Shown here: piece by piece, positions 1 through 64,000 of the stretch
How positions within the stretch are numbered: the first letter of the stretch is position 1
Layout: the number at the start of each line of letters is the position of its first letter
Assembly (NCBI RefSeq): GCF_003431825.1
Contig: NZ_CP020083.1
Coordinates: 3,448,501-3,512,500, forward strand
Length of the DNA stretch: 64,000 nucleotides
DNA from: Blastomonas fulva
Lineage (GTDB): Bacteria; Pseudomonadota; Alphaproteobacteria; Sphingomonadales; Sphingomonadaceae
Direction: 5' to 3'
Position numbers and translations under genes: made by a program
Notes under the pieces: generated by a model
Told to the model about the DNA's origin: nothing
The model's database searches: none
Seen by the model: the letters and a program-made list of their open reading frames with translations, nothing else

Positions 1-1703
1 ACAGCTACCCACACTCGTGGCGCTCCAAGGCGCGGGTGATCTATCGCTGCACGCCGCAATGGTTCATCCCGATGGATCAACCCATAGAGCCCCTCCCCTT
101 CAGGGGAGGGGTTGGGGTGGGGAATGAAAATTCCATCGCTAATGACTCCCCCACCCCCAACCCCTCCCCTGAAGGGGAGGGGCTTAAGACACTCCGTGAA
201 ACCGCGATGCAGGCGATCACCGACACCCGCTGGGTCCCCGCCAAGGGCGAGAACCGTATCCGCTCGATGGTCGAGGGTCGCCCCGACTGGGTGATCAGCC
301 GCCAGCGCGCCTGGGGTGTGCCGATCACGCTGTTCGTCAATCGCAAGACCGGCCAGTATCTGAAAGACCCTGCGGTTAATGCGCGCATTGTCGCGGCGAT
401 GCGCGAGGCCGGTGTCGATGCGTGGAACGACGCGGCGGCCCCTGCCCTGCTCGGTCCCGATTACGACATCGCCGATTACGAGCGCGTCACCGACATTCTC
501 GACGTCTGGTTCGACAGCGGCTGCACGCATGCCTTCGTGCTCGAAAGCGGCAAATGGCCCGATCTGACCCGGCCCGAAGGCCATGTCGGCCCCTGGGCGG
601 ACCTGTATCTCGAAGGATCGGACCAGCATCGCGGCTGGTTCCAGTCCTCGCTGATGGAAAGCTGCGGCACGCGCGGCCATGCGCCGTACAAGGCGGTGCT
701 GACGCACGGCTTCACCATGGACGCCAAGGGCATGAAGATGTCCAAGTCGCTGGGTAACACCATCGATCCGCTGACGCTGATCAAGGATTCGGGCGCGGAC
801 ATCCTGCGGCTGTGGGCGCTGTCGGTCGATTTCACCGAGGACCACCGCATCGGCAAGGAAATCCTCGCGGGGGTCTCGGACCAGTACCGCAAACTGCGCA
901 ACACCTTCCGCTACCTGCTTGGCGCGCTTGCCGGGTTTGACGATAAGGCCGAGGGCGTGGCGGTCGAGGCCATGCCCGAGCTCGAACGCTATGTGCTGCA
1001 TCTGCTTGCCGAGCTTGATGCGAAGCTGCGCCAGGCTGTCGAGGACTTCGACTACAACACCTATGTCCGGACGCTGGCAGATTTCGCCAACAACGATCTG
1101 TCGGCGTTCTTCTTCGATATCCGCAAGGACTGCCTGTATTGCGACATCGGCCCCGCGCACCCGCACGGCACCGACAAGCGCCGCGCGTATCGGACGGTGC
1201 TCAACGTGCTGTTCGAGGCTTTGGTCCGCTATGCCGCGCCGGTGCTGGTGTTCACCGCCGAAGAGGTGTGGACGACGCGCTATCCCGATGCGGGCAGCGT
1301 GCATCTGCTGGAATGGCCTGTGCTGCCAACCCTCCCAGAGGACGGCGAACTCGTCATGCGTTGGGATCGCTTGCGCGATCTGCGTTTGAGCGTTTCCGCA
1401 GCGATCGAGCCATTCCGCAGGGACAAGATCATTCGATCAAGCCTCGAGGCCGAAGTGGCGATCAAGCTGAAGGACCCGTTTGCTGCTGCTTCAGCGTCTT
1501 CATTGGGCAAGGAAGAGTTCGAAGAACTGCTGATCGTCTCTTCTGCGCAGGTGACTGGCTTTGCAGATGACTCCGTCGCCGAAACCAAGGTTATCGAAGT
1601 CACCCGCACCACCAACCACAAATGCGGCCGCTGCTGGCGTCATCTTCCCGAGCTGACCGAGGACGGCAATCTGTGCGACCGTTGCACGGAGATGCTGGCG
1701 TGA
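1..1703 (+). CDS. ileS: Isoleucyl-tRNA synthetase, 3' part (5' end outside window)
   Basis: Class I aminoacyl-tRNA synthetase that charges tRNA-Ile in the cytoplasm. The reading frame is open from base 3, so the gene starts upstream of the window. Visible landmarks are the TPQWF segment, the RPDWVISRQRAWGVP block, DVWFDSG, YLEGSDQHRGWF, the KMSKS loop (bases about 736-750) and a C-terminal zinc finger with two CxxC pairs (CGRC and CDRC). Oddity: right after the WFIPMD segment the frame reads through a 93-bp palindromic repeat (90-182), adding 31 residues rich in Pro and Gly before the sequence returns to the normal LRETAMQAI family pattern. The insertion keeps the frame and lies in a linker, so the enzyme is presumably functional. 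Downstream is lspA, a common neighbour of ileS. Confidence 0.97.
   Translation, partial: SYPHSWRSKARVIYRCTPQWFIPMDQPIEPLPFRGGVGVGNENSIANDSPTPNPSPEGEGLKTLRETAMQAITDTRWVPAKGENRIRSMVEGRPDWVISRQRAWGVPITLFVNRKTGQYLKDPAVNARIVAAMREAGVDAWNDAAAPALLGPDYDIADYERVTDILDVWFDSGCTHAFVLESGKWPDLTRPEGHVGPWADLYLEGSDQHRGWFQSSLMESCGTRGHAPYKAVLTHGFTMDAKGMKMSKSLGNTIDPLTLIKDSGADILRLWALSVDFTEDHRIGKEILAGVSDQYRKLRNTFRYLLGALAGFDDKAEGVAVEAMPELERYVLHLLAELDAKLRQAVEDFDYNTYVRTLADFANNDLSAFFFDIRKDCLYCDIGPAHPHGTDKRRAYRTVLNVLFEALVRYAAPVLVFTAEEVWTTRYPDAGSVHLLEWPVLPTLPEDGELVMRWDRLRDLRLSVSAAIEPFRRDKIIRSSLEAEVAIKLKDPFAAASASSLGKEEFEELLIVSSAQVTGFADDSVAETKVIEVTRTTNHKCGRCWRHLPELTEDGNLCDRCTEMLA
90..182. repeat. Palindromic repeat element inserted in frame inside ileS
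   Basis: The left arm (90-122) is nearly identical to the reverse complement of the right arm (149-182); the only difference is one extra base. Each arm also contains its own small hairpin (CCCCTCCCCT-loop-AGGGGAGGGG type). Total length is 93 bp, exactly 31 codons, with no stop in the ileS frame. It resembles the GC-rich intergenic repeats common in sphingomonads and, by analogy, the Rickettsia palindromic elements found inside genes. Confidence 0.88.
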
Positions 1704-1729
1704 GCTGGAATATGCCGACCTCCCCTCCC

Positions 1730-1820
1730 CGTCACCCTGAACTTGTTTCAGGGCCCATTTCTCCCCACGCGGCTTCGGTTGCAGTTGCAAAATGGGTGCT
1801 GAAACAAGTTCAGCATGACG
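1730..1820. repeat. Intergenic palindromic repeat, 31-bp arms
   Basis: Lies between ileS and lspA. The left arm 1730-1760 and right arm 1790-1820 are inverted copies with four mismatches over 31 bp, separated by a 29-bp loop. The arms carry the CTGAACTTGTTTCAG core that recurs in many sphingomonad genomes. It would form a long stem in RNA between the two genes. Confidence 0.85.
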
Positions 1821-1845
1821 ACCACGGAAACAGGGAGCGCTTCGC

Positions 1846-2418
1846 ATGAGCCTCACCCGCTATCGCACCGAAGGCGTCGCGCTCGCCATCACGATCCTCG
1901 TCATCGACCAGATCGCCAAGTTCATCGTTGCAGGGCCGCTCGCGCTCAAGAGCCGGTTGCAGATCGAGATCACCTCGTTCTTCAACCTGACCTGGGCGGA
2001 GAACCGCGGCGTCTCGATGGGCTTCCTCACCGCCGAGACCGATACCGCGCGCTGGCTGCTGGTCGCGCTCACCGGACTGATCGCCACGGTGGTGCTGCTG
2101 TGGATGTGGAAGGAACGCGCGCGCGGCGACATTCTGGCGCTGGGCATGATCCTGGGCGGGGCGCTGGGCAACATCATCGATCGCGCACGCCTGGGCTATG
2201 TCGTCGATTATGCCGACCTGCATTTCGGCGCTTTCCGGCCCTTCATGATCTTCAACATCGCCGATGCCGCGATCACCATCGGGGTGCTGTTATTGCTTGC
2301 CCGCGTTCTGATAATCGGCGACAAGTCGGCCAAATCTGAGGCCCCTACATCAGGGGTTCAGGCTGGCGGGATTAGCGATGGCGCCCCAGCCGCCAAAACG
2401 GAGAATGAGCATGTTTAA
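1846..2418 (+). CDS. lspA: Lipoprotein signal peptidase (signal peptidase II)
   Basis: Inner-membrane aspartyl protease that removes the signal peptide from diacylglyceryl-modified prolipoproteins. The 190 residues show four hydrophobic segments and the family motifs: NLTWAENRGVSMG (about 47-59), GGALGNIIDR with catalytic Asp112, and FNIAD with catalytic Asp140. Length is slightly above the usual 160-170 because of a polar C-terminal tail. Its 3' end overlaps the start of a lipoprotein gene, so the processing enzyme and a likely substrate are translated from adjacent frames. A palindromic repeat separates it from ileS. Confidence 0.96.
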   Translation: MSLTRYRTEGVALAITILVIDQIAKFIVAGPLALKSRLQIEITSFFNLTWAENRGVSMGFLTAETDTARWLLVALTGLIATVVLLWMWKERARGDILALGMILGGALGNIIDRARLGYVVDYADLHFGAFRPFMIFNIADAAITIGVLLLLARVLIIGDKSAKSEAPTSGVQAGGISDGAPAAKTENEHV

Positions 2419-2836
2419 TCCTAGCCGCAAACTGGTCCTGATTGCCGGGATTTCGGCCGCGGCAACGACGCTGTCGGCCTGCGGTTCGGGCGGAGGCATT
2501 TTCAACCGTGACCGTCCGGACGAGTTCGCCGTGTCGCGTCAGGCACCTCTGGTCATTCCGCCAGACTTCTCGCTGACCCCGCCAACTCCCGGTGCGGTGC
2601 GTCCGCAGTCGGTCTCGGCCAGCCAGCAGGCGCTCGATGCGCTGTTCGGTGGCCCGCAGGCGCGCACCGGAGTCGAGGGCGCAGCGCTTGATCGCGCCGG
2701 TTCGCCGGATACCGCCATCCGCTCGCAGGTGGGCGATCCCAAGACGCAGACCACCGACAAGGGCACCACCACCCGCGACATCGTCGCCGCGCCCGAAGGC
2801 GATGGTCAGGACGCCAAGGCTTCGATCCCGCAATAA
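2411..2836 (+). CDS. DUF3035-type lipoprotein, possibly BamF
   Basis: A 141-residue exported lipoprotein: a short basic N-terminus, a hydrophobic stretch and a lipobox LSAC with Cys24 as the lipidated residue. The rest is Pro/Ala/Gln rich and polar, with the PDEFAVSRQAPLVIPPDF segment that marks the DUF3035 family. Members of this family next to lspA have been annotated as the alphaproteobacterial BAM subunit BamF; I take that as a family inference, not proof. ATG at 2411 is chosen because a GGAG lies 7 nt upstream; an in-frame ATG at 2405 has no room for a ribosome binding site. It overlaps the lspA stop codon and ends before a strong terminator. Confidence 0.8.
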   Translation: MFNPSRKLVLIAGISAAATTLSACGSGGGIFNRDRPDEFAVSRQAPLVIPPDFSLTPPTPGAVRPQSVSASQQALDALFGGPQARTGVEGAALDRAGSPDTAIRSQVGDPKTQTTDKGTTTRDIVAAPEGDGQDAKASIPQ

Positions 2837-2857
2837 GCGGACGATCACGACAGACAC

Positions 2858-2896
2858 AAAAAAGCCCGGCGATCCAAGGATCTGCCGGGCTTTTTT
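2858..2896. terminator. Bidirectional Rho-independent terminator
   Basis: Perfect inverted repeat AAAAAAGCCCGGC (2858-2870) and GCCGGGCTTTTTT (2884-2896) around a 13-nt loop. It has U-tracts in both directions and serves both the lspA-lipoprotein operon (plus) and dxs (minus). Confidence 0.93.
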
Positions 2897-2917
2897 GTGT
2901 TCGCTTGCGAAGGGGGA

Positions 2918-4852
2918 TCAGGCGCGCGCGCCATCCCCCACGATCGCCACGCCCGCGCTGTTGTGGCGCAGCGCCTTGAGCACGCAATCGACGATGCCAT
3001 CGGCATCCAACCCGGCATCGGCATACTGCTTCTCGGGCTTGTCGTGATCCTGGAAGGTATCGGGGAGCCGCAGCGTGCGCAGCTTAAGGCCGGAATCGAT
3101 CAGCCCGGCGTCCGATGCCATGGTCAGCACATGCGCGCCCAGACCGCCGATCGCGCCCTCTTCCACCGTCACGCACACTTCGTGCGTCGCCAGCAGCTTG
3201 CGGATCAGTTCCTCGTCGAGCGGCTTGGCAAAGCGCAGATCGGCGACCGTGGTCGACAGACCCTTGGCGTCGAGCAGGTCGGCAGCCTTCTGCGCCTCTG
3301 CCAGGCGGGTGCCCAGCGAGAGGATCGCGACCTTCTTGCCCTCGCGCACGATACGGCCCTTGCCGATCTCGAGCCGCTCGGGCACCTGCGGCAGCGCGAC
3401 GCCGGTGCCGTTGCCGCGCGGATAGCGAAACGCGATCGGACCGCTGTCGTGGCATGCGGCGGTATAGGTCATGTGGACGAGTTCGGCCTCGTCGGCCGCC
3501 GCCATCACCACCATGTTGGGCAATGTCGCGAGATAGGTGACATCGAACGAGCCGGCATGGGTCGAACCATCGGCGCCGACCAGCCCGGCGCGGTCGATCG
3601 CGAAGCGGACCGGCAGGTTCTGGATCGCGACATCGTGCACGACCTGGTCATAGGCGCGCTGCAGGAAGGTCGAATAGATCGCGCAAAACGGGCGCATGCC
3701 CTGCGCAGCGAGCCCCGCTGCAAAGGTTACCGCGTGCTGCTCGGCAATGCCGACATCAAAGCTGCGATCGGGGTGCGCCTTGGCGAACTTGTCCACCCCG
3801 GTGCCCGAGGGCATGGCAGCGGTGATCGCGCAGATGGTCGGGTCGGTATCGGCGAGCTTCGCCAGAGTTTCGCCGAACACGTTCTGATACGCCGGCGGCC
3901 CTGCGGCTGCCTTGTCCTGCTTGCCGGTGACGACATCGAACTTGGCGACGCCATGATATTTGTCGGCGGCCGCTTCGGCCGGGCCATAGCCCTTGCCCTT
4001 CTGCGTGACGACATGGATCAGGCACGGCCCTTCGGCGGCATCGCGGACATTCTCGAGCACCGCGACCAGCTGGTCCATGTTGTGACCGTCGATCGGGCCG
4101 ACATAATAGAAGCCCAGCTCCTCGAACAAAGTGCCGCCCATCGCCATGCCGCGAGCATATTCGTCGGTCTTGCGTGCGGCCTGGTGCAGGCTCTTGGGCA
4201 ACTTGCGCGCCAGACGCTTCAATGCCTCGCGCACGCCGAGGAATTCGCGGCTCGAAACGATTCGCGCAAGATAGCCCGACAGCCCGCCGACCGGCGGCGC
4301 GATCGACATGTCGTTGTCGTTGAGGATCACGACCAGCCGGTTGCCCGCGCGCTCGGCGTTGTTCATCGCCTCATAGGCCATGCCCGCGCTCATCGCGCCA
4401 TCGCCGATCACCGCGATCGCCTTGCCCGGCGCGCCGGTCATCTGGTTGGCGGTGGCAAAGCCAAGCGCCGCCGAGATCGAGGTCGAGCTGTGCGCCGCGC
4501 CGAACGGATCATATTCGCTTTCGGAACGCTTGGTGAAGCCCGAAAGCCCGCCACCGGTGCGCAGCGTGCGGATGCGGTCGCGACGTCCGGTGAGGATCTT
4601 GTGCGGATAGCACTGATGGCCGACATCCCAGATCAGCCGATCGGTGGGGGTATCGAAGACATAATGGATCGCAGTGGTCAGCTCGACCACGCCCAGGCCC
4701 GCGCCCAGATGTCCGCCGGTCACCGATACCGCAGAGATCACTTCCTGCCGCAGCTCGTCGGCCAGCTGGCGCAGCTGCGTAGGCTTGAGCTTGCGCAGGT
4801 CGGCCGGTGTTTCGACGGTATCAAGCAGCGGTGTGGCGGGCAGATTGGTCAT
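2918..4852 (-). CDS. dxs: 1-deoxy-D-xylulose-5-phosphate synthase
   Basis: Thiamine-diphosphate enzyme joining pyruvate and glyceraldehyde-3-phosphate, first step of the MEP isoprenoid pathway. The 644 residues show the [14 protein letters not shown] block, the ThDP motif [13 protein letters not shown]...N, and [18 protein letters not shown] with the catalytic Glu. The start is the ATG at 4852, preceded by AAGGGAA; a TTG 15 nt further upstream fits less well. The downstream pathway enzyme dxr is also in this window (33606-34811). The preceding gene in the same direction is the Zur-like regulator, 114 bp away. Confidence 0.97.
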
Positions 4853-4966
4853 TGAGTTCCCTTTCAACCGCGAATCCTAGCCCCATTTGCGGGCTCTGTC
4901 GATTGATCGACATGGACAGGCGGCCTGAGTGTAAAGTTTTTTGGACAGTTCCGCAAATGCGGAGTT

Positions 4967-5440
4967 TCAGTCGCAGTCCGCGCAGCGGCCACGCACCTCG
5001 ATAACCGGGCGAATATCGACATAGCCTGCGGCTTCCGCGGTCTTGCGGACACTCCGCGACAGGCCGTCATCGTCGATATGCGTCGCCGATCCGCACGAAT
5101 CGCACACCAGAAAGATGCAGTCATGCAGGCACCCGGGGTGGGAATTTGCGATATATGCGTTGATGCTCTCTACCCGCCGCGCCAGGTTGGTGCGCACGAA
5201 CAGGTCGAGAATGCGATAGACGCTGTTGGGCGCGACGCGCTTGCCGCGCGCCTTGCTGACAGCATCGGCGATATCATAGGCTGAGGCAGGCTTTTCGATA
5301 TCGGCCAGGGCCGTGAAAATCGACTCGCGCATGTCGGTCCACTGCTCGCCCGCTGCTTCCAGCGATACGCGCGCAGCATGGGCAAGGTCTGCCCCCTCAT
5401 GCTCCTTGTGCCTGTGGCCGTGGTCTTTGACGATGGACAT
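4967..5440 (-). CDS. Fur-family regulator, Zur-like
   Basis: A 157-residue metal-sensing transcription repressor. An N-terminal winged helix (about 35-95) is followed by a dimerization domain with HDCIFLVCDSCG (Cys113, Cys116) and a C-terminal CADC pair (Cys153, Cys156), the structural zinc sites of the family. The C-terminal half resembles E. coli Zur (IFLICDRCG and VIEAHGLCAAC segments) more than Fur, so zinc is the likely ligand. The N-terminus is His-rich (HGHRHKEH), a possible extra metal-binding tail. No ZnuABC genes are nearby, so the assignment rests on sequence alone. Confidence 0.85.
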   Translation of the reverse strand: MSIVKDHGHRHKEHEGADLAHAARVSLEAAGEQWTDMRESIFTALADIEKPASAYDIADAVSKARGKRVAPNSVYRILDLFVRTNLARRVESINAYIANSHPGCLHDCIFLVCDSCGSATHIDDDGLSRSVRKTAEAAGYVDIRPVIEVRGRCADCD

Positions 5441-5497
5441 CCGCCATATCTACGCGCGGCACCTGCCGGTTGCAATGGCAACGATGTCGCGCTGCGG

Positions 5498-6199
5498 TCA
5501 GCCGCGTACCGGTTTTGCCGAATAGAGTGCAGGAAAGACACGCTTGAGATTGGCGACCTTCACCGCATCCCAGCGCAGGATGTAGGGGTGGTCAGGGTTC
5601 TTGAACATGAAGTCCTGATGATAGGTTTCAGCGGGATAGAACGCCTTGTAGGGCTCAACCGCTGTGACGATGCGCTTCTTCCAAGCACCCAATTTCTCCA
5701 GCTCGGCGATATAGGCACGCGCGACCTGCGCCTGGCCCTTGTCCACCGGCACCAAAGCGGTGCGATAGTGGCGGCCGGTATCCGGCCCCTGCCGGTTGAG
5801 CAGCGTGGGATCGGCAATCACCGAGAAATAGACTTGAAGCAGCTGGCCATAGCTGACCTGCGCAGGATCATAAACCACCCGCACGGATTCCGCGTGCCGG
5901 GTTGCGCCGCTGGACACCTCGTCATAGCTGGCGTTGGCCTTGCCATCGCCATGATACCCCGAGACCGCGCTCTTGACGCCCTTCACATGGCTGAACACGC
6001 CCTCCACGCCCCAGAAGCAGCCGCCGGCAAAGATCGCGACGCGCTGCTTGCCCGGTTCCACCGCCTTCAGCTTGGGCGCCGGAATGATCTTGGCCTCTTC
6101 GGCGGCGAACGCTGCGGCGCCACCATCGACGGCAATCGCGGCAACGCCGATCAGGCCGATCGCGGCAAGGGCGGAAAGAGTGCGGGTGCGAAGGGTCAT
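5498..6199 (-). CDS. msrA: Peptide-methionine (S)-S-oxide reductase, exported
   Basis: Reduces methionine-S-sulfoxide in damaged proteins. The 233 residues begin with a signal peptide (hydrophobic 9-23, AFA cleavage region near 32), placing the enzyme in the periplasm. The catalytic motif is GGCFWGVE with Cys61, followed by the conserved GYHGDGKANASYDEVSSGATRHAE block. No other cysteine is visible in the mature protein, so it would be a one-cysteine MsrA lacking an internal resolving residue. The start codon overlaps the stop of the small membrane protein upstream (TGATG), indicating translational coupling. Confidence 0.94.
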   Translation of the reverse strand: MTLRTRTLSALAAIGLIGVAAIAVDGGAAAFAAEEAKIIPAPKLKAVEPGKQRVAIFAGGCFWGVEGVFSHVKGVKSAVSGYHGDGKANASYDEVSSGATRHAESVRVVYDPAQVSYGQLLQVYFSVIADPTLLNRQGPDTGRHYRTALVPVDKGQAQVARAYIAELEKLGAWKKRIVTAVEPYKAFYPAETYHQDFMFKNPDHPYILRWDAVKVANLKRVFPALYSAKPVRG

Positions 6200-6357
6200 C
6201 AGCTGTCGGAATTCTCCAGAGCCGCTTTCTGCACGACGGGCGCAGCAGGGGGGCTGGCGTCGGCATCGCGGGGTTGCAGGGCAAACAGGGCGACCGCGCC
6301 CAGCGCGAATCCACCCATGAAATTGCGGAACAGGTCCGATGTCAGAATGTTGCTCAT
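6199..6357 (-). CDS. Small single-span membrane protein upstream of msrA
   Basis: A 52-residue protein with one hydrophobic segment (FMGGFALGAVALFAL, about 13-27) followed by a Pro/Ala-rich tail. The ATG at 6357 is preferred over an in-frame GTG at 6399. Its TGA overlaps the msrA ATG by one base, so the two are co-translated. I do not recognise the family. The location suggests a membrane-associated partner of, or just an operon companion to, the periplasmic MsrA. Confidence 0.65.
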   Translation of the reverse strand: MSNILTSDLFRNFMGGFALGAVALFALQPRDADASPPAAPVVQKAALENSDS

Positions 6358-6578
6358 CTCGATCTCATCTTCTTGTATCCGCACGACGATGTTCGTCACC
6401 AGGACGTGCGGGGTTACAATCTTGGCAGCGACATAAGCCGCGCCGGGTGCGAATCAAGCAATGTGCCGGGATGGCTTTGCTTGGCCCTCCCCAAGCTCGC
6501 CTGTTTCGCCTGTATCCGCTGTGAACCACGGCACAGGGGAGTGTTCAGGTCATTCTGCAGGCAGCACGCCCCGTTCGA

Positions 6579-8405
6579 TCAACCGATCAGCCGCGCCCGC
6601 ATCAGCCCGCGCAGCGAGTTGCCCAGCCAGAAGCCCTGGCCAAGATCCGCCCCGGTCAGCACGGCCTCTATCGCCCTGCCCTGATCCAGCAGTTCGTGCC
6701 GCAAGACGCCGGGAAGCAGGCCGTTGGTGAGCGGCGGGGTGAGCAGCATGCCATCGCGTTCGACGAACAGGCTGGTGAAGCTGCCTTCGGTGAGCGCGCC
6801 ATCGGCATCCATGAACAGCACTTCGTCCGCGCCGGCCTGCGCCTTCGCATCGATGCGGGGTTGGTCGTAACAGGCGCGGTCGGTGGTCTTGTGCGCCAGC
6901 CGGATATCCCCTGCCGCCAGCGTCATCGGACGGATGACCACGCCCAGCGGCTCGGCCATCGGCGTGGGCGCGGGCCGCATCTCGATCGCGGTATCGCCGC
7001 CGGCCGCCAGCAGCAGACGGATGCGCGTGGGCGCGTCGAGATAGAAGCACGCATGGTTGAGCGCATTGCGCACCGCATGCCGATCGAATGAAAATCCGAG
7101 CGCCGCAGCGCTCGCCTTCATCCGCTCCAGATGCAACTCCAGACGGATAATTCCCTGCGCCGGATCGAAACCCATCGTCTCGATGAGATCAAAATTCTTC
7201 GTCGCCGCCTTCAAGAACGCCCCCTTGACCAGACACTCGCGCCATTCGTCCTGGCTCTCGGAATCCGCGACCACGCCCGATCCCAGACCCAGCGAGACCT
7301 TTTGCGCATCGCCTGCCAGATGCAAGGTGCGAATTGCGACATTGAACGCGGCGTCGCCCGGCGCATCGCCCGCATACGGGTCGATCCGGCCGATCGAACC
7401 GCAATAGATGCCGCGCGGGCCGGCCTCGATCTGGTGCAGCATTTCCATCGCGCGGATCTTGGGCGCCCCGGTGATCGACCCGCAAGGGTAGATGGCGCGC
7501 AGGATGTCGAGCGCATCGAGCCCCGGCGCCAGCCTCGCGCGGACGGTCGAAGTCATCTGGTGGACGGTGGGATAGCTTTCGATGCGGAACAGATCGGTCA
7601 CCGCGACGCTGCCGGGATCGGCAATGCGCGACAGATCGTTACGCAGCAGATCGACAATCATCAGGTTTTCGGCGCGGTCCTTTTCGGATGCCTCCAGCGC
7701 GCGCGCGGCCTCGGCATCGCGCGCGGGATCGTGCTGGCGCGGTGCGGTGCCCTTCATCGGGCGCGCGGTGACCTGGCCTTCGCGCAGCGAGAAGAACAGT
7801 TCGGGAGAAAGGCTGAGCAACCAGTCCGCGCCATCGAACACCACCCCGCCATAGCCCGCCGCCGAGCCCGCGCGCAGCGCGCGATACAGCGCCAGCGGAT
7901 GCCCCGACATCGCGGCCTCGTTCTGAAAGGTGAGATTGGCCTGGTAGATGTCTCCACTGGCGATGCCTTCGTGAACCCGGGCAAAGCGCGCGGCATAATC
8001 GGCCGCCGCCATCGCGGCGCGGGCTGGCGCGAGATAGGCCTCGCCTGCCCCACCCTGCTGTGCCAGCCAGGCCGGCACCTGATCGGGCGGCATGACGTCA
8101 TGACGCTCGAACAACCCGAACCACGCCAGGGTCATCGACGGCAGCGTGTCCAGCAGCGGGCGCAGCCGCGGCTCGAGCGCAAGCCCTGCCTCATAGGCAA
8201 GATAGCCCGCCGCATGCAGCCCCTCGCGCCCTGCGGCCTTGAGTTCCTCGAGCAACCGGTCGAGCTCGCCTGCGGTCCGCGCGCGCAGGCAGCCGACGGG
8301 ATTGCTGTAAAGCCGGGCGGCGCTGGCGTGTCCGGTGCGGGCGTCGTCGAGCAGGACGAACGGGGCGGCAGAGGGAGCAGGAGAACGGGCGGCGGGGCGG
8401 TTCAT
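6579..8405 (-). CDS. pabB: Fused aminodeoxychorismate synthase component I / aminodeoxychorismate lyase
   Basis: A 608-residue fusion making 4-aminobenzoate for folate. The N-terminal two thirds is a chorismate-binding PabB domain (segments IASGDIYQANLTF, GTAPRQHDPARDAEAARAL, DLLRNDLSRI and CGSITGAPKIRAMEM). The C-terminal third is a class IV aminotransferase-fold PabC domain with the PLP lysine in LAHKTT (about residue 506) and the MDADGALTEGSFTSLFV motif. The glutaminase subunit PabA is not in the window. Fused PabB-PabC is common in alphaproteobacteria. It is transcribed divergently from the S9 peptidase across a 130-bp gap. Confidence 0.95.
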   Translation of the reverse strand: MNRPAARSPAPSAAPFVLLDDARTGHASAARLYSNPVGCLRARTAGELDRLLEELKAAGREGLHAAGYLAYEAGLALEPRLRPLLDTLPSMTLAWFGLFERHDVMPPDQVPAWLAQQGGAGEAYLAPARAAMAAADYAARFARVHEGIASGDIYQANLTFQNEAAMSGHPLALYRALRAGSAAGYGGVVFDGADWLLSLSPELFFSLREGQVTARPMKGTAPRQHDPARDAEAARALEASEKDRAENLMIVDLLRNDLSRIADPGSVAVTDLFRIESYPTVHQMTSTVRARLAPGLDALDILRAIYPCGSITGAPKIRAMEMLHQIEAGPRGIYCGSIGRIDPYAGDAPGDAAFNVAIRTLHLAGDAQKVSLGLGSGVVADSESQDEWRECLVKGAFLKAATKNFDLIETMGFDPAQGIIRLELHLERMKASAAALGFSFDRHAVRNALNHACFYLDAPTRIRLLLAAGGDTAIEMRPAPTPMAEPLGVVIRPMTLAAGDIRLAHKTTDRACYDQPRIDAKAQAGADEVLFMDADGALTEGSFTSLFVERDGMLLTPPLTNGLLPGVLRHELLDQGRAIEAVLTGADLGQGFWLGNSLRGLMRARLIG

Positions 8406-8535
8406 CCGGGCGCTTCTAAGGCGTGCTGGCGGGGCTGCCTAGGGCTAACGCGCAGCAGGCTGCGTCACCGCACCGATTGCCAAGCGCGCTGCTGCCGAAT
8501 AGAGCAGCGCTCAACCAGAACAGGAGGGATCGCAG

Positions 8536-10521
8536 ATGCGCAGAGCAAGATGGTGGACGGCCGTATCCGGCCTGTGCGCCGCTTTGTGCATGGCTGCCAC
8601 CGGACCGATCGAGGCGCGTGAAACCGACGCGGCAGAGCCATCGGTCCCGCCCCCCGCCGCCATGCTCGCCGATGGCGTGCCGCCGATCCCGATGTCGCTT
8701 GTGGCCGACACCCGGCCTTATCTGGAATATCGAACCGCGAGCTTTGCCGGGTGGAACCCGCAGGACCGCTCGATGCTGATCACCACCCGGTTCGGCAACG
8801 TCGCGCAATTGCACCGGGTCGCGGCGCCAGGCAGCGCACGGCGGCAGATCAGCTTTGAAGAAGAGCCGATCTTCGGCGGGACATGGTCGCCCGACGGATC
8901 GATGCTGCTGGTCGAAAAGGACGCCGGCGGCAACGAGGTCTCGCAGATCTATGCGCTGGATTCGGGGCGGATGACGCTGCTCACCGACGGCAAGAGCCGC
9001 CACGCGCTGGGGCCATGGTCGGATGACGGCAGACTGGTGGCCTTTGGCAGCAACATGCGCACCGGGGTGTTCAACGATATCTATGTCATGGACCCGCGCG
9101 ACCCCAAGTCGGCACAATTGGTGTTGTCGAGCGACAGCGGCGGCTGGGCGGCGATCGATTTCGCGCCCAATGGCCGCGATCTGCTGGTGTTCAACTATGT
9201 GTCGGTCACCGACAGCCAGTTGCACCTGATCAATGTCGAAACCGGCACCTTCCGCCAGGTCTCGCGCGATGCGACGCCGGTGGCCTATGGCAATCTCAAG
9301 TTCGCGCCCGATGGGCGGCTCTGGGTTTCGAGCGACAAGGATTCCGACGTGCAGCGAATCGGGCTGCTCGATATGGATACCGGCCTGTTCACGCCGATGA
9401 TCGATGGCGGCCGCTGGGACATCAGCAATTTCGATATCGCATATGATGGCAAGACCATCGCTTATGTCGTTAACGAAGCAGGATTTTCGCGGCTTCACCT
9501 CTATGACATCGCAAGCGGTGAAAAGCGGCTGGTCACCGGCCTGCCGCCGGGCGAAATCGGCACGGGGATGAAGTTTGCGCCCTGGGGTACTTTGGGCTTC
9601 ACCGTCTTTTCCAACCAGTCGCCCGGGGATGCTTATAGCCTAGATCCGGTGACGCTGCAGATCACCCGGTGGACTGAAAGCGAGACCGGCGGGCTGGATC
9701 CCGCAAAGAACGTCATGCCAGAGCTGGTCGAGATCAAGAGCTTCGATGGCGAACCGGTGTCCGGGCTGCTCTACCGCCCCGATCCCCAGCGCCACCCCGG
9801 CAAGCGCCCGCTGATCATGTCGATCCATGGCGGCCCGGAGGGTCAGGCGACGGCAGGCTTTCTGGGGCGCACCAACTATCTGGTCAACGAGCTTGGAATT
9901 GCTCTGTTTTATCCCAACGTCCGGGGATCGACCGGGTTTGGCAAGCGCTTTGTGAGCCTCGACAACGGCCCGTATCTGCGCGAAGATTCGATCAAGGACA
10001 TCGGCGCGTTGCTCGACCGACTGGCGAGGCATCCGATGCTCGATCAGCGCCGCTTCGGCGTCACCGGGGGCAGCTATGGCGGCTATATGTGCTATGCCAG
10101 CGCCATTCGCTATGGCCGCAGGTTCAACGCCGCAAACTGCATCGTGGCGATCTCGAATTTTGTCACTTTCCTTGAAAATACAGAGGAATACCGGCGGGAT
10201 TTAAGACGCCTTGAATATGGCGACGAGCGAGTCCCAGCCTTGCGCGCCAAGCTGGAAGAAATCAGCCCGCTCACCCGCGTCGACGAACTGAAAATCCCGC
10301 TGCTGGTGGTCACCGGCGCCAACGATCCGCGCGTTCCGGCGAGCGAGGCGGACCAGATCATCGAAGCGATCCGTTCACGCGGCGGCACCGCCTGGCACCT
10401 GCTGGCGCGCAACGAGGGTCATGGTTTTCGCCGCAAGGAAAACGCCGATTACATGTTCTGGACCACACTCGCCTTCTGGCAACGCCATCTGCTGGGCGCT
10501 AAGGGCCGGGCGACGGACTGA
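8536..10521 (+). CDS. Exported S9-family prolyl oligopeptidase-like peptidase
   Basis: Serine peptidase of 661 residues with a signal peptide (basic start, hydrophobic about 9-22, cleavage near EAR 28). A beta-propeller region (about 45-400) contains WD40-like repeats such as WSPDGSMLLV and FAPDGRLWVS. An alpha/beta-hydrolase domain follows, with catalytic Ser513 in GGSYGGYM, Asp597 in GANDPRVP and His629 in EGHGF. All three catalytic residues are present. It probably degrades peptides in the periplasm. A GGAGGG ribosome binding site lies 8 nt before the ATG. Only 26 bp separate it from sdaA. Confidence 0.93.
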   Translation: MRRARWWTAVSGLCAALCMAATGPIEARETDAAEPSVPPPAAMLADGVPPIPMSLVADTRPYLEYRTASFAGWNPQDRSMLITTRFGNVAQLHRVAAPGSARRQISFEEEPIFGGTWSPDGSMLLVEKDAGGNEVSQIYALDSGRMTLLTDGKSRHALGPWSDDGRLVAFGSNMRTGVFNDIYVMDPRDPKSAQLVLSSDSGGWAAIDFAPNGRDLLVFNYVSVTDSQLHLINVETGTFRQVSRDATPVAYGNLKFAPDGRLWVSSDKDSDVQRIGLLDMDTGLFTPMIDGGRWDISNFDIAYDGKTIAYVVNEAGFSRLHLYDIASGEKRLVTGLPPGEIGTGMKFAPWGTLGFTVFSNQSPGDAYSLDPVTLQITRWTESETGGLDPAKNVMPELVEIKSFDGEPVSGLLYRPDPQRHPGKRPLIMSIHGGPEGQATAGFLGRTNYLVNELGIALFYPNVRGSTGFGKRFVSLDNGPYLREDSIKDIGALLDRLARHPMLDQRRFGVTGGSYGGYMCYASAIRYGRRFNAANCIVAISNFVTFLENTEEYRRDLRRLEYGDERVPALRAKLEEISPLTRVDELKIPLLVVTGANDPRVPASEADQIIEAIRSRGGTAWHLLARNEGHGFRRKENADYMFWTTLAFWQRHLLGAKGRATD

Positions 10522-10547
10522 TCCAACGGTTCGCGCAGGAGAATAGC

Positions 10548-11930
10548 ATGGTCGCGTCAGTCTTCGATCTGTTCAAGATCGGCATCGGCCCGTCGAGTTC
10601 CCACACCATGGGGCCGATGGTCGCGGCTAACCGGTTCGTCGAGCGCCTGAGCGACCGCAGCGTGCTGGAGCGCGTCACCCGGGTCGAGACCCGGCTCTAC
10701 GGGTCGCTCGCGCTGACCGGGAAGGGCCATGCCAGCGACCGGGCGATCCTGCTCGGTCTTGCCGGAGAAGAGCCGGTGAGCTGCGATCCCGATGCCGCCG
10801 ACCGGCTGATTGCCGAGATTCGGGCGTCGGGCGAGATATTGCTCGGCAAGCGTCACGCAATTAGCTTCGACGAGGCGGCAGACCTGTTGTTCCTGCAGCG
10901 CGAGCGGCTCGATTATCATTCCAATGCGATGACCTTTGCCGCGTTCGACTCGAGCGGGTCGCAGCTGGATCAGCGCGCGTATTTCTCGGTAGGCGGCGGC
11001 GCAGTGGTCGATGAGGATGAGACCGGTGGCAATGCGCCGGGCGCAGGCGGGCTGTGGGATCCGCCTCATGTTTTCTGCTCGGGCGCCGAGCTGCTGGCGA
11101 TTGCCGCCGAGACCGGGCTTTCGATCGCCGAAATCACCCGCGCCAACGAACTGGCGGCGCGCGATGCCGGGGCGCTTTCGGCAGGGCTGGAAGAGATCGC
11201 CACCGCAATGTCCGCCTGCATCGACCGCGGTATCCGCACCGGCGGCGAGCTTCCCGGCGGCCTTCGGGTCAAGCGCCGCGCGCCTTTGATCATGGCGCAT
11301 CTGATGGCGCGGCAGGAGCGGATGCTCTCCGATCCGCTGACCGTGATCGATTGGGTCAATTTGTGGGCGCTGGCGGTGAACGAGGAGAACGCGGCCGGCG
11401 GCAAGGTCGTCACCGCGCCCACCAATGGCGCCGCAGGAATTGTCCCCTCGGTGCTGCGATTCTACGATCGCTTCGCTCCGGGTGCCGATCAGGCAGGCGT
11501 CGAGCGCTTCCTGCTCACCGCAGCGGCGATCGGGTCGCTGTTCAAGGAGAATGCGTCGATATCGGGCGCCGAAGTCGGCTGCCAGGGCGAGGTCGGGGTC
11601 GCCTGCTCGATGGCCGCCGCCGGGCTGGTCGCCGCCTGGGGCGGGACGCCGATGCAGGTCGAGAACGCCGCCGAGATCGGCATGGAGCACAATCTTGGCC
11701 TCACCTGCGATCCGGTCGCGGGGCTGGTGCAGGTGCCGTGCATCGAGCGCAACGCGGTCGGCGCGGTCAAGGCGATCGAGGCAGCGCGGCTGGCGATGAT
11801 GGGCGACGGCACCCACCGCGTCAGCCTCGACGAGGTGATCGAGACGATGCGCCGCACCGGGCTCGACATGAACGAGCGCTACAAGGAAACCTCGCAGGGC
11901 GGGCTTGCGGTCAACGTGGTGGAGTGCTGA
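10548..11930 (+). CDS. sdaA: L-serine ammonia-lyase
   Basis: Iron-sulfur enzyme converting L-serine to pyruvate and ammonia. The 460 residues form the single-chain type: an N-terminal beta domain (FDLFKIGIGPSSSHTMGP) and a C-terminal alpha domain with TAPTNGAAGIVPSV, GCQGEVGVACSMAAAGL and GLTCDPVAGLVQVPCIERN, which hold the cysteines for the 4Fe-4S cluster. AGGAG is placed 6 nt before the ATG. It may be co-transcribed with the upstream peptidase, supplying a path from peptide-derived serine to pyruvate (inference). The last 20 bases overlap the 3' end of comEC on the other strand. Confidence 0.96.
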   Translation: MVASVFDLFKIGIGPSSSHTMGPMVAANRFVERLSDRSVLERVTRVETRLYGSLALTGKGHASDRAILLGLAGEEPVSCDPDAADRLIAEIRASGEILLGKRHAISFDEAADLLFLQRERLDYHSNAMTFAAFDSSGSQLDQRAYFSVGGGAVVDEDETGGNAPGAGGLWDPPHVFCSGAELLAIAAETGLSIAEITRANELAARDAGALSAGLEEIATAMSACIDRGIRTGGELPGGLRVKRRAPLIMAHLMARQERMLSDPLTVIDWVNLWALAVNEENAAGGKVVTAPTNGAAGIVPSVLRFYDRFAPGADQAGVERFLLTAAAIGSLFKENASISGAEVGCQGEVGVACSMAAAGLVAAWGGTPMQVENAAEIGMEHNLGLTCDPVAGLVQVPCIERNAVGAVKAIEAARLAMMGDGTHRVSLDEVIETMRRTGLDMNERYKETSQGGLAVNVVEC

Positions 11931-14121
11931 GCCGCGCGGCGCGTTTGGCCTCCATCGCCTGCTCGCGCTGTTCCACCGCCCGGTCCCACCAGGGATGGCC
12001 GCGATGGTCCGCAGCAACGGTGCGCACCGCTTCGTCTCCGAGATAAAGCGCCAACCCGCCCGTCTCGGCCAGCATCCTGCGATCCACCTTGAGCCAGCGC
12101 GGGCGACAGCTGCGCGGCAGCCAGCGGCCCGCGATCACGATATCCGCGCGGCGACAGGCAGCGGCGAGCCCGCGTTCGGGCACCCGCTCGCGGTTGCGCC
12201 CGACCAGGACCGCGTAGCGTCGCTGCCCTGAGCTCAGAGCAAAGCTGCAGAACTCTGCGGAGCACGCAGCCTGCGGCCAGTCCTGCATCGCGGTCGCCTG
12301 CCCCTCGAACGCCGCGCTTTCGCTCAGTGTCTGCAGCGCATAGTCGCCGATGCGGGCGCGCAGCACCACCATCCGCCCGCGTTCCCCGGCCACCGCGAGA
12401 TGTTGCCCATCACTGGTGATCAGCAGATCGGGCACCGGTTGCAGCGCGACCAGAACGCTGGCGACCGCGATCGGCGCCAGCCCCAGCCAGCGTGCACGGC
12501 TACGCCACAGGAACATCCACAACCCGCCGGTGACGAACAGTGCAAACGCCCAACCGGGCATTCTGGGGAACAAGGTGACCGCCCCGGGAGCATCGGACAC
12601 TTCATGCGCGAGCGTCAGCAGGGCCTCCAGCGCCACGCCGCACAGCCACCAGACTGGTGTTCCCCAGCCCGCAAGATCGAGTACCAGCGCCAGTGCCTCG
12701 AGCGGCATGATGACGAACGTCGTCAGCGGAATCGCCACCATATTAGCGAGCGCGCCATACAGACCGGCCTTGCTGAAATGGTGCAGCGCGATCGGCATCA
12801 GCGTGAACTCGATCAGCAACCCGGTGAGGAACAGCATCGCCAGAAACCGCGCCACTCGCCCCGGCCACGAATAGTCCGCTGCGGCCCAGGCGCGCATCCG
12901 AGGATGATCGTGCAGCGCGACGATTGCGGTTACCGCGGCAAAGCTCAGCTGGAAGCTCGGCCCCATCAGCGCTTCGGGCCAGACCAGCAGCACCAGCATC
13001 GCACCTGCTGCGATCAGCCGCGGCGAGACCGGATCACGCCCCAGCGCGAGTGCGACCAGAACCAGCAGCGCCGCAACGCACGATCGGATCGTGGGAACTT
13101 CTGCGCCGGTGAGCAGAGTGTAGCCGATCCCCGCCAGCGCGCCCGCCCCCGCCGCCACCAAAGGCAACCGCCAGGCGCGCGCCAGCGGCGGCGACAGCGC
13201 CAGCACCTCTAGCGTGACCAGCCAGACCGCACCGATCAGCGCAGTGACATGCAGCCCGCTTATCGAGAGCAAATGCGCAAGGCCACTGCGGCGCATCGCC
13301 TCGGCATCCTCTTCGGCGATCGCGCCGCGATCCCCGGTCGCCAGCGTCGCAGCAATGCCCCCTGCCCCGCCACCGACCTGCGCCTGGATATGTGCCGAGA
13401 GCCGCGCGCGGAGCGAATCCAGCCCGCTGCTCCCGGCTGCCGGTTGAACGATGCGTGGGCGATCGAGCATGCTGCCGGTGGCGCCCAATTGCTCGAACCA
13501 TGCGCGCTGCGCGAAACTGTAGCCTCCAGGCAGCGAGGCCTGCGCAGGCGGCATCAGCCGGGCGCGGGCGCTTATGATCGCTCCGGTGCGCGCCTGCGGA
13601 TCATCCTTCGCCAGATCGAGGTTCACCCGCACCGTCTGTGGCAGACCAAGCGTGGGTGCGGTTCGCAGCACCAGCCGCACCTGCTCGCGCGCGGGCTGCA
13701 TCTCGCGCTCGATCACCCGCCCGGTGAGCGTGCCGAACCACGGCGCAGGGAGTGGATCGGCGGCGACTCGCTCGGCGCGCCAGGCCATGTGCGCGGTGCC
13801 GGCAGCGATCATCAGCGCAGCGACGAACACGCAGCGTGGCCCCAGCTCCATCGCAGTCCAGCCGACCCGCAGCCCCAGCACCGCGAGCGCCACCGCCAGT
13901 CCCATCGCGACCACCGCCGCATGCCACGCGCCGCCCGGCAGCAGGAACCATGCGGCAATGCCGCCGCCAAAGGCCACCACGATCCAGGGCGGCAGCTGAT
14001 CGCGCTCTGCCAGAACAAAGCGCTCCGCCGCCGCGCCGAGACCGACAGGCGGTAAAAAACGGGACAAACTGGCCATTTGTCGCTGCCAGAAAGCCGTGCT
14101 AGAGGCGGTCGAAATTGCCAT
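11911..14121 (-). CDS. comEC: ComEC/Rec2-family DNA-uptake channel protein
   Basis: Polytopic inner-membrane protein of about 736 residues, related to the channel that carries single-stranded DNA into the cytoplasm during transformation. It has an N-terminal DUF4131-like region with hydrophobic helices, then the ComEC core motif with RSGLAHLLSISGLHV, and about ten membrane segments. The C-terminal soluble part has the position of the usual metallo-beta-lactamase-like domain, but I see no HxHxDH metal motif, so that domain is degenerate or absent. The start is uncertain: ATG 14121 or the internal ATG 14076, neither with a strong ribosome binding site. It is divergent from gltX with overlapping 5' regions. 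Confidence 0.9.
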   Translation of the reverse strand: MAISTASSTAFWQRQMASLSRFLPPVGLGAAAERFVLAERDQLPPWIVVAFGGGIAAWFLLPGGAWHAAVVAMGLAVALAVLGLRVGWTAMELGPRCVFVAALMIAAGTAHMAWRAERVAADPLPAPWFGTLTGRVIEREMQPAREQVRLVLRTAPTLGLPQTVRVNLDLAKDDPQARTGAIISARARLMPPAQASLPGGYSFAQRAWFEQLGATGSMLDRPRIVQPAAGSSGLDSLRARLSAHIQAQVGGGAGGIAATLATGDRGAIAEEDAEAMRRSGLAHLLSISGLHVTALIGAVWLVTLEVLALSPPLARAWRLPLVAAGAGALAGIGYTLLTGAEVPTIRSCVAALLVLVALALGRDPVSPRLIAAGAMLVLLVWPEALMGPSFQLSFAAVTAIVALHDHPRMRAWAAADYSWPGRVARFLAMLFLTGLLIEFTLMPIALHHFSKAGLYGALANMVAIPLTTFVIMPLEALALVLDLAGWGTPVWWLCGVALEALLTLAHEVSDAPGAVTLFPRMPGWAFALFVTGGLWMFLWRSRARWLGLAPIAVASVLVALQPVPDLLITSDGQHLAVAGERGRMVVLRARIGDYALQTLSESAAFEGQATAMQDWPQAACSAEFCSFALSSGQRRYAVLVGRNRERVPERGLAAACRRADIVIAGRWLPRSCRPRWLKVDRRMLAETGGLALYLGDEAVRTVAADHRGHPWWDRAVEQREQAMEAKRAARLSTPPR

Positions 14122-14149
14122 GTCGGGCGAGTTTGAAAGGAAAGCGCAA

Positions 14150-15610
14150 GTGAGTGCAAGCGGCGAAAATCAGCCTGTTTCGGCAGCCATGGCCGACCGA
14201 CAGGTCGTCACCCGTTTTGCGCCTTCGCCGACCGGTTTCCTCCACATCGGCGGCGCGCGCACCGCGATGTTCAACTGGCTGTTCGCGCGGCATCACGGCG
14301 GCAAGGCGCTGCTGCGGATCGAGGACACCGACAAGGCGCGCTCCACCCCCGAAGCGATCGAGGCAATCTTTGCCGGGCTCGACTGGCTGGGTCTCGACTG
14401 GGACGACACCCCGGTGTTCCAGAGCGAACGCGCAGGCCGCCATGCCGAGGTCGCGCATCAGCTGCTGGCTGCGGGCAATGCGTACAAGTGCTTCGCCACC
14501 GCAGAAGAGCTGGAGGCGATGCGCGCCGAGCAGCGCGAAAAGAAGCTGCCGATGCGCTATGATGGCCGCTGGCGGAACCGCGACGCATCCGAAGCGCCCG
14601 AAGGCGCGCCCTATGTCATCCGGCTGAAGGCGCCGCAGACCGGCAAGCTGACCATCGCCGACGAGGTCCAGGGATCGGTCACCGTCGACGCACGCGAGCT
14701 CGACGACTATGTCCTGCTGCGTTCGGATGGCACGCCGACCTATATGCTCGCGGTCGTGGTCGACGATCACGACATGGGCGTTACCCACATCATCCGCGGC
14801 GACGATCACCTCAACAATGCCTTCCGCCAGCTCGTGCTGATCCAGGCCATGGGATGGCCCGAGCCCATCTATGCGCATATCCCGCTGATCCACGGCAACG
14901 ACGGCGCCAAGCTGTCCAAGCGGCATGGCGCGCTGGGTGTCGAGAATTACCGCGACGACATGGGCATCGTCTCGGATGCGATGTTCAACTATCTGCTGCG
15001 GCTGGGCTGGGGCTATGGCGACCGCGAGAAGATCTCGCGCGCCGAGGCGGTCGAGCTGTTCAGCCTCGCCAATGTCGGCAAGTCGCCCTCGCGCTTCGAT
15101 GCCAAGAAGCTCGTCAATCTGAACGGCCAGTATCTACGCGAGATGGATGACGCCGCGCTCGCCGCCCTGGTCGCGCCGCGGGTTGCCGCATTGATGCCGG
15201 ATGTGGATGCCGCCGCCAGTACCGACCTGCTTGCCCGCGCGATGCCGGTGATGAAGCTTCGCGCGCGCGACCTCAACGAGCTTGCCGATGGAGCTCAGTT
15301 TCTCTTCAAGACGCGACCCTTAGGCATGGACGAGAAAGCAAAATCTTTGCTAGAAGGCGATGGGATCGCGATTTTGCAGACAGTATCGCCAGTTCTGGCC
15401 GAGACAGCGCCTTGGACTGCCGCCGCTCTGGAGGACAAGGTTACGCAATTCGCCGAGGCTCAGGGGCACGGCCTCGGTACTTACGCCCAGCCGCTGCGCG
15501 CCGCCCTGACCGGGCAGGCGCGCTCTCCGGGCATTTTCGATGTGCTCGAACTCCTGGGACGCGAGGAATCGCTCGCCCGGATCAACGACGTCACGCGCGT
15601 GGCCGCCTGA
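14150..15610 (+). CDS. gltX: Glutamyl-tRNA synthetase
   Basis: Class I synthetase of 486 residues charging tRNA-Glu. The Rossmann-fold signatures are the HIGG motif (32-35, within RFAPSPTGFLHIGGART) and KLSKR (254-258). I choose the GTG at 14150 because AAGGAA stands about 6 nt upstream; the first conserved residues begin about 20 codons later, and ATG 14189 remains possible. A further upstream ATG at 14120 would overlap the comEC start. gltA follows 55 bp downstream. Confidence 0.95.
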   Translation: MSASGENQPVSAAMADRQVVTRFAPSPTGFLHIGGARTAMFNWLFARHHGGKALLRIEDTDKARSTPEAIEAIFAGLDWLGLDWDDTPVFQSERAGRHAEVAHQLLAAGNAYKCFATAEELEAMRAEQREKKLPMRYDGRWRNRDASEAPEGAPYVIRLKAPQTGKLTIADEVQGSVTVDARELDDYVLLRSDGTPTYMLAVVVDDHDMGVTHIIRGDDHLNNAFRQLVLIQAMGWPEPIYAHIPLIHGNDGAKLSKRHGALGVENYRDDMGIVSDAMFNYLLRLGWGYGDREKISRAEAVELFSLANVGKSPSRFDAKKLVNLNGQYLREMDDAALAALVAPRVAALMPDVDAAASTDLLARAMPVMKLRARDLNELADGAQFLFKTRPLGMDEKAKSLLEGDGIAILQTVSPVLAETAPWTAAALEDKVTQFAEAQGHGLGTYAQPLRAALTGQARSPGIFDVLELLGREESLARINDVTRVAA

Positions 15611-15665
15611 GGGGCCTCACGCACACCACTAGCTTGCCAAAGAACCGCTTTGAGGAGAACGAACC

Positions 15666-16949
15666 GTGTCAGACAGCGCATCATTGAAGATCGGCGACAA
15701 GGACAGCAGCTATGCCATCCGGTCGGGAACGATCGGCCCGGATGTCATCGATATCCGCAAGCTTTATGCCGAGACGGGTTGCTTCACCTATGACCCGGGC
15801 TTCACCTCCACCGCCAGCTGCGACAGCGCGCTGACCTATATCGATGGCGATGAAGGCGTGCTGCTGCACCGCGGCTATCCGATCGGCGAACTCGCCGAGG
15901 ATTCGAGCTTCATGGAAGTGTCGTACCTGATGCTGAACGGCGAACTGCCCAGCAAGGACGAGCTCGACACCTTCACCTACACCATCTCGCGCCACACCAT
16001 GCTGCACGAGCAGCTGATGCAGTTCTATCGCGGCTTCCGTCGCGATGCGCACCCGATGGCGATCATGTGCGGTGTCGTCGGCGCGCTTTCTGCCTTCTAT
16101 CATGACTCGACCGATATCGCCGACCCCGAGCATCGCCGCATTTCCAGCCATCGGCTGATCGCCAAGATGCCGACGATTGCTGCTGCCGCGTACAAGTATT
16201 CGGTCGGCCAGCCCTTCGTCTATCCCGACAACTCGCTGTCCTACACCGGCAACTTCCTCAAGATGACCTTCGGCGTTCCGGCAGAGCCTTATGAGGTGAA
16301 CCCGGTGGTCGAGCGCGCGCTCGACCGCATCTTCATCCTCCACGCCGATCATGAACAGAACGCTTCGACCTCGACCGTTCGCCTGGCAGGGTCCTCGGGC
16401 GCCAATCCGTTCGCGTGCATCGCTGCGGGCATCGCCTGCCTCTGGGGCCCGGCGCATGGCGGCGCCAACGAGGCGGCGCTCAACATGCTGCGCGAGATCG
16501 GCACTCCCGACAAGATCCCGCACTATATTGCGCGTGCCAAGGACAAGAACGATCCGTTCCGCCTGATGGGCTTCGGCCACCGCGTCTACAAGAACTACGA
16601 TCCGCGCGCGACGGTGATGCAGAAGACCGTGCGCGAAGTGTTCGAGGCACTCAAGGTCAGCGATCCGGTGTTCGAGGTCGCGCTGCAGCTCGAGGAAATG
16701 GCGCTCAACGACCCCTATTTCATCGAGAAGAAGCTGTTCCCGAACGTCGATTTCTATTCGGGCGTGATCCTCTCGGCGATCGGCTTCCCGACCACGATGT
16801 TCACCGCGTTGTTCGCACTTGCGCGCACCGTCGGCTGGGTCGCGCAGTGGAACGAGATGATCTCCGATCCCGGCCAGAAGATCGGTCGCCCGCGCCAGCT
16901 GTACACCGGCCCGACGCAGCGTCCCTATGTTCCGGTCGACAAGCGCTGA
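15666..16949 (+). CDS. gltA: Citrate synthase
   Basis: Condenses acetyl-CoA and oxaloacetate at the entry of the TCA cycle. The 427 residues match the hexameric type II enzyme of Gram-negative bacteria: [30 protein letters not shown] with an active-site His, [13 protein letters not shown] with the second His, and [10 protein letters not shown] with the catalytic Asp. It starts at GTG 15666, preceded by GAGGAG. A strong terminator follows. icd, the enzyme two steps on, is at 24987-26207. Confidence 0.97.
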
Positions 16950-16983
16950 GTTTTTGGCGCTAAGCCGATAAGAGACCGAAACG

Positions 16984-17022
16984 CAAAAACGCCCTCCCGG
17001 TCCAACCAGGAGGGCGTTTTGC
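16984..17022. terminator. Bidirectional terminator between gltA and the dnaN operon
   Basis: Stem CGCCCTCC (16990-16997) and GGAGGGCG (17009-17016) flanked by an A-run on the left and a T-run on the right. It can terminate gltA on the plus strand and the dnaN-microprotein transcript on the minus strand. Confidence 0.9.
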
Positions 17023-17040
17023 TGTGTGGGCAAGGAGTGT

Positions 17041-17217
17041 TCAGACTGCGCCAGCGGCGACGACCAGGCCAGCCATCAACAGCATCAGCACCAGCAGCGC
17101 GATCACGAACAGGCTGGCAAACAGCGTCAGAGTTCCCCCGGTTCGATCGAACCGGTAGACCAGCACCAGCAGTGCAAGGATAACGGCGATCAGGACAAAG
17201 GCCCCGACGCCGGGCAT
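17041..17217 (-). CDS. 58-residue two-helix membrane microprotein linked to dnaN
   Basis: A complete short frame starting at ATG 17217, only 4 bases after the dnaN stop codon, and ending at TGA 17041 just before the shared terminator. The product has two hydrophobic helices (about 6-20 and 32-56) joined by a short polar loop (YRFDRTGGTLT). It has no stop codons, an alphaproteobacterial-like codon pattern and an obligatory operon position. I do not recognise the family. It is most likely a small inner-membrane protein, with no evidence about function. Confidence 0.68.
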   Translation of the reverse strand: MPGVGAFVLIAVILALLVLVYRFDRTGGTLTLFASLFVIALLVLMLLMAGLVVAAGAV

Positions 17218-17221
17218 GGCG

Positions 17222-18340
17222 TCAGACGCGCATCGGCATCAGCACGTACAGCGCATTCGATTTATCGTTTTCGCGGATCAGCGTCGGCGCGCTGCTGTCG
17301 GCCAGATGCAGTTCGATGACATCGCCTTCTAGCTCACCCAGGATATCGAGCAGATAGCGCGCATTGAAGCCGATTTCGAACCCGTCGCTAGAATATTCGC
17401 CCTCGACCTCTTCAGCCGCGGTGCCGTTTTCCGGACTGGTGACCGACAGCGTGATCTTGTCCTTTTCCAGCGCCATCTTGACCGCGCGGGTCTTTTCGGT
17501 GGCGATGGTCGCGACGCGATCGACGCCCTGAGCGAAAGCCTTGGGGTCGATCTTGAGCAGCTTGTCGTTCGCGGTCGGGATCACCCGGCTGTAATCGGGG
17601 AAGGTCCCGTCGATCAGCTTGGAGGTCAGAATCGCGCTGCCCAAAGTGAAGCGGATCTTGCTGGCGGACAGGTCGATCTGCACCTTGGCATCGCCTCGTT
17701 CGTCGAGCAGCTTGCGCAATTCGCCGATGCATTTGCGCGGAACAATGACGTCGGGCATCCCCTCTGCGCCATCGGGACGGTCGAGCGTGACGCGGGCGAG
17801 GCGATGGCCATCGGTCGCCGCAGCCTTGAGAACCGGGCGATCATCATCGGCGACATGCAGGAAGATGCCGTTGAGATAATAGCGCGTCTCTTCGGTCGAG
17901 ATCGCAAAGCGGGTCTTGTCGATGATCTGCACCAGCTCTGCCGCGGCCAGCTCGAAACTGGTCGGCAGGTCGCCCTCGGCGATCACCGGGAAATCGTCGC
18001 GCGGCAGCGTGGGAAGCGTGAAGCGGCTGCGTCCGGCGCGGACCAGCATCTTGCCGTCGGCGGCATCGAGCATCACCTGGCTGCCGTCTGGCAGCTTGCG
18101 GGCGATTTCGAACAGGGTGTGCGCCGAAACGGTTATCGATCCGGGGGTTTCCACCGAATAGGCGCTCATCGTTTCGACGATCTGCAGATCGAGGTCGGTC
18201 GCCATGAAGCGCAGTGCGCCATCTGCCGAGGCCTCGATCAGCACGTTGGACAGAATGGGGATCGTGTTGCGCCGTTCCACCACCGACTGAACATGGCTGA
18301 GGCTCTTGAGGAGCGTCGCGCGTTCGATTGTCGCTTTCAT
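17222..18340 (-). CDS. dnaN: DNA polymerase III beta subunit (sliding clamp)
   Basis: The 372-residue ring-forming clamp tethers the replicative polymerase to DNA. The N-terminus MKATIERATLLKSLSHVQSV and the RNTIPILSNVLIEA segment are family hallmarks, and the C-terminus ends in YVLMPMRV, the usual clamp terminus. The open frame continues far upstream, but the ATG at 18340, preceded by GGGGGA, is the family start. It is not next to dnaA or recF here. The microprotein follows directly. It is divergent from the histidine phosphatase across 189 bp. Confidence 0.97.
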   Translation of the reverse strand: MKATIERATLLKSLSHVQSVVERRNTIPILSNVLIEASADGALRFMATDLDLQIVETMSAYSVETPGSITVSAHTLFEIARKLPDGSQVMLDAADGKMLVRAGRSRFTLPTLPRDDFPVIAEGDLPTSFELAAAELVQIIDKTRFAISTEETRYYLNGIFLHVADDDRPVLKAAATDGHRLARVTLDRPDGAEGMPDVIVPRKCIGELRKLLDERGDAKVQIDLSASKIRFTLGSAILTSKLIDGTFPDYSRVIPTANDKLLKIDPKAFAQGVDRVATIATEKTRAVKMALEKDKITLSVTSPENGTAAEEVEGEYSSDGFEIGFNARYLLDILGELEGDVIELHLADSSAPTLIRENDKSNALYVLMPMRV

Positions 18341-18529
18341 GAAAATCCCCCGAGGCCGGGCGGCCTCAAAACCAAAAGACATGCCCTGCCATAATGGCAG
18401 AATCCGGACCAACTTCATTAACAATATTGGCTTTTCCCGCAAGCCGATAGCCGCGGAATTCCGTTTAAACTGTGGAAAATGGGCGCCCGGGCTTGCACGC
18501 GCCGCCACTATTGCCGAAACGGGACCGAT

Positions 18530-19189
18530 ATGACGCAAAATTCCCGTTTTTCCTGCCCTCCCATGGCTGGGCGCCTGTTCATCGCGCGGCACGGCGAAAC
18601 CGTGTTCAACGCCGCCAAAAGGCTGCAGGGCGACCATCTCCACACGCCGCTGACCCGCGCAGGCTTTGCTCAGGCCGATGGCATGGGCGCGGCGCTGGCC
18701 CGGGTGCTGGGCCCCCGCCCTGCCCTGTCGCTCCACGCATCGGACACCGGCCGCGCGCTGCAGACACTGGCGGTGATCACCGAGCATCTCGGGCTCGACT
18801 GGCACGATGCGGCGCACGACCCCCGGCTGGTCGAGATCGGCATGGGCTGCTGGGGCGGGCGCTATTATGCCGACGTCATCGCCGAGGTCGGCCCGGTGAT
18901 CGAGGCACCCGAAATGCTGCTCAGATGCGCGCCCGATGGCGAGAGTTATCCCGAGATCGCCGATCGCGTCATCGACTGGCTGGCAGAGCATGCCGCCGAC
19001 CCCGGCGACCGGCTGGTGATCATGCACGGCATTTCGAGCCGGGTGCTGCGCGGCGTGCTGCTCGGCCTGCCGCCGCACCCGGTGTTCGGCGCCCCGGTCG
19101 CCCCCGGACTGCCGCAGGGATCGGTGGTGATGATCGCCGATGGCCACGAGGAGATCGTTGTCACCGGCACCGGCGGAGGCCATGCGTGA
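18530..19189 (+). CDS. Histidine phosphatase (phosphoglycerate mutase-like)
   Basis: A cytosolic phosphatase of the histidine-phosphatase superfamily, about 219 residues. The phospho-accepting His lies in the ARHGETVFN motif, the acid in LVEIGMGCWGG, and the second catalytic His in VIMHGISSRVLRG. The substrate cannot be told from sequence; relatives act on sugar phosphates or phosphoglycerate. The ATG at 18530 (GGGA upstream) is chosen; ATG 18563 is the alternative. Its stop overlaps the GTG start of the next gene (GTGA), implying coupled translation with an exported protein. Confidence 0.88.
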   Translation: MTQNSRFSCPPMAGRLFIARHGETVFNAAKRLQGDHLHTPLTRAGFAQADGMGAALARVLGPRPALSLHASDTGRALQTLAVITEHLGLDWHDAAHDPRLVEIGMGCWGGRYYADVIAEVGPVIEAPEMLLRCAPDGESYPEIADRVIDWLAEHAADPGDRLVIMHGISSRVLRGVLLGLPPHPVFGAPVAPGLPQGSVVMIADGHEEIVVTGTGGGHA

Positions 19190-19683
19190 GACGGGGGCTG
19201 GCGGCGCTGGCGGCAACGGTCGCCTTTTTCGCCGCCGCTCCGCTCCAGGCGCGCGACAGCCTGGGCGTGTTCGACAGCTGGGGTGCGTTTCGCGACCCGC
19301 AGGTGCCGCGCTGCTATGCCATATCCCAGCCTGAGACCGTGCGCGGAACCCGCCAGTACCGCCCGTTCGCCAGCATCGGCTATTGGCCCAGGCGCGGAGT
19401 GCGGGGCCAGTTTCACCTGAGGCTGAGCCGCCCGATGGCAAGGCGAAGCCCGGTGACGCTGACCATCGGCGTGCGCAGGTTCACGCTCATCGGCGGCGGC
19501 GGCGACGCCTGGGCCAGCGACAAGGCGATGGACGCCAGCATCATTGCGGCGATGCGCTCGGCGCGCGAGATGACCGCCAGTGCCGATGGCGCGGACGGCA
19601 GAACGATACGCGATGTCTATCTGCTCAAGGGCGCCGCCACCGCGCTCGACGCTGCCGCCTTGGGCTGTGCCCGGGACCGTTGA
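19186..19683 (+). CDS. Exported IalB-like protein of unknown role
   Basis: A 165-residue protein beginning at GTG 19186, which overlaps the stop of the phosphatase gene. Residues 1-20 form a signal peptide (hydrophobic LAALAATVAFFAAAP, cleavage after QAR). The mature part has DSWGAFRDPQVPRCYAISQP and, further on, RPMARRSPVTLTIGVRRFTLIG, a layout like the invasion-associated locus B family of alphaproteobacterial periplasmic proteins. Two cysteines (in PRCYA and ALGCA) could form a disulfide. The family name does not imply virulence here. Confidence 0.75.
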   Translation: MRRGLAALAATVAFFAAAPLQARDSLGVFDSWGAFRDPQVPRCYAISQPETVRGTRQYRPFASIGYWPRRGVRGQFHLRLSRPMARRSPVTLTIGVRRFTLIGGGGDAWASDKAMDASIIAAMRSAREMTASADGADGRTIRDVYLLKGAATALDAAALGCARDR

Positions 19684-19696
19684 TCAGCGCCCCTGA

Positions 19697-20107
19697 TCAA
19701 AGCCGCTTCAGGAACCGGTCGACGCTCTCGTGGCGCTCCAGCCGCGCCTCTTCCTGCGCTTCGCCCTCGCTTTCCAGCGCCGCCCGGATCTTTTCGATCT
19801 GCACCTCCGTGAGGTGTTCGATCCCGATAAACGCGTTGCGCGCATCCTGCTGGGTGCGGATCAGCTCGTCGAGCTTGGCCTGCATCGCGGCGGCATCGCG
19901 GTTCTGGCTGTTCTGGATGACGAATACCATGAGGAAGGTGATGATCGTGGTGCCGGTGTTGATTACCAGCTGCCAGGTATCGGAATAGCCGAACACCGGC
20001 CCGGTCACCCCCCAGACACAGATAATGCCCATCGCCGCAACAAAGGCGAAAGGCTGCCCCACGGCGCGCGAGACATGGGTCGCAATGAGGGTGAAGAACC
20101 GGTCCAT
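19697..20107 (-). CDS. Low-affinity iron permease family protein
   Basis: A 136-residue inner-membrane protein of the Fet4-like family. It has two membrane segments (about 19-39 and 47-64), with the family pattern [25 protein letters not shown] between and within them, followed by the [15 protein letters not shown] segment and an acidic helical C-terminal tail. Iron transport is inferred from the family name; bacterial members are poorly characterised. CAGGAG stands 6 nt upstream of the ATG. It is divergent from rlmN across 79 bp. Confidence 0.86.
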
Positions 20108-20186
20108 GGAAACTCCTGCATGCTGGCGGGGAACAGCTTGGACCGCGGAGGTAGCATTTGGCGGTCCGATTGACTATGTGGCGCGC

Positions 20187-21464
20187 ATGACAACCGACAC
20201 TTCCCTCGAAGCTTCCGCCGCGACCTCGATGGACATGGCCATCCCCGGCCATATCGATCCCGTTCCCGTGCCGCGCCCGATCACGCCACGCGCCGATGGC
20301 CGTTCCGACCTGATGGGGCTGATGCGCGAGGACATCGCCGCCTTGCTCGAGACTGCCGGGCTCGACCGCAAACAGGCCAAATTGCGCTCGAAGCAGCTGT
20401 TCCACTGGATCTATCACCGCGGCGTGACCTATTTCGACAGCATGACCGACATCGCCAAGCAGATGCGGCCCTGGCTGGAGGAGCGTTTCGTCATCGGCCG
20501 TCCACAGGTGGTCGAGGCGCAGGTGTCGAGCGACGGCACCCGCAAATGGCTGCTGCGCACCGATGACTCGCAGGAATACGAGATGGTGTTCATCCCCGAT
20601 GCGGACCGGGGCACCTTGTGCATCTCCAGTCAGGTCGGGTGCACGCTCAACTGCCGATTCTGCTATACCGGCACGATGCGGCTGGTGCGCAACCTGACCC
20701 CGGGCGAGATCGTCGGCCAGGTGATGCTGGCGCGCGATGCACTGGGCGAATGGCCGAAAGGCGCGATGGACCAGCTCGACGACGAGGAGGACGCTGCGTC
20801 CTACACCGCCGATGGCCGGCTGCTCACAAACATCGTGCTGATGGGCATGGGCGAGCCGCTCTACAATTTCGACAACGTGCGTGATGCGATGAAGGTGGTG
20901 ATGCACGGCGATGGCCTGGCGCTTTCCAAGCGCCGGATCACGCTTTCGACCAGCGGCGTGGTACCCTTGATGGCGCGGTGCGGCGAGGAGATCGGGGTGA
21001 ACCTTGCGGTCTCGCTGCATGCGGTGACCAAAGAGGTGCGCGACGAGATCGTGCCGATCAACCGCAAGTTCGGGCTGGAAGAGCTGCTGCAGGCCTGCGC
21101 CGACTATCCTGGCGCAAGCAACGCGCGGCGCATCACGTTCGAATATGTGATGCTCAAGGACAAGAACGACACCGACGAGGATGCGCGCGAGCTGGTCCGG
21201 CTGATCAAGGGTTATGGCCTGCCCGCCAAGGTCAACCTGATCCCGTTCAATCCCTGGCCCGGCGCGATCTACGAGTGTTCGGACCCCGAGCGGATCAAGC
21301 GCTTTTCCGACATCGTGTTCGAAGGCGGCATCAGCGCCCCGGTGCGCACCCCGCGCGGCCGCGACATCATGGCCGCGTGCGGCCAGCTGAAATCCGCATC
21401 CGAGAAGAAGTCCCGCGCCGAGCTCGACCGGCTGGCGGAGGAAAAGCAGGCGGCTTTGGGGTGA
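20187..21464 (+). CDS. rlmN: Dual-specificity 23S rRNA/tRNA adenine-C2 methyltransferase
   Basis: Radical SAM enzyme methylating A2503 of 23S rRNA and A37 of certain tRNAs. Of 425 residues, Cys152, Cys156 and Cys159 form the CxxxCxxC cluster motif in [12 protein letters not shown], and Cys398 in AACGQL is the second catalytic cysteine. [13 protein letters not shown] and [11 protein letters not shown] are also typical. The family start is ATG 20187; longer in-frame starts overlap the permease gene. A palindromic hairpin follows the stop. Confidence 0.96.
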
Positions 21465-21473
21465 AAGAACGCC

Positions 21474-21501
21474 TCTCCCCTCCCGCAAGCGGTAGGGGAG
21501 A
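21474..21501. terminator. Hairpin between convergent rlmN and the antiporter gene
   Basis: TCTCCCCT (21474-21481) pairs with AGGGGAGA (21494-21501), with an inner CCGC-AA-GCGG stem, giving an almost continuous 12-bp hairpin in a 46-bp convergent gap. There is no U-tract. It also resembles the CCCTCTCCCC repeat family seen at 55593-55739, so it may be a short repeat copy acting as a terminator. Confidence 0.6.
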
Positions 21502-21510
21502 AAGATGGCC

Positions 21511-23283
21511 CTACCCCGCAGAGACCTCGCTGGAGCGCAATGCCGGCTTCTCGTCGAGTTCACCCTCGTCCATGATCCGGCGGCGCATTTCGTCGCGCTT
21601 TTCGTGGATCGACGCGATGACATGGCCCATCGCTATCCCCAGATCGACCAGCAAAGCCTCGGAAAGCTGCAGCGAGCTTTCCAGCGCCTCGGGCACCGCG
21701 AGCGTGGCCCCGGCGCGATAAAGCTCGGCGGCGTGCTCGGTATCGCGCGCACGGGCGATGATGGTGAGGTCGGGAACCCAGCCGTGCACGCGCCGCACGA
21801 TCTGCACCGCCAGCACCGGATCGTCCATCGTCAGGATCAGCGCGCGGGCATGGCCCAGCCGCAGCCGGTCAAGCAGTTCGGGGCGCGCGACATCGCCAAA
21901 CACGATCGGGACGCCGGAGCGCCGCGCGTCCATCACCACATCGACATTGGATTCCACCGCGACATAGGGCTGCTGGTGCTGCTTGAGCATGTCCGCGATG
22001 ATCTCGCCGACACGGCCATAGCCGAAGATCACGGTGCGATCGTTGGCGATATCCGACTGGTCGATCGGCGCGGCGTCGCTCGCGCGCATTTCGAGGTGCC
22101 GGGCCATGGTGTGGCCGAGCTTGGCCAGCAACGGCGTGATCGTCAGGCCGATCGCGGTGACGATCTGCCAGAACTGCGCGGTCGATGCCTGGATCAGCTG
22201 CGCCTGCACTGCGGCAGCAAGCACGATCAGCGTGGTCTCGGACGGGCTGGCCATCAGCACGCCGGCCTCCGCCGCCGTGCCACGCCTCGCGCCTGCGACG
22301 CGCAGCAGCAACCCGGTGACCACCGCCTTGACCACCAGCACGCCGACCACTGCGATCGCGAGTTCCTGCCAATAAGCGGCGATCACACGAAGATCGATCG
22401 ACATGCCCACCGTAATCAAGAACACGCCCAGCGCCAGGCCCTTGAACGGTTCGATCAGGATCTCGACCTCGCCGCGATATTCGGTTTCGGCGATGATCAA
22501 CCCGGCAAGCAGCGCTCCGACGATCGGCGACAGCCCGACCGACGCGGTCGCAAGGCTGGCGGTGATCACCACCAGCAGGCTGGCGGCCAGAAACAGCTCG
22601 GGACTCTTGGTGCGCGCGGCCTGCGCGAACATGCGCGGCAGTACCAGCCGGCCCAGCACCAGCATGGCGACCACGGTGGCCACGCCCAGCAGCAGCGTCA
22701 TGCCGAGGCTGCCGGCTTCGGTTGCCCCCGCCATCGGTGCCAGCGCGCCGAGCAGGAAGATGATCGGCACGATCGCGACATCCTCGAACAGAAGCATCGC
22801 CAGCGCTGCGCGGCCCACCGGCGAGGTGGTGCCCGACATGGGCAGCACCAGCGCGGTGGACGACAACGCCAGCGCCAGCCCCAGCCCGATCGCGCCGCTC
22901 CAGTTCTGCCCGGCAAGGTTGAGCGCCGCCCCGATGATCAGCGCTGACAGCAAAAGCTCGGCGGCGCCGACCCCGAACACCAGCTTTCGCAGGCTCCACA
23001 ACCGCTTGAACGAAAGCTCCAGCCCGATGGTGAACAGCAGCAGGATGATACCGAATTCGGCATAGGGCCCGATCGATTCCGCATCGGTGATGGTGATGTG
23101 GTACAGCCAGGGATATTCATCCACGAGCGAGCCCAGCCCCGACGGCCCGACCAGGATACCGATCAGCAGGAAACCGATGATTGGTGTGATCCGGAAGCGG
23201 GCAAAGGCCGGGATGACAATCCCTGCCGCGCCCAGAATGACCAGGGCATCGCTGAAAACCGGATTGTCGAGCGGATTGTGCAT
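21511..23283 (-). CDS. Kef-type monovalent cation:proton antiporter
   Basis: A 590-residue CPA2 transporter. The first about 390 residues hold roughly a dozen membrane helices, including FRITPIIGFLLIGILVGPSGLG and ALALSSTALVLPM. A cytosolic RCK_N (TrkA-N) domain from about 405 onward begins with the Rossmann motif VIFGYGRVGEI and would bind NAD(H). The architecture matches KefB/KefC-like potassium efflux proteins, but no KefF/KefG ancillary oxidoreductase is adjacent, so glutathione gating is not implied. The C-terminus after the RCK domain is a charged helix. Confidence 0.93.
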   Translation of the reverse strand: MHNPLDNPVFSDALVILGAAGIVIPAFARFRITPIIGFLLIGILVGPSGLGSLVDEYPWLYHITITDAESIGPYAEFGIILLLFTIGLELSFKRLWSLRKLVFGVGAAELLLSALIIGAALNLAGQNWSGAIGLGLALALSSTALVLPMSGTTSPVGRAALAMLLFEDVAIVPIIFLLGALAPMAGATEAGSLGMTLLLGVATVVAMLVLGRLVLPRMFAQAARTKSPELFLAASLLVVITASLATASVGLSPIVGALLAGLIIAETEYRGEVEILIEPFKGLALGVFLITVGMSIDLRVIAAYWQELAIAVVGVLVVKAVVTGLLLRVAGARRGTAAEAGVLMASPSETTLIVLAAAVQAQLIQASTAQFWQIVTAIGLTITPLLAKLGHTMARHLEMRASDAAPIDQSDIANDRTVIFGYGRVGEIIADMLKQHQQPYVAVESNVDVVMDARRSGVPIVFGDVARPELLDRLRLGHARALILTMDDPVLAVQIVRRVHGWVPDLTIIARARDTEHAAELYRAGATLAVPEALESSLQLSEALLVDLGIAMGHVIASIHEKRDEMRRRIMDEGELDEKPALRSSEVSAG

Positions 23284-23344
23284 GGATCAGGTAATGACCG
23301 ATGCCGCCGCGGCTGTCAGCCTTTAATCGCGCCGTGGCAGCGCT

Positions 23345-24979
23345 TTATCCGCCGCCGCCGCCCTGCGGCCCGGCAGGTGCCGCCTGCCGAGCCCGCTCGC
23401 GCTTGGCAGCGGCCGTGCCGCGTCCCACAGCGCGGTCCCATTCGATGTGATAGAGATCGTAGCGGCGGTCGCCCAGGTTGCGGACCGTGCCCTCGCTGCG
23501 TGCCCAGCTGAGGTCGTCCAGGTTGACATCGCTGATCGTTAGCGTCTCGACATTCTCGCTGGCTTCCGCCGCAATACCATCGCGCGCGAACGGAAGGTCG
23601 CAGGGCGTCAGGATGCAGCTTTGCGAATACTGGATGTCCATGTTCTCGACATCGGGCAGGTTGCCGACATTGCCCGACATCACGACATAGCACTGGTTCT
23701 CGATCGCGCGCGCCTGGCAGCAATAGCGCACGCGCATATAGGCCTCGCGGCTGTCGGTGCAGAACGGCACGAAGATGATCCGCGCGCCCTCGTCCGCCAG
23801 ACGCCGCGCCAGCTCGGGGAATTCGCTGTCGTAGCAGATCAGCACGCCGATCGGACCACAATCGGTCTGGATCGCATCGATGCTGTCGCCGCCCTTGATC
23901 TTCCACCAGTATCGCTCGTTGGGGGTGGGGTGGATCTTTTCCTGCGCATGGATCGATCCGTCGCGCAGCGCCACCAGCGCGATGTTCTGGATATCGCCAT
24001 CGTCCGCGCGCGTGGGGTGCGATCCGCCGATGATGTTGATGTTGTATTCCATCGCCATCCGGGTGAGTTCGTCACGGATGCGCGGAGTGAATTCGCTGAG
24101 CGCCTCGATCGCCTCCTGCGGCCCCATCTTCTTCTTGGCGAAGGAGAGCAGCGACATCGTGAACATCTCGGGGAACAGCACGAAATCGGCCTTGTAGTCG
24201 GCTGCCACATCGACGAAATATTCGACGTTGCGCACGAACTCCTCGAAATTCGCGACCGCACGCGCCTGGAACTGCACCGTGGCGAGGCGGACGCTCTCGA
24301 CACCGCGCGGAACGCGGTGGGTCGGCGGCTCGTCGGGGTTCACATAGGGGTTGCGCCACACCATCTGCACCGCATGGCCACGCGACTGCTTGTCCTCGGG
24401 CAGATAGCGGGTGAGAATTCCGACCGGCGCGAAACCGTTGGCAATCTGGAAGCCGATCACCGGATCGCGCAGCTTTCCGTCGATCACCTTGGCGAGATAA
24501 TCTTCCGGGCTGTCCGCCTTCTTGGTGCGCTTGGCCTTGTCATATCCCGGGATCCGCCCGGCAAAGACGATGCCATTGAGATCGAGCAGTTCGGCAAGCG
24601 CGCGGCGCGCCTCGTACAGACGCTTCCCGATGCGGACGCCGCGCTGCGCCGGATCGACGCACATCTCATAGCCGTACAGCCATTCGCCGGTGGGCACATG
24701 GCGCGTGCCGAAGCCGTTGCCGCTGATCTCTTCCCAGTCGTGCGGGGCGAACGCCATCGCCTCGGTGACCCGAGACGAGGCGCAATAGCCGACGATCTCG
24801 CCGTCCAGAATGGCGACGAACTGGCCCTGGGGAAAGTTGTTGATCTGCCCGCGCAGCTCACCGAATTTGTACGGTGGCAGGCTGGGATAGGCACGCTCGA
24901 CGAGTTGCGATATTCCGGGAATATCACCCCGCCGGGCCTGCCGTACCTCCAACCGTGCCTTGCTGCTGCGCTGTGCCAT
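23345..24979 (-). CDS. GNAT acetyltransferase / carbon-nitrogen hydrolase fusion
   Basis: A 544-residue two-domain protein. Residues about 12-200 are a GNAT domain (acetyl-CoA loop in VDPAQRGVRIGKRLYEARR). Residues about 225-515 are a nitrilase-superfamily amidohydrolase with the Glu-Lys-Cys triad: Glu in FVLFPEMF, Lys in AQEKIHPTPNE, Cys in VLICYDSEFPE. The C-terminal tail is Ala/Gly rich. The substrate is unknown; the fusion could acylate or deacylate a small amine or amide. ATG 24979 is chosen. It lies 7 bp downstream of icd and is likely in its operon. Confidence 0.93.
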   Translation of the reverse strand: MAQRSSKARLEVRQARRGDIPGISQLVERAYPSLPPYKFGELRGQINNFPQGQFVAILDGEIVGYCASSRVTEAMAFAPHDWEEISGNGFGTRHVPTGEWLYGYEMCVDPAQRGVRIGKRLYEARRALAELLDLNGIVFAGRIPGYDKAKRTKKADSPEDYLAKVIDGKLRDPVIGFQIANGFAPVGILTRYLPEDKQSRGHAVQMVWRNPYVNPDEPPTHRVPRGVESVRLATVQFQARAVANFEEFVRNVEYFVDVAADYKADFVLFPEMFTMSLLSFAKKKMGPQEAIEALSEFTPRIRDELTRMAMEYNINIIGGSHPTRADDGDIQNIALVALRDGSIHAQEKIHPTPNERYWWKIKGGDSIDAIQTDCGPIGVLICYDSEFPELARRLADEGARIIFVPFCTDSREAYMRVRYCCQARAIENQCYVVMSGNVGNLPDVENMDIQYSQSCILTPCDLPFARDGIAAEASENVETLTISDVNLDDLSWARSEGTVRNLGDRRYDLYHIEWDRAVGRGTAAAKRERARQAAPAGPQGGGGG

Positions 24980-24986
24980 CAACGCC

Positions 24987-26207
24987 TTACGCCCAAGTAC
25001 CCATTTCCGTTTCGAGGTTCTGGCGAATCGCTTCGAAGAACTGCTCGGTGGTCATCCATGCCTGATCGGGGCCGATGAGGATCGCCAGATCCTTGGTCAT
25101 CGCGCCGCTTTCGACGGTTTCCACGCAAACCCGCTCGAGCGTTTCGGCAAAGCGCACCACTTCTGGCGTCTCGTCGAAGCGGCCGCGATAGATGAGGCCG
25201 CGGGTCCAGGCGAAGATCGACGCGATCGGGTTGGTAGAGGTCGCCTTGCCCTGCTGGTGCATGCGATAGTGGCGGGTGACCGTGCCGTGAGCGGCTTCGG
25301 CTTCCACCGTCTTGCCATCCGGGGTCATCAGCACCGAAGTCATCAGACCCAGCGAACCAAAGCCCTGCGCGACGGTGTCAGACTGCACGTCGCCGTCATA
25401 GTTCTTGCACGCCCAGACGAACTTGCCCGACCATTTCAGCGCCGATGCGACCATGTCGTCGATCAGGCGATGCTGATAGGTGATGCCGGCTGCGTCGAAC
25501 TTGTCCTTGAATTCGGCCTGGAAGACCTCTTCGAAGATGTCCTTGAAGCGGCCGTCATAGGCCTTGAGGATGGTGTTCTTGGTCGACAGATACGTCGGCC
25601 ATCCGCGATCGAGACCATAGTTCATCGAGGCGCGGGCGAAATCGGCGATGGAATCATCGAGGTTGTACATCGCCATGGCGACGCCCGAGGACGGGAACTG
25701 GAACACTTCCTCGTCGATCTTGGTGCCGTCCTCGCCTTCGAATACGAGACGCAGCTTGCCAGGGCCGGGGACACGGAAATCGGTGGCCTTGTACTGGTCG
25801 CCAAAGGCGTGACGACCGACCACGATCGGGTCGGTCCAGCCGGGAACCAGACGCGGAATGTTCGAGATCACGATCGGCTCGCGGAAGACCACGCCGCCCA
25901 GAATGTTGCGGATCGTGCCGTTGGGCGACTTCCACATCTTCTTGAGATTGAACTCCTCGACGCGCTGTTCGTCGGGGGTAATCGTCGCGCACTTGACGCC
26001 AACGCCATGCTCGCGGATCGCGTTGGAGGCATCGACGGTGATCTTGTCGTTGGTCTCGTCACGCTTCTCGACCGAAAGATCGTAATATTTCAGATCGATA
26101 TCGAGATAGGGCAGGATCAGGCGTTCGCGGATCCACTCCCAGATGATGCGGGTCATTTCGTCGCCGTCGATCTCGACGACGGGCTTGGCTACTTTTATCT
26201 TGGCCAT
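24987..26207 (-). CDS. icd: NADP-dependent isocitrate dehydrogenase
   Basis: TCA-cycle enzyme oxidising isocitrate to 2-oxoglutarate with NADP. At 406 residues with [17 protein letters not shown] near the N-terminus and the [25 protein letters not shown] and [14 protein letters not shown] blocks, it is the homodimeric eukaryote-like type rather than the E. coli type. ATG 26207 is the family start, although the frame is open further upstream. It is divergent from psd over 212 bp, with the GNAT-nitrilase gene behind it. Confidence 0.96.
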
Positions 26208-26419
26208 GCGGGATTTGCGCCTTCTTGCTAGGGAGGAATCGTAGAATGGGACGCTCTTAGCAAAGTCCGCCCATGTTTCAACCGTGCAGCACCCGGTCCC
26301 GGCGCCTGCGCGTGCGGGCGCTGGTAAGCGCATGATAATGCTGCGTTGCAACACGGTTCGCCGCGCAAGGCGGGGTTTGGGCGTTGTCACACCCGCCTGC
26401 AGCCCCTAAGAGGTCCGGC

Positions 26420-27154
26420 ATGTCGCAAGAATTACTGGATAACCGGGGCAAGGGCCTGGCGAGCTGGAGCATGCCGCCGGTACACCCGGAGGGACGCAAG
26501 TTTGCGGTCGCCGCCGCTGCCATGACGCTGATCTTCGCGTTGCTGGCATGGGAAACACTGGCCTGGCCGATGGCCGGGATAACCTTGTGGATCCTCGCCT
26601 TTTTCCGCGATCCGGCACGGGTCACACCGCTCGACGAGCGGCTGGTGGTGGCGCCTGCCGACGGTTTGTGCACGATGATCGAGCTGGTGCCGCCGCCCGT
26701 GGAGCTGGCCGGGCCCGAAGGCCTTGGAACCGATCCGCTGTACCGGGTTTCCATTTTCATGAGCGTGTTCGACGTCCACATCAACCGCGCCCCGATTGGC
26801 GGCACGATCCGCCGGATCGTCTACATATCGGGCAAGTTCCTCAACGCAGATCTCGACAAGGCCAGCGACGAGAACGAGCGCCAGCACATCATGATCGAGC
26901 GCAGCGATGGCGCGCGCATCGGGTTCACGCAGATCGCGGGACTGGTCGCGCGGCGGATCGTGCCGTTCATCAAGGAAGGCGATTTTGTCGCCGTCGGCCA
27001 GCGGGTCGGGCTGATCCGCTTCGGCAGCCGCGTGGATGTCTATCTGCCCCTGGGCACTGCGCCTGCGGTGGTCAAGGGGCAGCGGATCGTCGCCGGCGAG
27101 ACCATTCTGGCCGTGATCGGCGAGACCCCGGTGCGCGAGGGAATTTCGCACTGA
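26420..27154 (+). CDS. psd: Phosphatidylserine decarboxylase proenzyme
   Basis: Makes phosphatidylethanolamine at the inner membrane. The 244-residue form is the shorter (PSD-A) type: a hydrophobic N-terminal part (about 33-62), the [13 protein letters not shown] motif, and the self-cleavage site between Gly202 and Ser203 in LIRFGSR, where Ser becomes the pyruvoyl group. ATG 26420 with AAGAGGT upstream is better than an upstream TTG. pssA follows after 55 bp and makes its substrate, so the pair forms the PE operon. Confidence 0.95.
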
Positions 27155-27209
27155 TGCCCGGCACCGCCGCCCTCCCCGCCTGCCCTGCGCCGACCAAGGA
27201 TATTCTGGC

Positions 27210-28031
27210 ATGACCGATCCCGATCCTCTGGAACGCCGCGGACGGCGCGGCCCGATCCGCTATCTTGCCGGCAGGCGGCTGCGGCTGCGCGAGGGGCTGA
27301 CGCTGCGCGCGATGGTGCCCAATGCGATCACCGCGACCGCTTTGTGCTGCGGCCTCACCGGCGTCCGCTTTGCCATGGATGGCATATGGCCGCTGGCAGC
27401 AGGCGCCATCGTGCTTGCAGGCGTACTCGACGGGATCGACGGCCGTGTGGCCCGCATGCTGAAAGCACAGAGCCGCTTTGGTGCGGAACTGGACTCGCTT
27501 GCCGATTCCATTGCCTTCGGGGTCTCGCCCGCGCTGTTGATGTTCCTGTGGTCGCTCAACGAACTGCCGCGGTTCGGCTGGCTGATCGCGCTCGCGCTGG
27601 CGGTGTGCTGCGCGCTTCGTCTTGCCCGCTTCAACGCGCAGATCGATCTGGAAGACCAGCCGCACAAGTCCGCCGGCTATATGACTGGTGTGCCCGCACC
27701 CGCTGGCGCCGGGCTGGCTATGCTGCCGCTGTATCTGTGGATGGAAACCGGGATCGAGGAACTTCGCCACTATACGGTGGTCGCCCCGTGGATCCTGCTG
27801 ATTGCGTTCCTGATGATCTCCAACGTCGCGACCTTCAGCTGGTCATCGCTGCGGCTGCGCAAGAACATCAGGCTTGAGGCATTGGCGCTGTTTGCTCTCA
27901 CCGCCGCGTCACTGCTGACCATGCCGTGGATCACTCTCACCGCGATCTGCGTGGTTTATCTGACCCTGATCCCTTTCGGCATCCGGTCCTATTCCAAGGT
28001 CAGGCGGCAGCGCGCCAGCCAGCAGGGCTGA
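27210..28031 (+). CDS. pssA: CDP-diacylglycerol-serine O-phosphatidyltransferase
   Basis: Integral membrane enzyme making phosphatidylserine from CDP-diacylglycerol and serine. The 273 residues contain the full CDP-alcohol phosphatidyltransferase signature: Asp77-Gly78, Ala81-Arg82, Gly91, Asp95 and Asp99 (within DGRVARMLKAQSRFG and LDSLADS). Seven or so hydrophobic helices follow. It is the partner of psd upstream. The last 32 bases overlap the 3' end of a small gene on the minus strand. Confidence 0.95.
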   Translation: MTDPDPLERRGRRGPIRYLAGRRLRLREGLTLRAMVPNAITATALCCGLTGVRFAMDGIWPLAAGAIVLAGVLDGIDGRVARMLKAQSRFGAELDSLADSIAFGVSPALLMFLWSLNELPRFGWLIALALAVCCALRLARFNAQIDLEDQPHKSAGYMTGVPAPAGAGLAMLPLYLWMETGIEELRHYTVVAPWILLIAFLMISNVATFSWSSLRLRKNIRLEALALFALTAASLLTMPWITLTAICVVYLTLIPFGIRSYSKVRRQRASQQG

Positions 28032-28281
28032 CCTGAGCGACCATTGCCGCCTTGCGCGGCAGGGCAACGACCGTCCGCGGTGCAAAGTCGGGTGCAGGTG
28101 CGGGGTTGAACCGCACCGCCGGACGCATTCCGCCCGTCACGACGCGATCATCTCCCAAGGCGCGATACTGCGCAAACAGCGCGTCGATCCGGTCGACCGA
28201 GCCCGTGAGCGATCGGTTGATCGTAAACACGGCAAATGCCGCTGCGCAGGTGAAAAACAGGGCGGTGATGACAGCAACCAT
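28000..28281 (-). CDS. Small single-span membrane protein, unknown function
   Basis: A 93-residue protein with one N-terminal hydrophobic segment (VAVITALFFTCAAAFAVF, about 2-20) and a Pro/Arg/Val-rich periplasmic or cytosolic tail. GAGGA is placed 9 nt before the ATG. It converges on and overlaps the 3' end of pssA by 32 bp. I do not recognise a family. The ribosome binding site and membrane segment support a real gene. Confidence 0.5.
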   Translation of the reverse strand: MVAVITALFFTCAAAFAVFTINRSLTGSVDRIDALFAQYRALGDDRVVTGGMRPAVRFNPAPAPDFAPRTVVALPRKAAMVAQVSPAGWRAAA

Positions 28282-28631
28282 GGCAAGTTTTCCTCGGCCT
28301 CACCCGCTTGCGGTCCAGACCGGATGCGGGAACATGTGGATAACGTTGTGGACAAGCCCAGGTTCCCTAAACCCCGGTCGGGCGGCGGGTTAACCCTGTT
28401 TGTTTGCACTTTGTTCCATCTACGTTCTGTTCCGTCAAGCGGAAAAATGTCCCCGCGCGCCATAAAATGCTGGATTTCGCTCCGATGAGAGCTTAAGGGC
28501 GCGCTCGTCTGTGGCGCAGTGCCGCAGTCAATCCACATGGAAGACATACATACCGGTGCCCCGGCGGCCCTTTGAGGGCATGTCCAGCAGGTTCCCGTCT
28601 TCCAGAGGCACAACCGGAAAGGAATTAGCTT
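28282..28631. other. 350-bp non-coding region and rpsB leader
   Basis: No convincing ORF. It must hold the promoter of the minus-strand small gene (near 28282) and that of rpsB, whose leader ends in an AAGGAA ribosome binding site at 28618-28623. A short GCCCTTTGAGGGC hairpin lies at about 28567-28579. I could not place a promoter with confidence. Confidence 0.5.
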
Positions 28632-29474
<843 letters not shown>

Positions 29475-29537
29475 TCGGACGGCTTGATGTGATCGAGCGA
29501 GCCATCGCTCACCCGCTTACTGCGCAAAACTGACACA

Positions 29538-29584
29538 TGCAGGGGCTACGGGCCGGGCACTGGCCCGCACCTGTGGCCCCTGCA
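29538..29584 (+). promoter_or_regulatory. Two-layer hairpin in the rpsB-tsf intergenic region
   Basis: The outer stem TGCAGGGGC (29538-29546) pairs with GCCCCTGCA (29576-29584), and an inner stem CGGGCC (29549-29554) pairs with GGCCCG (29562-29567). It has no U-tract, so it is more likely an attenuator, RNA-stability or ribosomal-control element than a plain terminator. It sits about 28 nt upstream of the tsf start codon. Confidence 0.5.
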
Positions 29585-29612
29585 ACCACATTTCAAGACA
29601 AGGAACATGAAC

Positions 29613-30536
29613 ATGGCTGTTATAACCGCTGCTAATGTTAAGGAACTGCGTGAGCGCACCGGCGCCGGCATGATGGACGCCAAGAAGGCGCTGACCGAAG
29701 CCGATGGCGACATCGAAGCCGCCGTCGACGCACTTCGCGCCAAGGGCCTCGCAACCGCGCAGAAGAAGTCGAGCCGCACCGCCGCCGAAGGCCTCGTCGG
29801 CATTCAGGTCGAAGGCCTCAAGGGCGTCGCTGTCGAAGTGAACAGCGAAACCGATTTCGTCGCCAAGAACGAACAGTTCCAGGATTTCGTCCGCAAGGTG
29901 ACGTCGGTCGCCATGACCACCGGTGACGATGTCGACACGCTCAAGGCCGCTCCCTATCCGGATGGCGAAACCGTCGGTGAAAAGCTGACCAACTCGATCG
30001 CCACCATTGGTGAAAACCAGTCGATCCGTCGCATCAAGACCGTCTCGGTCGCTCAGGGTGCCGTCGTTTCGTACATGCACAACGCCGTTGCGCCGAACCT
30101 CGGCAAGATCGGCGTGCTGGTCGCGCTCGAAGGCGATGTGTCGGCTGACATTCTGGAGCCGCTGGGCAAGCAGATCGGCATGCACATTGCCGCCGCCTTC
30201 CCGCTGGCGCTGAACAGCGATGGCCTGGACGCCGAGATGATCGCGCGCGAACGCAAGATCGCCGAGGAAAAGGCTGCCGAAAGCGGCAAGCCCGCCGAAG
30301 TGCAGGCCAAGATGGTCGATGGCGCGATCGCCAAGTTCGGCAAGGAAAACGCGCTGCTCAGCCAGCTGTTCGTGATCGACAACAAGACCCCGATCGCCGA
30401 CGTCGTGGCCAAGGCCGCCAAGGACGCGGGCGGCAAGATCACGCTCAAGGACTATGTCCGCTTCCAGCTCGGCGAAGGCATCGAGAAGGAAGAAACCGAC
30501 TTTGCTGCAGAAGTGGCAGCAGCCGCCGGTCTGTAA
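29613..30536 (+). CDS. tsf: Translation elongation factor Ts
   Basis: Guanine-nucleotide exchange factor for EF-Tu, 307 residues. The N-terminus has [19 protein letters not shown], and the core has [15 protein letters not shown], both diagnostic. ATG 29613 is preferred over ATG 29607 because AAGGAA is then at a proper distance and the protein begins [13 protein letters not shown] like its homologues. It lies between rpsB and pyrH. Confidence 0.97.
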
Positions 30537-30560
30537 GAGACCCGGCGCCAACGCCCATGA

Positions 30561-30593
30561 AAACGGCGGGCAGCCTCGCGCTGTCCGCCGTTT
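30561..30593 (+). terminator. Hairpin after tsf
   Basis: AAACGGCGGGCAG (30561-30573) pairs with CTGTCCGCCGTTT (30581-30593) with a seven-base loop and one G-U pair. Only three Ts end the stem, so it may be a weak terminator separating rpsB-tsf from pyrH. Confidence 0.6.
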
Positions 30594-30731
30594 GCGTCTC
30601 GATCTGGCGCCTGTCACCACCCACGCCAGAGCTGGCTGCCAAACGTGCTTGGCAGTCGCGCAACCACTGACTATGGTGCGCGCCACGCGTCGCCCCCGTG
30701 CGCCCGATTAGCCTTCATCACCGGAAAAGCC

Positions 30732-31454
30732 ATGACCATCCCCTCCTATCGTCGCATCCTCTTGAAGCTGTCGGGGGAAGCCTTGATGGGCGACGGCCAG
30801 TACGGCATCGATCCGGCGACGGTGACCCGCATGGCGGGCGAAGTGAAGGCGGCAAAGGATACCGGGCTTGAAATCTGCCTGGTCATCGGCGGCGGCAATA
30901 TCTTCCGAGGCATGGCCGGCGCTGCCAAGGGCATGGACCGGGCGCAGGCCGATTATATGGGCATGCTCGCCACCGTGATGAACGCCCTGGCCATGCAGAG
31001 CGCGCTCGAGCAGCTCGGCGTCCCCACCCGCGTGCAATCCGCGATCGAGATGGACAAGGTGTGCGAGCCGGTGATCCGCCGCCGGGCACAGCGGCACCTC
31101 GAAAAGGGCCGCGTGGTGATCTTCGCAGCCGGCGTCGGGGCTCCTTATTTCACCACCGATTCCGGCGCGGCTCTGCGCGCTGCCGAAATGAAGTGCGATG
31201 CGCTGCTCAAGGGCACCAGCGTCGATGGCGTCTACAACGCCGACCCCAAGCTGGATCCGAACGCGGTGCGTTACGATACCTTGAGTTATGACCGGGTGTT
31301 GCAAGACAATCTGAAGGTCATGGACGCCAGCGCCGTGGCCCTGTGCCGCGACAATTCCATCCCCATCGTCGTGTTCTCGATCCGCGAACAGGGCAACCTT
31401 GCCCGCGTTCTCAGCGGCCAGGGCACGGCAACCACCGTACATCAGAAGGACTGA
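30732..31454 (+). CDS. pyrH: Uridylate kinase (UMP kinase)
   Basis: Phosphorylates UMP to UDP; 240 residues of the amino-acid-kinase fold. Signatures: [13 protein letters not shown] at the start, [10 protein letters not shown], and [14 protein letters not shown]. The frame is open upstream, but ATG 30732 is the family start. The stop at 31454 is 4 bp from the frr start, and frr and uppS follow in tight array, as in most alphaproteobacteria. Confidence 0.97.
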
Positions 31455-31458
31455 ACCT

Positions 31459-32016
31459 GTGGCACAGTTTGACAAGAAAGACCTTGAGCGCCGGATGAAC
31501 GGCGCGGTGGAATCGCTGAAGGGCGATCTGTCCGGCCTGCGCACCGGCCGCGCCAATGTGGCGCTGCTGGATCCGGTGACGGTCGAGGTCTATGGTTCGC
31601 ACATGCCGCTGACCCAGATCGCCACCGTCTCGGCGCCTGAACCGCGCATGCTCTCGGTGCAGGTATGGGACAAGTCGAACGTCGGCCCCGCCGACAAGGC
31701 GATCCGCTCGGCGGGCCTCGGCCTAAACCCGATCATGGACGGCCAGACGCTGCGCCTCCCCATCCCCGACCTTACCGAGGATCGCCGCAAGGAACTCGCC
31801 AAGCTTGCCGGACAATATGCCGAAAAGGCCCGCATCGCGATCCGCAATGTCCGCCGCGACGGCATGGATTCGCTCAAGACCGACGAGAAGAAGGGCGTGA
31901 TCAGCGAGGACGAGCGCAAGCGCTTCGAAACCGAGGTGCAGAAGCTGACCGATGAGATCATCGCGCAGGCCGACGCCGCCGCCACTCAGAAGGAAAAGGA
32001 AATTCTGGGTCAGTGA
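31459..32016 (+). CDS. frr: Ribosome recycling factor
   Basis: Splits post-termination ribosomes together with EF-G; 185 residues, the standard length. It has the [23 protein letters not shown] segment and the C-terminal [11 protein letters not shown] region. It starts at GTG 31459, with AAGGA about 8 nt upstream. Its TGA overlaps the GTG start of uppS. Confidence 0.97.
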
Positions 32017-32804
32017 TCTTCCGCTCCGGCCCCAAACATTCCAAGGCTGTTCAGGCCAAGGCCGTGCAGGAGGCAGCCTCTCATCTGCATGCAGACGGGG
32101 CGCCCGGGCATGGCGTGCGCCATGCCGCCATCATCATGGATGGCAATGGCCGCTGGGCCGCGAAGCGCGGCGTTCCGCGCTTCATCGGCCACAAGCAGGG
32201 CGTCGAGGCGGTCCGTACCACGGTACGCGCCGCACGCGACATGGGGTTGGAGGCGCTGACGCTGTACGCGTTCTCGTCCGAAAACTGGAAGCGGCCCGAA
32301 GATGAGGTGGCCGACCTGATGGGTCTGCTGCGCCATTTCATCCGCGCCGATGTCGACGAGTTCATTGCCAACAATGTCCGGCTCAAGATCATCGGCAATT
32401 ACAAGGCGTTGGCGCCCGATCTGGTCGAGATGATCGACGATGTCGTCGACCGCACTGCCGCCAACACCGGCACGACGCTGGCCATAGCGCTCAATTATGG
32501 CGCGCAGGACGAAATGCTGCGCGCGGTGCAGGCGCTGGCCCGGGCCGCCGCCAGGGGCGAGATAGACCCCGCAGCGATCCAGACCGCGCATATCGAAGCC
32601 GCGCTCGACACGTCAGACCTGCCCCCGCTCGATCTGCTGATCCGCACATCGGGCGAACAGCGGCTGAGCAATTTCCTGCTGTGGCAGGCAGCCTATGCCG
32701 AGCTGTATTTCACCGACATGCTCTGGCCAGATTTCGACGGCGCGGCCTTGAAAGCGGCGCTGGATTCGTTCGCCGCGCGCGAAAGGCGTTTTGGTGGCCG
32801 CTGA
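32013..32804 (+). CDS. uppS: Isoprenyl transferase (undecaprenyl diphosphate synthase)
   Basis: cis-Prenyltransferase making undecaprenyl diphosphate, the lipid carrier for cell-wall synthesis. The 263 residues include the catalytic [13 protein letters not shown] block with Asp43, the [11 protein letters not shown] motif and [18 protein letters not shown]. It starts at GTG 32013 inside the frr stop. An N-terminal extension of about 35 residues precedes the conserved core, so translation could begin a little later. Confidence 0.96.
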
Positions 32805-33597
32805 CCCCGTCCGCCGCTCGCTGTTCGGCAATGATCTGGCGGTCCGCACCCTGTCCGGCGTGGTGCTGGTGGCCATTGCCGGCGTAGCCTTGTGGCTCGG
32901 CGGCGTCGCGTTCTGGCTGCTGCTGATGGCGGGCGCGCTTACCATGCAGCACGAATGGGCGGGCCTGGTCGGGCGGCTGGAGCGCAGGCGGCTGTCCATG
33001 CTGGCACTGATGGCCTCGCTGTCGATGCTTTCGCCCTTCGCCGATGGCCCGGGCTTCCTGTCGTTCGGATTCATCATCGGCGGCGCCTTCTTCATCGCCA
33101 CGATCGATCGCAGCTTCAAGCTGGCCTGGGGCGTGTTCTACTGCGCGCTTCCGGTGATGGCGTTGCTGTACCTGCGCCAGCAGGACAACGGACTGCTGCT
33201 CGCCTTCTGGACGATGGCGACCGTCTGGGCGACCGATGTCGGCGCCTATTTTGCCGGTCGCGGGATCGGCGGGCCCAAGATTGCGCCGTCGATCAGCCCG
33301 AGCAAGACATGGGCGGGGCTTGCCGGCGGCATGATCGCCGCGCTGGGTTTCGCGCTGTTCATGCACACCCAGTTTGCCCTGCCCTATGTGCTGGTGCTGG
33401 CAAGCGCGCCGCTGGCGATCATCGCGCAAATGGGTGATTTTCTGGAGAGCTGGATGAAGCGTCAGGCGGGTGTCAAGGATTCGGGGACGCTGATCCCCGG
33501 CCATGGCGGCATCCTCGACCGCGTCGACGGTCTGGTGCCGGTGGCGCCGGTCGTCGCACTGCTGGTTGCAGGCAATGCGTTTTGGGCGCTAGGATAG
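32794..33597 (+). CDS. cdsA: Phosphatidate cytidylyltransferase
   Basis: Membrane enzyme producing CDP-diacylglycerol, the precursor used by pssA in this window. The 267 residues have about seven hydrophobic helices and the C-terminal signature (KDSGTLIPGHGGILDRVDG). It starts at GTG 32794 with AAAGG 7 nt upstream, overlapping uppS by 11 bp. dxr follows after 8 bp. Confidence 0.95.
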   Translation: MAADPVRRSLFGNDLAVRTLSGVVLVAIAGVALWLGGVAFWLLLMAGALTMQHEWAGLVGRLERRRLSMLALMASLSMLSPFADGPGFLSFGFIIGGAFFIATIDRSFKLAWGVFYCALPVMALLYLRQQDNGLLLAFWTMATVWATDVGAYFAGRGIGGPKIAPSISPSKTWAGLAGGMIAALGFALFMHTQFALPYVLVLASAPLAIIAQMGDFLESWMKRQAGVKDSGTLIPGHGGILDRVDGLVPVAPVVALLVAGNAFWALG

Positions 33598-33605
33598 TCT
33601 TTCAT

Positions 33606-34811
33606 ATGTCGCGACCCAACATGCTCTCCTCCGGCAGGACTGTGCCGCCGCCATCTGCGTTTCCGCGCAGCGTCAGCATCTTTGGTGCCACCGGATCGGT
33701 GGGCACCTCGACGCTCGATCTCGTCCGGCTGAACCCCGCCGCCTATCGCGTGGTCGCATTGACCGCGAACAGCGATGCGCAGGGTCTTGCGCGGCTGGCG
33801 CGTGAATTCTCCGCCGAGGTCGCGGTCATCGGCGACCCTGCGCAGCACGACGCGCTGGCCGATGCGCTCGAAGGGTCGGGCATCCAGGCCTGGTCGGGGC
33901 CGCAGGCGCTGCTCGATGCGGCAGATATCGATGCCGACTGGACGATGGCCGCGATCGTCGGATGTGCAGGGCTCGCCCCGATCATGCGCAGCCTGCTGCG
34001 CGGTCGATCGGTCGCGCTCGCCAACAAGGAGGCGCTGGTCTCTTCGGGCGCGCTGATGATCGAGGCCGCGCGTTCCAGCGGGGCGACGCTGCTCCCCGTC
34101 GATTCCGAACACAACGCGATTTTTCAGTGTCTTGCGGGCGGAAACATCGACGAGGTCGAAAGCATCACGCTGACCGCCAGCGGCGGACCGTTCCGCACCT
34201 GGACATCCGAGCAGATGCGTGTCGCGCGGCCCGATCAGGCTGTCGCGCACCCCAACTGGTCGATGGGCGCCAAGATCTCGGTCGACAGCGCCACGATGTT
34301 CAACAAGGGCCTCGAGCTGATCGAGGCGCACCATCTGTTCCCCGTCGGGCTCGATGCGATCCGCATCCTCGTCCATCCGCAATCGGTGATCCACTCGATG
34401 GTCGAATATCGCGACCGCTCGACGCTGGCGCAGTTGGGATCGCCCGACATGAAGATCCCCATCGCCAGCGCGCTCGCCTGGCCGCAGCGGATCGCCACGC
34501 AGTGCGCGCCGCTGGATCTGGCGACCATCGGCCAGCTGACCTTCGAGCCGTTGGACGATGAACGCTTCCCCGGCCCCGGCATCTGCCGCGCGGCGATTGC
34601 CGCAGGTGGCGGCGCGCCGGCGATTCTCAACGCCGCCAACGAAATTGCCGTCGCCGCCTTCCTCGCCGGACGCATCGGCTTTCTCGATATCGCCGCAATT
34701 GTATCGCAGGTGCTGGCAGGTTATACCCCGCCTGCGCCGCAATGCCTGCAGGATGTGCTGGCCATCGACAGTGAAGCGCGGACCATCGCGGCTGCAGCGA
34801 TCAAGACCTAA
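33606..34811 (+). CDS. dxr: 1-deoxy-D-xylulose-5-phosphate reductoisomerase
   Basis: Second MEP pathway enzyme, NADPH-dependent; 401 residues. The NADPH-binding start is VSIFGATGSVGTSTLDL, and the metal/substrate region reads LLPVDSEHNAIFQ with the acidic ligands, then ASGGPFR and HPNWSMGAKISVDSATM. ATG 33606 was chosen; a later ATG at 33621 is possible, and the conserved core begins about 20 codons in. Its partner dxs is at 2918-4852. Confidence 0.96.
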   Translation: MSRPNMLSSGRTVPPPSAFPRSVSIFGATGSVGTSTLDLVRLNPAAYRVVALTANSDAQGLARLAREFSAEVAVIGDPAQHDALADALEGSGIQAWSGPQALLDAADIDADWTMAAIVGCAGLAPIMRSLLRGRSVALANKEALVSSGALMIEAARSSGATLLPVDSEHNAIFQCLAGGNIDEVESITLTASGGPFRTWTSEQMRVARPDQAVAHPNWSMGAKISVDSATMFNKGLELIEAHHLFPVGLDAIRILVHPQSVIHSMVEYRDRSTLAQLGSPDMKIPIASALAWPQRIATQCAPLDLATIGQLTFEPLDDERFPGPGICRAAIAAGGGAPAILNAANEIAVAAFLAGRIGFLDIAAIVSQVLAGYTPPAPQCLQDVLAIDSEARTIAAAAIKT

Positions 34812-34820
34812 GGACTGACA

Positions 34821-35933
34821 TTGAGCGAAAACCCCGGATTCCTGCTGACCGTCCTCGCCTTTCTGCTCGTGCTCGGGCCACTCGTCTTCGTTCACGAGAT
34901 GGGCCATTATCTGGTCGGACGCTGGTTCGGGGTGAAGGCGGAGTCGTTCTCGATCGGCTTTGGCCGCGAGATCGCCGGCTGGACCGACAAGCGCGGCACC
35001 CGCTGGAAGCTGGGGATGCTGCCGCTGGGCGGCTATGTCCAGTTTGCAGGCGACATGGATCCTTCCAGCCGCGCCAATCCCGACTGGGTCGCGCTCCCGG
35101 CCGAAGAGCGCAACCGCACCTTCCAATCCAAGACATTGTGGCAGCGCGCACTGATCGTGTTTGCAGGCCCCGCGATCAACTTCCTGTTCGCCATCCTGAT
35201 TCTCGCAGGATTCGCCTTTGCCTATGGCAAGAGCGTGACCCCGCCGGTGGTCGCCGCTTTGGTCCCCTCCTCCGCCGCTGCCGAGGCCGGTCTGCTGCCG
35301 GGCGACAAGATCGTCTCGATCGACGGCGAGGCGGTCGAATGGTTCGACGAGGTCGGCCGCAAGATTGCCCATCGTCCCGGTGAGCGGATCACCATGCGCG
35401 CCGAGCGCGATGGTGCAATACGCGAATTCAGCTTCCCGATCGGCGTCGAGATCCAGAAGGATCGCTTCGACAACGAATACCGCATCGGGCGGCTGGGCAT
35501 CATGTCGGCCAAGCCCGTGGTTCGCCCCGTGTCGCTTCTGGAGGCGCCGGTGGTTGCCGTCCAGCGCACCGGCGACATCGTGCAGCTGATGGTCGCGACC
35601 CTGGGCCAGGTCATCACGGGACGCCGCTCGGTCGCCGAGCTGGGCGGGCCGCTCAAGATCGCGCAGGTTTCCGGCGAACAGCTCTCGGCGGGAGTGGATG
35701 ACTTCATCTTCTTCATCGCGCTGATTTCAATTAACTTGGGGTTCATCAACCTGCTGCCAATCCCCATGCTCGATGGCGGACATCTGCTGTTCTATGCGGT
35801 TGAGGCGATCCGGCGCAAACCGGCGAACCCCAGGGTCATGGAATGGGCATTCCGATCGGGTCTGGCAGCAGTGCTGGCGCTGATGGTGTTCGTTACCGTG
35901 AACGATCTGGCATCCTTCGGCCTGTTGGGCTGA
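34821..35933 (+). CDS. rseP: RIP metalloprotease (site-2 protease)
   Basis: Intramembrane zinc protease that cleaves anti-sigma factors and remnant signal peptides. The 370 residues have HExxH as HEMGH (25-29) in the first helix, a PDZ domain (about 130-205) with PSSAAAEAGLLPGDKIVSIDG, and the C-terminal NLLPIPMLDGGHL motif supplying the third ligand. It starts at TTG 34821 with AAGGA about 7 nt upstream. It lies between dxr and bamA, the usual place. Confidence 0.96.
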   Translation: MSENPGFLLTVLAFLLVLGPLVFVHEMGHYLVGRWFGVKAESFSIGFGREIAGWTDKRGTRWKLGMLPLGGYVQFAGDMDPSSRANPDWVALPAEERNRTFQSKTLWQRALIVFAGPAINFLFAILILAGFAFAYGKSVTPPVVAALVPSSAAAEAGLLPGDKIVSIDGEAVEWFDEVGRKIAHRPGERITMRAERDGAIREFSFPIGVEIQKDRFDNEYRIGRLGIMSAKPVVRPVSLLEAPVVAVQRTGDIVQLMVATLGQVITGRRSVAELGGPLKIAQVSGEQLSAGVDDFIFFIALISINLGFINLLPIPMLDGGHLLFYAVEAIRRKPANPRVMEWAFRSGLAAVLALMVFVTVNDLASFGLLG

Positions 35934-36051
35934 AAGACTGGTTGATTGATTGCGGCGGATGATGCAGGGGTTTGCGCACCGGGGCGGGTTATCGGACGGC
36001 ATCACCAGGGACCGTCTGATGTGTTTTATGGCTTAGGGTGGGTCTTTTTCC

Positions 36052-38724
36052 GTGAAATCTGAACAGAAAATCGCCATTGGCGTGCGAGCCCTGGGCCTGT
36101 TGCTGGGGTCTACGATACTTGCGGGGGCTCCGACTGCGGCGTTTGCCCAGACCACCGGACCGGTTGCGCCGCCTGCGGCTGCACCTGCTGCGGTTCCCGC
36201 ACCCGTGCTGCCCCAGGGTCAGCAGATCCGGTCGATCACCGTCAACGGCTCGCAGCGGATCGAGGCGGATACCGTCCGCTCCTATATCCAGCTGCGCGTG
36301 GGCGACATCTACACCCAGGTCGCGGCCGACCAGGCTCTGCGCGACCTGTTCGAGACCGAGCTGTTCGCCGATGTCTCTATCCGCAACAACGACGGTGCGG
36401 TGGTGATCGACGTCAAGGAAAACCCGGTGATCAACCGCGTGATCCTCGAAGGCAACAAGCGGATCAAGGACGACAAGATCCTTCCCGAAATCCGGCTGTC
36501 TCCGCGCCAGATCTTCACCCGTACCAAGGTGCGCGCCGATGTCGCGCGCATCATCGAGCTGTACAAGCGACAGGGCCGTTTTGCTGCGACCGTCGAGCCG
36601 AAGATGGTCCAGCAGGACCAGAACCGCGTCGATGTGGTGTTCGAAATTACCGAAGGACCCAAGTCCAAGGTCCGCCAGATCAACATTCTGGGCAACGAGA
36701 AGTTTTCCGATGGCCAGCTGCGCGGTGAAATGGTCACCAAGCAGTCTCGCTTCTATCGCTTCTTCAGCTCGGGCGATGCCTATGATCCGGACAAGATGGC
36801 GTTCGACCAGCAGAAGCTGCGTCAGTTCTATCTGACCCAGGGCTATGCCGACTTCCGCGTGATCTCCGCCGTTGCCGAACTGACGCCCGACAAGCGCGAC
36901 TTCATCATCACCTATGTGGTCGAGGAAGGCGAACGCTACAAGTTCGGCGACGTGGCCGTCGAAAGCCAGATCCGCGACTTCTCCGAAGAAGGCCTCAAGG
37001 CCCAGCTGTCGATGAAGACCGGCGACTGGTACAATGCCAAGCTGGTCGAAGACACGGTCGAGCAACTCAGCGAGACCGCAGGCCTGTTCGGCTATGCGTT
37101 TGCCGATGTGCGGCCCAACTTCAACCGCGACCGTGAAACGCTCACCATGGGCATCACCTTCGAGCTGGCGGAATCGGCGCGCGTCTATGTCGAGCGGATC
37201 GACATCAACGGCAACACGCTGACCCAGGACAAGATCATCCGGCGCGAGTTCCGTCTCAACGAAGGCGATGCGTTCAACAGCTTCCTGGTCAAGCGCTCTG
37301 AAAATCGCATCAATTCGCTCGGCTATTTCCAGGAAAAGTTCGAGATCGAACAGAAGCAGGGCAGCGCTCCTGACCGCATCATCCTGGAAGCGAACGTCGA
37401 GGAAAAGGCGACCGGCGAGCTCCAGCTGTCGGCCGGTTTCTCGTCGATCGAGAACTTCATCCTGCAGGCGTCGATCCGCCAGCGCAACTTCCGCGGCAAG
37501 GGCCAGACGGTCGGCGCAAGCGTCAACTATTCGCGCTTCTCGCAGGGGATCAACCTCAGCTTCACCGAACCTTATGTGTTCGACAAGAACATCTCGTTCG
37601 GTGCGGACATCTTCCGCCGCGATCTCAACAGCTTCAACTTCGTCGGCAACTCGCGCAACACCACCTTCGAGCAGCTGACCACCGGCGCCTCGTTCCGGCT
37701 GGGCGTGCCGCTGACCGAATATGTGTCGGCGCTGCTGCGCTACTCGCTGACCGTCGATGACGTGACGCTGGATCGCGACCAGTTCTTCTCCGATCTCAAC
37801 GGCGACGGCACGCTCGAGTGCGACCCCGTTCGCGCCGGCTTCTTCCTGTGCGACAACCTGGGCAAGCGCACGACGTCGCTGATCGGCTACTCGCTGATCT
37901 ATGATGATCGCGACAACCGCATCCGCCCGACGCGTGGCCAGAACATCACGCTGTCGCAGGACTTTGCCGGACTTGGCGGCGCGGTGAGCTATCTGCGCAC
38001 CCGTCTCAACGCCTCCAAGCACTGGCGGATCGGCCGCAGCGGCTTCATCTTCACCGTCGCGGCAGAAGGCGGCCATATCATGGCCTTCGAAAACCGCGGG
38101 ACCCCGGCACAGGGTATCGACGATATCCGCCTGACCGACCGCTTCTTCCTGGGCCAGCCGCAGATCCGCGGCTTCGACATCCGCGGTGTCGGTCCGCGCG
38201 TCATCCGTTCGGGCTTCAATCCGGAAATCGTCAACGGCCAGATCGTCAACACGATCGTGACCGAACGGCGCAACCGGGTCGACGACGCGCTCGGTGGACG
38301 GTCTTACTATCTGGCGCGTGCAGAGCTCGACATTCCGCTGGGCAGCGGCGCGCGCGAACTGGGCTTGCGGCCTTCGGTGTTCGTCGATGCCGGCGCGGTA
38401 TTCGGTGTGGTCCAGCCTCTGCTGCAGACCCCGCAGAACCGCGACCCGGTGACCGGCGCGCTTCAATATCTCACGGTCGATGCCAATGGCGCGATTGCGG
38501 TGACCACCAATGCGGTGAACGCCAATGGCCAGCCCAACACCCCCAGCCTTGCCTTCACCGAAAGGTTCTTCGGCGATTCGCCCAAGCCACGCGTTTCCGT
38601 GGGCTTTGGCGTCAACTGGAACTCGCCATTCGGCCCGTTCCGCATCGATATTGCCCGTGCCCTGCTCAAGGAGCCGGGCGACGACACCCGTCTGTTCACA
38701 TTCAACGTAGGGACTCAGTTCTGA
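36052..38724 (+). CDS. bamA: Outer-membrane protein assembly factor BamA
   Basis: Central subunit of the BAM complex that inserts beta-barrel proteins in the outer membrane. The 890 residues comprise a signal peptide (cleavage around AFAQ, near 30), five POTRA repeats (about 55-430; markers IRSITVNGSQRIEADTVRS and VYVERIDINGNTLTQ) and a C-terminal barrel of about 440 residues ending in aromatic phenylalanine (VGTQF). It starts at GTG 36052. It is translationally coupled to skp (TGATG). Confidence 0.97.
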   Translation: MKSEQKIAIGVRALGLLLGSTILAGAPTAAFAQTTGPVAPPAAAPAAVPAPVLPQGQQIRSITVNGSQRIEADTVRSYIQLRVGDIYTQVAADQALRDLFETELFADVSIRNNDGAVVIDVKENPVINRVILEGNKRIKDDKILPEIRLSPRQIFTRTKVRADVARIIELYKRQGRFAATVEPKMVQQDQNRVDVVFEITEGPKSKVRQINILGNEKFSDGQLRGEMVTKQSRFYRFFSSGDAYDPDKMAFDQQKLRQFYLTQGYADFRVISAVAELTPDKRDFIITYVVEEGERYKFGDVAVESQIRDFSEEGLKAQLSMKTGDWYNAKLVEDTVEQLSETAGLFGYAFADVRPNFNRDRETLTMGITFELAESARVYVERIDINGNTLTQDKIIRREFRLNEGDAFNSFLVKRSENRINSLGYFQEKFEIEQKQGSAPDRIILEANVEEKATGELQLSAGFSSIENFILQASIRQRNFRGKGQTVGASVNYSRFSQGINLSFTEPYVFDKNISFGADIFRRDLNSFNFVGNSRNTTFEQLTTGASFRLGVPLTEYVSALLRYSLTVDDVTLDRDQFFSDLNGDGTLECDPVRAGFFLCDNLGKRTTSLIGYSLIYDDRDNRIRPTRGQNITLSQDFAGLGGAVSYLRTRLNASKHWRIGRSGFIFTVAAEGGHIMAFENRGTPAQGIDDIRLTDRFFLGQPQIRGFDIRGVGPRVIRSGFNPEIVNGQIVNTIVTERRNRVDDALGGRSYYLARAELDIPLGSGARELGLRPSVFVDAGAVFGVVQPLLQTPQNRDPVTGALQYLTVDANGAIAVTTNAVNANGQPNTPSLAFTERFFGDSPKPRVSVGFGVNWNSPFGPFRIDIARALLKEPGDDTRLFTFNVGTQF

Positions 38725-39410
38725 TGAAAACTCTTTTGAAATGCACCGCCGCAGCTCTGATGGCATTCGGCACCGTTGCTTCGGGCGTCATCGCGCCTGC
38801 CATGGCCCAGACCGTGCAGGGAATCGGCATTGCCGATCAGCGCCGCGCCGTCGTGGAATCGGCTGCGTTCGTGAACGCCAACGCTGCACGCCCGACCACC
38901 TACAAGGCGCAGTATGATGCGGCGCAGGCGAAGTCGAACCAGATCCGCCAGCAGCTCGAGCCGCTGGTGACCAAGTTCAACGCCGACGTCCAGGCGCCCA
39001 ACGCCCAGGCCAATCAGGCAGCCCTGCAGCAGCAGCTCGGCCAGATTCAGGGCCTTCGCGAACAGGGTTCACAGGAAGTCCAGGAAATCCTGCAGCCCGT
39101 CGCGCTGTCGGAAGCCTATGTTCTCGAGCAGATCAGCGACAAGTTCGACGCGGCCGTTCGTGCAGCGATGACCAAGCGCAAGATCAGCGTTGTCTTCGAA
39201 GTCGGATCGACCCTCGCGCACAACGACGCCTACGACCTCACCAAGGACATCACCGCCGAGCTGAACGCTGCCATTCCCACCGCGCAGCTGGTTCCCCCGC
39301 AGGGCTGGCTGCCCCGCGCGCAGCGTGAACAGCAGGCCCGTCAGGCCGCTGCCAGCGGTGCCGCTGCAGCACCGGCAGCGCCTGCCGCGCAGCAGCCCGA
39401 AGGCCGGTAA
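38724..39410 (+). CDS. OmpH/Skp-family periplasmic chaperone
   Basis: A 228-residue exported protein that by position and family escorts unfolded outer-membrane proteins. A signal peptide ends near AMAQ (about 29), and a long, Gln/Ala-rich helical region (about 60-130) fits the Skp coiled-coil arms. The C-terminal 35 residues are low-complexity Ala/Pro/Gln. The ATG shares one base with the bamA stop. fabZ follows after 18 bp with no lpxD in between. Confidence 0.9.
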   Translation: MKTLLKCTAAALMAFGTVASGVIAPAMAQTVQGIGIADQRRAVVESAAFVNANAARPTTYKAQYDAAQAKSNQIRQQLEPLVTKFNADVQAPNAQANQAALQQQLGQIQGLREQGSQEVQEILQPVALSEAYVLEQISDKFDAAVRAAMTKRKISVVFEVGSTLAHNDAYDLTKDITAELNAAIPTAQLVPPQGWLPRAQREQQARQAAASGAAAAPAAPAAQQPEGR

Positions 39411-39428
39411 TTTCCGGAGCATCGCGGC

Positions 39429-39887
39429 ATGACCGACGGCGAGCAGCCCTATGACATCCTGAAGGTGCTGGCGGCGCTTCCGCACCGCTATCCCATGCTG
39501 CTCGTTGATCGCGTGGCCCGGCTGGACAAGGACCAGTCGATCCACGCGATCAAGGCCGTCAGCATGAACGAGCCCTTCTTCCAGGGGCACTTCCCTGGCC
39601 GTCCGATCATGCCCGGCGTGCTGATCATCGAGGCGCTGGCGCAGGCTGCTGGCATTCTCGCGGTCGAATCGATGGGCCTGGCCGGTTCGGGCAAGCTCGT
39701 CTATTTCATGGCGATCGATGGCGCGAAGTTCCGGGTTCCGGTGGAACCCGGCGTGCTTCTCGATCTCCACGCCGAGTTTGAACAGAAGCGCGCCAAGGTG
39801 TGCAAGTTCAAGGCGCGCGCGGAAATGAACGGCAAGCTGGCCTGCGAAGTCAGCTTCACCGCGATGATCGCCGATCCGCCCGCCTGA
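39429..39887 (+). CDS. fabZ: 3-hydroxyacyl-ACP dehydratase FabZ
   Basis: Dehydrates 3-hydroxyacyl-ACP in fatty-acid synthesis; 152 residues with hot-dog fold. [13 protein letters not shown] is followed by the active-site His54 in [13 protein letters not shown] and Glu68 in [12 protein letters not shown]. It is usually embedded between lpxD and lpxA; here both are missing. The next gene is rpmE. Confidence 0.97.
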
Positions 39888-39918
39888 TCGGCCGGCTACG
39901 CCAAAACCCTTGCTTTCA

Positions 39919-39979
39919 GGCGCGCAGCCCGTTATGCGCGCCGCTTCCCATTCATCCTGCAGGCTGGTCGGAACCAGCC
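39919..39979 (+). promoter_or_regulatory. Two hairpins in the fabZ-rpmE gap
   Basis: GGCGCGCA (39919-39926) pairs perfectly with TGCGCGCC (39935-39942), and GGCTGGT (39962-39968) pairs with ACCAGCC (39973-39979) with a CGGA loop, 20 nt upstream of the rpmE ATG. The first could close the upstream operon and the second may form part of the L31 leader. Confidence 0.5.
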
Positions 39980-39999
39980 GTTTGACGAGGACCAAACTT

Positions 40000-40230
40000 A
40001 TGAAGACCGATATCCATCCCGACTATCACATGATCAACGTCAAGATGACCGACGGCACCGTCTACCAGACCCGCTCGACCTGGGGCAAGGAAGGCGACAC
40101 GCTGCAGCTGGATATCGATCCGACCTCGCACCCGGCATGGACCGGCGGCAACCAGCGCATGCTGGACGCAGGCGGCCAGGTTGCACGCTTCAACAAGCGT
40201 TTCGGCGGACTGTCGCTCAAGAAGGGCTGA
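40000..40230 (+). CDS. rpmE: 50S ribosomal protein L31, zinc-independent type
   Basis: Large-subunit protein of 76 residues; start ATG 40000 with GAGG upstream. It begins [20 protein letters not shown], the normal L31 start, but contains no cysteine at all, so it belongs to the form without a zinc site. It is followed by a strong terminator. Confidence 0.95.
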
Positions 40231-40255
40231 TCGCTCCGATCGCTTTCGATTTATG

Positions 40256-40294
40256 AAAAAGGGCTGCGAACCGGTTGGTTCGTAGCCCTTTTTT
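40256..40294 (+). terminator. Rho-independent terminator after rpmE
   Basis: GGGCTGCGAACC (40261-40272) pairs with GGTTCGTAGCCC (40277-40288), one G-U pair, followed by six Ts and preceded by an A-run. It can act in both directions. Confidence 0.92.
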
Positions 40295-40315
40295 ATTGTG
40301 CGTGATGCCGAAGCC

Positions 40316-40463
40316 GGTCCCCTGCGCAGGCAGGGGCCCATATCCTGGCCGCTCGATATCGTGCTCGCCTGTTTAAGGGCGCTCATCTTTAAGGTTGGGC
40401 ACTAATCCGATGGTGAGGAGAGTTCGTAGATCAGGAGATGGCCCCCTGCCTTCGCAGGGGACC
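40316..40463. repeat. Intergenic palindromic repeat, 31-bp arms
   Basis: The left arm 40316-40346 and right arm 40433-40463 are inverted copies with three mismatches over 31 bp, enclosing an 86-bp spacer. It lies between the rpmE terminator and the alaS 3' end. The arms contain GTCCCCTGCG/GCAGGGG cores, a different sequence family from the repeats at 1730 and 51800. Confidence 0.85.
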
Positions 40464-40476
40464 ATGAAGCGATTCA

Positions 40477-43140
40477 TCAGACTGCCGGCGCGTTTACCGA
40501 AGCGATGACCGCGCGCACCGCATCGAGCGCGGCTTGCGCCTGCGATCCATCCGGACCGCCGCCCTGCGCCATGTCGCGTCGGCCGCCGCCGCCCTTGCCG
40601 CCCAACGCCTCGACACCGGCGCGGACAAGATCGACCGCACTGAACGAGCCGACCAAATCGTCGGTTACCGCAGCGGCAAAGGCCGCGCGGCCATCGTTGA
40701 CCGCGACCATCACGGCGATACCCGAGCCCAGCGAGCTTTTCGCCTGATCGAGCAGGCCGCGAAGTTCCTTGGGGTCCAGCCCCTCAATGACCTGCGCGAT
40801 GAAGCTCACGCCGCCGATGCTCTCCACCGCAGGCCCTGCCTTGCCCGAACCGCCGCCCAGCGCCAGCGCTTTGCGAGCTTCGGCGAGTTCGCGCTCTAGT
40901 GTGCGACGTTCGTCGACCAGCGCCGCGATGCGCGCCTCGACTTCGTCCGGCGCGGTCTTCACCAGCGCCGCGATCGCCTTGAGCCGTTCGTCACGCCCGA
41001 CCAGCCATTGCCGCGCGCCTTCGCCCGTCAGCGCCTCGATCCGGCGCACGCCGCTCGAGACCGCGCTTTCCGAAACGATGCGGAAAATGCCGATGTCGCC
41101 CAGCGCACGGACATGCGTGCCGCCGCACAGTTCGACCGAATAATGCTTGTCGGTGGCGCGGCCCATCGAGAGCACGCGGACCTCATCGCCATATTTCTCT
41201 CCGAACAGCGCTAGCGCGCCCGCCTTGACCGCATCGTCGGGGGTCATCAAGCGGGTTGTGACAGCCTCGTTGGCGCGGATCTCGGCGTTGACCTCGGCCT
41301 CGACCGCGGCAATCTCCGCATCGGAGAGCGCCTTGGTGTGCGAAAAGTCGAAGCGCAGACGGTCGGGACCGACCATCGATCCCTTCTGGGTGACGTGCCC
41401 GCCCAGATGGTTGCGCAGCGCAGCGTGAAGCAGGTGGGTGGCGCTGTGGTTGGCGCGCAGCGCATCGCGCCGTTCGACATCGACCACCAGATGCACGGTA
41501 TCGCCGACGGCAATACTGCCCGCCTCGACCCGCGCCTGGTGCGCGTGCAGACGGCCAAGCGGCTTTGACGTGTCATCGACCACGGCCTTCAGACCGCCAA
41601 GCGAAGTGATCCGCCCGGCATCGCCCATCTGGCCGCCGCTTTCGCCATAGAACGGCGTCTGGTTGACCAGGATGGTAACGGTGTCGCCTTCGCTGGCCGA
41701 AACGATCTCGGCGCCATCGCGCAGCAGTGCGACGACCTGCGCCTCGCCTTCGGTGGCGGTATAGCCGGTGAACTCGGTGCCGCCCTCACGTTCGGCGATG
41801 TCGTACCAGATATCCGCCGAAGCCGCTTCGCCCGAGCCCTTCCATGCGGCGCGCGCGGCAGCCTTCTGCGCGGCCATCGCGGTGTCGAACCCGGCGCGAT
41901 CGACGCCAAGCCCTCTGGACCGCAGCGCATCTTCGGTGAGATCATAGGGGAAGCCGAAGGTGTCGTAGAGCTTGAACGCGGTTTCACCCGCCAGCACCGC
42001 GCCCTCGCCGAGATCGGCGGTGGCCTCGTCAAGCAGCTTCAAGCCCTTGTCGAGCGTCTGGCGGAAACGGGTTTCCTCACGCTCGAGCGTTTCCTCGATC
42101 AGCGGCTGCGCACGGCCGAGCTCGGGGAAGGCCTGCCCCATTTCGGCGACCAGGGTCGGCACCAGACGGTGCATCAGCGGATCGGCGGCGCCAAGAATAT
42201 GCGCATGACGCATTGCGCGACGCATGATCCGGCGCAACACATAGCCACGCCCTTCATTGGCAGGCAGCACGCCATCGGCGATCAGGAACGAGGTGGCGCG
42301 CAGGTGATCGGCGATCACGCGGTGGCTGGCCTGGTTCTCGCCTGTGGTATGGGTGCCGGTGGCCTGGCCCGATGCCGCGATCAGCGCCTTGAACAGGTCG
42401 ATGTCGTAATTGTCGTGTACGCCCTGCATCACCGCAGCGAGCCGCTCGATGCCCATGCCGGTGTCGATCGACGGGCGCGGCAGGTTGGTGCGGCTGCCAT
42501 CGGCGTGCTGTTCATACTGCATGAACACGAGGTTCCAGATCTCGATGAACCGGTCGCCATCCTCGTCCGGCGAGCCCGGAGGGCCGCCGAAGATGTGATC
42601 GCCATGATCGTAGAAGATTTCGCTGCACGGACCGCACGGCCCGGTATCACCCATCGACCAGAAATTGTCCGAGGTCGCGATGCGGATGATGCGGTCTTCA
42701 GGGAGGCCTGCGATCTTGCGCCACAGATCGAACGCCTCGTCATCGGTGTGGTAGACGGTGACGGTGAGCTTGTCGGCGGCGAGGCCCCAGGTCTTGTTGA
42801 CCAGGGTCCAGGCGTGGTGGATCGCCTCTTCCTTGAAATAATCGCCGAACGAGAAATTGCCCAGCATCTCGAAGAAGGTGTGATGCCGCGCGGTGTAGCC
42901 GACATTGTCGAGATCGTTGTGCTTGCCACCGGCGCGGACGCATTTCTGCGACGAGGTCGCGCGCGGGTTGGCGCGCTGTTCAAGCCCGGTGAAGACGTTC
43001 TTGAACGGCACCATCCCGGCGTTGACGAACATCAACGTCGGGTCGTTGTGCGGAACCAGCGGTGCCGAAGGCACGATATCGTGGCCATTGCCCCCGAAAT
43101 AGTCGAGGAATGAACGCCTTATGTCGTTTGTCGATGTCAT
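40477..43140 (-). CDS. alaS: Alanyl-tRNA synthetase
   Basis: Class II synthetase of 887 residues charging tRNA-Ala, with editing of Ser and Gly. N-terminal motifs [15 protein letters not shown] and [17 protein letters not shown]; aminoacylation motif [14 protein letters not shown]; editing-domain zinc motif [11 protein letters not shown] plus [16 protein letters not shown] 43140 gives the family start; ATG 43152 is also in frame. The gene is in line with recA, separated by the recA terminator. Confidence 0.96.
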
Positions 43141-43197
43141 GGCTTGCGACATAAGACGAGTTGCAGCGAGATTGAAGCGTTATGTGCGCAAAAATGA

Positions 43198-43231
43198 AAG
43201 GGCGGCGCGGCCTGTGTGCCGCACCGCCCTT
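43198..43231 (-). terminator. Terminator after recA
   Basis: On the minus strand the stem AAGGGCGGTGCGGC pairs with GCCGCGCCGCCCTT across a six-base loop, and TCATTTTT follows. It lies between recA and alaS. Confidence 0.85.
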
Positions 43232-43316
43232 GCCTGTGCTTCTTCCGTTTCATGACCATCGTCCGACAGCAGCCCGTCTCGGCGCCATCAGCGCTTCGAC
43301 GGACCGCCGCGGCGGC

Positions 43317-44402
<1,086 letters not shown>

Positions 44403-44477
44403 TGCCACGCCTCCCTTGCCTAGTTGCTCCCGCCATCGGGTGCAACGACTCAGTGATGTATATGATTTGTTCTCATG

Positions 44478-44492
44478 GAACAAGTAGGGAAC
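44478..44492 (-). promoter_or_regulatory. LexA-type SOS box of recA (GTTCN7GTTC)
   Basis: On the plus strand GAAC (44478-44481), seven bases, GAAC (44489-44492): an exact copy of the direct-repeat operator bound by alphaproteobacterial LexA. It lies 76-90 bp upstream of the recA ATG in a 119-bp gap. A palindrome TGTTC-N5... (44469-44482) flanks it. I could not assign -35 and -10 boxes with certainty. Confidence 0.85.
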
Positions 44493-44521
44493 ATCATCAG
44501 AAAAGCAAGACCGGAACGAAT

Positions 44522-44869
44522 TTATCCCAGCCTGTCCAGCGCTGCTTCGAGCGAGGCGGTGGTATAGGGCTTGGCGAGCGTCGGCGCGTCGGCATGCAGC
44601 GGCGGGATGGTATCGCCGCCGCCGGTGGCAAAGATATAGGGGATGCCTGCAGCTTCCAGCGCATCGGCTAGCGGCCAGCACTTGTCCTGCGCCAGATTGA
44701 CGTCGAGGATCGCGGCGTCGAACCCGCCGCTGGCGATGGCATCGAGCCCATCGGACAGGCTGGCGACGATATGCGCCACCTTGTGTCCCAGAAGGTCGAG
44801 AAAGTCCTCGAGCAGCATGGCTATCATCGCCTCGTCTTCGGCGATCAGGAATGTCCGGGGTTCAGGCAC
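44522..44869 (-). CDS. Single-domain response regulator
   Basis: A 115-residue receiver domain with no output domain. The acidic pocket is AEDEA (Glu11, Asp12, Glu13), the phospho-acceptor is Asp56 in AILDVNL, and the switch lysine is Lys100 in LAKPYT. The start is GTG 44869; no strong ribosome binding site is visible. It lies 16 bp after cckA in the same direction and could act as a phosphate acceptor or sink in that pathway (inference). The sequence is closer to receiver proteins of the blue-light/HWE-kinase type than to CpdR. Confidence 0.88.
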
Positions 44870-44885
44870 GGTTGGGGGCGTTCTT

Positions 44886-47348
44886 TCACTCTGTCGGTGT
44901 GGCCGCGGCCGCGAGCGCGCCGTGGACGGCATCGACGATTTGCGCAACCGAAAACGGTTTGGGAAGGAAATGGACCTGGTCGATCGAGATGCTCTGGCGC
45001 AGCGTCTCCTCAGCATAGCCCGACATGAACAGGATCGGCAGGCCGGGCATGCGCTTGCGCATCTCCATCGCCATGCCGGGGCCATCAAGATTGGGCATCA
45101 CGACATCGCTGACCACCAGATCGAACGGACCGCTGTCGGTGAGCCGCTCCAACCCGTCTTCGCCATCGGTGGCAGTGACGACGGTGAAGCCCTGGCGGGT
45201 CAGCGCACGCTCTGCGACGGCGCGGACCATATCCTCGTCCTCGACCAGCAGCAGCCGGGCATTGCCCCACTGGCCCGCGCTGACCTTGACCGGCTTGCGG
45301 CTGCGCTGTTCGACCGCGCCACCGCGATAGACGGGGAAATAGATCGAGAAGGTCGTCCCCTTGCCCGTTTCCGAATCGACGAAGATGTAGCCGCCAGACT
45401 GCTTGACGATGCCATAGACGGTGGAGAGCCCAAGGCCTGTGCCTTTGCCGACATCCTTGGTGGTGAAGAACGGCTCGAAGATCCGCGCCTGGACATCGGG
45501 CGGGATGCCCACCCCGCTGTCCTCGACCAGAATCGCGCTGTAATCGTCGGCGGGCAGGATATCGCTCGCCATCGCGCGCACTTCGGCAGCGGTGATCTTG
45601 CGCGTGCGGATGGTGAGCGTGCCGCCCGGCGGGCGCTTGGCGAGCATCGCATCGCGCGCATTGACCGCAAGATTGACGATGACTTGCTCGAGCTGCCCCG
45701 GATCGGCACGCACCGGGCCCAGATTGCGGTCGTGCTGCACCTCGAGCACGATCTTCTCGCCGATCAGCCGCTTCAAGAGCTCTGAGGTGTCCGAGACGAT
45801 ATCGGGCAGCTGCAGCACCTGCGGACGCAGCGTCTGCTGGCGCGAGAAGGCGAGCAGATGCCGGGTCAGCGAGGCGGCGCGGTTGGAGTTGCTGCGGATC
45901 TGCTGGATGTCGTCATAGTCGCTGTCGCCAGGGCTGTGCCGCATCAGCATCAGGTCGCAATGGCCGATGATCGCAGTCAGCACATTGTTGAAATCATGCG
46001 CAACGCCGCCTGCGAGCTGGCCGATCGCCTGCATCTTGCTGGCCTGCGCGACCTGGCGCTTGAGACGGCTTTCCTCGGAGTTGTCCTTGATCGAGAGCAA
46101 CACCGCAGCATCGCCCATGCCGCGCAGCCCTGCCAGCGACAGCGTCACCGGCTCGTCGGGCTGGTGCCGCAGCCGCAGCGCGACATCGGCGGACATCGCC
46201 TGGCCGCTGGCATGCCGGCGCACCGCATCGGCCAGCGCGCCCTTGTCCTCGCGCACCACCAGATCGCCCGGATAGGGTGGCAGCGTGCCTTCGGTGATTC
46301 CGGCGGCGCGGATAAAGGCATCGTTGGCGAACAGGAAGCGCCCGTCGCGATCGGTCATCGCCAGCCCCACCGGCAGCAGCCCGAGCAGGTTCTGGACATA
46401 GCCAAGCGCGGTGCCCTTATCCATGCCGCTGGCGTCTTCATCGATGAGCACGACCAGCGCGGGCGCCTTCTCGCGCTCCTCCGGATCGGTGGTGTGCAAC
46501 GGATCGACCAGCGGCAGATGGAACAGCCTGAGCGGAACGCCCTTGCGCCCCTCGCGTTCGAAATAGATGCGGTTGCGTTCGTCCGCGCGCAGGAAGCTCG
46601 CAAGATCACGCCCCACGACATTGCCCGCCTCGGCGCCCGCGGCGCGCGCGGCAAAGGCGCTGTTGGCAGCGCGGATGCGGCCTTCCGGGCTGATCGCTGC
46701 GGCCATGAAACCACCCTCGCCCAGCGCCCGGCCAGGACGACCCGCCAGCATTTGATCAGCCTCGAGCGCGAGATCGAACTTCTGCACCGGCTCGAACCGC
46801 CACAGCAGATAATCCTGCCCGCGGCCCACCCGCTGAACCGCTGCATCGATCCGGGTACCTGCAGTCACCAGCCCTGCAGCGCCGCCATGGCCGTCGCGCC
46901 AGGCGGCACGCCCGGCCTCGGCCAGCAAATCTCCCCCCTGCCCCGCCAACGGCAGCTTGGGCGGAACTACCTCTGAGCCGAACAGGTCGACAAAGCGCTG
47001 GTTGGCGCAGATCATCCGCCCGGCCTCGTCGGTGATCGCGATCGCGATGACGGGGTGATCGGTTGCGGCATGGGTGACCGACCAGTCGGGCAGCGCGGCC
47101 TGCACCTGCACTCGTGCGGGAAACTGGCGGCGATACACCATGATCAGCGAGGCAAGCCCGACCAGGCCCGCGGCAAACAGCATCAGCGGTACCCAGTCGC
47201 CCAGCGCCAGCCAGATCAAACCGCCGCTCAGAACCAGCGCGCCGACAATGATCAGCGCGGTGATGCGGGCATCGGGTGCATCGGGATCGGGCAGTGCGGG
47301 CAACCATTCCGGCCAGTCAAGGTCGGGTCGGGCACGGGTGGTGGTCAA
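44886..47348 (-). CDS. cckA: CckA-like hybrid histidine kinase
   Basis: An 820-residue membrane sensor kinase. Two adjacent membrane helices (about 30-50 and 52-71), three PAS-like regions (about 95-190, 215-300, 320-425), a dimerization/phospho-acceptor helix AIGQLAGGVAHDFNN with His451, an ATPase domain (NLAVNARDAM, VEDSGVGIP, GKGTGLGLSTVYGIV), and a C-terminal receiver with Asp748 in VVSDVVMPNLDG. This is the architecture of CckA, which in Caulobacter controls CtrA through ChpT. ChpT and CtrA are not in the window. The response regulator follows. Confidence 0.9.
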   Translation of the reverse strand: MTTTRARPDLDWPEWLPALPDPDAPDARITALIIVGALVLSGGLIWLALGDWVPLMLFAAGLVGLASLIMVYRRQFPARVQVQAALPDWSVTHAATDHPVIAIAITDEAGRMICANQRFVDLFGSEVVPPKLPLAGQGGDLLAEAGRAAWRDGHGGAAGLVTAGTRIDAAVQRVGRGQDYLLWRFEPVQKFDLALEADQMLAGRPGRALGEGGFMAAAISPEGRIRAANSAFAARAAGAEAGNVVGRDLASFLRADERNRIYFEREGRKGVPLRLFHLPLVDPLHTTDPEEREKAPALVVLIDEDASGMDKGTALGYVQNLLGLLPVGLAMTDRDGRFLFANDAFIRAAGITEGTLPPYPGDLVVREDKGALADAVRRHASGQAMSADVALRLRHQPDEPVTLSLAGLRGMGDAAVLLSIKDNSEESRLKRQVAQASKMQAIGQLAGGVAHDFNNVLTAIIGHCDLMLMRHSPGDSDYDDIQQIRSNSNRAASLTRHLLAFSRQQTLRPQVLQLPDIVSDTSELLKRLIGEKIVLEVQHDRNLGPVRADPGQLEQVIVNLAVNARDAMLAKRPPGGTLTIRTRKITAAEVRAMASDILPADDYSAILVEDSGVGIPPDVQARIFEPFFTTKDVGKGTGLGLSTVYGIVKQSGGYIFVDSETGKGTTFSIYFPVYRGGAVEQRSRKPVKVSAGQWGNARLLLVEDEDMVRAVAERALTRQGFTVVTATDGEDGLERLTDSGPFDLVVSDVVMPNLDGPGMAMEMRKRMPGLPILFMSGYAEETLRQSISIDQVHFLPKPFSVAQIVDAVHGALAAAATPTE

Positions 47349-47461
47349 GGTCGTCGGGTCCCCCTGCGCGGCCGTAGGGCCCCGCCTGCAAGACGGTGAC
47401 GCTAGCGCAAGTTGCGCAGCGTTACAAATTGCAGATGCGGCTCAGGCGCAGGATGTTGCGA

Positions 47462-48022
47462 TCAGGAGTGCCGCACCCGCGTCAGCCTGCGGCGCCTTTT
47501 GCCGGCGATCCACACCCGCCAGCCGATGGCGCTGGCAAGATAGCCGATCGCAGCGAGCACAACCGCCAGCACGACCAGCCCGAAGGCGGTGATCGAGGCA
47601 GCGCCCGTCAGCCATTCCATCCAGGTTTCGACATGCGGCTGGTTGAGCGCGGTGGCGACCGGCTGGCCATAAGTGGTTGCATCGATCCGCAGGATGAAGC
47701 TGCCGATATGATAGCTTGCCAGCCAGAACAGCGGCGTGGTGAAGGGATTGGTGATGAAGGTGGTCAGCGCGGCCACCGGCACGTTGGCGCGCACAGGCAA
47801 CGCCAGCAGCGCGGCGGCAAAAATCTGGCCCAGCGGGATGATCACGCCGACCAGAACGCCAAGGGCGACGCCCCGCGGCACCGAACGCCGGGTAAAGCGC
47901 CACAGTTCAGAGCGCAGCACGCGCGCGGCAAAGGGCTTGATGAAGCGGTTCTGCTCCATGCTCTCGCGCGTCGGCAGATTGCGTCCCACCCAGCGGCTGA
48001 ACCGGCCTTCAGTCAACTCCAA
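47462..48022 (-). CDS. DUF2062 membrane protein
   Basis: A 186-residue protein with a basic amphipathic N-terminal half and about three membrane helices. It has the family pattern SVPRGVALGVLVGVIIPLGQIFAAALLALPVRANVPVAALTTFITNP, where Asn-Pro follows the third block. The family has no established function, though it often sits with envelope or lipid genes. The start codon is unclear: TTG 48022 or TTG 48016, the latter having AAGGG at a better distance. It lies 113 bp upstream of cckA. Confidence 0.85.
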   Translation of the reverse strand: MELTEGRFSRWVGRNLPTRESMEQNRFIKPFAARVLRSELWRFTRRSVPRGVALGVLVGVIIPLGQIFAAALLALPVRANVPVAALTTFITNPFTTPLFWLASYHIGSFILRIDATTYGQPVATALNQPHVETWMEWLTGAASITAFGLVVLAVVLAAIGYLASAIGWRVWIAGKRRRRLTRVRHS

Positions 48023-48276
48023 ACCCTTGTGCCCTTATCGATCGCTACGCCAGCGTCGATGCCCCATGTGGGAACACCGCCGCAAAAGGCCATAGCCCAT
48101 GATGGATTAAAACGACGTTTACCCAATTCCGGCGCGAATCGGTAGCGACCCCTTGCAGCACAGCCCATAGCGGACCTGCGTGATCTGGCGCACGTCATGT
48201 CACGAACCGACGGCTTTTTTCGATGATCGGAGCCCGACGCGAGCATCGCGCTCCGCCTGCGACTTGAAGGCAGGTG

Positions 48277-48759
48277 CTAGCCCTTGTCGCGCATGATGCG
48301 GCCCTGGTCGCGTTTCCATTCGCGCTCCTTGGTCGCTGCGCGCTTGTCGGGGGCCTTCTTGCCCTTGGCGAGCGCAAGTTCGACCTTGGCGCGACCGCGG
48401 CCGTTGAAGAACACCGAGAGCGGCACCAGGGTCATCCCCTGACGGTTGACCGCGCCGTGCAGCTTGCTGATCTCGCGCGAATGCAGCAGCAGCTTGCGGG
48501 GGCGCTTGGGTTCGTGGTTCTCGCGGTTGCCGTGGCTGTATTCGGGGATGTTCGAGTTGATCAGCCAGATCTGCTCGTCCTTCACCTCGGCATAGCTTTC
48601 GGCGATCGAGCCCTGGCCCGAGCGCAGCGCCTTGACCTCGGTTCCGGTCAGCGCGATGCCTGCCTCGTACACCGTATCGATGGCATAATCGTACCGCGCG
48701 CGCCGGTTTTCGGCGACGATCTTCTGTTTGTCAAAGGCTTCCGGTTTGGGCCGCGCCAT
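48277..48759 (-). CDS. smpB: SsrA-binding protein
   Basis: Binds tmRNA to rescue stalled ribosomes; 160 residues. The N-terminal [34 protein letters not shown] and [20 protein letters not shown] blocks are diagnostic. The basic C-terminal tail ([19 protein letters not shown]) is the decoding-centre mimic. The ATG shares a base with the dapA stop (TGATG). The tmRNA gene itself is not in the window. Confidence 0.96.
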
Positions 48760-49634
48760 CAAATAAGCCCGGCGTGAACCAGGGCGGCATCGACCGCCTT
48801 GCGGCTCTTCTTGTCAGGCGGGGTCATCGGCAACCGCAGATCAGGCAGGAAATCGGGCCGCACGCGGTTTATGGCATATTTGACCGGGCCGGGCGAGGCA
48901 TCCGAGAACATCGCAGAATGCAGCGGATACAGCCGGTCGTTGAGCGCCAGCGCCGCCTTGTAATCACCCTTGGCGAGCGCCGCCTGGAACTGCGCGCACA
49001 GCGCCGGGGCGACGTTTGCGGTTACCGAGATGCAGCCCACCCCGCCCATCGCGCGGTGGCCCAGCGCAAGCTCGTCATTGCCCGACATCTGGCAGAACTT
49101 CTTGCCGCACTGCGCGCGCTGGGCGCTCACGCGCTCAAGATCACCGGTGGCATCCTTGACCCCGATGACGGTGGGGAAGCGCGACAACTTGGCCATCGTC
49201 TCGACCTTGATGTCGGTGACGGTACGCGCGGGCACGTTGTAGAGCATGATCGGCAGGTCGCATGCCTCGGTCAGCGCCTTGAAATGCGCACGCACGCCGT
49301 CCTGGCCCGGGCGGTTGTAATAAGGCGGCACGACCAGCGCCGCGCTGGCGCCGGCGGCCTTGGCGTTGAGCATGTGGCCGATGGCAACCTTGGTGTCGTT
49401 CGATCCGCAGCCGGCGATCACCGGAACGCGCCCGGCGGCCTGCTCGACGCACACGCGCACGATGTAATCATGCTCCTCGATCGACATCGTCGCGGCCTCG
49501 CCGGTGGTGCCGCACGGGACCAGACCGGAACTGCCGTTCTCGATCTGCCAGTCGATCAGGGCACGAAATGCGGGCTCGTCAAACGATCCGTCGCGGAACG
49601 GGGTCGCAAGGGCCGGAATTGAGCCGGAAAACAT
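48759..49634 (-). CDS. dapA: 4-hydroxy-tetrahydrodipicolinate synthase
   Basis: Condenses aspartate semialdehyde and pyruvate on the lysine/diaminopimelate route. The 291 residues show [19 protein letters not shown], the [11 protein letters not shown] region with the Tyr of the catalytic triad, and the Schiff-base Lys160 in [13 protein letters not shown] 49634 with AAGGAG upstream. Translationally coupled to smpB. It is divergent from the transglycosylase gene. Confidence 0.96.
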
Positions 49635-49727
49635 CGGGTAGCTCCTTTACCTCGCCCGCAAATCGGGCAAGAAGACTTCGAGACGCACATAGCTGTGTGT
49701 TCAGCGCCTGATAAGGATCGAAAGCGC

Positions 49728-51791
49728 ATGATGTCCAGCATGGTTTCACGAATTGCAATTGCGCGCAGCACTGCCGCACTCATCGCCCTGCCCTTGCTGG
49801 GTGTCCCTGCCGCTTGCCTGGCAAGCGATCAATCGTCCGATTATGCGGCCAGCAGCGCGCCGATGAGCCGATCCGGCGACGGCAGCGACTGGGACCGCGC
49901 GCGCGCGCAGCTGCTGCAGTCGATGCCCGCCGACATGTCGGGCACCATCGCCAACTGGCGTTCGCTGACCACCAGCCCCAACAACTACACTTTCTCCACG
50001 TTCGCGAGCTTCCTGATTTCGAACCCCGGCTGGCCCGATGAGGACAAACTGCGCCGCAGCGCCGAGCAGGCGCTGGGCATCAGCCCCGCCGCGCCGCAGG
50101 AGGTGGTCGCCTATTTCACCCGCTTCGCGCCGCTGACCAATGTCGGCCGCGCGCGCTATGCCGTGGCGCTCGATGCGGTCGGCCAGCGTGAGGCTGCGCG
50201 CGCCGAGGCCGCCAGGGCCTGGCGCGGCGGCACCATGATGCCCGAAGACAAGATGCGGCTGTTCAGCCTGTTCGGCACGGGCTTCTCGCTGGCCGATCAT
50301 GACGCGCGGATGGACGCGCTGCTCTGGGCCAGGGCGACGCCCGATGCAGAGGAGCAGTTCGGCTTCGTCTCGCCCGAGCGGCGGGCTATCTTTGCCGCGC
50401 GCCTCGCCATGCTCAAGAACCTGCCCGATGCCGACAGTCTGGCCGGATCGCTGGGAGCAGAGGCGATGCGCGATGCAGGCTATGTCGCCCAGCGCGCCAA
50501 AAGGCTGAATGACAGCGGCAACTGGGGCATGGCGCGCACGATGCTCGCCACCCGCCCGCCGCTGCAGTATCGCCCGGTGAACCCCGAGGCCTGGTACGAG
50601 ACGCTGCTGGCGCAGGCGCGCGCGGCGAACAATGACGGCCAGTACAGCACTGCCTTCGACATCGCCTCGAGGGTCGACGATGCGTTTCCCGATGGCCATG
50701 ACATCTCGGACGAGAGCCTGGGCGTGCGCGATGATTACACCAGCCTGACCTGGCTCGCCGGAACGGTGGCGCTGCAGAATCTCGGTCGTCCGCGCGATGC
50801 CATCGGCATGTTCGCGCGCTATGGTGGCGGCGCGCGCACCCCGCAGACCCGCTCCAAGGGCTATTACTGGGCCGGACGCGCTGCGGCCGTTGCTGGAGAC
50901 ACGACGCAGGCGACCCGCTATTTCGAGATGGCCGCCGCCTATCCCGATCATTATTACGGCCAGCTTGCCACCGAGCGGCTGGGCCGCGCGATTGCCCCGT
51001 TCGCCGAGGCGCCGCGCGTGCAGGTGAGCGCGGTCGAGCGTGGACGCTTCAATGCAAGTTCGCTGGTGCAGGCGACGCAGGTCATCGCGCGCAGCGGCGA
51101 CTGGCCGACCCAGCGGCGCTTCTTCGGAGCTGTCGCCGCTTCTGCCAAAACACCCGAAGAGCATGTGATGGCCGCAGAACTTGCGCGCCAGATCGGGCGC
51201 CGCGACCTTGCAGTGATCGTCGGCCAGGCGGCACGCACCAAGGGCGTGGACGACCTCCAGTCGCTCGCCTTCCCGCAGATGCCGGTGCCGCCGGGTTTCC
51301 AGAACAACTGGACCATGATCCACGCGATCACTCGGCAGGAAAGCCAGTATGCGCAGAACGCGGTCAGCCATGCTGGCGCGCGCGGGCTGATGCAGCTGAT
51401 GCCCGGCACCGCGCGCGAGCAGGCGGGCAAGATGGGGCTGAGCTATTCGATCGGCGCGCTGACCGACGACACGCAGTACAACATCCAGCTGGGCGCGGGC
51501 TATTTCGCGCGCATGATGGATTATTTCGGCGGCAGCTATCCGCTTGCGGTCGCGGCCTATAACGCAGGCCCCGGCAATGTGAACAAATGGCTCCGAGCCA
51601 ATGGCGATCCGCGCACGGGCGGCATCGACATCGTCGAATGGGTCGAGAAGATCCCGATCTTCGAGACCAAGAACTATGTCCAGCGCGTGCTCGAGAACGC
51701 CGTGGTCTATGACGTGATGCACCCCGAGCGTTCGACGATGCGGGGCAACAACAAGCTCACGCGCTATCTAGGCAAGAACAGCCCCGGTTGA
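49728..51791 (+). CDS. Exported soluble lytic murein transglycosylase
   Basis: Cleaves peptidoglycan in the periplasm. The 687-residue protein has a signal peptide (about 5-28, ending near CLAS), a long alpha-helical superhelical region (tetratricopeptide-like, about 100-500), and a C-terminal SLT domain with catalytic Glu538 in ITRQESQY, then GARGLMQLMPGTAREQAG and AVAAYNAGPGNVNKW. The layout matches Slt70-type enzymes. ATG 49728 is chosen, since earlier codons do not look like a signal peptide start. Confidence 0.93.
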   Translation: MMSSMVSRIAIARSTAALIALPLLGVPAACLASDQSSDYAASSAPMSRSGDGSDWDRARAQLLQSMPADMSGTIANWRSLTTSPNNYTFSTFASFLISNPGWPDEDKLRRSAEQALGISPAAPQEVVAYFTRFAPLTNVGRARYAVALDAVGQREAARAEAARAWRGGTMMPEDKMRLFSLFGTGFSLADHDARMDALLWARATPDAEEQFGFVSPERRAIFAARLAMLKNLPDADSLAGSLGAEAMRDAGYVAQRAKRLNDSGNWGMARTMLATRPPLQYRPVNPEAWYETLLAQARAANNDGQYSTAFDIASRVDDAFPDGHDISDESLGVRDDYTSLTWLAGTVALQNLGRPRDAIGMFARYGGGARTPQTRSKGYYWAGRAAAVAGDTTQATRYFEMAAAYPDHYYGQLATERLGRAIAPFAEAPRVQVSAVERGRFNASSLVQATQVIARSGDWPTQRRFFGAVAASAKTPEEHVMAAELARQIGRRDLAVIVGQAARTKGVDDLQSLAFPQMPVPPGFQNNWTMIHAITRQESQYAQNAVSHAGARGLMQLMPGTAREQAGKMGLSYSIGALTDDTQYNIQLGAGYFARMMDYFGGSYPLAVAAYNAGPGNVNKWLRANGDPRTGGIDIVEWVEKIPIFETKNYVQRVLENAVVYDVMHPERSTMRGNNKLTRYLGKNSPG

Positions 51792-51799
51792 GTCCTTTC

Positions 51800-51880
51800 C
51801 GTCATTCCCGCGAACACGGGGATCCCGCTTTTTCTGTAGGATTGCGCAGAAGCGGGACCCCCGCGTTCGCGGGGGTGACG
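51800..51880. repeat. Intergenic palindromic repeat, 31-bp arms
   Basis: Left arm 51800-51830 and right arm 51850-51880 are inverted copies with four mismatches over 31 bp, separated by 19 bp. The arms have the CCCGCGAAC...GGGATCCCGC pattern widespread in alphaproteobacterial genomes. It lies between the transglycosylase stop and greB and could double as a terminator. Confidence 0.85.
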
Positions 51881-51939
51881 GTAAGTGATTTGCCGATGTG
51901 TTGGTCGCCTTGTCGACCCTGCCTTGCTAAAGCCCGCTC

Positions 51940-52419
51940 ATGGACCGCCCCAACCACATCACCCCTGCAGGCTATGCCGCGCTCAAGGCGCGCTATGACC
52001 ATCTGCTCGGTGTCGAACGCCCGGCGATCGTCGAGATCGTCAGCTGGGCTGCGGGCAATGGCGATCGCAGCGAGAACGGCGATTATCTGTATGGCCGCAA
52101 GCGGATGCGCGAGATCGATCGCGAACTGAACCGGCTCGCGCGCAAGATGAAGGCCGCCAAGGTCATCGACCCCAAGGAGCAGCAGGACACCGGCCGCGTG
52201 TGGTTCGGCGCCGAGGTCGAGATCGCCGATGAGAACGATGCCCGCCGCACGCTCACCCTGGTGGGCGATGACGAGCAGGACGCGGGTGCTGGCCGGATCG
52301 GCTGGAATTCGCCGCTGGCGCGCGCGCTGCGCGGCGCTGCGGTGGGTGACCTGCGTACGGTGACTCTGCCGGGTGGCACCAAGGAGTGGGAAGTGATGGC
52401 CATCGCCTATCCCGGCTGA
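51940..52419 (+). CDS. greB: Transcription elongation factor GreB
   Basis: Rescues backtracked RNA polymerase by stimulating transcript cleavage. The 159 residues comprise an N-terminal coiled coil (about 5-75) with the acidic tip sequence NGDRSENGDYLYGRKRMREID, whose Asp and Glu reach the polymerase active site, and a C-terminal FKBP-like domain (about 80-159). YLYGRKR and the C-terminus favour GreB over GreA. It has no clear operon partner. Confidence 0.92.
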   Translation: MDRPNHITPAGYAALKARYDHLLGVERPAIVEIVSWAAGNGDRSENGDYLYGRKRMREIDRELNRLARKMKAAKVIDPKEQQDTGRVWFGAEVEIADENDARRTLTLVGDDEQDAGAGRIGWNSPLARALRGAAVGDLRTVTLPGGTKEWEVMAIAYPG

Positions 52420-52688
52420 GCGCCTGTCCAGCCTGAGCGGCAGAAGCCGTCTTTCATCCTCAACAAAAGTTTAACACTAAAACTGTCGCATCTGTCCTAT
52501 GGGTGACACGTAAAGCCAAGTAACATGGCGATGCGTGAACCAAGGCCGTGGTCGATGCCGTCACGCCTGCGAATATCATAATATCATCAATAATGCACGC
52601 CCACCCAAAAGGTGATCGTATCCGTGTGTCCTCTTCATGCTTTGCCCGCAATTGGCAGAGCGATGACGCTTGCCTGAAGGAAATGATA

Positions 52689-54083
52689 ATGAATCCCGTT
52701 TTGTATTGGAATGCTATACTTCTGGAATGCTCGCGCCGTGACTTTACGCGCGGCTTCAACAACGCCCAGCAACCCGGTCCCATCCGCACCTCGCGCGCGA
52801 TGGCGATCGTTCATCTAGCCATCCATGATGCGGTGGCCTTCGCCAGCGGCAATCCGGGCGCTGCATGGCTCAGCAAGAAAGGCATCGCGCACGGCGTTGG
52901 CCCTGCCCCCGGCGGTAGCGTGACCGACATCATCGCCGGCGCGGCGGTGGTGACGCTGAAGGCGATGTACCCGCGCTACGGCATCTATATCGACGATTCG
53001 ACCGGCGCGGTGAACGCGGGACGCTTTGCCTATGGCCAGCAGGTCGGCCAGGCGATCCTAGACGCGCGCGCCGCCGATGGATCTGACATCGACATCGCCA
53101 CAAACCAGCCAGCCAACCCGGTCTACGGCCAGCATCGCGCCGATCCGTTCCAGCCCGGGCAGAACCGGCTGGGGCCGGTGTGGGGCAATGTCACCCGGTT
53201 CACCGGCGCCGCCAACCAGCCGCTCGATCCGTTTCCCGGAAGCGGGCTGGCCGACTATCTCGCCAATCCCGACTACAGGGACGATTTCGACGAGGTCCGC
53301 GACTACGGGGCGAAACTGCGCGGCAAGCGCAACGCCGAACAGGAGCGCATCGGGGTCTATTGGGGCTATGACGGCGCGATGAACCTCGGCGTGCCGCCGC
53401 GGCTGTACAACCAGGTCGCCCGCCGCGTCGTCGAGCCGCTCGCGCTCAATATCCCGCGTGCCGCCGAGCTGTTCGCGCAGCTCAACGTCGCGATGGCGGA
53501 TTCGGGCATCGACGCGTGGCACTGGAAGTATTTCTACGACCTTTGGCGCCCGGTGGTCGGGCTGCGCGAGGAAGACGCGACGCGCGGCGGCGATCCGTTC
53601 TGGGCTCCCCTGGGCGCACCGCAGACCAATACCGCCGGCCCGATGACGCGGACGCCCAACTTTCCCGCTTATCCTTCGGGCCATGCCACCTTTGGCGCAG
53701 CATTGTTCCAGACGCTGCGGTTGGCGCTCAACACCGCGCCGGGCCCGATCACGCTGAAGGACGTGCTCGACGTCGAAACGCACAACAGTGCCCCGATCGC
53801 CAAGGAGAGCTTCAGCTTTGTCTCGGACGAGCTCGACGGCATCGCCAGCGATCCCGACGGCTCGACCCGCACCCGCGTGGACAAGGCCTTCGACAATTTC
53901 GCCGAGGCGGTGTGGGAAAACTCGGTGAGCCGGATCTATCTGGGCGTGCACTGGCGGTTTGACGGCATCCCGCGGCGCGATGGTGAGAACATCGGTGGCG
54001 TGCCGCTGGGGCTCGCGATCGGCAGCGAGGCGCATGACTTCTTCAACACCGCACCGTCGCTGGGCGGGGTTGTGATGCCTTAA
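52689..54083 (+). CDS. Vanadium-dependent haloperoxidase/PAP2-type enzyme
   Basis: A 464-residue enzyme with the complete vanadate/phosphate-binding signature: KX6RP (Lys280 to Arg287-Pro288), PSGH (329-332, His332) and SRX5HX3D (Ser414, Arg415, His421, Asp425). This set defines vanadium haloperoxidases and acid phosphatases; the size and spacing favour haloperoxidase-like proteins. No signal peptide is visible. Start ATG 52689 with AAGGA at proper distance; ATG 52683 and an upstream GTG are worse. Bacterial members may halogenate or act as phosphatases, and sequence alone does not decide. Confidence 0.87.
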   Translation: MNPVLYWNAILLECSRRDFTRGFNNAQQPGPIRTSRAMAIVHLAIHDAVAFASGNPGAAWLSKKGIAHGVGPAPGGSVTDIIAGAAVVTLKAMYPRYGIYIDDSTGAVNAGRFAYGQQVGQAILDARAADGSDIDIATNQPANPVYGQHRADPFQPGQNRLGPVWGNVTRFTGAANQPLDPFPGSGLADYLANPDYRDDFDEVRDYGAKLRGKRNAEQERIGVYWGYDGAMNLGVPPRLYNQVARRVVEPLALNIPRAAELFAQLNVAMADSGIDAWHWKYFYDLWRPVVGLREEDATRGGDPFWAPLGAPQTNTAGPMTRTPNFPAYPSGHATFGAALFQTLRLALNTAPGPITLKDVLDVETHNSAPIAKESFSFVSDELDGIASDPDGSTRTRVDKAFDNFAEAVWENSVSRIYLGVHWRFDGIPRRDGENIGGVPLGLAIGSEAHDFFNTAPSLGGVVMP

Positions 54084-54102
54084 CTGAGCAGACTTCGTCG
54101 GC

Positions 54103-54137
54103 AGGGTTGCGCCGTCCCACTCGGGCGGTGCAACCCT
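54103..54137. terminator. Hairpin between the haloperoxidase and aldehyde dehydrogenase genes
   Basis: AGGGTTGCGCCG (54103-54114) pairs with CGGTGCAACCCT (54126-54137), with an additional CCC/GGG pair inside, in a convergent gap. There is no clear U-tract. A likely bidirectional terminator. Confidence 0.6.
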
Positions 54138-54145
54138 CTGGTGGA

Positions 54146-55579
54146 CTACTGGCCCCGGATCAGCAGGTTGCGAATCTCGGTCATGTCTTCCATGGCAAAG
54201 CGGATGCCCTCACGGCCCAGCCCCGAATCCTTGACCCCGCCATAGGGCATATTGTCGATGCGGAAGCTGGGGACGTCGTTGATCACGACGCCGCCGACAT
54301 CAAGGTCATCCCAGCAGTCGAACATCTTGAACAGGTCGCGGGTGAACACGCCTGCCTGCAGTCCGAACTTGCTGTTGTTGACCTCGGCCATCGCTGCGCC
54401 AAAGTCGGTGAAGCTCGAGAGTACCGCGACCGGGCCGAACGCCTCTTCGGTGACGATCTTGGCTTCGTGCGGCACGTTCTCCAGCAAGGTCGCTTCGAGC
54501 ATCGCGCCATCGCGCTTGCCGCCGCACAACAATGTGCCGCCCAGCGACACCGCCTCCTGCACCCAGCCATCGAGGCGGGTCGCCTCTTTGACGTGGATCA
54601 TCGGGCCGATAAAGGTGTCGCGGTCCTTGGGATCGCCCGCGATCAGCGTCTTGGCCTTAGCGACCAGCATGTCGCGGAAGCGATCGTAGACATCGGCGTG
54701 GATCAGGATGCGCTGCACCCCGATGCAGCTCTGGCCGGACTGATAGAACGCCCCGAAGATCACGCGCTCCATCGCGTCGTTCAGATTGGCATCAGCATCG
54801 ATGATCACCGCAGCGTTGCCGCCCAGTTCGAGAACGACCTTTTTCTTGCCGCAGCGCGCCTTCAGGTCCCAGCCCACATCGGGCGATCCAGTGAACGAGA
54901 GCAATTTCAGGCGGTCATCAGTGGTGAACAGGTCCGCGCCATCGCGGCTGGCGGGCAGGATCGAGAACGCGCCCTTGGGCAGGTTGGTTTCGGCCAGCAC
55001 CTCGCCCATGATGATCGCGCCCAGCGGCGTGCGGCTCGCTGGCTTCATCACGAACGGGCAGCCGACCGCGATGGCAGGCGCAATCTTGTGCGCGGCGAGA
55101 TTGAGCGGGAAGTTGAATGGCGAGATGAACGAGCACGGGCCGATCGGCACGCGCTTCCACATGCCGCGATAGCCCTTGGCGCGCGGGCTGATGTCCATCG
55201 TCTGGACCTCGCCGGTCATTCGCACCGATTCTTCCGCCGCAATGCGGAAGGTGTCGATCAGGCGGCTGACCTCGCCTTCGCTATCCTTGATCGGCTTGCC
55301 CGCTTCAACGCACAGTGCATAGGCGAGTTCTTCCGAACGCTCCTTGAACCGCGTCACGCAGTGGTTGAGCACCTCCTGCCGCTCATAGCTCGGCATCCGC
55401 GCCATCGGCTCTGCTGCCTCGACCGCGCCTGCGATCGCTGCATCGATCGTCGCGGCATCGGCCTGCGCCACACGAAATGCGACCTCGCCGGTGAACTTGT
55501 CGGTCACCTCCAGATCGGTGTTCGGCTGCTGCGCCTCGTTGTTGAGATAGAGCGGGTAGACGGATTTGAGGGTGGTCAT
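54146..55579 (-). CDS. NAD(P)-dependent aldehyde dehydrogenase
   Basis: A 477-residue aldehyde dehydrogenase. The catalytic Cys lies in QSGQSCIGVQRI and the general base Glu in VVLELGGNAAV; the NAD-binding SFTGSPDVGWDLK segment is present. Sequence style resembles the lactaldehyde/phosphonoacetaldehyde/non-phosphorylating glyceraldehyde dehydrogenase branch (GQSCIGVQR). Start ATG 55579 with AAGGGAC upstream. It lies behind the acetolactate synthase-like gene, with a palindromic repeat in the 164-bp gap, and the two probably form one operon. Confidence 0.92.
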   Translation of the reverse strand: MTTLKSVYPLYLNNEAQQPNTDLEVTDKFTGEVAFRVAQADAATIDAAIAGAVEAAEPMARMPSYERQEVLNHCVTRFKERSEELAYALCVEAGKPIKDSEGEVSRLIDTFRIAAEESVRMTGEVQTMDISPRAKGYRGMWKRVPIGPCSFISPFNFPLNLAAHKIAPAIAVGCPFVMKPASRTPLGAIIMGEVLAETNLPKGAFSILPASRDGADLFTTDDRLKLLSFTGSPDVGWDLKARCGKKKVVLELGGNAAVIIDADANLNDAMERVIFGAFYQSGQSCIGVQRILIHADVYDRFRDMLVAKAKTLIAGDPKDRDTFIGPMIHVKEATRLDGWVQEAVSLGGTLLCGGKRDGAMLEATLLENVPHEAKIVTEEAFGPVAVLSSFTDFGAAMAEVNNSKFGLQAGVFTRDLFKMFDCWDDLDVGGVVINDVPSFRIDNMPYGGVKDSGLGREGIRFAMEDMTEIRNLLIRGQ

Positions 55580-55592
55580 AACAAGTCCCTTG

Positions 55593-55739
55593 AATCCCTC
55601 TCCCCTTGAAGGGAGAGGGTTGGGAGAGGGGGCCGCCCTCCCCCTTGGCATGAAGCGGGCAGTGGGAAATCCATTCCCCTCTCCCCGGCCCTCTCCCCTG
55701 AGTCGCAGACGAGCGAAGCTCAACGGGAGAGGGGGATTT
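55593..55739. repeat. CCCTCTCCCC-family palindromic repeat
   Basis: A complex inverted repeat fills the gap between the ThDP-enzyme gene and the aldehyde dehydrogenase: a CCCTCTCCCCTT...AAGGGAGAGGG hairpin on the left, an inverted related unit on the right (55673-55739). It lies inside a probable operon, so the RNA hairpins may set the relative levels of the two mRNAs. Confidence 0.75.
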
Positions 55740-55743
55740 CTGA

Positions 55744-57390
55744 TTAAAGCTCTTTCGCCATCTTCTTGATGTCGATGTTCAAGATCTGGTCGTTCTCCGA
55801 ATAATCAACCGGGCAATCGATGAGATGCACTCCTGGCGTGTCGCGCGTATGCGCGAGCAGTTCCTTCAGATGCTCGGCGCTTTCGACACGATAGCCGTTG
55901 GCGCCATAAGCCTCGGCGTATTTCACGAAATCGGGGTTGCCATAGGTCAGGCCCCAGTCCTGGAAGCCCATGTTCGCCTGCTTCCAGCGGATCATGCCAT
56001 AGCTGTTGTCGTTGAGGATCAGCACGGTCATGTTGAGCTTCAACCGGACCGCGGTTTCCATCTCCTGGCTGTTCATCATGAACCCTCCATCGCCGCAGAT
56101 CGCCAGCACCTTGCGGTCGGGATAGACCATCGACGACATCATCGCCGACGGCAGGCCCGCGCCCATCGTGGCGAGCGCATTGTCGAGCAGCACGGTGTTG
56201 GGCCGGTACGCGTCATAACCACGCGCAAACCAGATCTTGTAGACGCCGTTGTCGAGGCAGATGATGCCGTCGTCGGGCATCGCGTTGCGGATTTCCTGCA
56301 CCAGATAGGGCGGGAAGATCGGGAAGCGCGCATCGCCCGACAGCGACTTGGTGTGATCGACCTCGGCCTTGCGGAACGCCAGCATGTGGTCGAACTTCCA
56401 CCCGCCATTGGGGACGATATCTTCCTTCATCTGCCAGATCGCATTGGCGATATCGCCGATCACCTCGATCTCGGGGAAATACACCGGATCGACCTCGGCG
56501 GTCTTGGACGAGATGTGGATCACCGGCGTGCCGCCGGGATGCATGAAGAACGGCGGCTTTTCGATCACGTCATGGCCGATGTTGACGATCAGGTCGGCAG
56601 CTTCCACCGCGCGGTGGACGAAATCGCCCGCCGACAGCGCGGCGCAGCCGACGAACTTGGGGTGCCGCTCGTCGATCACGCCCTTGCCCAGCTGGGTGGT
56701 CAGGAACGGGATGCCGGTCTTCTCGATGAACTGCAGCAGCATGCGGCTGGTCATCGTGCGGTTAGCCCCTGCCCCGATCACCAGGATCGGCGACTTGGCC
56801 TGCTCGAGCGCGGTGACCGCGGCGCGGATCGACTTCTTGTCGGCATTGGGTCGCCGGGTCTGGCTGGGCTTCAGCGGCACCGAATCGGTCTTTTCCTCGG
56901 CAATGTCCTCGGGGAACTCGATATGCGTGGCGCCGGGCTTTTCCTCCTCGGCCAGGCGGAACGCCTCGCGGATGCGGCTGGGGATGTTGTCAGCGCTGGC
57001 CAGCTGATGGGTGAACTTGGTGATAGGCTTCATCATGCCGACGACATCGAGGATCTGGAACCGGCCCTGCTTGGATTTCTTGATCGGCTTCTGGCCCGTC
57101 ACCATCAGGATCGGCATGCCGCCCAGCTGGGCATAGGCTGCGGCGGTGACGAAGTTGGTAGCACCGGGGCCCAGGGTGGCCATGCACACGCCGGTCTTGC
57201 CGGTGTGGCGTCCATAGGTCGCCGCCATGAAGCCGGCCCCCTGTTCGTGACGGGTGAGGATGAGCTTGATCTTGGTCGACCGGCTGAGCGAATCGAGCAT
57301 GTCGAGATTTTCCTCGCCGGGAACGCCGAAGATGTACTCGACGCCCTCTTCCTCCAGGCACTGGATGAACAGATCGGATGCTTTGGTCAT
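55744..57390 (-). CDS. Acetolactate synthase-like ThDP enzyme
   Basis: A 548-residue ThDP-dependent enzyme of the acetolactate synthase/pyruvate oxidase family. The N-terminal catalytic Glu lies in LILTRHEQGAGFMAA. The ThDP motif is ICGDGGFMMNSQE...LNDNSYGMIRWKQ (about 430-470). The catabolic type without a regulatory small subunit (AlsS-like) is most likely, since no ilvN is adjacent. The partner aldehyde dehydrogenase suggests that the carbonyl product or a substrate-derived aldehyde is oxidised further (inference). Family lookalikes include other 2-oxoacid decarboxylases. Confidence 0.88.
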   Translation of the reverse strand: MTKASDLFIQCLEEEGVEYIFGVPGEENLDMLDSLSRSTKIKLILTRHEQGAGFMAATYGRHTGKTGVCMATLGPGATNFVTAAAYAQLGGMPILMVTGQKPIKKSKQGRFQILDVVGMMKPITKFTHQLASADNIPSRIREAFRLAEEEKPGATHIEFPEDIAEEKTDSVPLKPSQTRRPNADKKSIRAAVTALEQAKSPILVIGAGANRTMTSRMLLQFIEKTGIPFLTTQLGKGVIDERHPKFVGCAALSAGDFVHRAVEAADLIVNIGHDVIEKPPFFMHPGGTPVIHISSKTAEVDPVYFPEIEVIGDIANAIWQMKEDIVPNGGWKFDHMLAFRKAEVDHTKSLSGDARFPIFPPYLVQEIRNAMPDDGIICLDNGVYKIWFARGYDAYRPNTVLLDNALATMGAGLPSAMMSSMVYPDRKVLAICGDGGFMMNSQEMETAVRLKLNMTVLILNDNSYGMIRWKQANMGFQDWGLTYGNPDFVKYAEAYGANGYRVESAEHLKELLAHTRDTPGVHLIDCPVDYSENDQILNIDIKKMAKEL

Positions 57391-57783
57391 GAATTAACTC
57401 CCCCGGAAACCGAAAATGGCTTGTCGTTGCAATCGTGCGACCGAAAGGATGACCGGGCGGTGCGTTATGCTTGGGCTACCCGGGCGGAATGTGCGATGCG
57501 GAAAAACCATGGGCTCCGCCGCCCACGCCCCGTGTGACGCAAGGCATAACCCCAAATATTTGCCGAGTCACCCGCCAAAAGTGCTGTCCCGGAACAGGGC
57601 GCGGAACACCTGCTGGTATCGCCTGCACGGCGGCCGGGCGCTGGGCATCCAACACCCTGTCAATGTAGGAATTGGACCAGTATCCTGAAGTATTAACCGA
57701 TCATAACTTGGCGATTGCGGGGCTGGCGATACAGTATCGGCCGCCCTGCCGGCGTCGTGTTTGCTGTCAAAAGGTCAATGCCC
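57391..57783. other. 393-bp non-coding region between divergent genes
   Basis: Separates the ThDP-enzyme gene (minus) and the muramidase gene (plus). It contains only short frames with unconvincing composition. It should carry both promoters; I could not identify an operator or a strong hairpin. Confidence 0.5.
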
Positions 57784-58551
57784 ATGGACCGCTCCCCCGT
57801 CTTTTCTGCGATCAAGGCCCTGCGCTCCGGCCAGTCCTTCACCCAGGCTGATGTGACCGCAATCGATAGTCTGCTCGATACGCTGGGGATTGCCCGATCG
57901 ACGGGCACCGCTGCCACCGCAACCAAGATCGGACTGACCGAAGCGGACTTTCAGCAAGTCGCCGCAGCGCTGGGCTGCACCGTCGCGCAGATCCGCGCGG
58001 TGTGGGAGGTCGAAAGCGGCGGCGGCTGGTTCAGCGACGTCCGCGGCGACATCCTGGCGCTTGACGGCCCCGGCGGCTTTCTCGACGGGCCGCATCTGCC
58101 CAAGATCCTGTTCGAGGCGCACATCTTCAATCGCTATACCGAAGGCAAGTACCGCGCGAGCCACCCCAACCTGTCGAGCGCACGCTGGAACCGGAAGCTC
58201 TATGTCGGCGGCCAGGGCGAATACATCCGGTTGTGGAAGGCGATGGCGCTGGATCGCAAGGCGGCGCTGCTATCCGCCTCGGTCGGCGGCGCGCAGATCA
58301 TGGGGTTCAACCACCAGGCCGCGGGCTTCCCCACGGTCGAGGCGTTCTGGGACGCGATGAAGCAGTCCGAAGCCGCGCATCTCAAGGCCTTCGCCGCGTT
58401 CATCACCTCGAAAAAGCTGGTGAGCGCGCTGAGAGCGATCAGCAATGTCGCAGCGGCGTGCATGGCCTTTGCCAAGGGATATAACGGCGCGGGCTTTGCC
58501 GCGAACAACTATCATGTGAAGATCGCCGCCGCGCATGCCAAATACAGCTGA
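57784..58551 (+). CDS. Orphan phage-type N-acetylmuramidase (DUF3380-like)
   Basis: A 255-residue protein. The segment AVWEVESGGGWFSDVRGDILALDGP with Glu77 as the likely catalytic acid, followed by LFEAHIFNRYTEGKY and SVGGAQIMGFNH, matches the N-acetylmuramidase family found in phage endolysins. The first about 60 residues are a helical region of unclear role. There is no signal peptide or membrane segment, and no holin, tail or capsid genes nearby. ATG 57784 is preferred to ATG 57778 on ribosome binding site spacing. It may be a domesticated lysis gene. Confidence 0.85.
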   Translation: MDRSPVFSAIKALRSGQSFTQADVTAIDSLLDTLGIARSTGTAATATKIGLTEADFQQVAAALGCTVAQIRAVWEVESGGGWFSDVRGDILALDGPGGFLDGPHLPKILFEAHIFNRYTEGKYRASHPNLSSARWNRKLYVGGQGEYIRLWKAMALDRKAALLSASVGGAQIMGFNHQAAGFPTVEAFWDAMKQSEAAHLKAFAAFITSKKLVSALRAISNVAAACMAFAKGYNGAGFAANNYHVKIAAAHAKYS

Positions 58552-58563
58552 CGGCGATCTCGA

Positions 58564-59508
58564 TCAGTATCCCAGTGCGAGGTCGACCTCGTTGACCAGC
58601 GCCTCGCCGCGCACATAGCGGCCCAGATTGTCCGCAAAAAGGGCCGCCGCCCGCTGGAACATCCGGTTCTGCGCGCGGCCCGAGAGGTGCATCGAGATCT
58701 GCACATTGGGGAGAGTCCACAGCTCATGATCGGCCGGTAACGGCTCGGGCGTGGTGACGTCGAGAAACGCGCCCGCGATGCTCTTGCCCTTGAGCGCAGC
58801 GATCAGCGCGTCCTGATCGACGCATTCGCCGCGCGCGATGTTGACCAGGATCGCCTCGGGTTTCATCGCGGCGAGCTCGTCGGCACCGATCAGCGCATCG
58901 GTTTCGCGCGTGGCAGGCGTCGCGATGACCACCCAGTCATACTCGCCGATCCGCCCGCGCCATTCGTCAGCTCCCAGTATTCCGGCGTCGGGCCGCGCGG
59001 TGCGGGCAACCCCGGTTACCTCCACCCCGAAACCCTTCAGCCGCTCGCCGATCGCAGAACCGATCGCACCATAGCCGATGACCAATGCGCGGGTTTCGTA
59101 AAGCTCGATCGTCCCGGGCGAGGTCCACAGCCACTCGCGCCTGTCCGCGGCGCGCACGACGTCAGCATAGCCCTTGGCCATGCTGAGCATACCCAGCACC
59201 GCGTATTCGGCGACCGCGATGGTGTTGATGCCGACGCCGTTGGTGACCCGGGTGCCGCGCGCGGTCAGCTCCTCGACCGGGAAATGGTCGAGCCCGGCAT
59301 AGAGGGTGGAAACCCATTTCAACCCGGTGCCCGCCAGCACCACATCGCGCATCGCCTGCTTGTCGTGCATGTCGACCCAGGCGATATCGGCATCGGCCAC
59401 CTCGACCCTGGCCTCGTCCGCCGAACCGATCCACACCACATCGACGCCATCGGGGATGGCCGGTTCGAGCAATGGTCGTACGAGTGCGGAAATCACGGCC
59501 TTGGTCAT
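58564..59508 (-). CDS. D-2-hydroxyacid dehydrogenase
   Basis: NAD(P)-dependent oxidoreductase of 314 residues. The nucleotide-binding motif is GYGAIGSAIG, and catalytic residues are Arg226 (NIARGE), Glu255 (TTPEPLP) and His274 (SMHLSG). The substrate range (glyoxylate, hydroxypyruvate, 2-oxoacids) cannot be fixed from sequence. It converges with the muramidase gene across 12 bp. It is adjacent to a small membrane protein gene (18 bp upstream). Confidence 0.92.
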   Translation of the reverse strand: MTKAVISALVRPLLEPAIPDGVDVVWIGSADEARVEVADADIAWVDMHDKQAMRDVVLAGTGLKWVSTLYAGLDHFPVEELTARGTRVTNGVGINTIAVAEYAVLGMLSMAKGYADVVRAADRREWLWTSPGTIELYETRALVIGYGAIGSAIGERLKGFGVEVTGVARTARPDAGILGADEWRGRIGEYDWVVIATPATRETDALIGADELAAMKPEAILVNIARGECVDQDALIAALKGKSIAGAFLDVTTPEPLPADHELWTLPNVQISMHLSGRAQNRMFQRAAALFADNLGRYVRGEALVNEVDLALGY

Positions 59509-59526
59509 TGAAAAGCTCCCTGTGCG

Positions 59527-59883
59527 TCAGGCCCTGTAGGCGAGACAGCCAGCAGCAATAAGCAGCGGCAGGGCAGCAAGGTCAACAAGCGCAATGCTTC
59601 GCAGCGATGCAGGCGCTCCGGAAGACCAGAACAACACGAGAAACGAAACCATGCTGACGGCGGCCACCACTGCCGCCAGCCGGCGAACGCCGGGGTCGAA
59701 GATCGCCCAGATACAGACGACAACCACGCATGCAAACAATGCCGCGCGGTGCTGGACGAGAAGGAACGCCGGGTCTGCGGGGGCCATTCCGTAAAGCGCC
59801 GCCAGCAGGCCCGGCTGGAACAGTGCCGCTGCCGGCAACACGTGGACCGCGCAGATCAGCAGCCAGAGGATCGGTTGGAGCAT
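59527..59883 (-). CDS. Small four-helix membrane protein
   Basis: A 118-residue protein composed almost entirely of four hydrophobic helices with short polar turns (for example PADPAF and FDPGVRR). It has one conserved-looking segment LYGMAPADPAFLLVQHRAALF. Genes of this pattern occur in other sphingomonads but have no established function. It lies between cysS upstream and the dehydrogenase downstream on the same strand. Confidence 0.75.
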   Translation of the reverse strand: MLQPILWLLICAVHVLPAAALFQPGLLAALYGMAPADPAFLLVQHRAALFACVVVVCIWAIFDPGVRRLAAVVAAVSMVSFLVLFWSSGAPASLRSIALVDLAALPLLIAAGCLAYRA

Positions 59884-59946
59884 GTCGGCATTCTAACGAA
59901 TGCGACCGCATCTGCGATTACGCGAAAGGTAAACGTCAACAAATCT

Positions 59947-61422
59947 CTAGACCTCGATCCGCCACTCCCAGCCCAGCGGATCGCCGTCCATCACCTCGAC
60001 CCCTGCGGCTGTCAGGTCGTCGCGGATCGCGTCGGATGCGGCGAAGTTCTTGTCCGCGCGCGCATCCTTGCGCAGCTTGAGCATGTGCTCGATGCGCGCC
60101 TCATCGATCTCGATCGCCACCGGGCGGAGGCGCAGCGCCGAACGCTCGAGTGCCATCAGGTCGAGCCCCAGCACCGCATCCATCGCCTCGATCGCTGCGA
60201 GCCGCTGGCCCGCATCGATCTTCTTTTGCGCCAGAGCCTCGTCCAGCACGGTCAGCGCCTTGGCGGTGTTGAGATCGTCTGACACCGCAGCATCGAAATC
60301 TCCCAGCAGCTGCAACAGTCGCGGGTGATCAACGCTCTGCGCCGCGCTCGCGCCGGAGCGCAATGCCGCCACTGCCATCACCAGCCGCTTCAGCCGCGTC
60401 AGCGCCGCGAGCAGATTGTCCCAGCTGAACTCGAGCTCGCTGCGATAGTGCGCCTGCAGGCACATCAGCCGATAGGCGAGCGGGTGAAACCCCTTGTCGA
60501 TGAGCAGCTGCAGCCGGAGGAACTCACCGCTCGATTTCGACATCTTGCCGGTGCGGTCGATCAGGAAGTTGTTGTGCATCCAGATCTTGGCGCCAGAGTT
60601 TCGCGGATCATCCAGGCCGTTCGTGCAGCAGAATGCCTGATTCTGGGCGATTTCATTGGGATGATGAATCTCGCGGTGGTCGATGCCGCCTGTATGGATG
60701 TCGAAGGGGAAGCCGAGCAGCTTTTCTCCCATCACCGAGCACTCCAGGTGCCAGCCTGGCGCGCCCCGACCCCAAGGCGAATCCCATTCCATCTGCCTTG
60801 TCTCTCCGGGCGGAGTCTTGCGCCAGATCGCGAAGTCGGCGGGGTTGCGCTTGCCTTCCACGCTCTCGATCCGGCCCTCACCGTCCTCGGTCACCGCGCG
60901 CGCCAGGCGGCCATAATCGGCCACGGTCGACACATCGAAATAGAGCCCGCTGTCCAGCTCATAGCAGTGCTTGTCGGCCATCGACTTGCCCCACTCGATC
61001 ATCGCCCCGACATATTCGGTCGCGCGCGGGTGCTGCTTGGGCTGGACATTCAGGCGAGCCAGATCGCGCTCGAAATCCTCCTGATAGAAGCGCGCAATAT
61101 CCCACGCAGACTTGCCCTCGCGCGCAGCCATGCGTTCCATCTTGTCCTCGCCCTCGTCGGCGTCGGACGTCAGATGGCCAACATCGGTGATGTTGATGAC
61201 ATGGGTGAGCTTGTAGCCCTTCCACTGCAACGTGCGTCCCAGCGTATCGGCAAAGACATAGGCCCGCATGTTGCCGATATGCTGGTAATTGTAGACCGTC
61301 GGCCCGCAGCTGTAGACGCGAGCCTCGCCGACATGAACGGGCGTGAAGGGCTCGACCGCGCGCGTCAGGCTGTTGAACAGCATCAGCGGTGCGGCTTGGG
61401 GATCGGATGCAGGCTGGGTCAT
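59947..61422 (-). CDS. cysS: Cysteinyl-tRNA synthetase
   Basis: Class I synthetase charging tRNA-Cys; 491 residues. HIGH motif as HIGN (48-51) after YSCGPTVYNYQ; KMSKS in DRTGKMSKSSGEF; zinc ligands Cys39, Cys in LECSVMG and the His/Glu in GGIDHREIHHPNE. ATG 61422. A terminator for the minus-strand gene upstream lies behind it. Confidence 0.97.
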   Translation of the reverse strand: MTQPASDPQAAPLMLFNSLTRAVEPFTPVHVGEARVYSCGPTVYNYQHIGNMRAYVFADTLGRTLQWKGYKLTHVINITDVGHLTSDADEGEDKMERMAAREGKSAWDIARFYQEDFERDLARLNVQPKQHPRATEYVGAMIEWGKSMADKHCYELDSGLYFDVSTVADYGRLARAVTEDGEGRIESVEGKRNPADFAIWRKTPPGETRQMEWDSPWGRGAPGWHLECSVMGEKLLGFPFDIHTGGIDHREIHHPNEIAQNQAFCCTNGLDDPRNSGAKIWMHNNFLIDRTGKMSKSSGEFLRLQLLIDKGFHPLAYRLMCLQAHYRSELEFSWDNLLAALTRLKRLVMAVAALRSGASAAQSVDHPRLLQLLGDFDAAVSDDLNTAKALTVLDEALAQKKIDAGQRLAAIEAMDAVLGLDLMALERSALRLRPVAIEIDEARIEHMLKLRKDARADKNFAASDAIRDDLTAAGVEVMDGDPLGWEWRIEV

Positions 61423-61480
61423 GATGCGGCAACCCTTGCCTGCAAACCGCGCGGGCCGTCAAGCACCATGGCGCAGACAC

Positions 61481-61521
61481 AAAAACCCCGCCCGCGCCGG
61501 TCGCAGCGGCACGGGCGGGGG
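61481..61521 (-). terminator. Terminator for the FecR-like gene
   Basis: On the minus strand a CCCCGCCCGTGCC stem pairs with GGCGCGGGCGGGG, followed by TTTTTGTG. It lies between the FecR-like gene and cysS. Confidence 0.85.
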
Positions 61522-61538
61522 ATAAAATCGCGGTTGGT

Positions 61539-62330
61539 TCAGCGATCGCCTGCGGGGCTGACCTCCTGCTCGACGGCGGCCATCGTCTCGACCAGCAGAC
61601 CGAGCTGGTTCTCGCAGCCATTCTCGATCAGCGTGCCGGCCAGTTCGTCGACCTCTGCCGGAACGCTGGGCAGCACCACCAGGTCGATCTTCCTGGCCGC
61701 GCCATCAGGTCCGGTCAGCGTGTAGCTGCTGCCGCTGACCACAGGCACTTCGGCAAAGGGCCAGACGCGGTTGCCCGATCCCTTCTTCCACAGCAGATCG
61801 GCCTTGGCGCCGCTGGCGTTGGCGAGCTTGAGGTTCACGTCGTCGGCGACGCTGGCGCGCCAGAACAGCAGGCGGTTGGGCTCGGCCACGCAGAACTTGC
61901 CCGACTGGCTGGCATCGATGAACCACAGATTGGGGCTGCGGGGTGCTGAAGGCTTGGCTGCGGACGGCGCACCGCGCACGGCTCCGGTCCGGGTCCGGCT
62001 GGCACCGCCGCTGGTCGAAAGCAGGCTAGCGATCTGCGTGCTCTGCGTCTGGTCGCGCTTGACCGCGCCATCGAGCGTGAAGGTACCGGGGCCCGAAAGG
62101 ACGCGGGTGCCGGCCTTGTCGAGCACGGTCACACGGTCGCTGGCCTTCAGCACCACCTTGGTGTTGGCGGGCAGCTTCTTGCCGGCCGGATATTGCGCAG
62201 CGGAAGGCCCCGCCGATCGCACCACCATGGACTGGGCCATCGCGGTACCGCTGACGGCAACCCCCAGGCCTAAAACTGCACCCAACGCAAGCGCCCGGTG
62301 AAGTACGGACTTCCTATCAACCGAGAACAT
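61539..62330 (-). CDS. Exported FecR-like protein of unknown function
   Basis: A 263-residue secreted protein. The N-terminus is a signal peptide (hydrophobic ALALGAVLGLGVAVSG, cleavage after AMAQ near 33). Residues about 40-90 resemble a FecR-type beta domain (VVLKASDRVTVLDKAGTRVLSGPGTF), followed by a Ser/Ala/Pro-rich linker and a second domain with two cysteines (about 160-245). AAGGAG is placed 7 nt before ATG 62330. It overlaps the 3' end of the cyclase gene by 14 bp, so the pair is co-translated. The FecR relation is weak, and the true fold is unknown. Confidence 0.7.
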   Translation of the reverse strand: MFSVDRKSVLHRALALGAVLGLGVAVSGTAMAQSMVVRSAGPSAAQYPAGKKLPANTKVVLKASDRVTVLDKAGTRVLSGPGTFTLDGAVKRDQTQSTQIASLLSTSGGASRTRTGAVRGAPSAAKPSAPRSPNLWFIDASQSGKFCVAEPNRLLFWRASVADDVNLKLANASGAKADLLWKKGSGNRVWPFAEVPVVSGSSYTLTGPDGAARKIDLVVLPSVPAEVDELAGTLIENGCENQLGLLVETMAAVEQEVSPAGDR

Positions 62331-64000
62331 AGCTTTCTCCTTTTTGTGTCTGACCAAGTCGCTTGAACAGATTCGCGATGGCCTCTTCCTGCCCCATTTC
62401 CTGCAGCTGTGATGTGAGTTGAACCACAGCGTCTGAATCTCCCGCCTCGTGCGCAGTCACGAGTTGAGCGATTTGGGTACGTTCACCTGCCGGCATGTCC
62501 GGCGCGGGTTCGAAAATATCCACGGGCTTGGCGCGCCCTCTTAGCACGATCCGGCCCATCGGACGATACCAGTCTAGCCCCGAGCGCTCCGCCGCCTCGC
62601 GGCTGACCAGCACGCGGGTGTCGAGGTTCTTGTTCGCCGCCTCGAGCCGCGCGGCGGTATTCATGCTGTCACCGAACGCCGTGTATTGAATGCGCCCCTC
62701 GCCGCCGAAGTTGCCGACGATCGCTTCACCGAAATGCACGCCGACGCGGGTGCGACCGATCGGCGGGACGCCTTCGGGCGCGCTGCGGCGGAACTCCTCG
62801 CCAGCCTCGTACATCGCCCAGGCCGCTCGCACCGCGCGCTCACCGTCGTCGGGAAAGCTGATTGGCGCGCCCCAGAAGGCGACCACCGCATCGCCCACGA
62901 ACTTGTCGAGCGTGCCGCCATATTGCAGCACCACGTCGGCGAGCTTGTCGAGATAGTTGTTGAGCAGGAACGCCACCATCTCCGGCTCGATCGCGTGGGT
63001 CAGCTTGGTAAAGCCCTCCAGATCGGTGAATACGCAGAAGATCTCGCGCTTCTCGCCGTGCAGCGCGAGCTTGTCGGGGTCCTTGAGGATTTCCGCCGCG
63101 ACCGAGCGGGGCAGGTACTTGCCCAGCGCGTTCTGCGCGAACGCGCGCTGCTTGGACCCAACCACGCGTGCGGCGGCACCCACCGAGGTATAGGCGAGCA
63201 GCCATCCGGTCGCCCAGCCGAAGCTTGGCAGGTCTAATGTATCGAACCCCTGATATTGCAGAATGAACGGCACGGTGATGAAGAACAGGATCTGCGATCC
63301 GAGCAGCAGTCCCATGATCCAGGCACGCGCCTGGCTGATCGCGGTGGCGCAGCCGGCCAGCACCACGACCAAAGCGATCACCCAGAGCGACCAGCCGGGG
63401 AATGAGAACGGCTGATCGTTGTCGAGAAGCTGGGACATCATGTGCGCATGGACTTCGAGCCCGATCATCTGCGAATCGCCGGTGACGACATCGCCGATGC
63501 GGGTGAGCGGGGTATCGAACTTGTCGAAATCAACGAAATCCCCGCCGATCAGCACATGCTTGCCCTTGACCTCGCTGGCGACGAACTCGGCGCTTTCAGG
63601 GTCGGCAAACAGGTCGATCGGCAGCTTGTTGATCACCGGGCGGTCCGACGACAGCGGGAGGCGGAAGCGGATCGCACCGCGATAGTCGGCGAACGCTGCG
63701 TTGGGCGGGGTCATCGCACGCACCATGATCGGCGGCAGGTTCTTCGGCTGGTCGGGCCAGCGCCGCGCGACACCATCCGGATCGGTCAGCAGCCGGATGC
63801 TGGTGGGCACCGTCTTGGCGGTAGTGATGTCCTTGAGGAACTGCTCGAGAAACTCCTGCTGGCGGAACTGGATCGCCTCGGTGTTGGTCTCGTTGGATGC
63901 ATAAGCGACGTGCGTGGGGGTCTGCATCGATCGGAATGCGGTCTTGAGCGCCTCGTCATCGTCCTGCGGCTGATCGAACAGAATATCGATGCCGATCGAT
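62317..64000 (-). CDS. CHASE2-domain class III adenylate/guanylate cyclase (5' end outside window)
   Basis: The frame is open to the window edge, so the N-terminus is missing. The visible part has an extracytoplasmic CHASE2 sensor region (IGIDILFDQPQDDDEALK and LIGGDFVDFDKFDTPLTRIGD), three membrane helices, and a C-terminal class III cyclase domain. Metal-binding Asp residues occur in VFTDLEGFTKL and FVGDAVVAFWG, and the transition-state Asn/Arg in NTAARLEAA. Lys in DKFVGD and Asp in FGDSMNTA favour adenylate cyclase. It is coupled to the exported FecR-like protein, which may be its sensor partner or output. Confidence 0.9.
   Translation of the reverse strand, partial: SIGIDILFDQPQDDDEALKTAFRSMQTPTHVAYASNETNTEAIQFRQQEFLEQFLKDITTAKTVPTSIRLLTDPDGVARRWPDQPKNLPPIMVRAMTPPNAAFADYRGAIRFRLPLSSDRPVINKLPIDLFADPESAEFVASEVKGKHVLIGGDFVDFDKFDTPLTRIGDVVTGDSQMIGLEVHAHMMSQLLDNDQPFSFPGWSLWVIALVVVLAGCATAISQARAWIMGLLLGSQILFFITVPFILQYQGFDTLDLPSFGWATGWLLAYTSVGAAARVVGSKQRAFAQNALGKYLPRSVAAEILKDPDKLALHGEKREIFCVFTDLEGFTKLTHAIEPEMVAFLLNNYLDKLADVVLQYGGTLDKFVGDAVVAFWGAPISFPDDGERAVRAAWAMYEAGEEFRRSAPEGVPPIGRTRVGVHFGEAIVGNFGGEGRIQYTAFGDSMNTAARLEAANKNLDTRVLVSREAAERSGLDWYRPMGRIVLRGRAKPVDIFEPAPDMPAGERTQIAQLVTAHEAGDSDAVVQLTSQLQEMGQEEAIANLFKRLGQTQKGESYVLG

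Follow-up and report, generated by a model that had tools for sequence, protein, structure and literature searches.

The isoleucyl-tRNA synthetase gene ileS of Blastomonas fulva carries, in frame, a palindromic element made of two inverted REP-like arms, which lies in a linker of the enzyme (IleRS) where unlike palindromes are found in many other sphingomonads, and the arms of the element match the ends of a small cassette that encodes a DUF559 nuclease of the Vsr fold. The core of this finding, a REP pair inside a gene, is real and of a known kind; what appears to be new is that unlike palindromes use one loop of an essential enzyme again and again across the family, and that palindromes without a RAYT are paired with small nuclease genes. 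Starting from the element and its open frame, the short and differently filled sites in relatives, the matching cassette ends and the bracketing of DUF559 genes by palindromes, we consider it fairly probable that the element is an inverted REP-like pair without an ORF, which has its ends in common with a DUF559 cassette of the same genome, rests in a tolerant IleRS loop that is a recurrent landing pad in sphingomonads, and may owe its movement to a nuclease.

Results

A palindromic element in frame in ileS

The window analyzed here is a stretch of 64,000 nt (contig NZ_CP020083.1, positions 3,448,501 to 3,512,500), and the 3' part of ileS occupies its positions 3..1703 on the plus strand as an open frame of 566 codons whose start lies upstream. 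In the genome, the full open frame has 1026 codons and runs uninterrupted through the element, and the database copy of this IleRS (P0002) matches TIGR00392 above the cut-off. The inverted repeat spans 97 nt (88-184) and consists of two 35-nt arms, the left one at 88..122 on the plus strand and the inverted right one at 150..184 on the minus strand, which form 33 of 35 pairs (94% complementary) and are held 27 nt apart by a spacer (123..149). The first-pass annotation had already recognized a palindromic repeat translated in frame inside ileS, and a REP-like element does lie in a linker of this essential gene with the family sequence resuming on both sides. Its length of 93 bp was too short, and its addition of exactly 31 codons has to be corrected: the linker from WFIPMD to LRETA (78..191, plus strand) has 38 residues here and 8 in three insert-free congeners, a net gain of 30 codons.

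In the left arm, a hairpin core (90-111) is followed by a G-rich tail (112-122), and the 33-mer of the right arm (150-182) differs from that of the left arm at 2 positions. Because each arm forms a hairpin of its own (CCCCTCCCCTTCAGGGGAGGGG in the left arm) and ends in a G-rich tail, the unit can be described as two inverted REP-like repeats. A possible G-quadruplex motif with four runs of four G lies in the left arm at 103..122 on the plus strand, and a similar one lies at 148-169 on the minus strand, so that both strands carry the motif. No GTAG tag and no CGTC tag was found at the element ends or in the neighboring bases, and Rfam returned 48 matches, each under the gathering score and chiefly to hairpin miRNA models. 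Four of the six reading frames of the element, including the one used, are free of stops, which fits the earlier suggestion that such repeats are tolerated inside genes when the frame is kept. The predicted RNA fold of the element has -85 kcal/mol (z -10.8), a value that none of 200 dinucleotide shuffles equaled. A hairpin of this strength within an essential gene would suit an insert with its own role, either as an mRNA structure that slows translation or as a peptide that adds function, but three congeners lack the insert and the residues vary between elements at the same site, and we regard such a role as very unlikely.

The whole unit is a single copy in the 4.12-Mb genome (G000), where only arms are found elsewhere; with at most 3 mismatches, there are 5 arm copies in G000, 48 in G062, and 57 in G035. 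No target-site duplication was evident when the element was compared with the 8-residue linkers of congeners. A second inverted repeat, with 31-nt arms (87%), is present at 1730-1820 of the window between ileS and lspA, and a repeat of this kind is found in translated form (AELVSA ... LKQVQGD) inside the IleRS linker of P0107 and, slightly changed, in that of P0058.

The IleRS linker in Blastomonas

The nine genus genomes fill the linker in four ways, namely by the element of the window type (G000, G002), by other CCTCTCCC-type repeats (G001, G005), by a 35-residue non-palindromic linker (G003, G004), and by the short form of 8 residues (G006, G007, G008). The near-identical insert at the same place in G002, and in P0003 on a separate contig of 832,812 bases, makes a slip of assembly unlikely, and a frame that is open throughout speaks against an untranslated intervening piece; no point in support of either was found, and we give this explanation next to no weight. 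In an alignment of P0001 with the solved IleRS structure 8c9e, one aligned stretch ended at query residue 483 and the adjoining one began at residue 521 (chain residues 414 and 415), so the insert takes the place of a tight turn. The residues it encodes probably form an inert loop at the protein surface. An AlphaFold model of the IleRS was poor (pLDDT 56), and no result was drawn from it. In the C-terminal part of IleRS, G004 and G005 (L033, L035) have in common an in-frame insert after LLEWP (VPCEGRGPSSDGQEMGPRLRGE), which suggests a candidate second insertion site.

Recurrence across Sphingomonadaceae and in other genes

An ileS match was present in 145 of 149 evenly drawn Sphingomonadaceae genomes, and all 145 loci were read; 141 linkers were parsed, and of the remaining four, three were later readable and non-palindromic and one was cut by a contig edge. 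Counts were taken from this sample because an earlier set of 120 proteins was skewed to query-like inserts, as the query region includes the insert. An ungapped arm score of at least 12 was reached by 26 of the 141 linkers, all within the 99 linkers of at least 20 residues, compared with 12 of 1980 control windows of equal length from the same loci (maximum 25), and 24 of the 141 outscored all 60 dinucleotide shuffles of their own DNA. The repeats in the linker belong to different families, which we call A (CCTCCCC type), B (CTTCGACAGGCTCAGG type), C (TCTCGACTTCGCTCGA type), D (CGTC-tagged), and E and X (other CCTCCCC variants). Altogether, 35 linkers were labeled palindromic, including three that come from six additional genus loci; the labels were assigned with hand-made and hand-edited motifs, in 6 of the 35 by motif alone (arm score <12), and they correspond to 11 DNA clusters, some members of which differ in phase or orientation.

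On a quick tree of 150 IleRS backbones built without the linker (support <80 at 37 of 147 inner branches), the presence of an insert requires at least 29 gain or loss changes by parsimony, or 32 when families are distinguished, a count that exceeds the number of independent insertions wherever ileS has recombined. G000 and G004 are sisters in the backbone, yet they have unlike linkers. In 24 genomes from seven other families of the order, with the exception of G037 and G059, the match to IleRS starts after the linker, at query residue 63-64, and this start would be consistent with a short linker in those families. Non-palindromic linkers of about 25, 30, and 35 residues also recur in scattered genera (L030, L036, L089, and others), and these may be old decayed inserts or native linkers spread by recombination.

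In-frame elements of such a kind are not confined to ileS, as they occur in glyS, ligA, and uvrA of G004, and one element lies in a DinG-like helicase gene of G008, where the family matches are below the curated cut-offs. Of the nine Blastomonas genomes, five have a short glyS site 1 and the other four have inserts of three kinds there; at site 2, four genomes have one kind of putative element. GlyRS-beta appears to behave like IleRS, and LigA and UvrA each hold one copy in one genome. Inserts in these three proteins would be expected under pure tolerance, in which repeats land at random everywhere and IleRS just bears them, with no targeting of the site and no part for DUF559; the occupation of the same IleRS site by families B, C, and D, which match none of the DUF559 ends read, and the replacement of a tight turn in the solved IleRS point in the same direction. 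We rate this explanation at about even chances, but it leaves the tight bracketing of DUF559 genes and the identity of the A1 arms (see below) unexplained. It can be compatible with the nuclease model, since tolerance concerns the site and the nuclease concerns the movement.

DUF559 cassettes bracketed by palindromes

Elsewhere in G000, the IleRS arm is matched best by two copies in inverted orientation, which lie 400 bases from each other and enclose an ORF of the DUF559 family, and the left-arm 33-mer (90-122) is present exactly at both ends of this cassette (G000:C1:2330365-2330797); against the DUF559 cassette L334, the 33-mer is exact and the score is 39. The cassette gene has both a PF04480 match and a Vsr-type nuclease fold. 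The overall interpretation of the first-pass annotation is supported in part; it had missed both the arms as ends of a DUF559 cassette and the unlike palindromes in the same linker of many sphingomonads.

DUF559 is present in all nine genus genomes (25 copies), and 24 of the 25 genes lie between inverted repeats (flanks within 160 bp, scores 17-96), the sole unbracketed copy being at a contig end; no score above 14 was seen in 400 random windows, nor above 11 in 46 shifted ones. Twenty other genomes, which were picked for a palindrome in their own IleRS, contain 86 DUF559 matches, and 27 of the 30 loci read score at least 16 within 200 bp, against control maxima of 14 (600 random windows) and 12 (59 shifted windows). 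Across Pseudomonadota, where DUF559 was found in 37 of 120 genomes, 11 of 23 examined loci score at least 15 (maximum 13 in 46 shifted windows). Fragments and weak matches (L391-L395) were omitted from the survey outside the genus. Of 2174 windows scanned in 80 named loci, 7 reached 15 or more, the second of them at L103 and the strongest at L093, where a DUF559 cassette of Sphingomonas sp. PAMC 26605 (L093:1000-1710, score 98) has unusually long inverted ends and stands immediately upstream of ileS. In 31 of 51 DUF559 cassettes, both flanks have a G-quadruplex motif on their inward strand, versus 1 of 2174 control windows. PADLOC had no family for two DUF559 proteins.

The element might also be a classical REPIN mobilized by a RAYT, an HUH tyrosine transposase, with which it shares two inverted REPs and a short spacer. 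However, PF01797 has no match in 7 of the 9 genus genomes, the two PF01797 genes that do exist in the genus lack inverted repeats at their flanks (scores 11 and 9), and the element ends have no GTAG tag. With 0 RAYT (Y1_Tnp) matches in G000 (100% complete), we rejected this origin as highly improbable.

Copies of the arm are commoner where the cognate DUF559 is present (p = 0.0014, with the cassette's own arms excluded and no phylogenetic correction), and some genomes without the cognate gene (G001, G112, G034, G150) have 5-10 copies. The A1 arms are identical while the rest of the cassette diverges; in other subfamilies, the arms are 84-100% identical, sometimes little above their own flanks. 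Cassettes of close relatives share outer flanks in 45 of 60 pairs, which indicates mostly conserved places, and the other 15 pairs comprise 8 in which one of the loci close to a contig end (L319 or L341) takes part and seven with like cassettes at different places. No cassette was seen to hop in these 60 pairs, and free hopping today was rejected on the strength of the 45 pairs with common flanks.

The relation between individual inserts and cassettes was also considered. As the source of its IleRS insert, each genome's own DUF559 cassette was rejected, being the best match (ties included) for only 3 of 14 inserts of families A, E, and X, with 30 of the 86 copies outside the genus read. On the same reading, a DUF559 origin was rejected for families B, C, and D, which had no match to any DUF559 end.

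GIY-YIG genes and CGTC palindromes

The second-ranking locus of the scan, L103, is a broken GIY-YIG nuclease gene between CCCCGGCTTTCGCCGGGG palindromes, and four further Sphingopyxis loci have a GIY-YIG gene at the same place, similarly bracketed (scores 16-25). The plasmid collection contains 34 GIY-YIG records, and 14 loci were read: 9 lie between inverted CGTC-tagged palindromes (two of the 9 at the same place in two Sphingobium strains), 1 has an untagged palindrome bracket (score 16), and 4 have none, with bracketing controls that are not clean in small loci, since shifted windows reach up to 38 and, in another set, 26. The two IleRS inserts of type D belong to this class by their CGTC tag. 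Azospirillum lipoferum has a GIY-YIG gene in the gap between sufB and sufC, where Sphingomonas parapaucimobilis has a DUF559 gene (L432, L436); both genes lie between inverted palindromes.

Discussion

We hypothesize that the repeats may be mobilized by the nuclease. The Vsr-fold DUF559 protein would recognize the arms and nick or cut them, and repair or recombination may then copy the arms to new places and may also swap one repeat for another at the same site. In ileS, the element would survive because the net insertion preserves the reading frame and stops are absent from most frames of the element. The nuclease genes may instead be guests that entered existing palindrome pairs, or are kept there for other reasons, and mobilize nothing. 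The seemingly mostly vertical inheritance of the cassettes is in line with this, as are the harboring of DUF559 in one species and GIY-YIG in another between sufB and sufC and the proposal, in the part of the source cited here, that Caulobacter VsrA, a DUF559 protein, acts in mismatch repair (PMC12907096). Nevertheless, the number of arm copies tracks the cognate DUF559 even with the cassette's own arms excluded, and the A1 arms stay identical while the remainder of the cassette diverges, and we think guest genes rather unlikely.

The nuclease hypothesis can be widened, more tentatively, to RAYT-less REP-type repeats in general, each of which may be served by a small homing-type endonuclease whose gene lies between two copies of the repeat: the CCTCCCC class by Vsr-fold DUF559 and the CGTC class by GIY-YIG. 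Cutting of the palindromes by the enzyme, followed by copying through repair, would lead to their spread, to the likeness of the arms, and to repeat swaps in essential proteins such as IleRS, at loops that tolerate them.

Researchers have found REP pairs within genes, among them uvrA and those for DNA ligase and, in E. litoralis and S. alaskensis, tRNA synthetases (Di Nocera et al. 2013, PMC3733652), and the sections of that paper cited here also report different REPs at about the same recB site in two Xanthomonas species and describe the CGTC-tagged REPs as being without a transposase. The element in the window resembles these GTAG and CGTC REPs as a pair within a gene, but it has neither tag, and the repeated use of one site throughout a bacterial family and the putative nuclease partner go beyond those sections. 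The likeness to Rickettsia palindromic elements (RPEs) drawn by the first-pass annotation holds in behavior: according to the cited part of PMC3767692, those elements are likewise palindromic and lie in frame in protein genes at solvent-exposed places. They belong to other bacteria, however, and here several repeat families occupy one site; the same part of that paper, on R. japonica, does not rule out the insertion of RPEs into hotspots. RPEs in genes have been reviewed (PMC10969869, in the part cited), and in-gene repeats are known in enterobacteria (PMC2759123, likewise in part).

Like the present system, REPIN/RAYT combines two inverted REPs with a gene that copies of the repeat flank and that seems to be inherited mostly vertically, but the flanked gene here encodes a DUF559 (Vsr-fold) nuclease and not an HUH transposase. 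MITEs, as described in the cited part of PMC10969869, are similar in being short derivatives whose ends are common to a longer gene-bearing unit, whereas no target-site duplication and no transposase were found here. In the open-access literature searched, we found no report of the pairing of DUF559 with palindromes or of GIY-YIG with REPs, and none of a family-wide landing site in IleRS.

The IleRS loop is a natural and repeatedly used insertion site in an essential enzyme, and what began as one odd insert has become a testable system. The ends that the repeats have in common with small nuclease-gene cassettes hint at how such repeats may move, and the association of Vsr-fold genes with untagged palindromes and of GIY-YIG genes with CGTC palindromes is a candidate answer to the question of what moves RAYT-less REPs. 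It would also offer a possible role for the DUF559 family, the Pfam description of which is still "unknown function."
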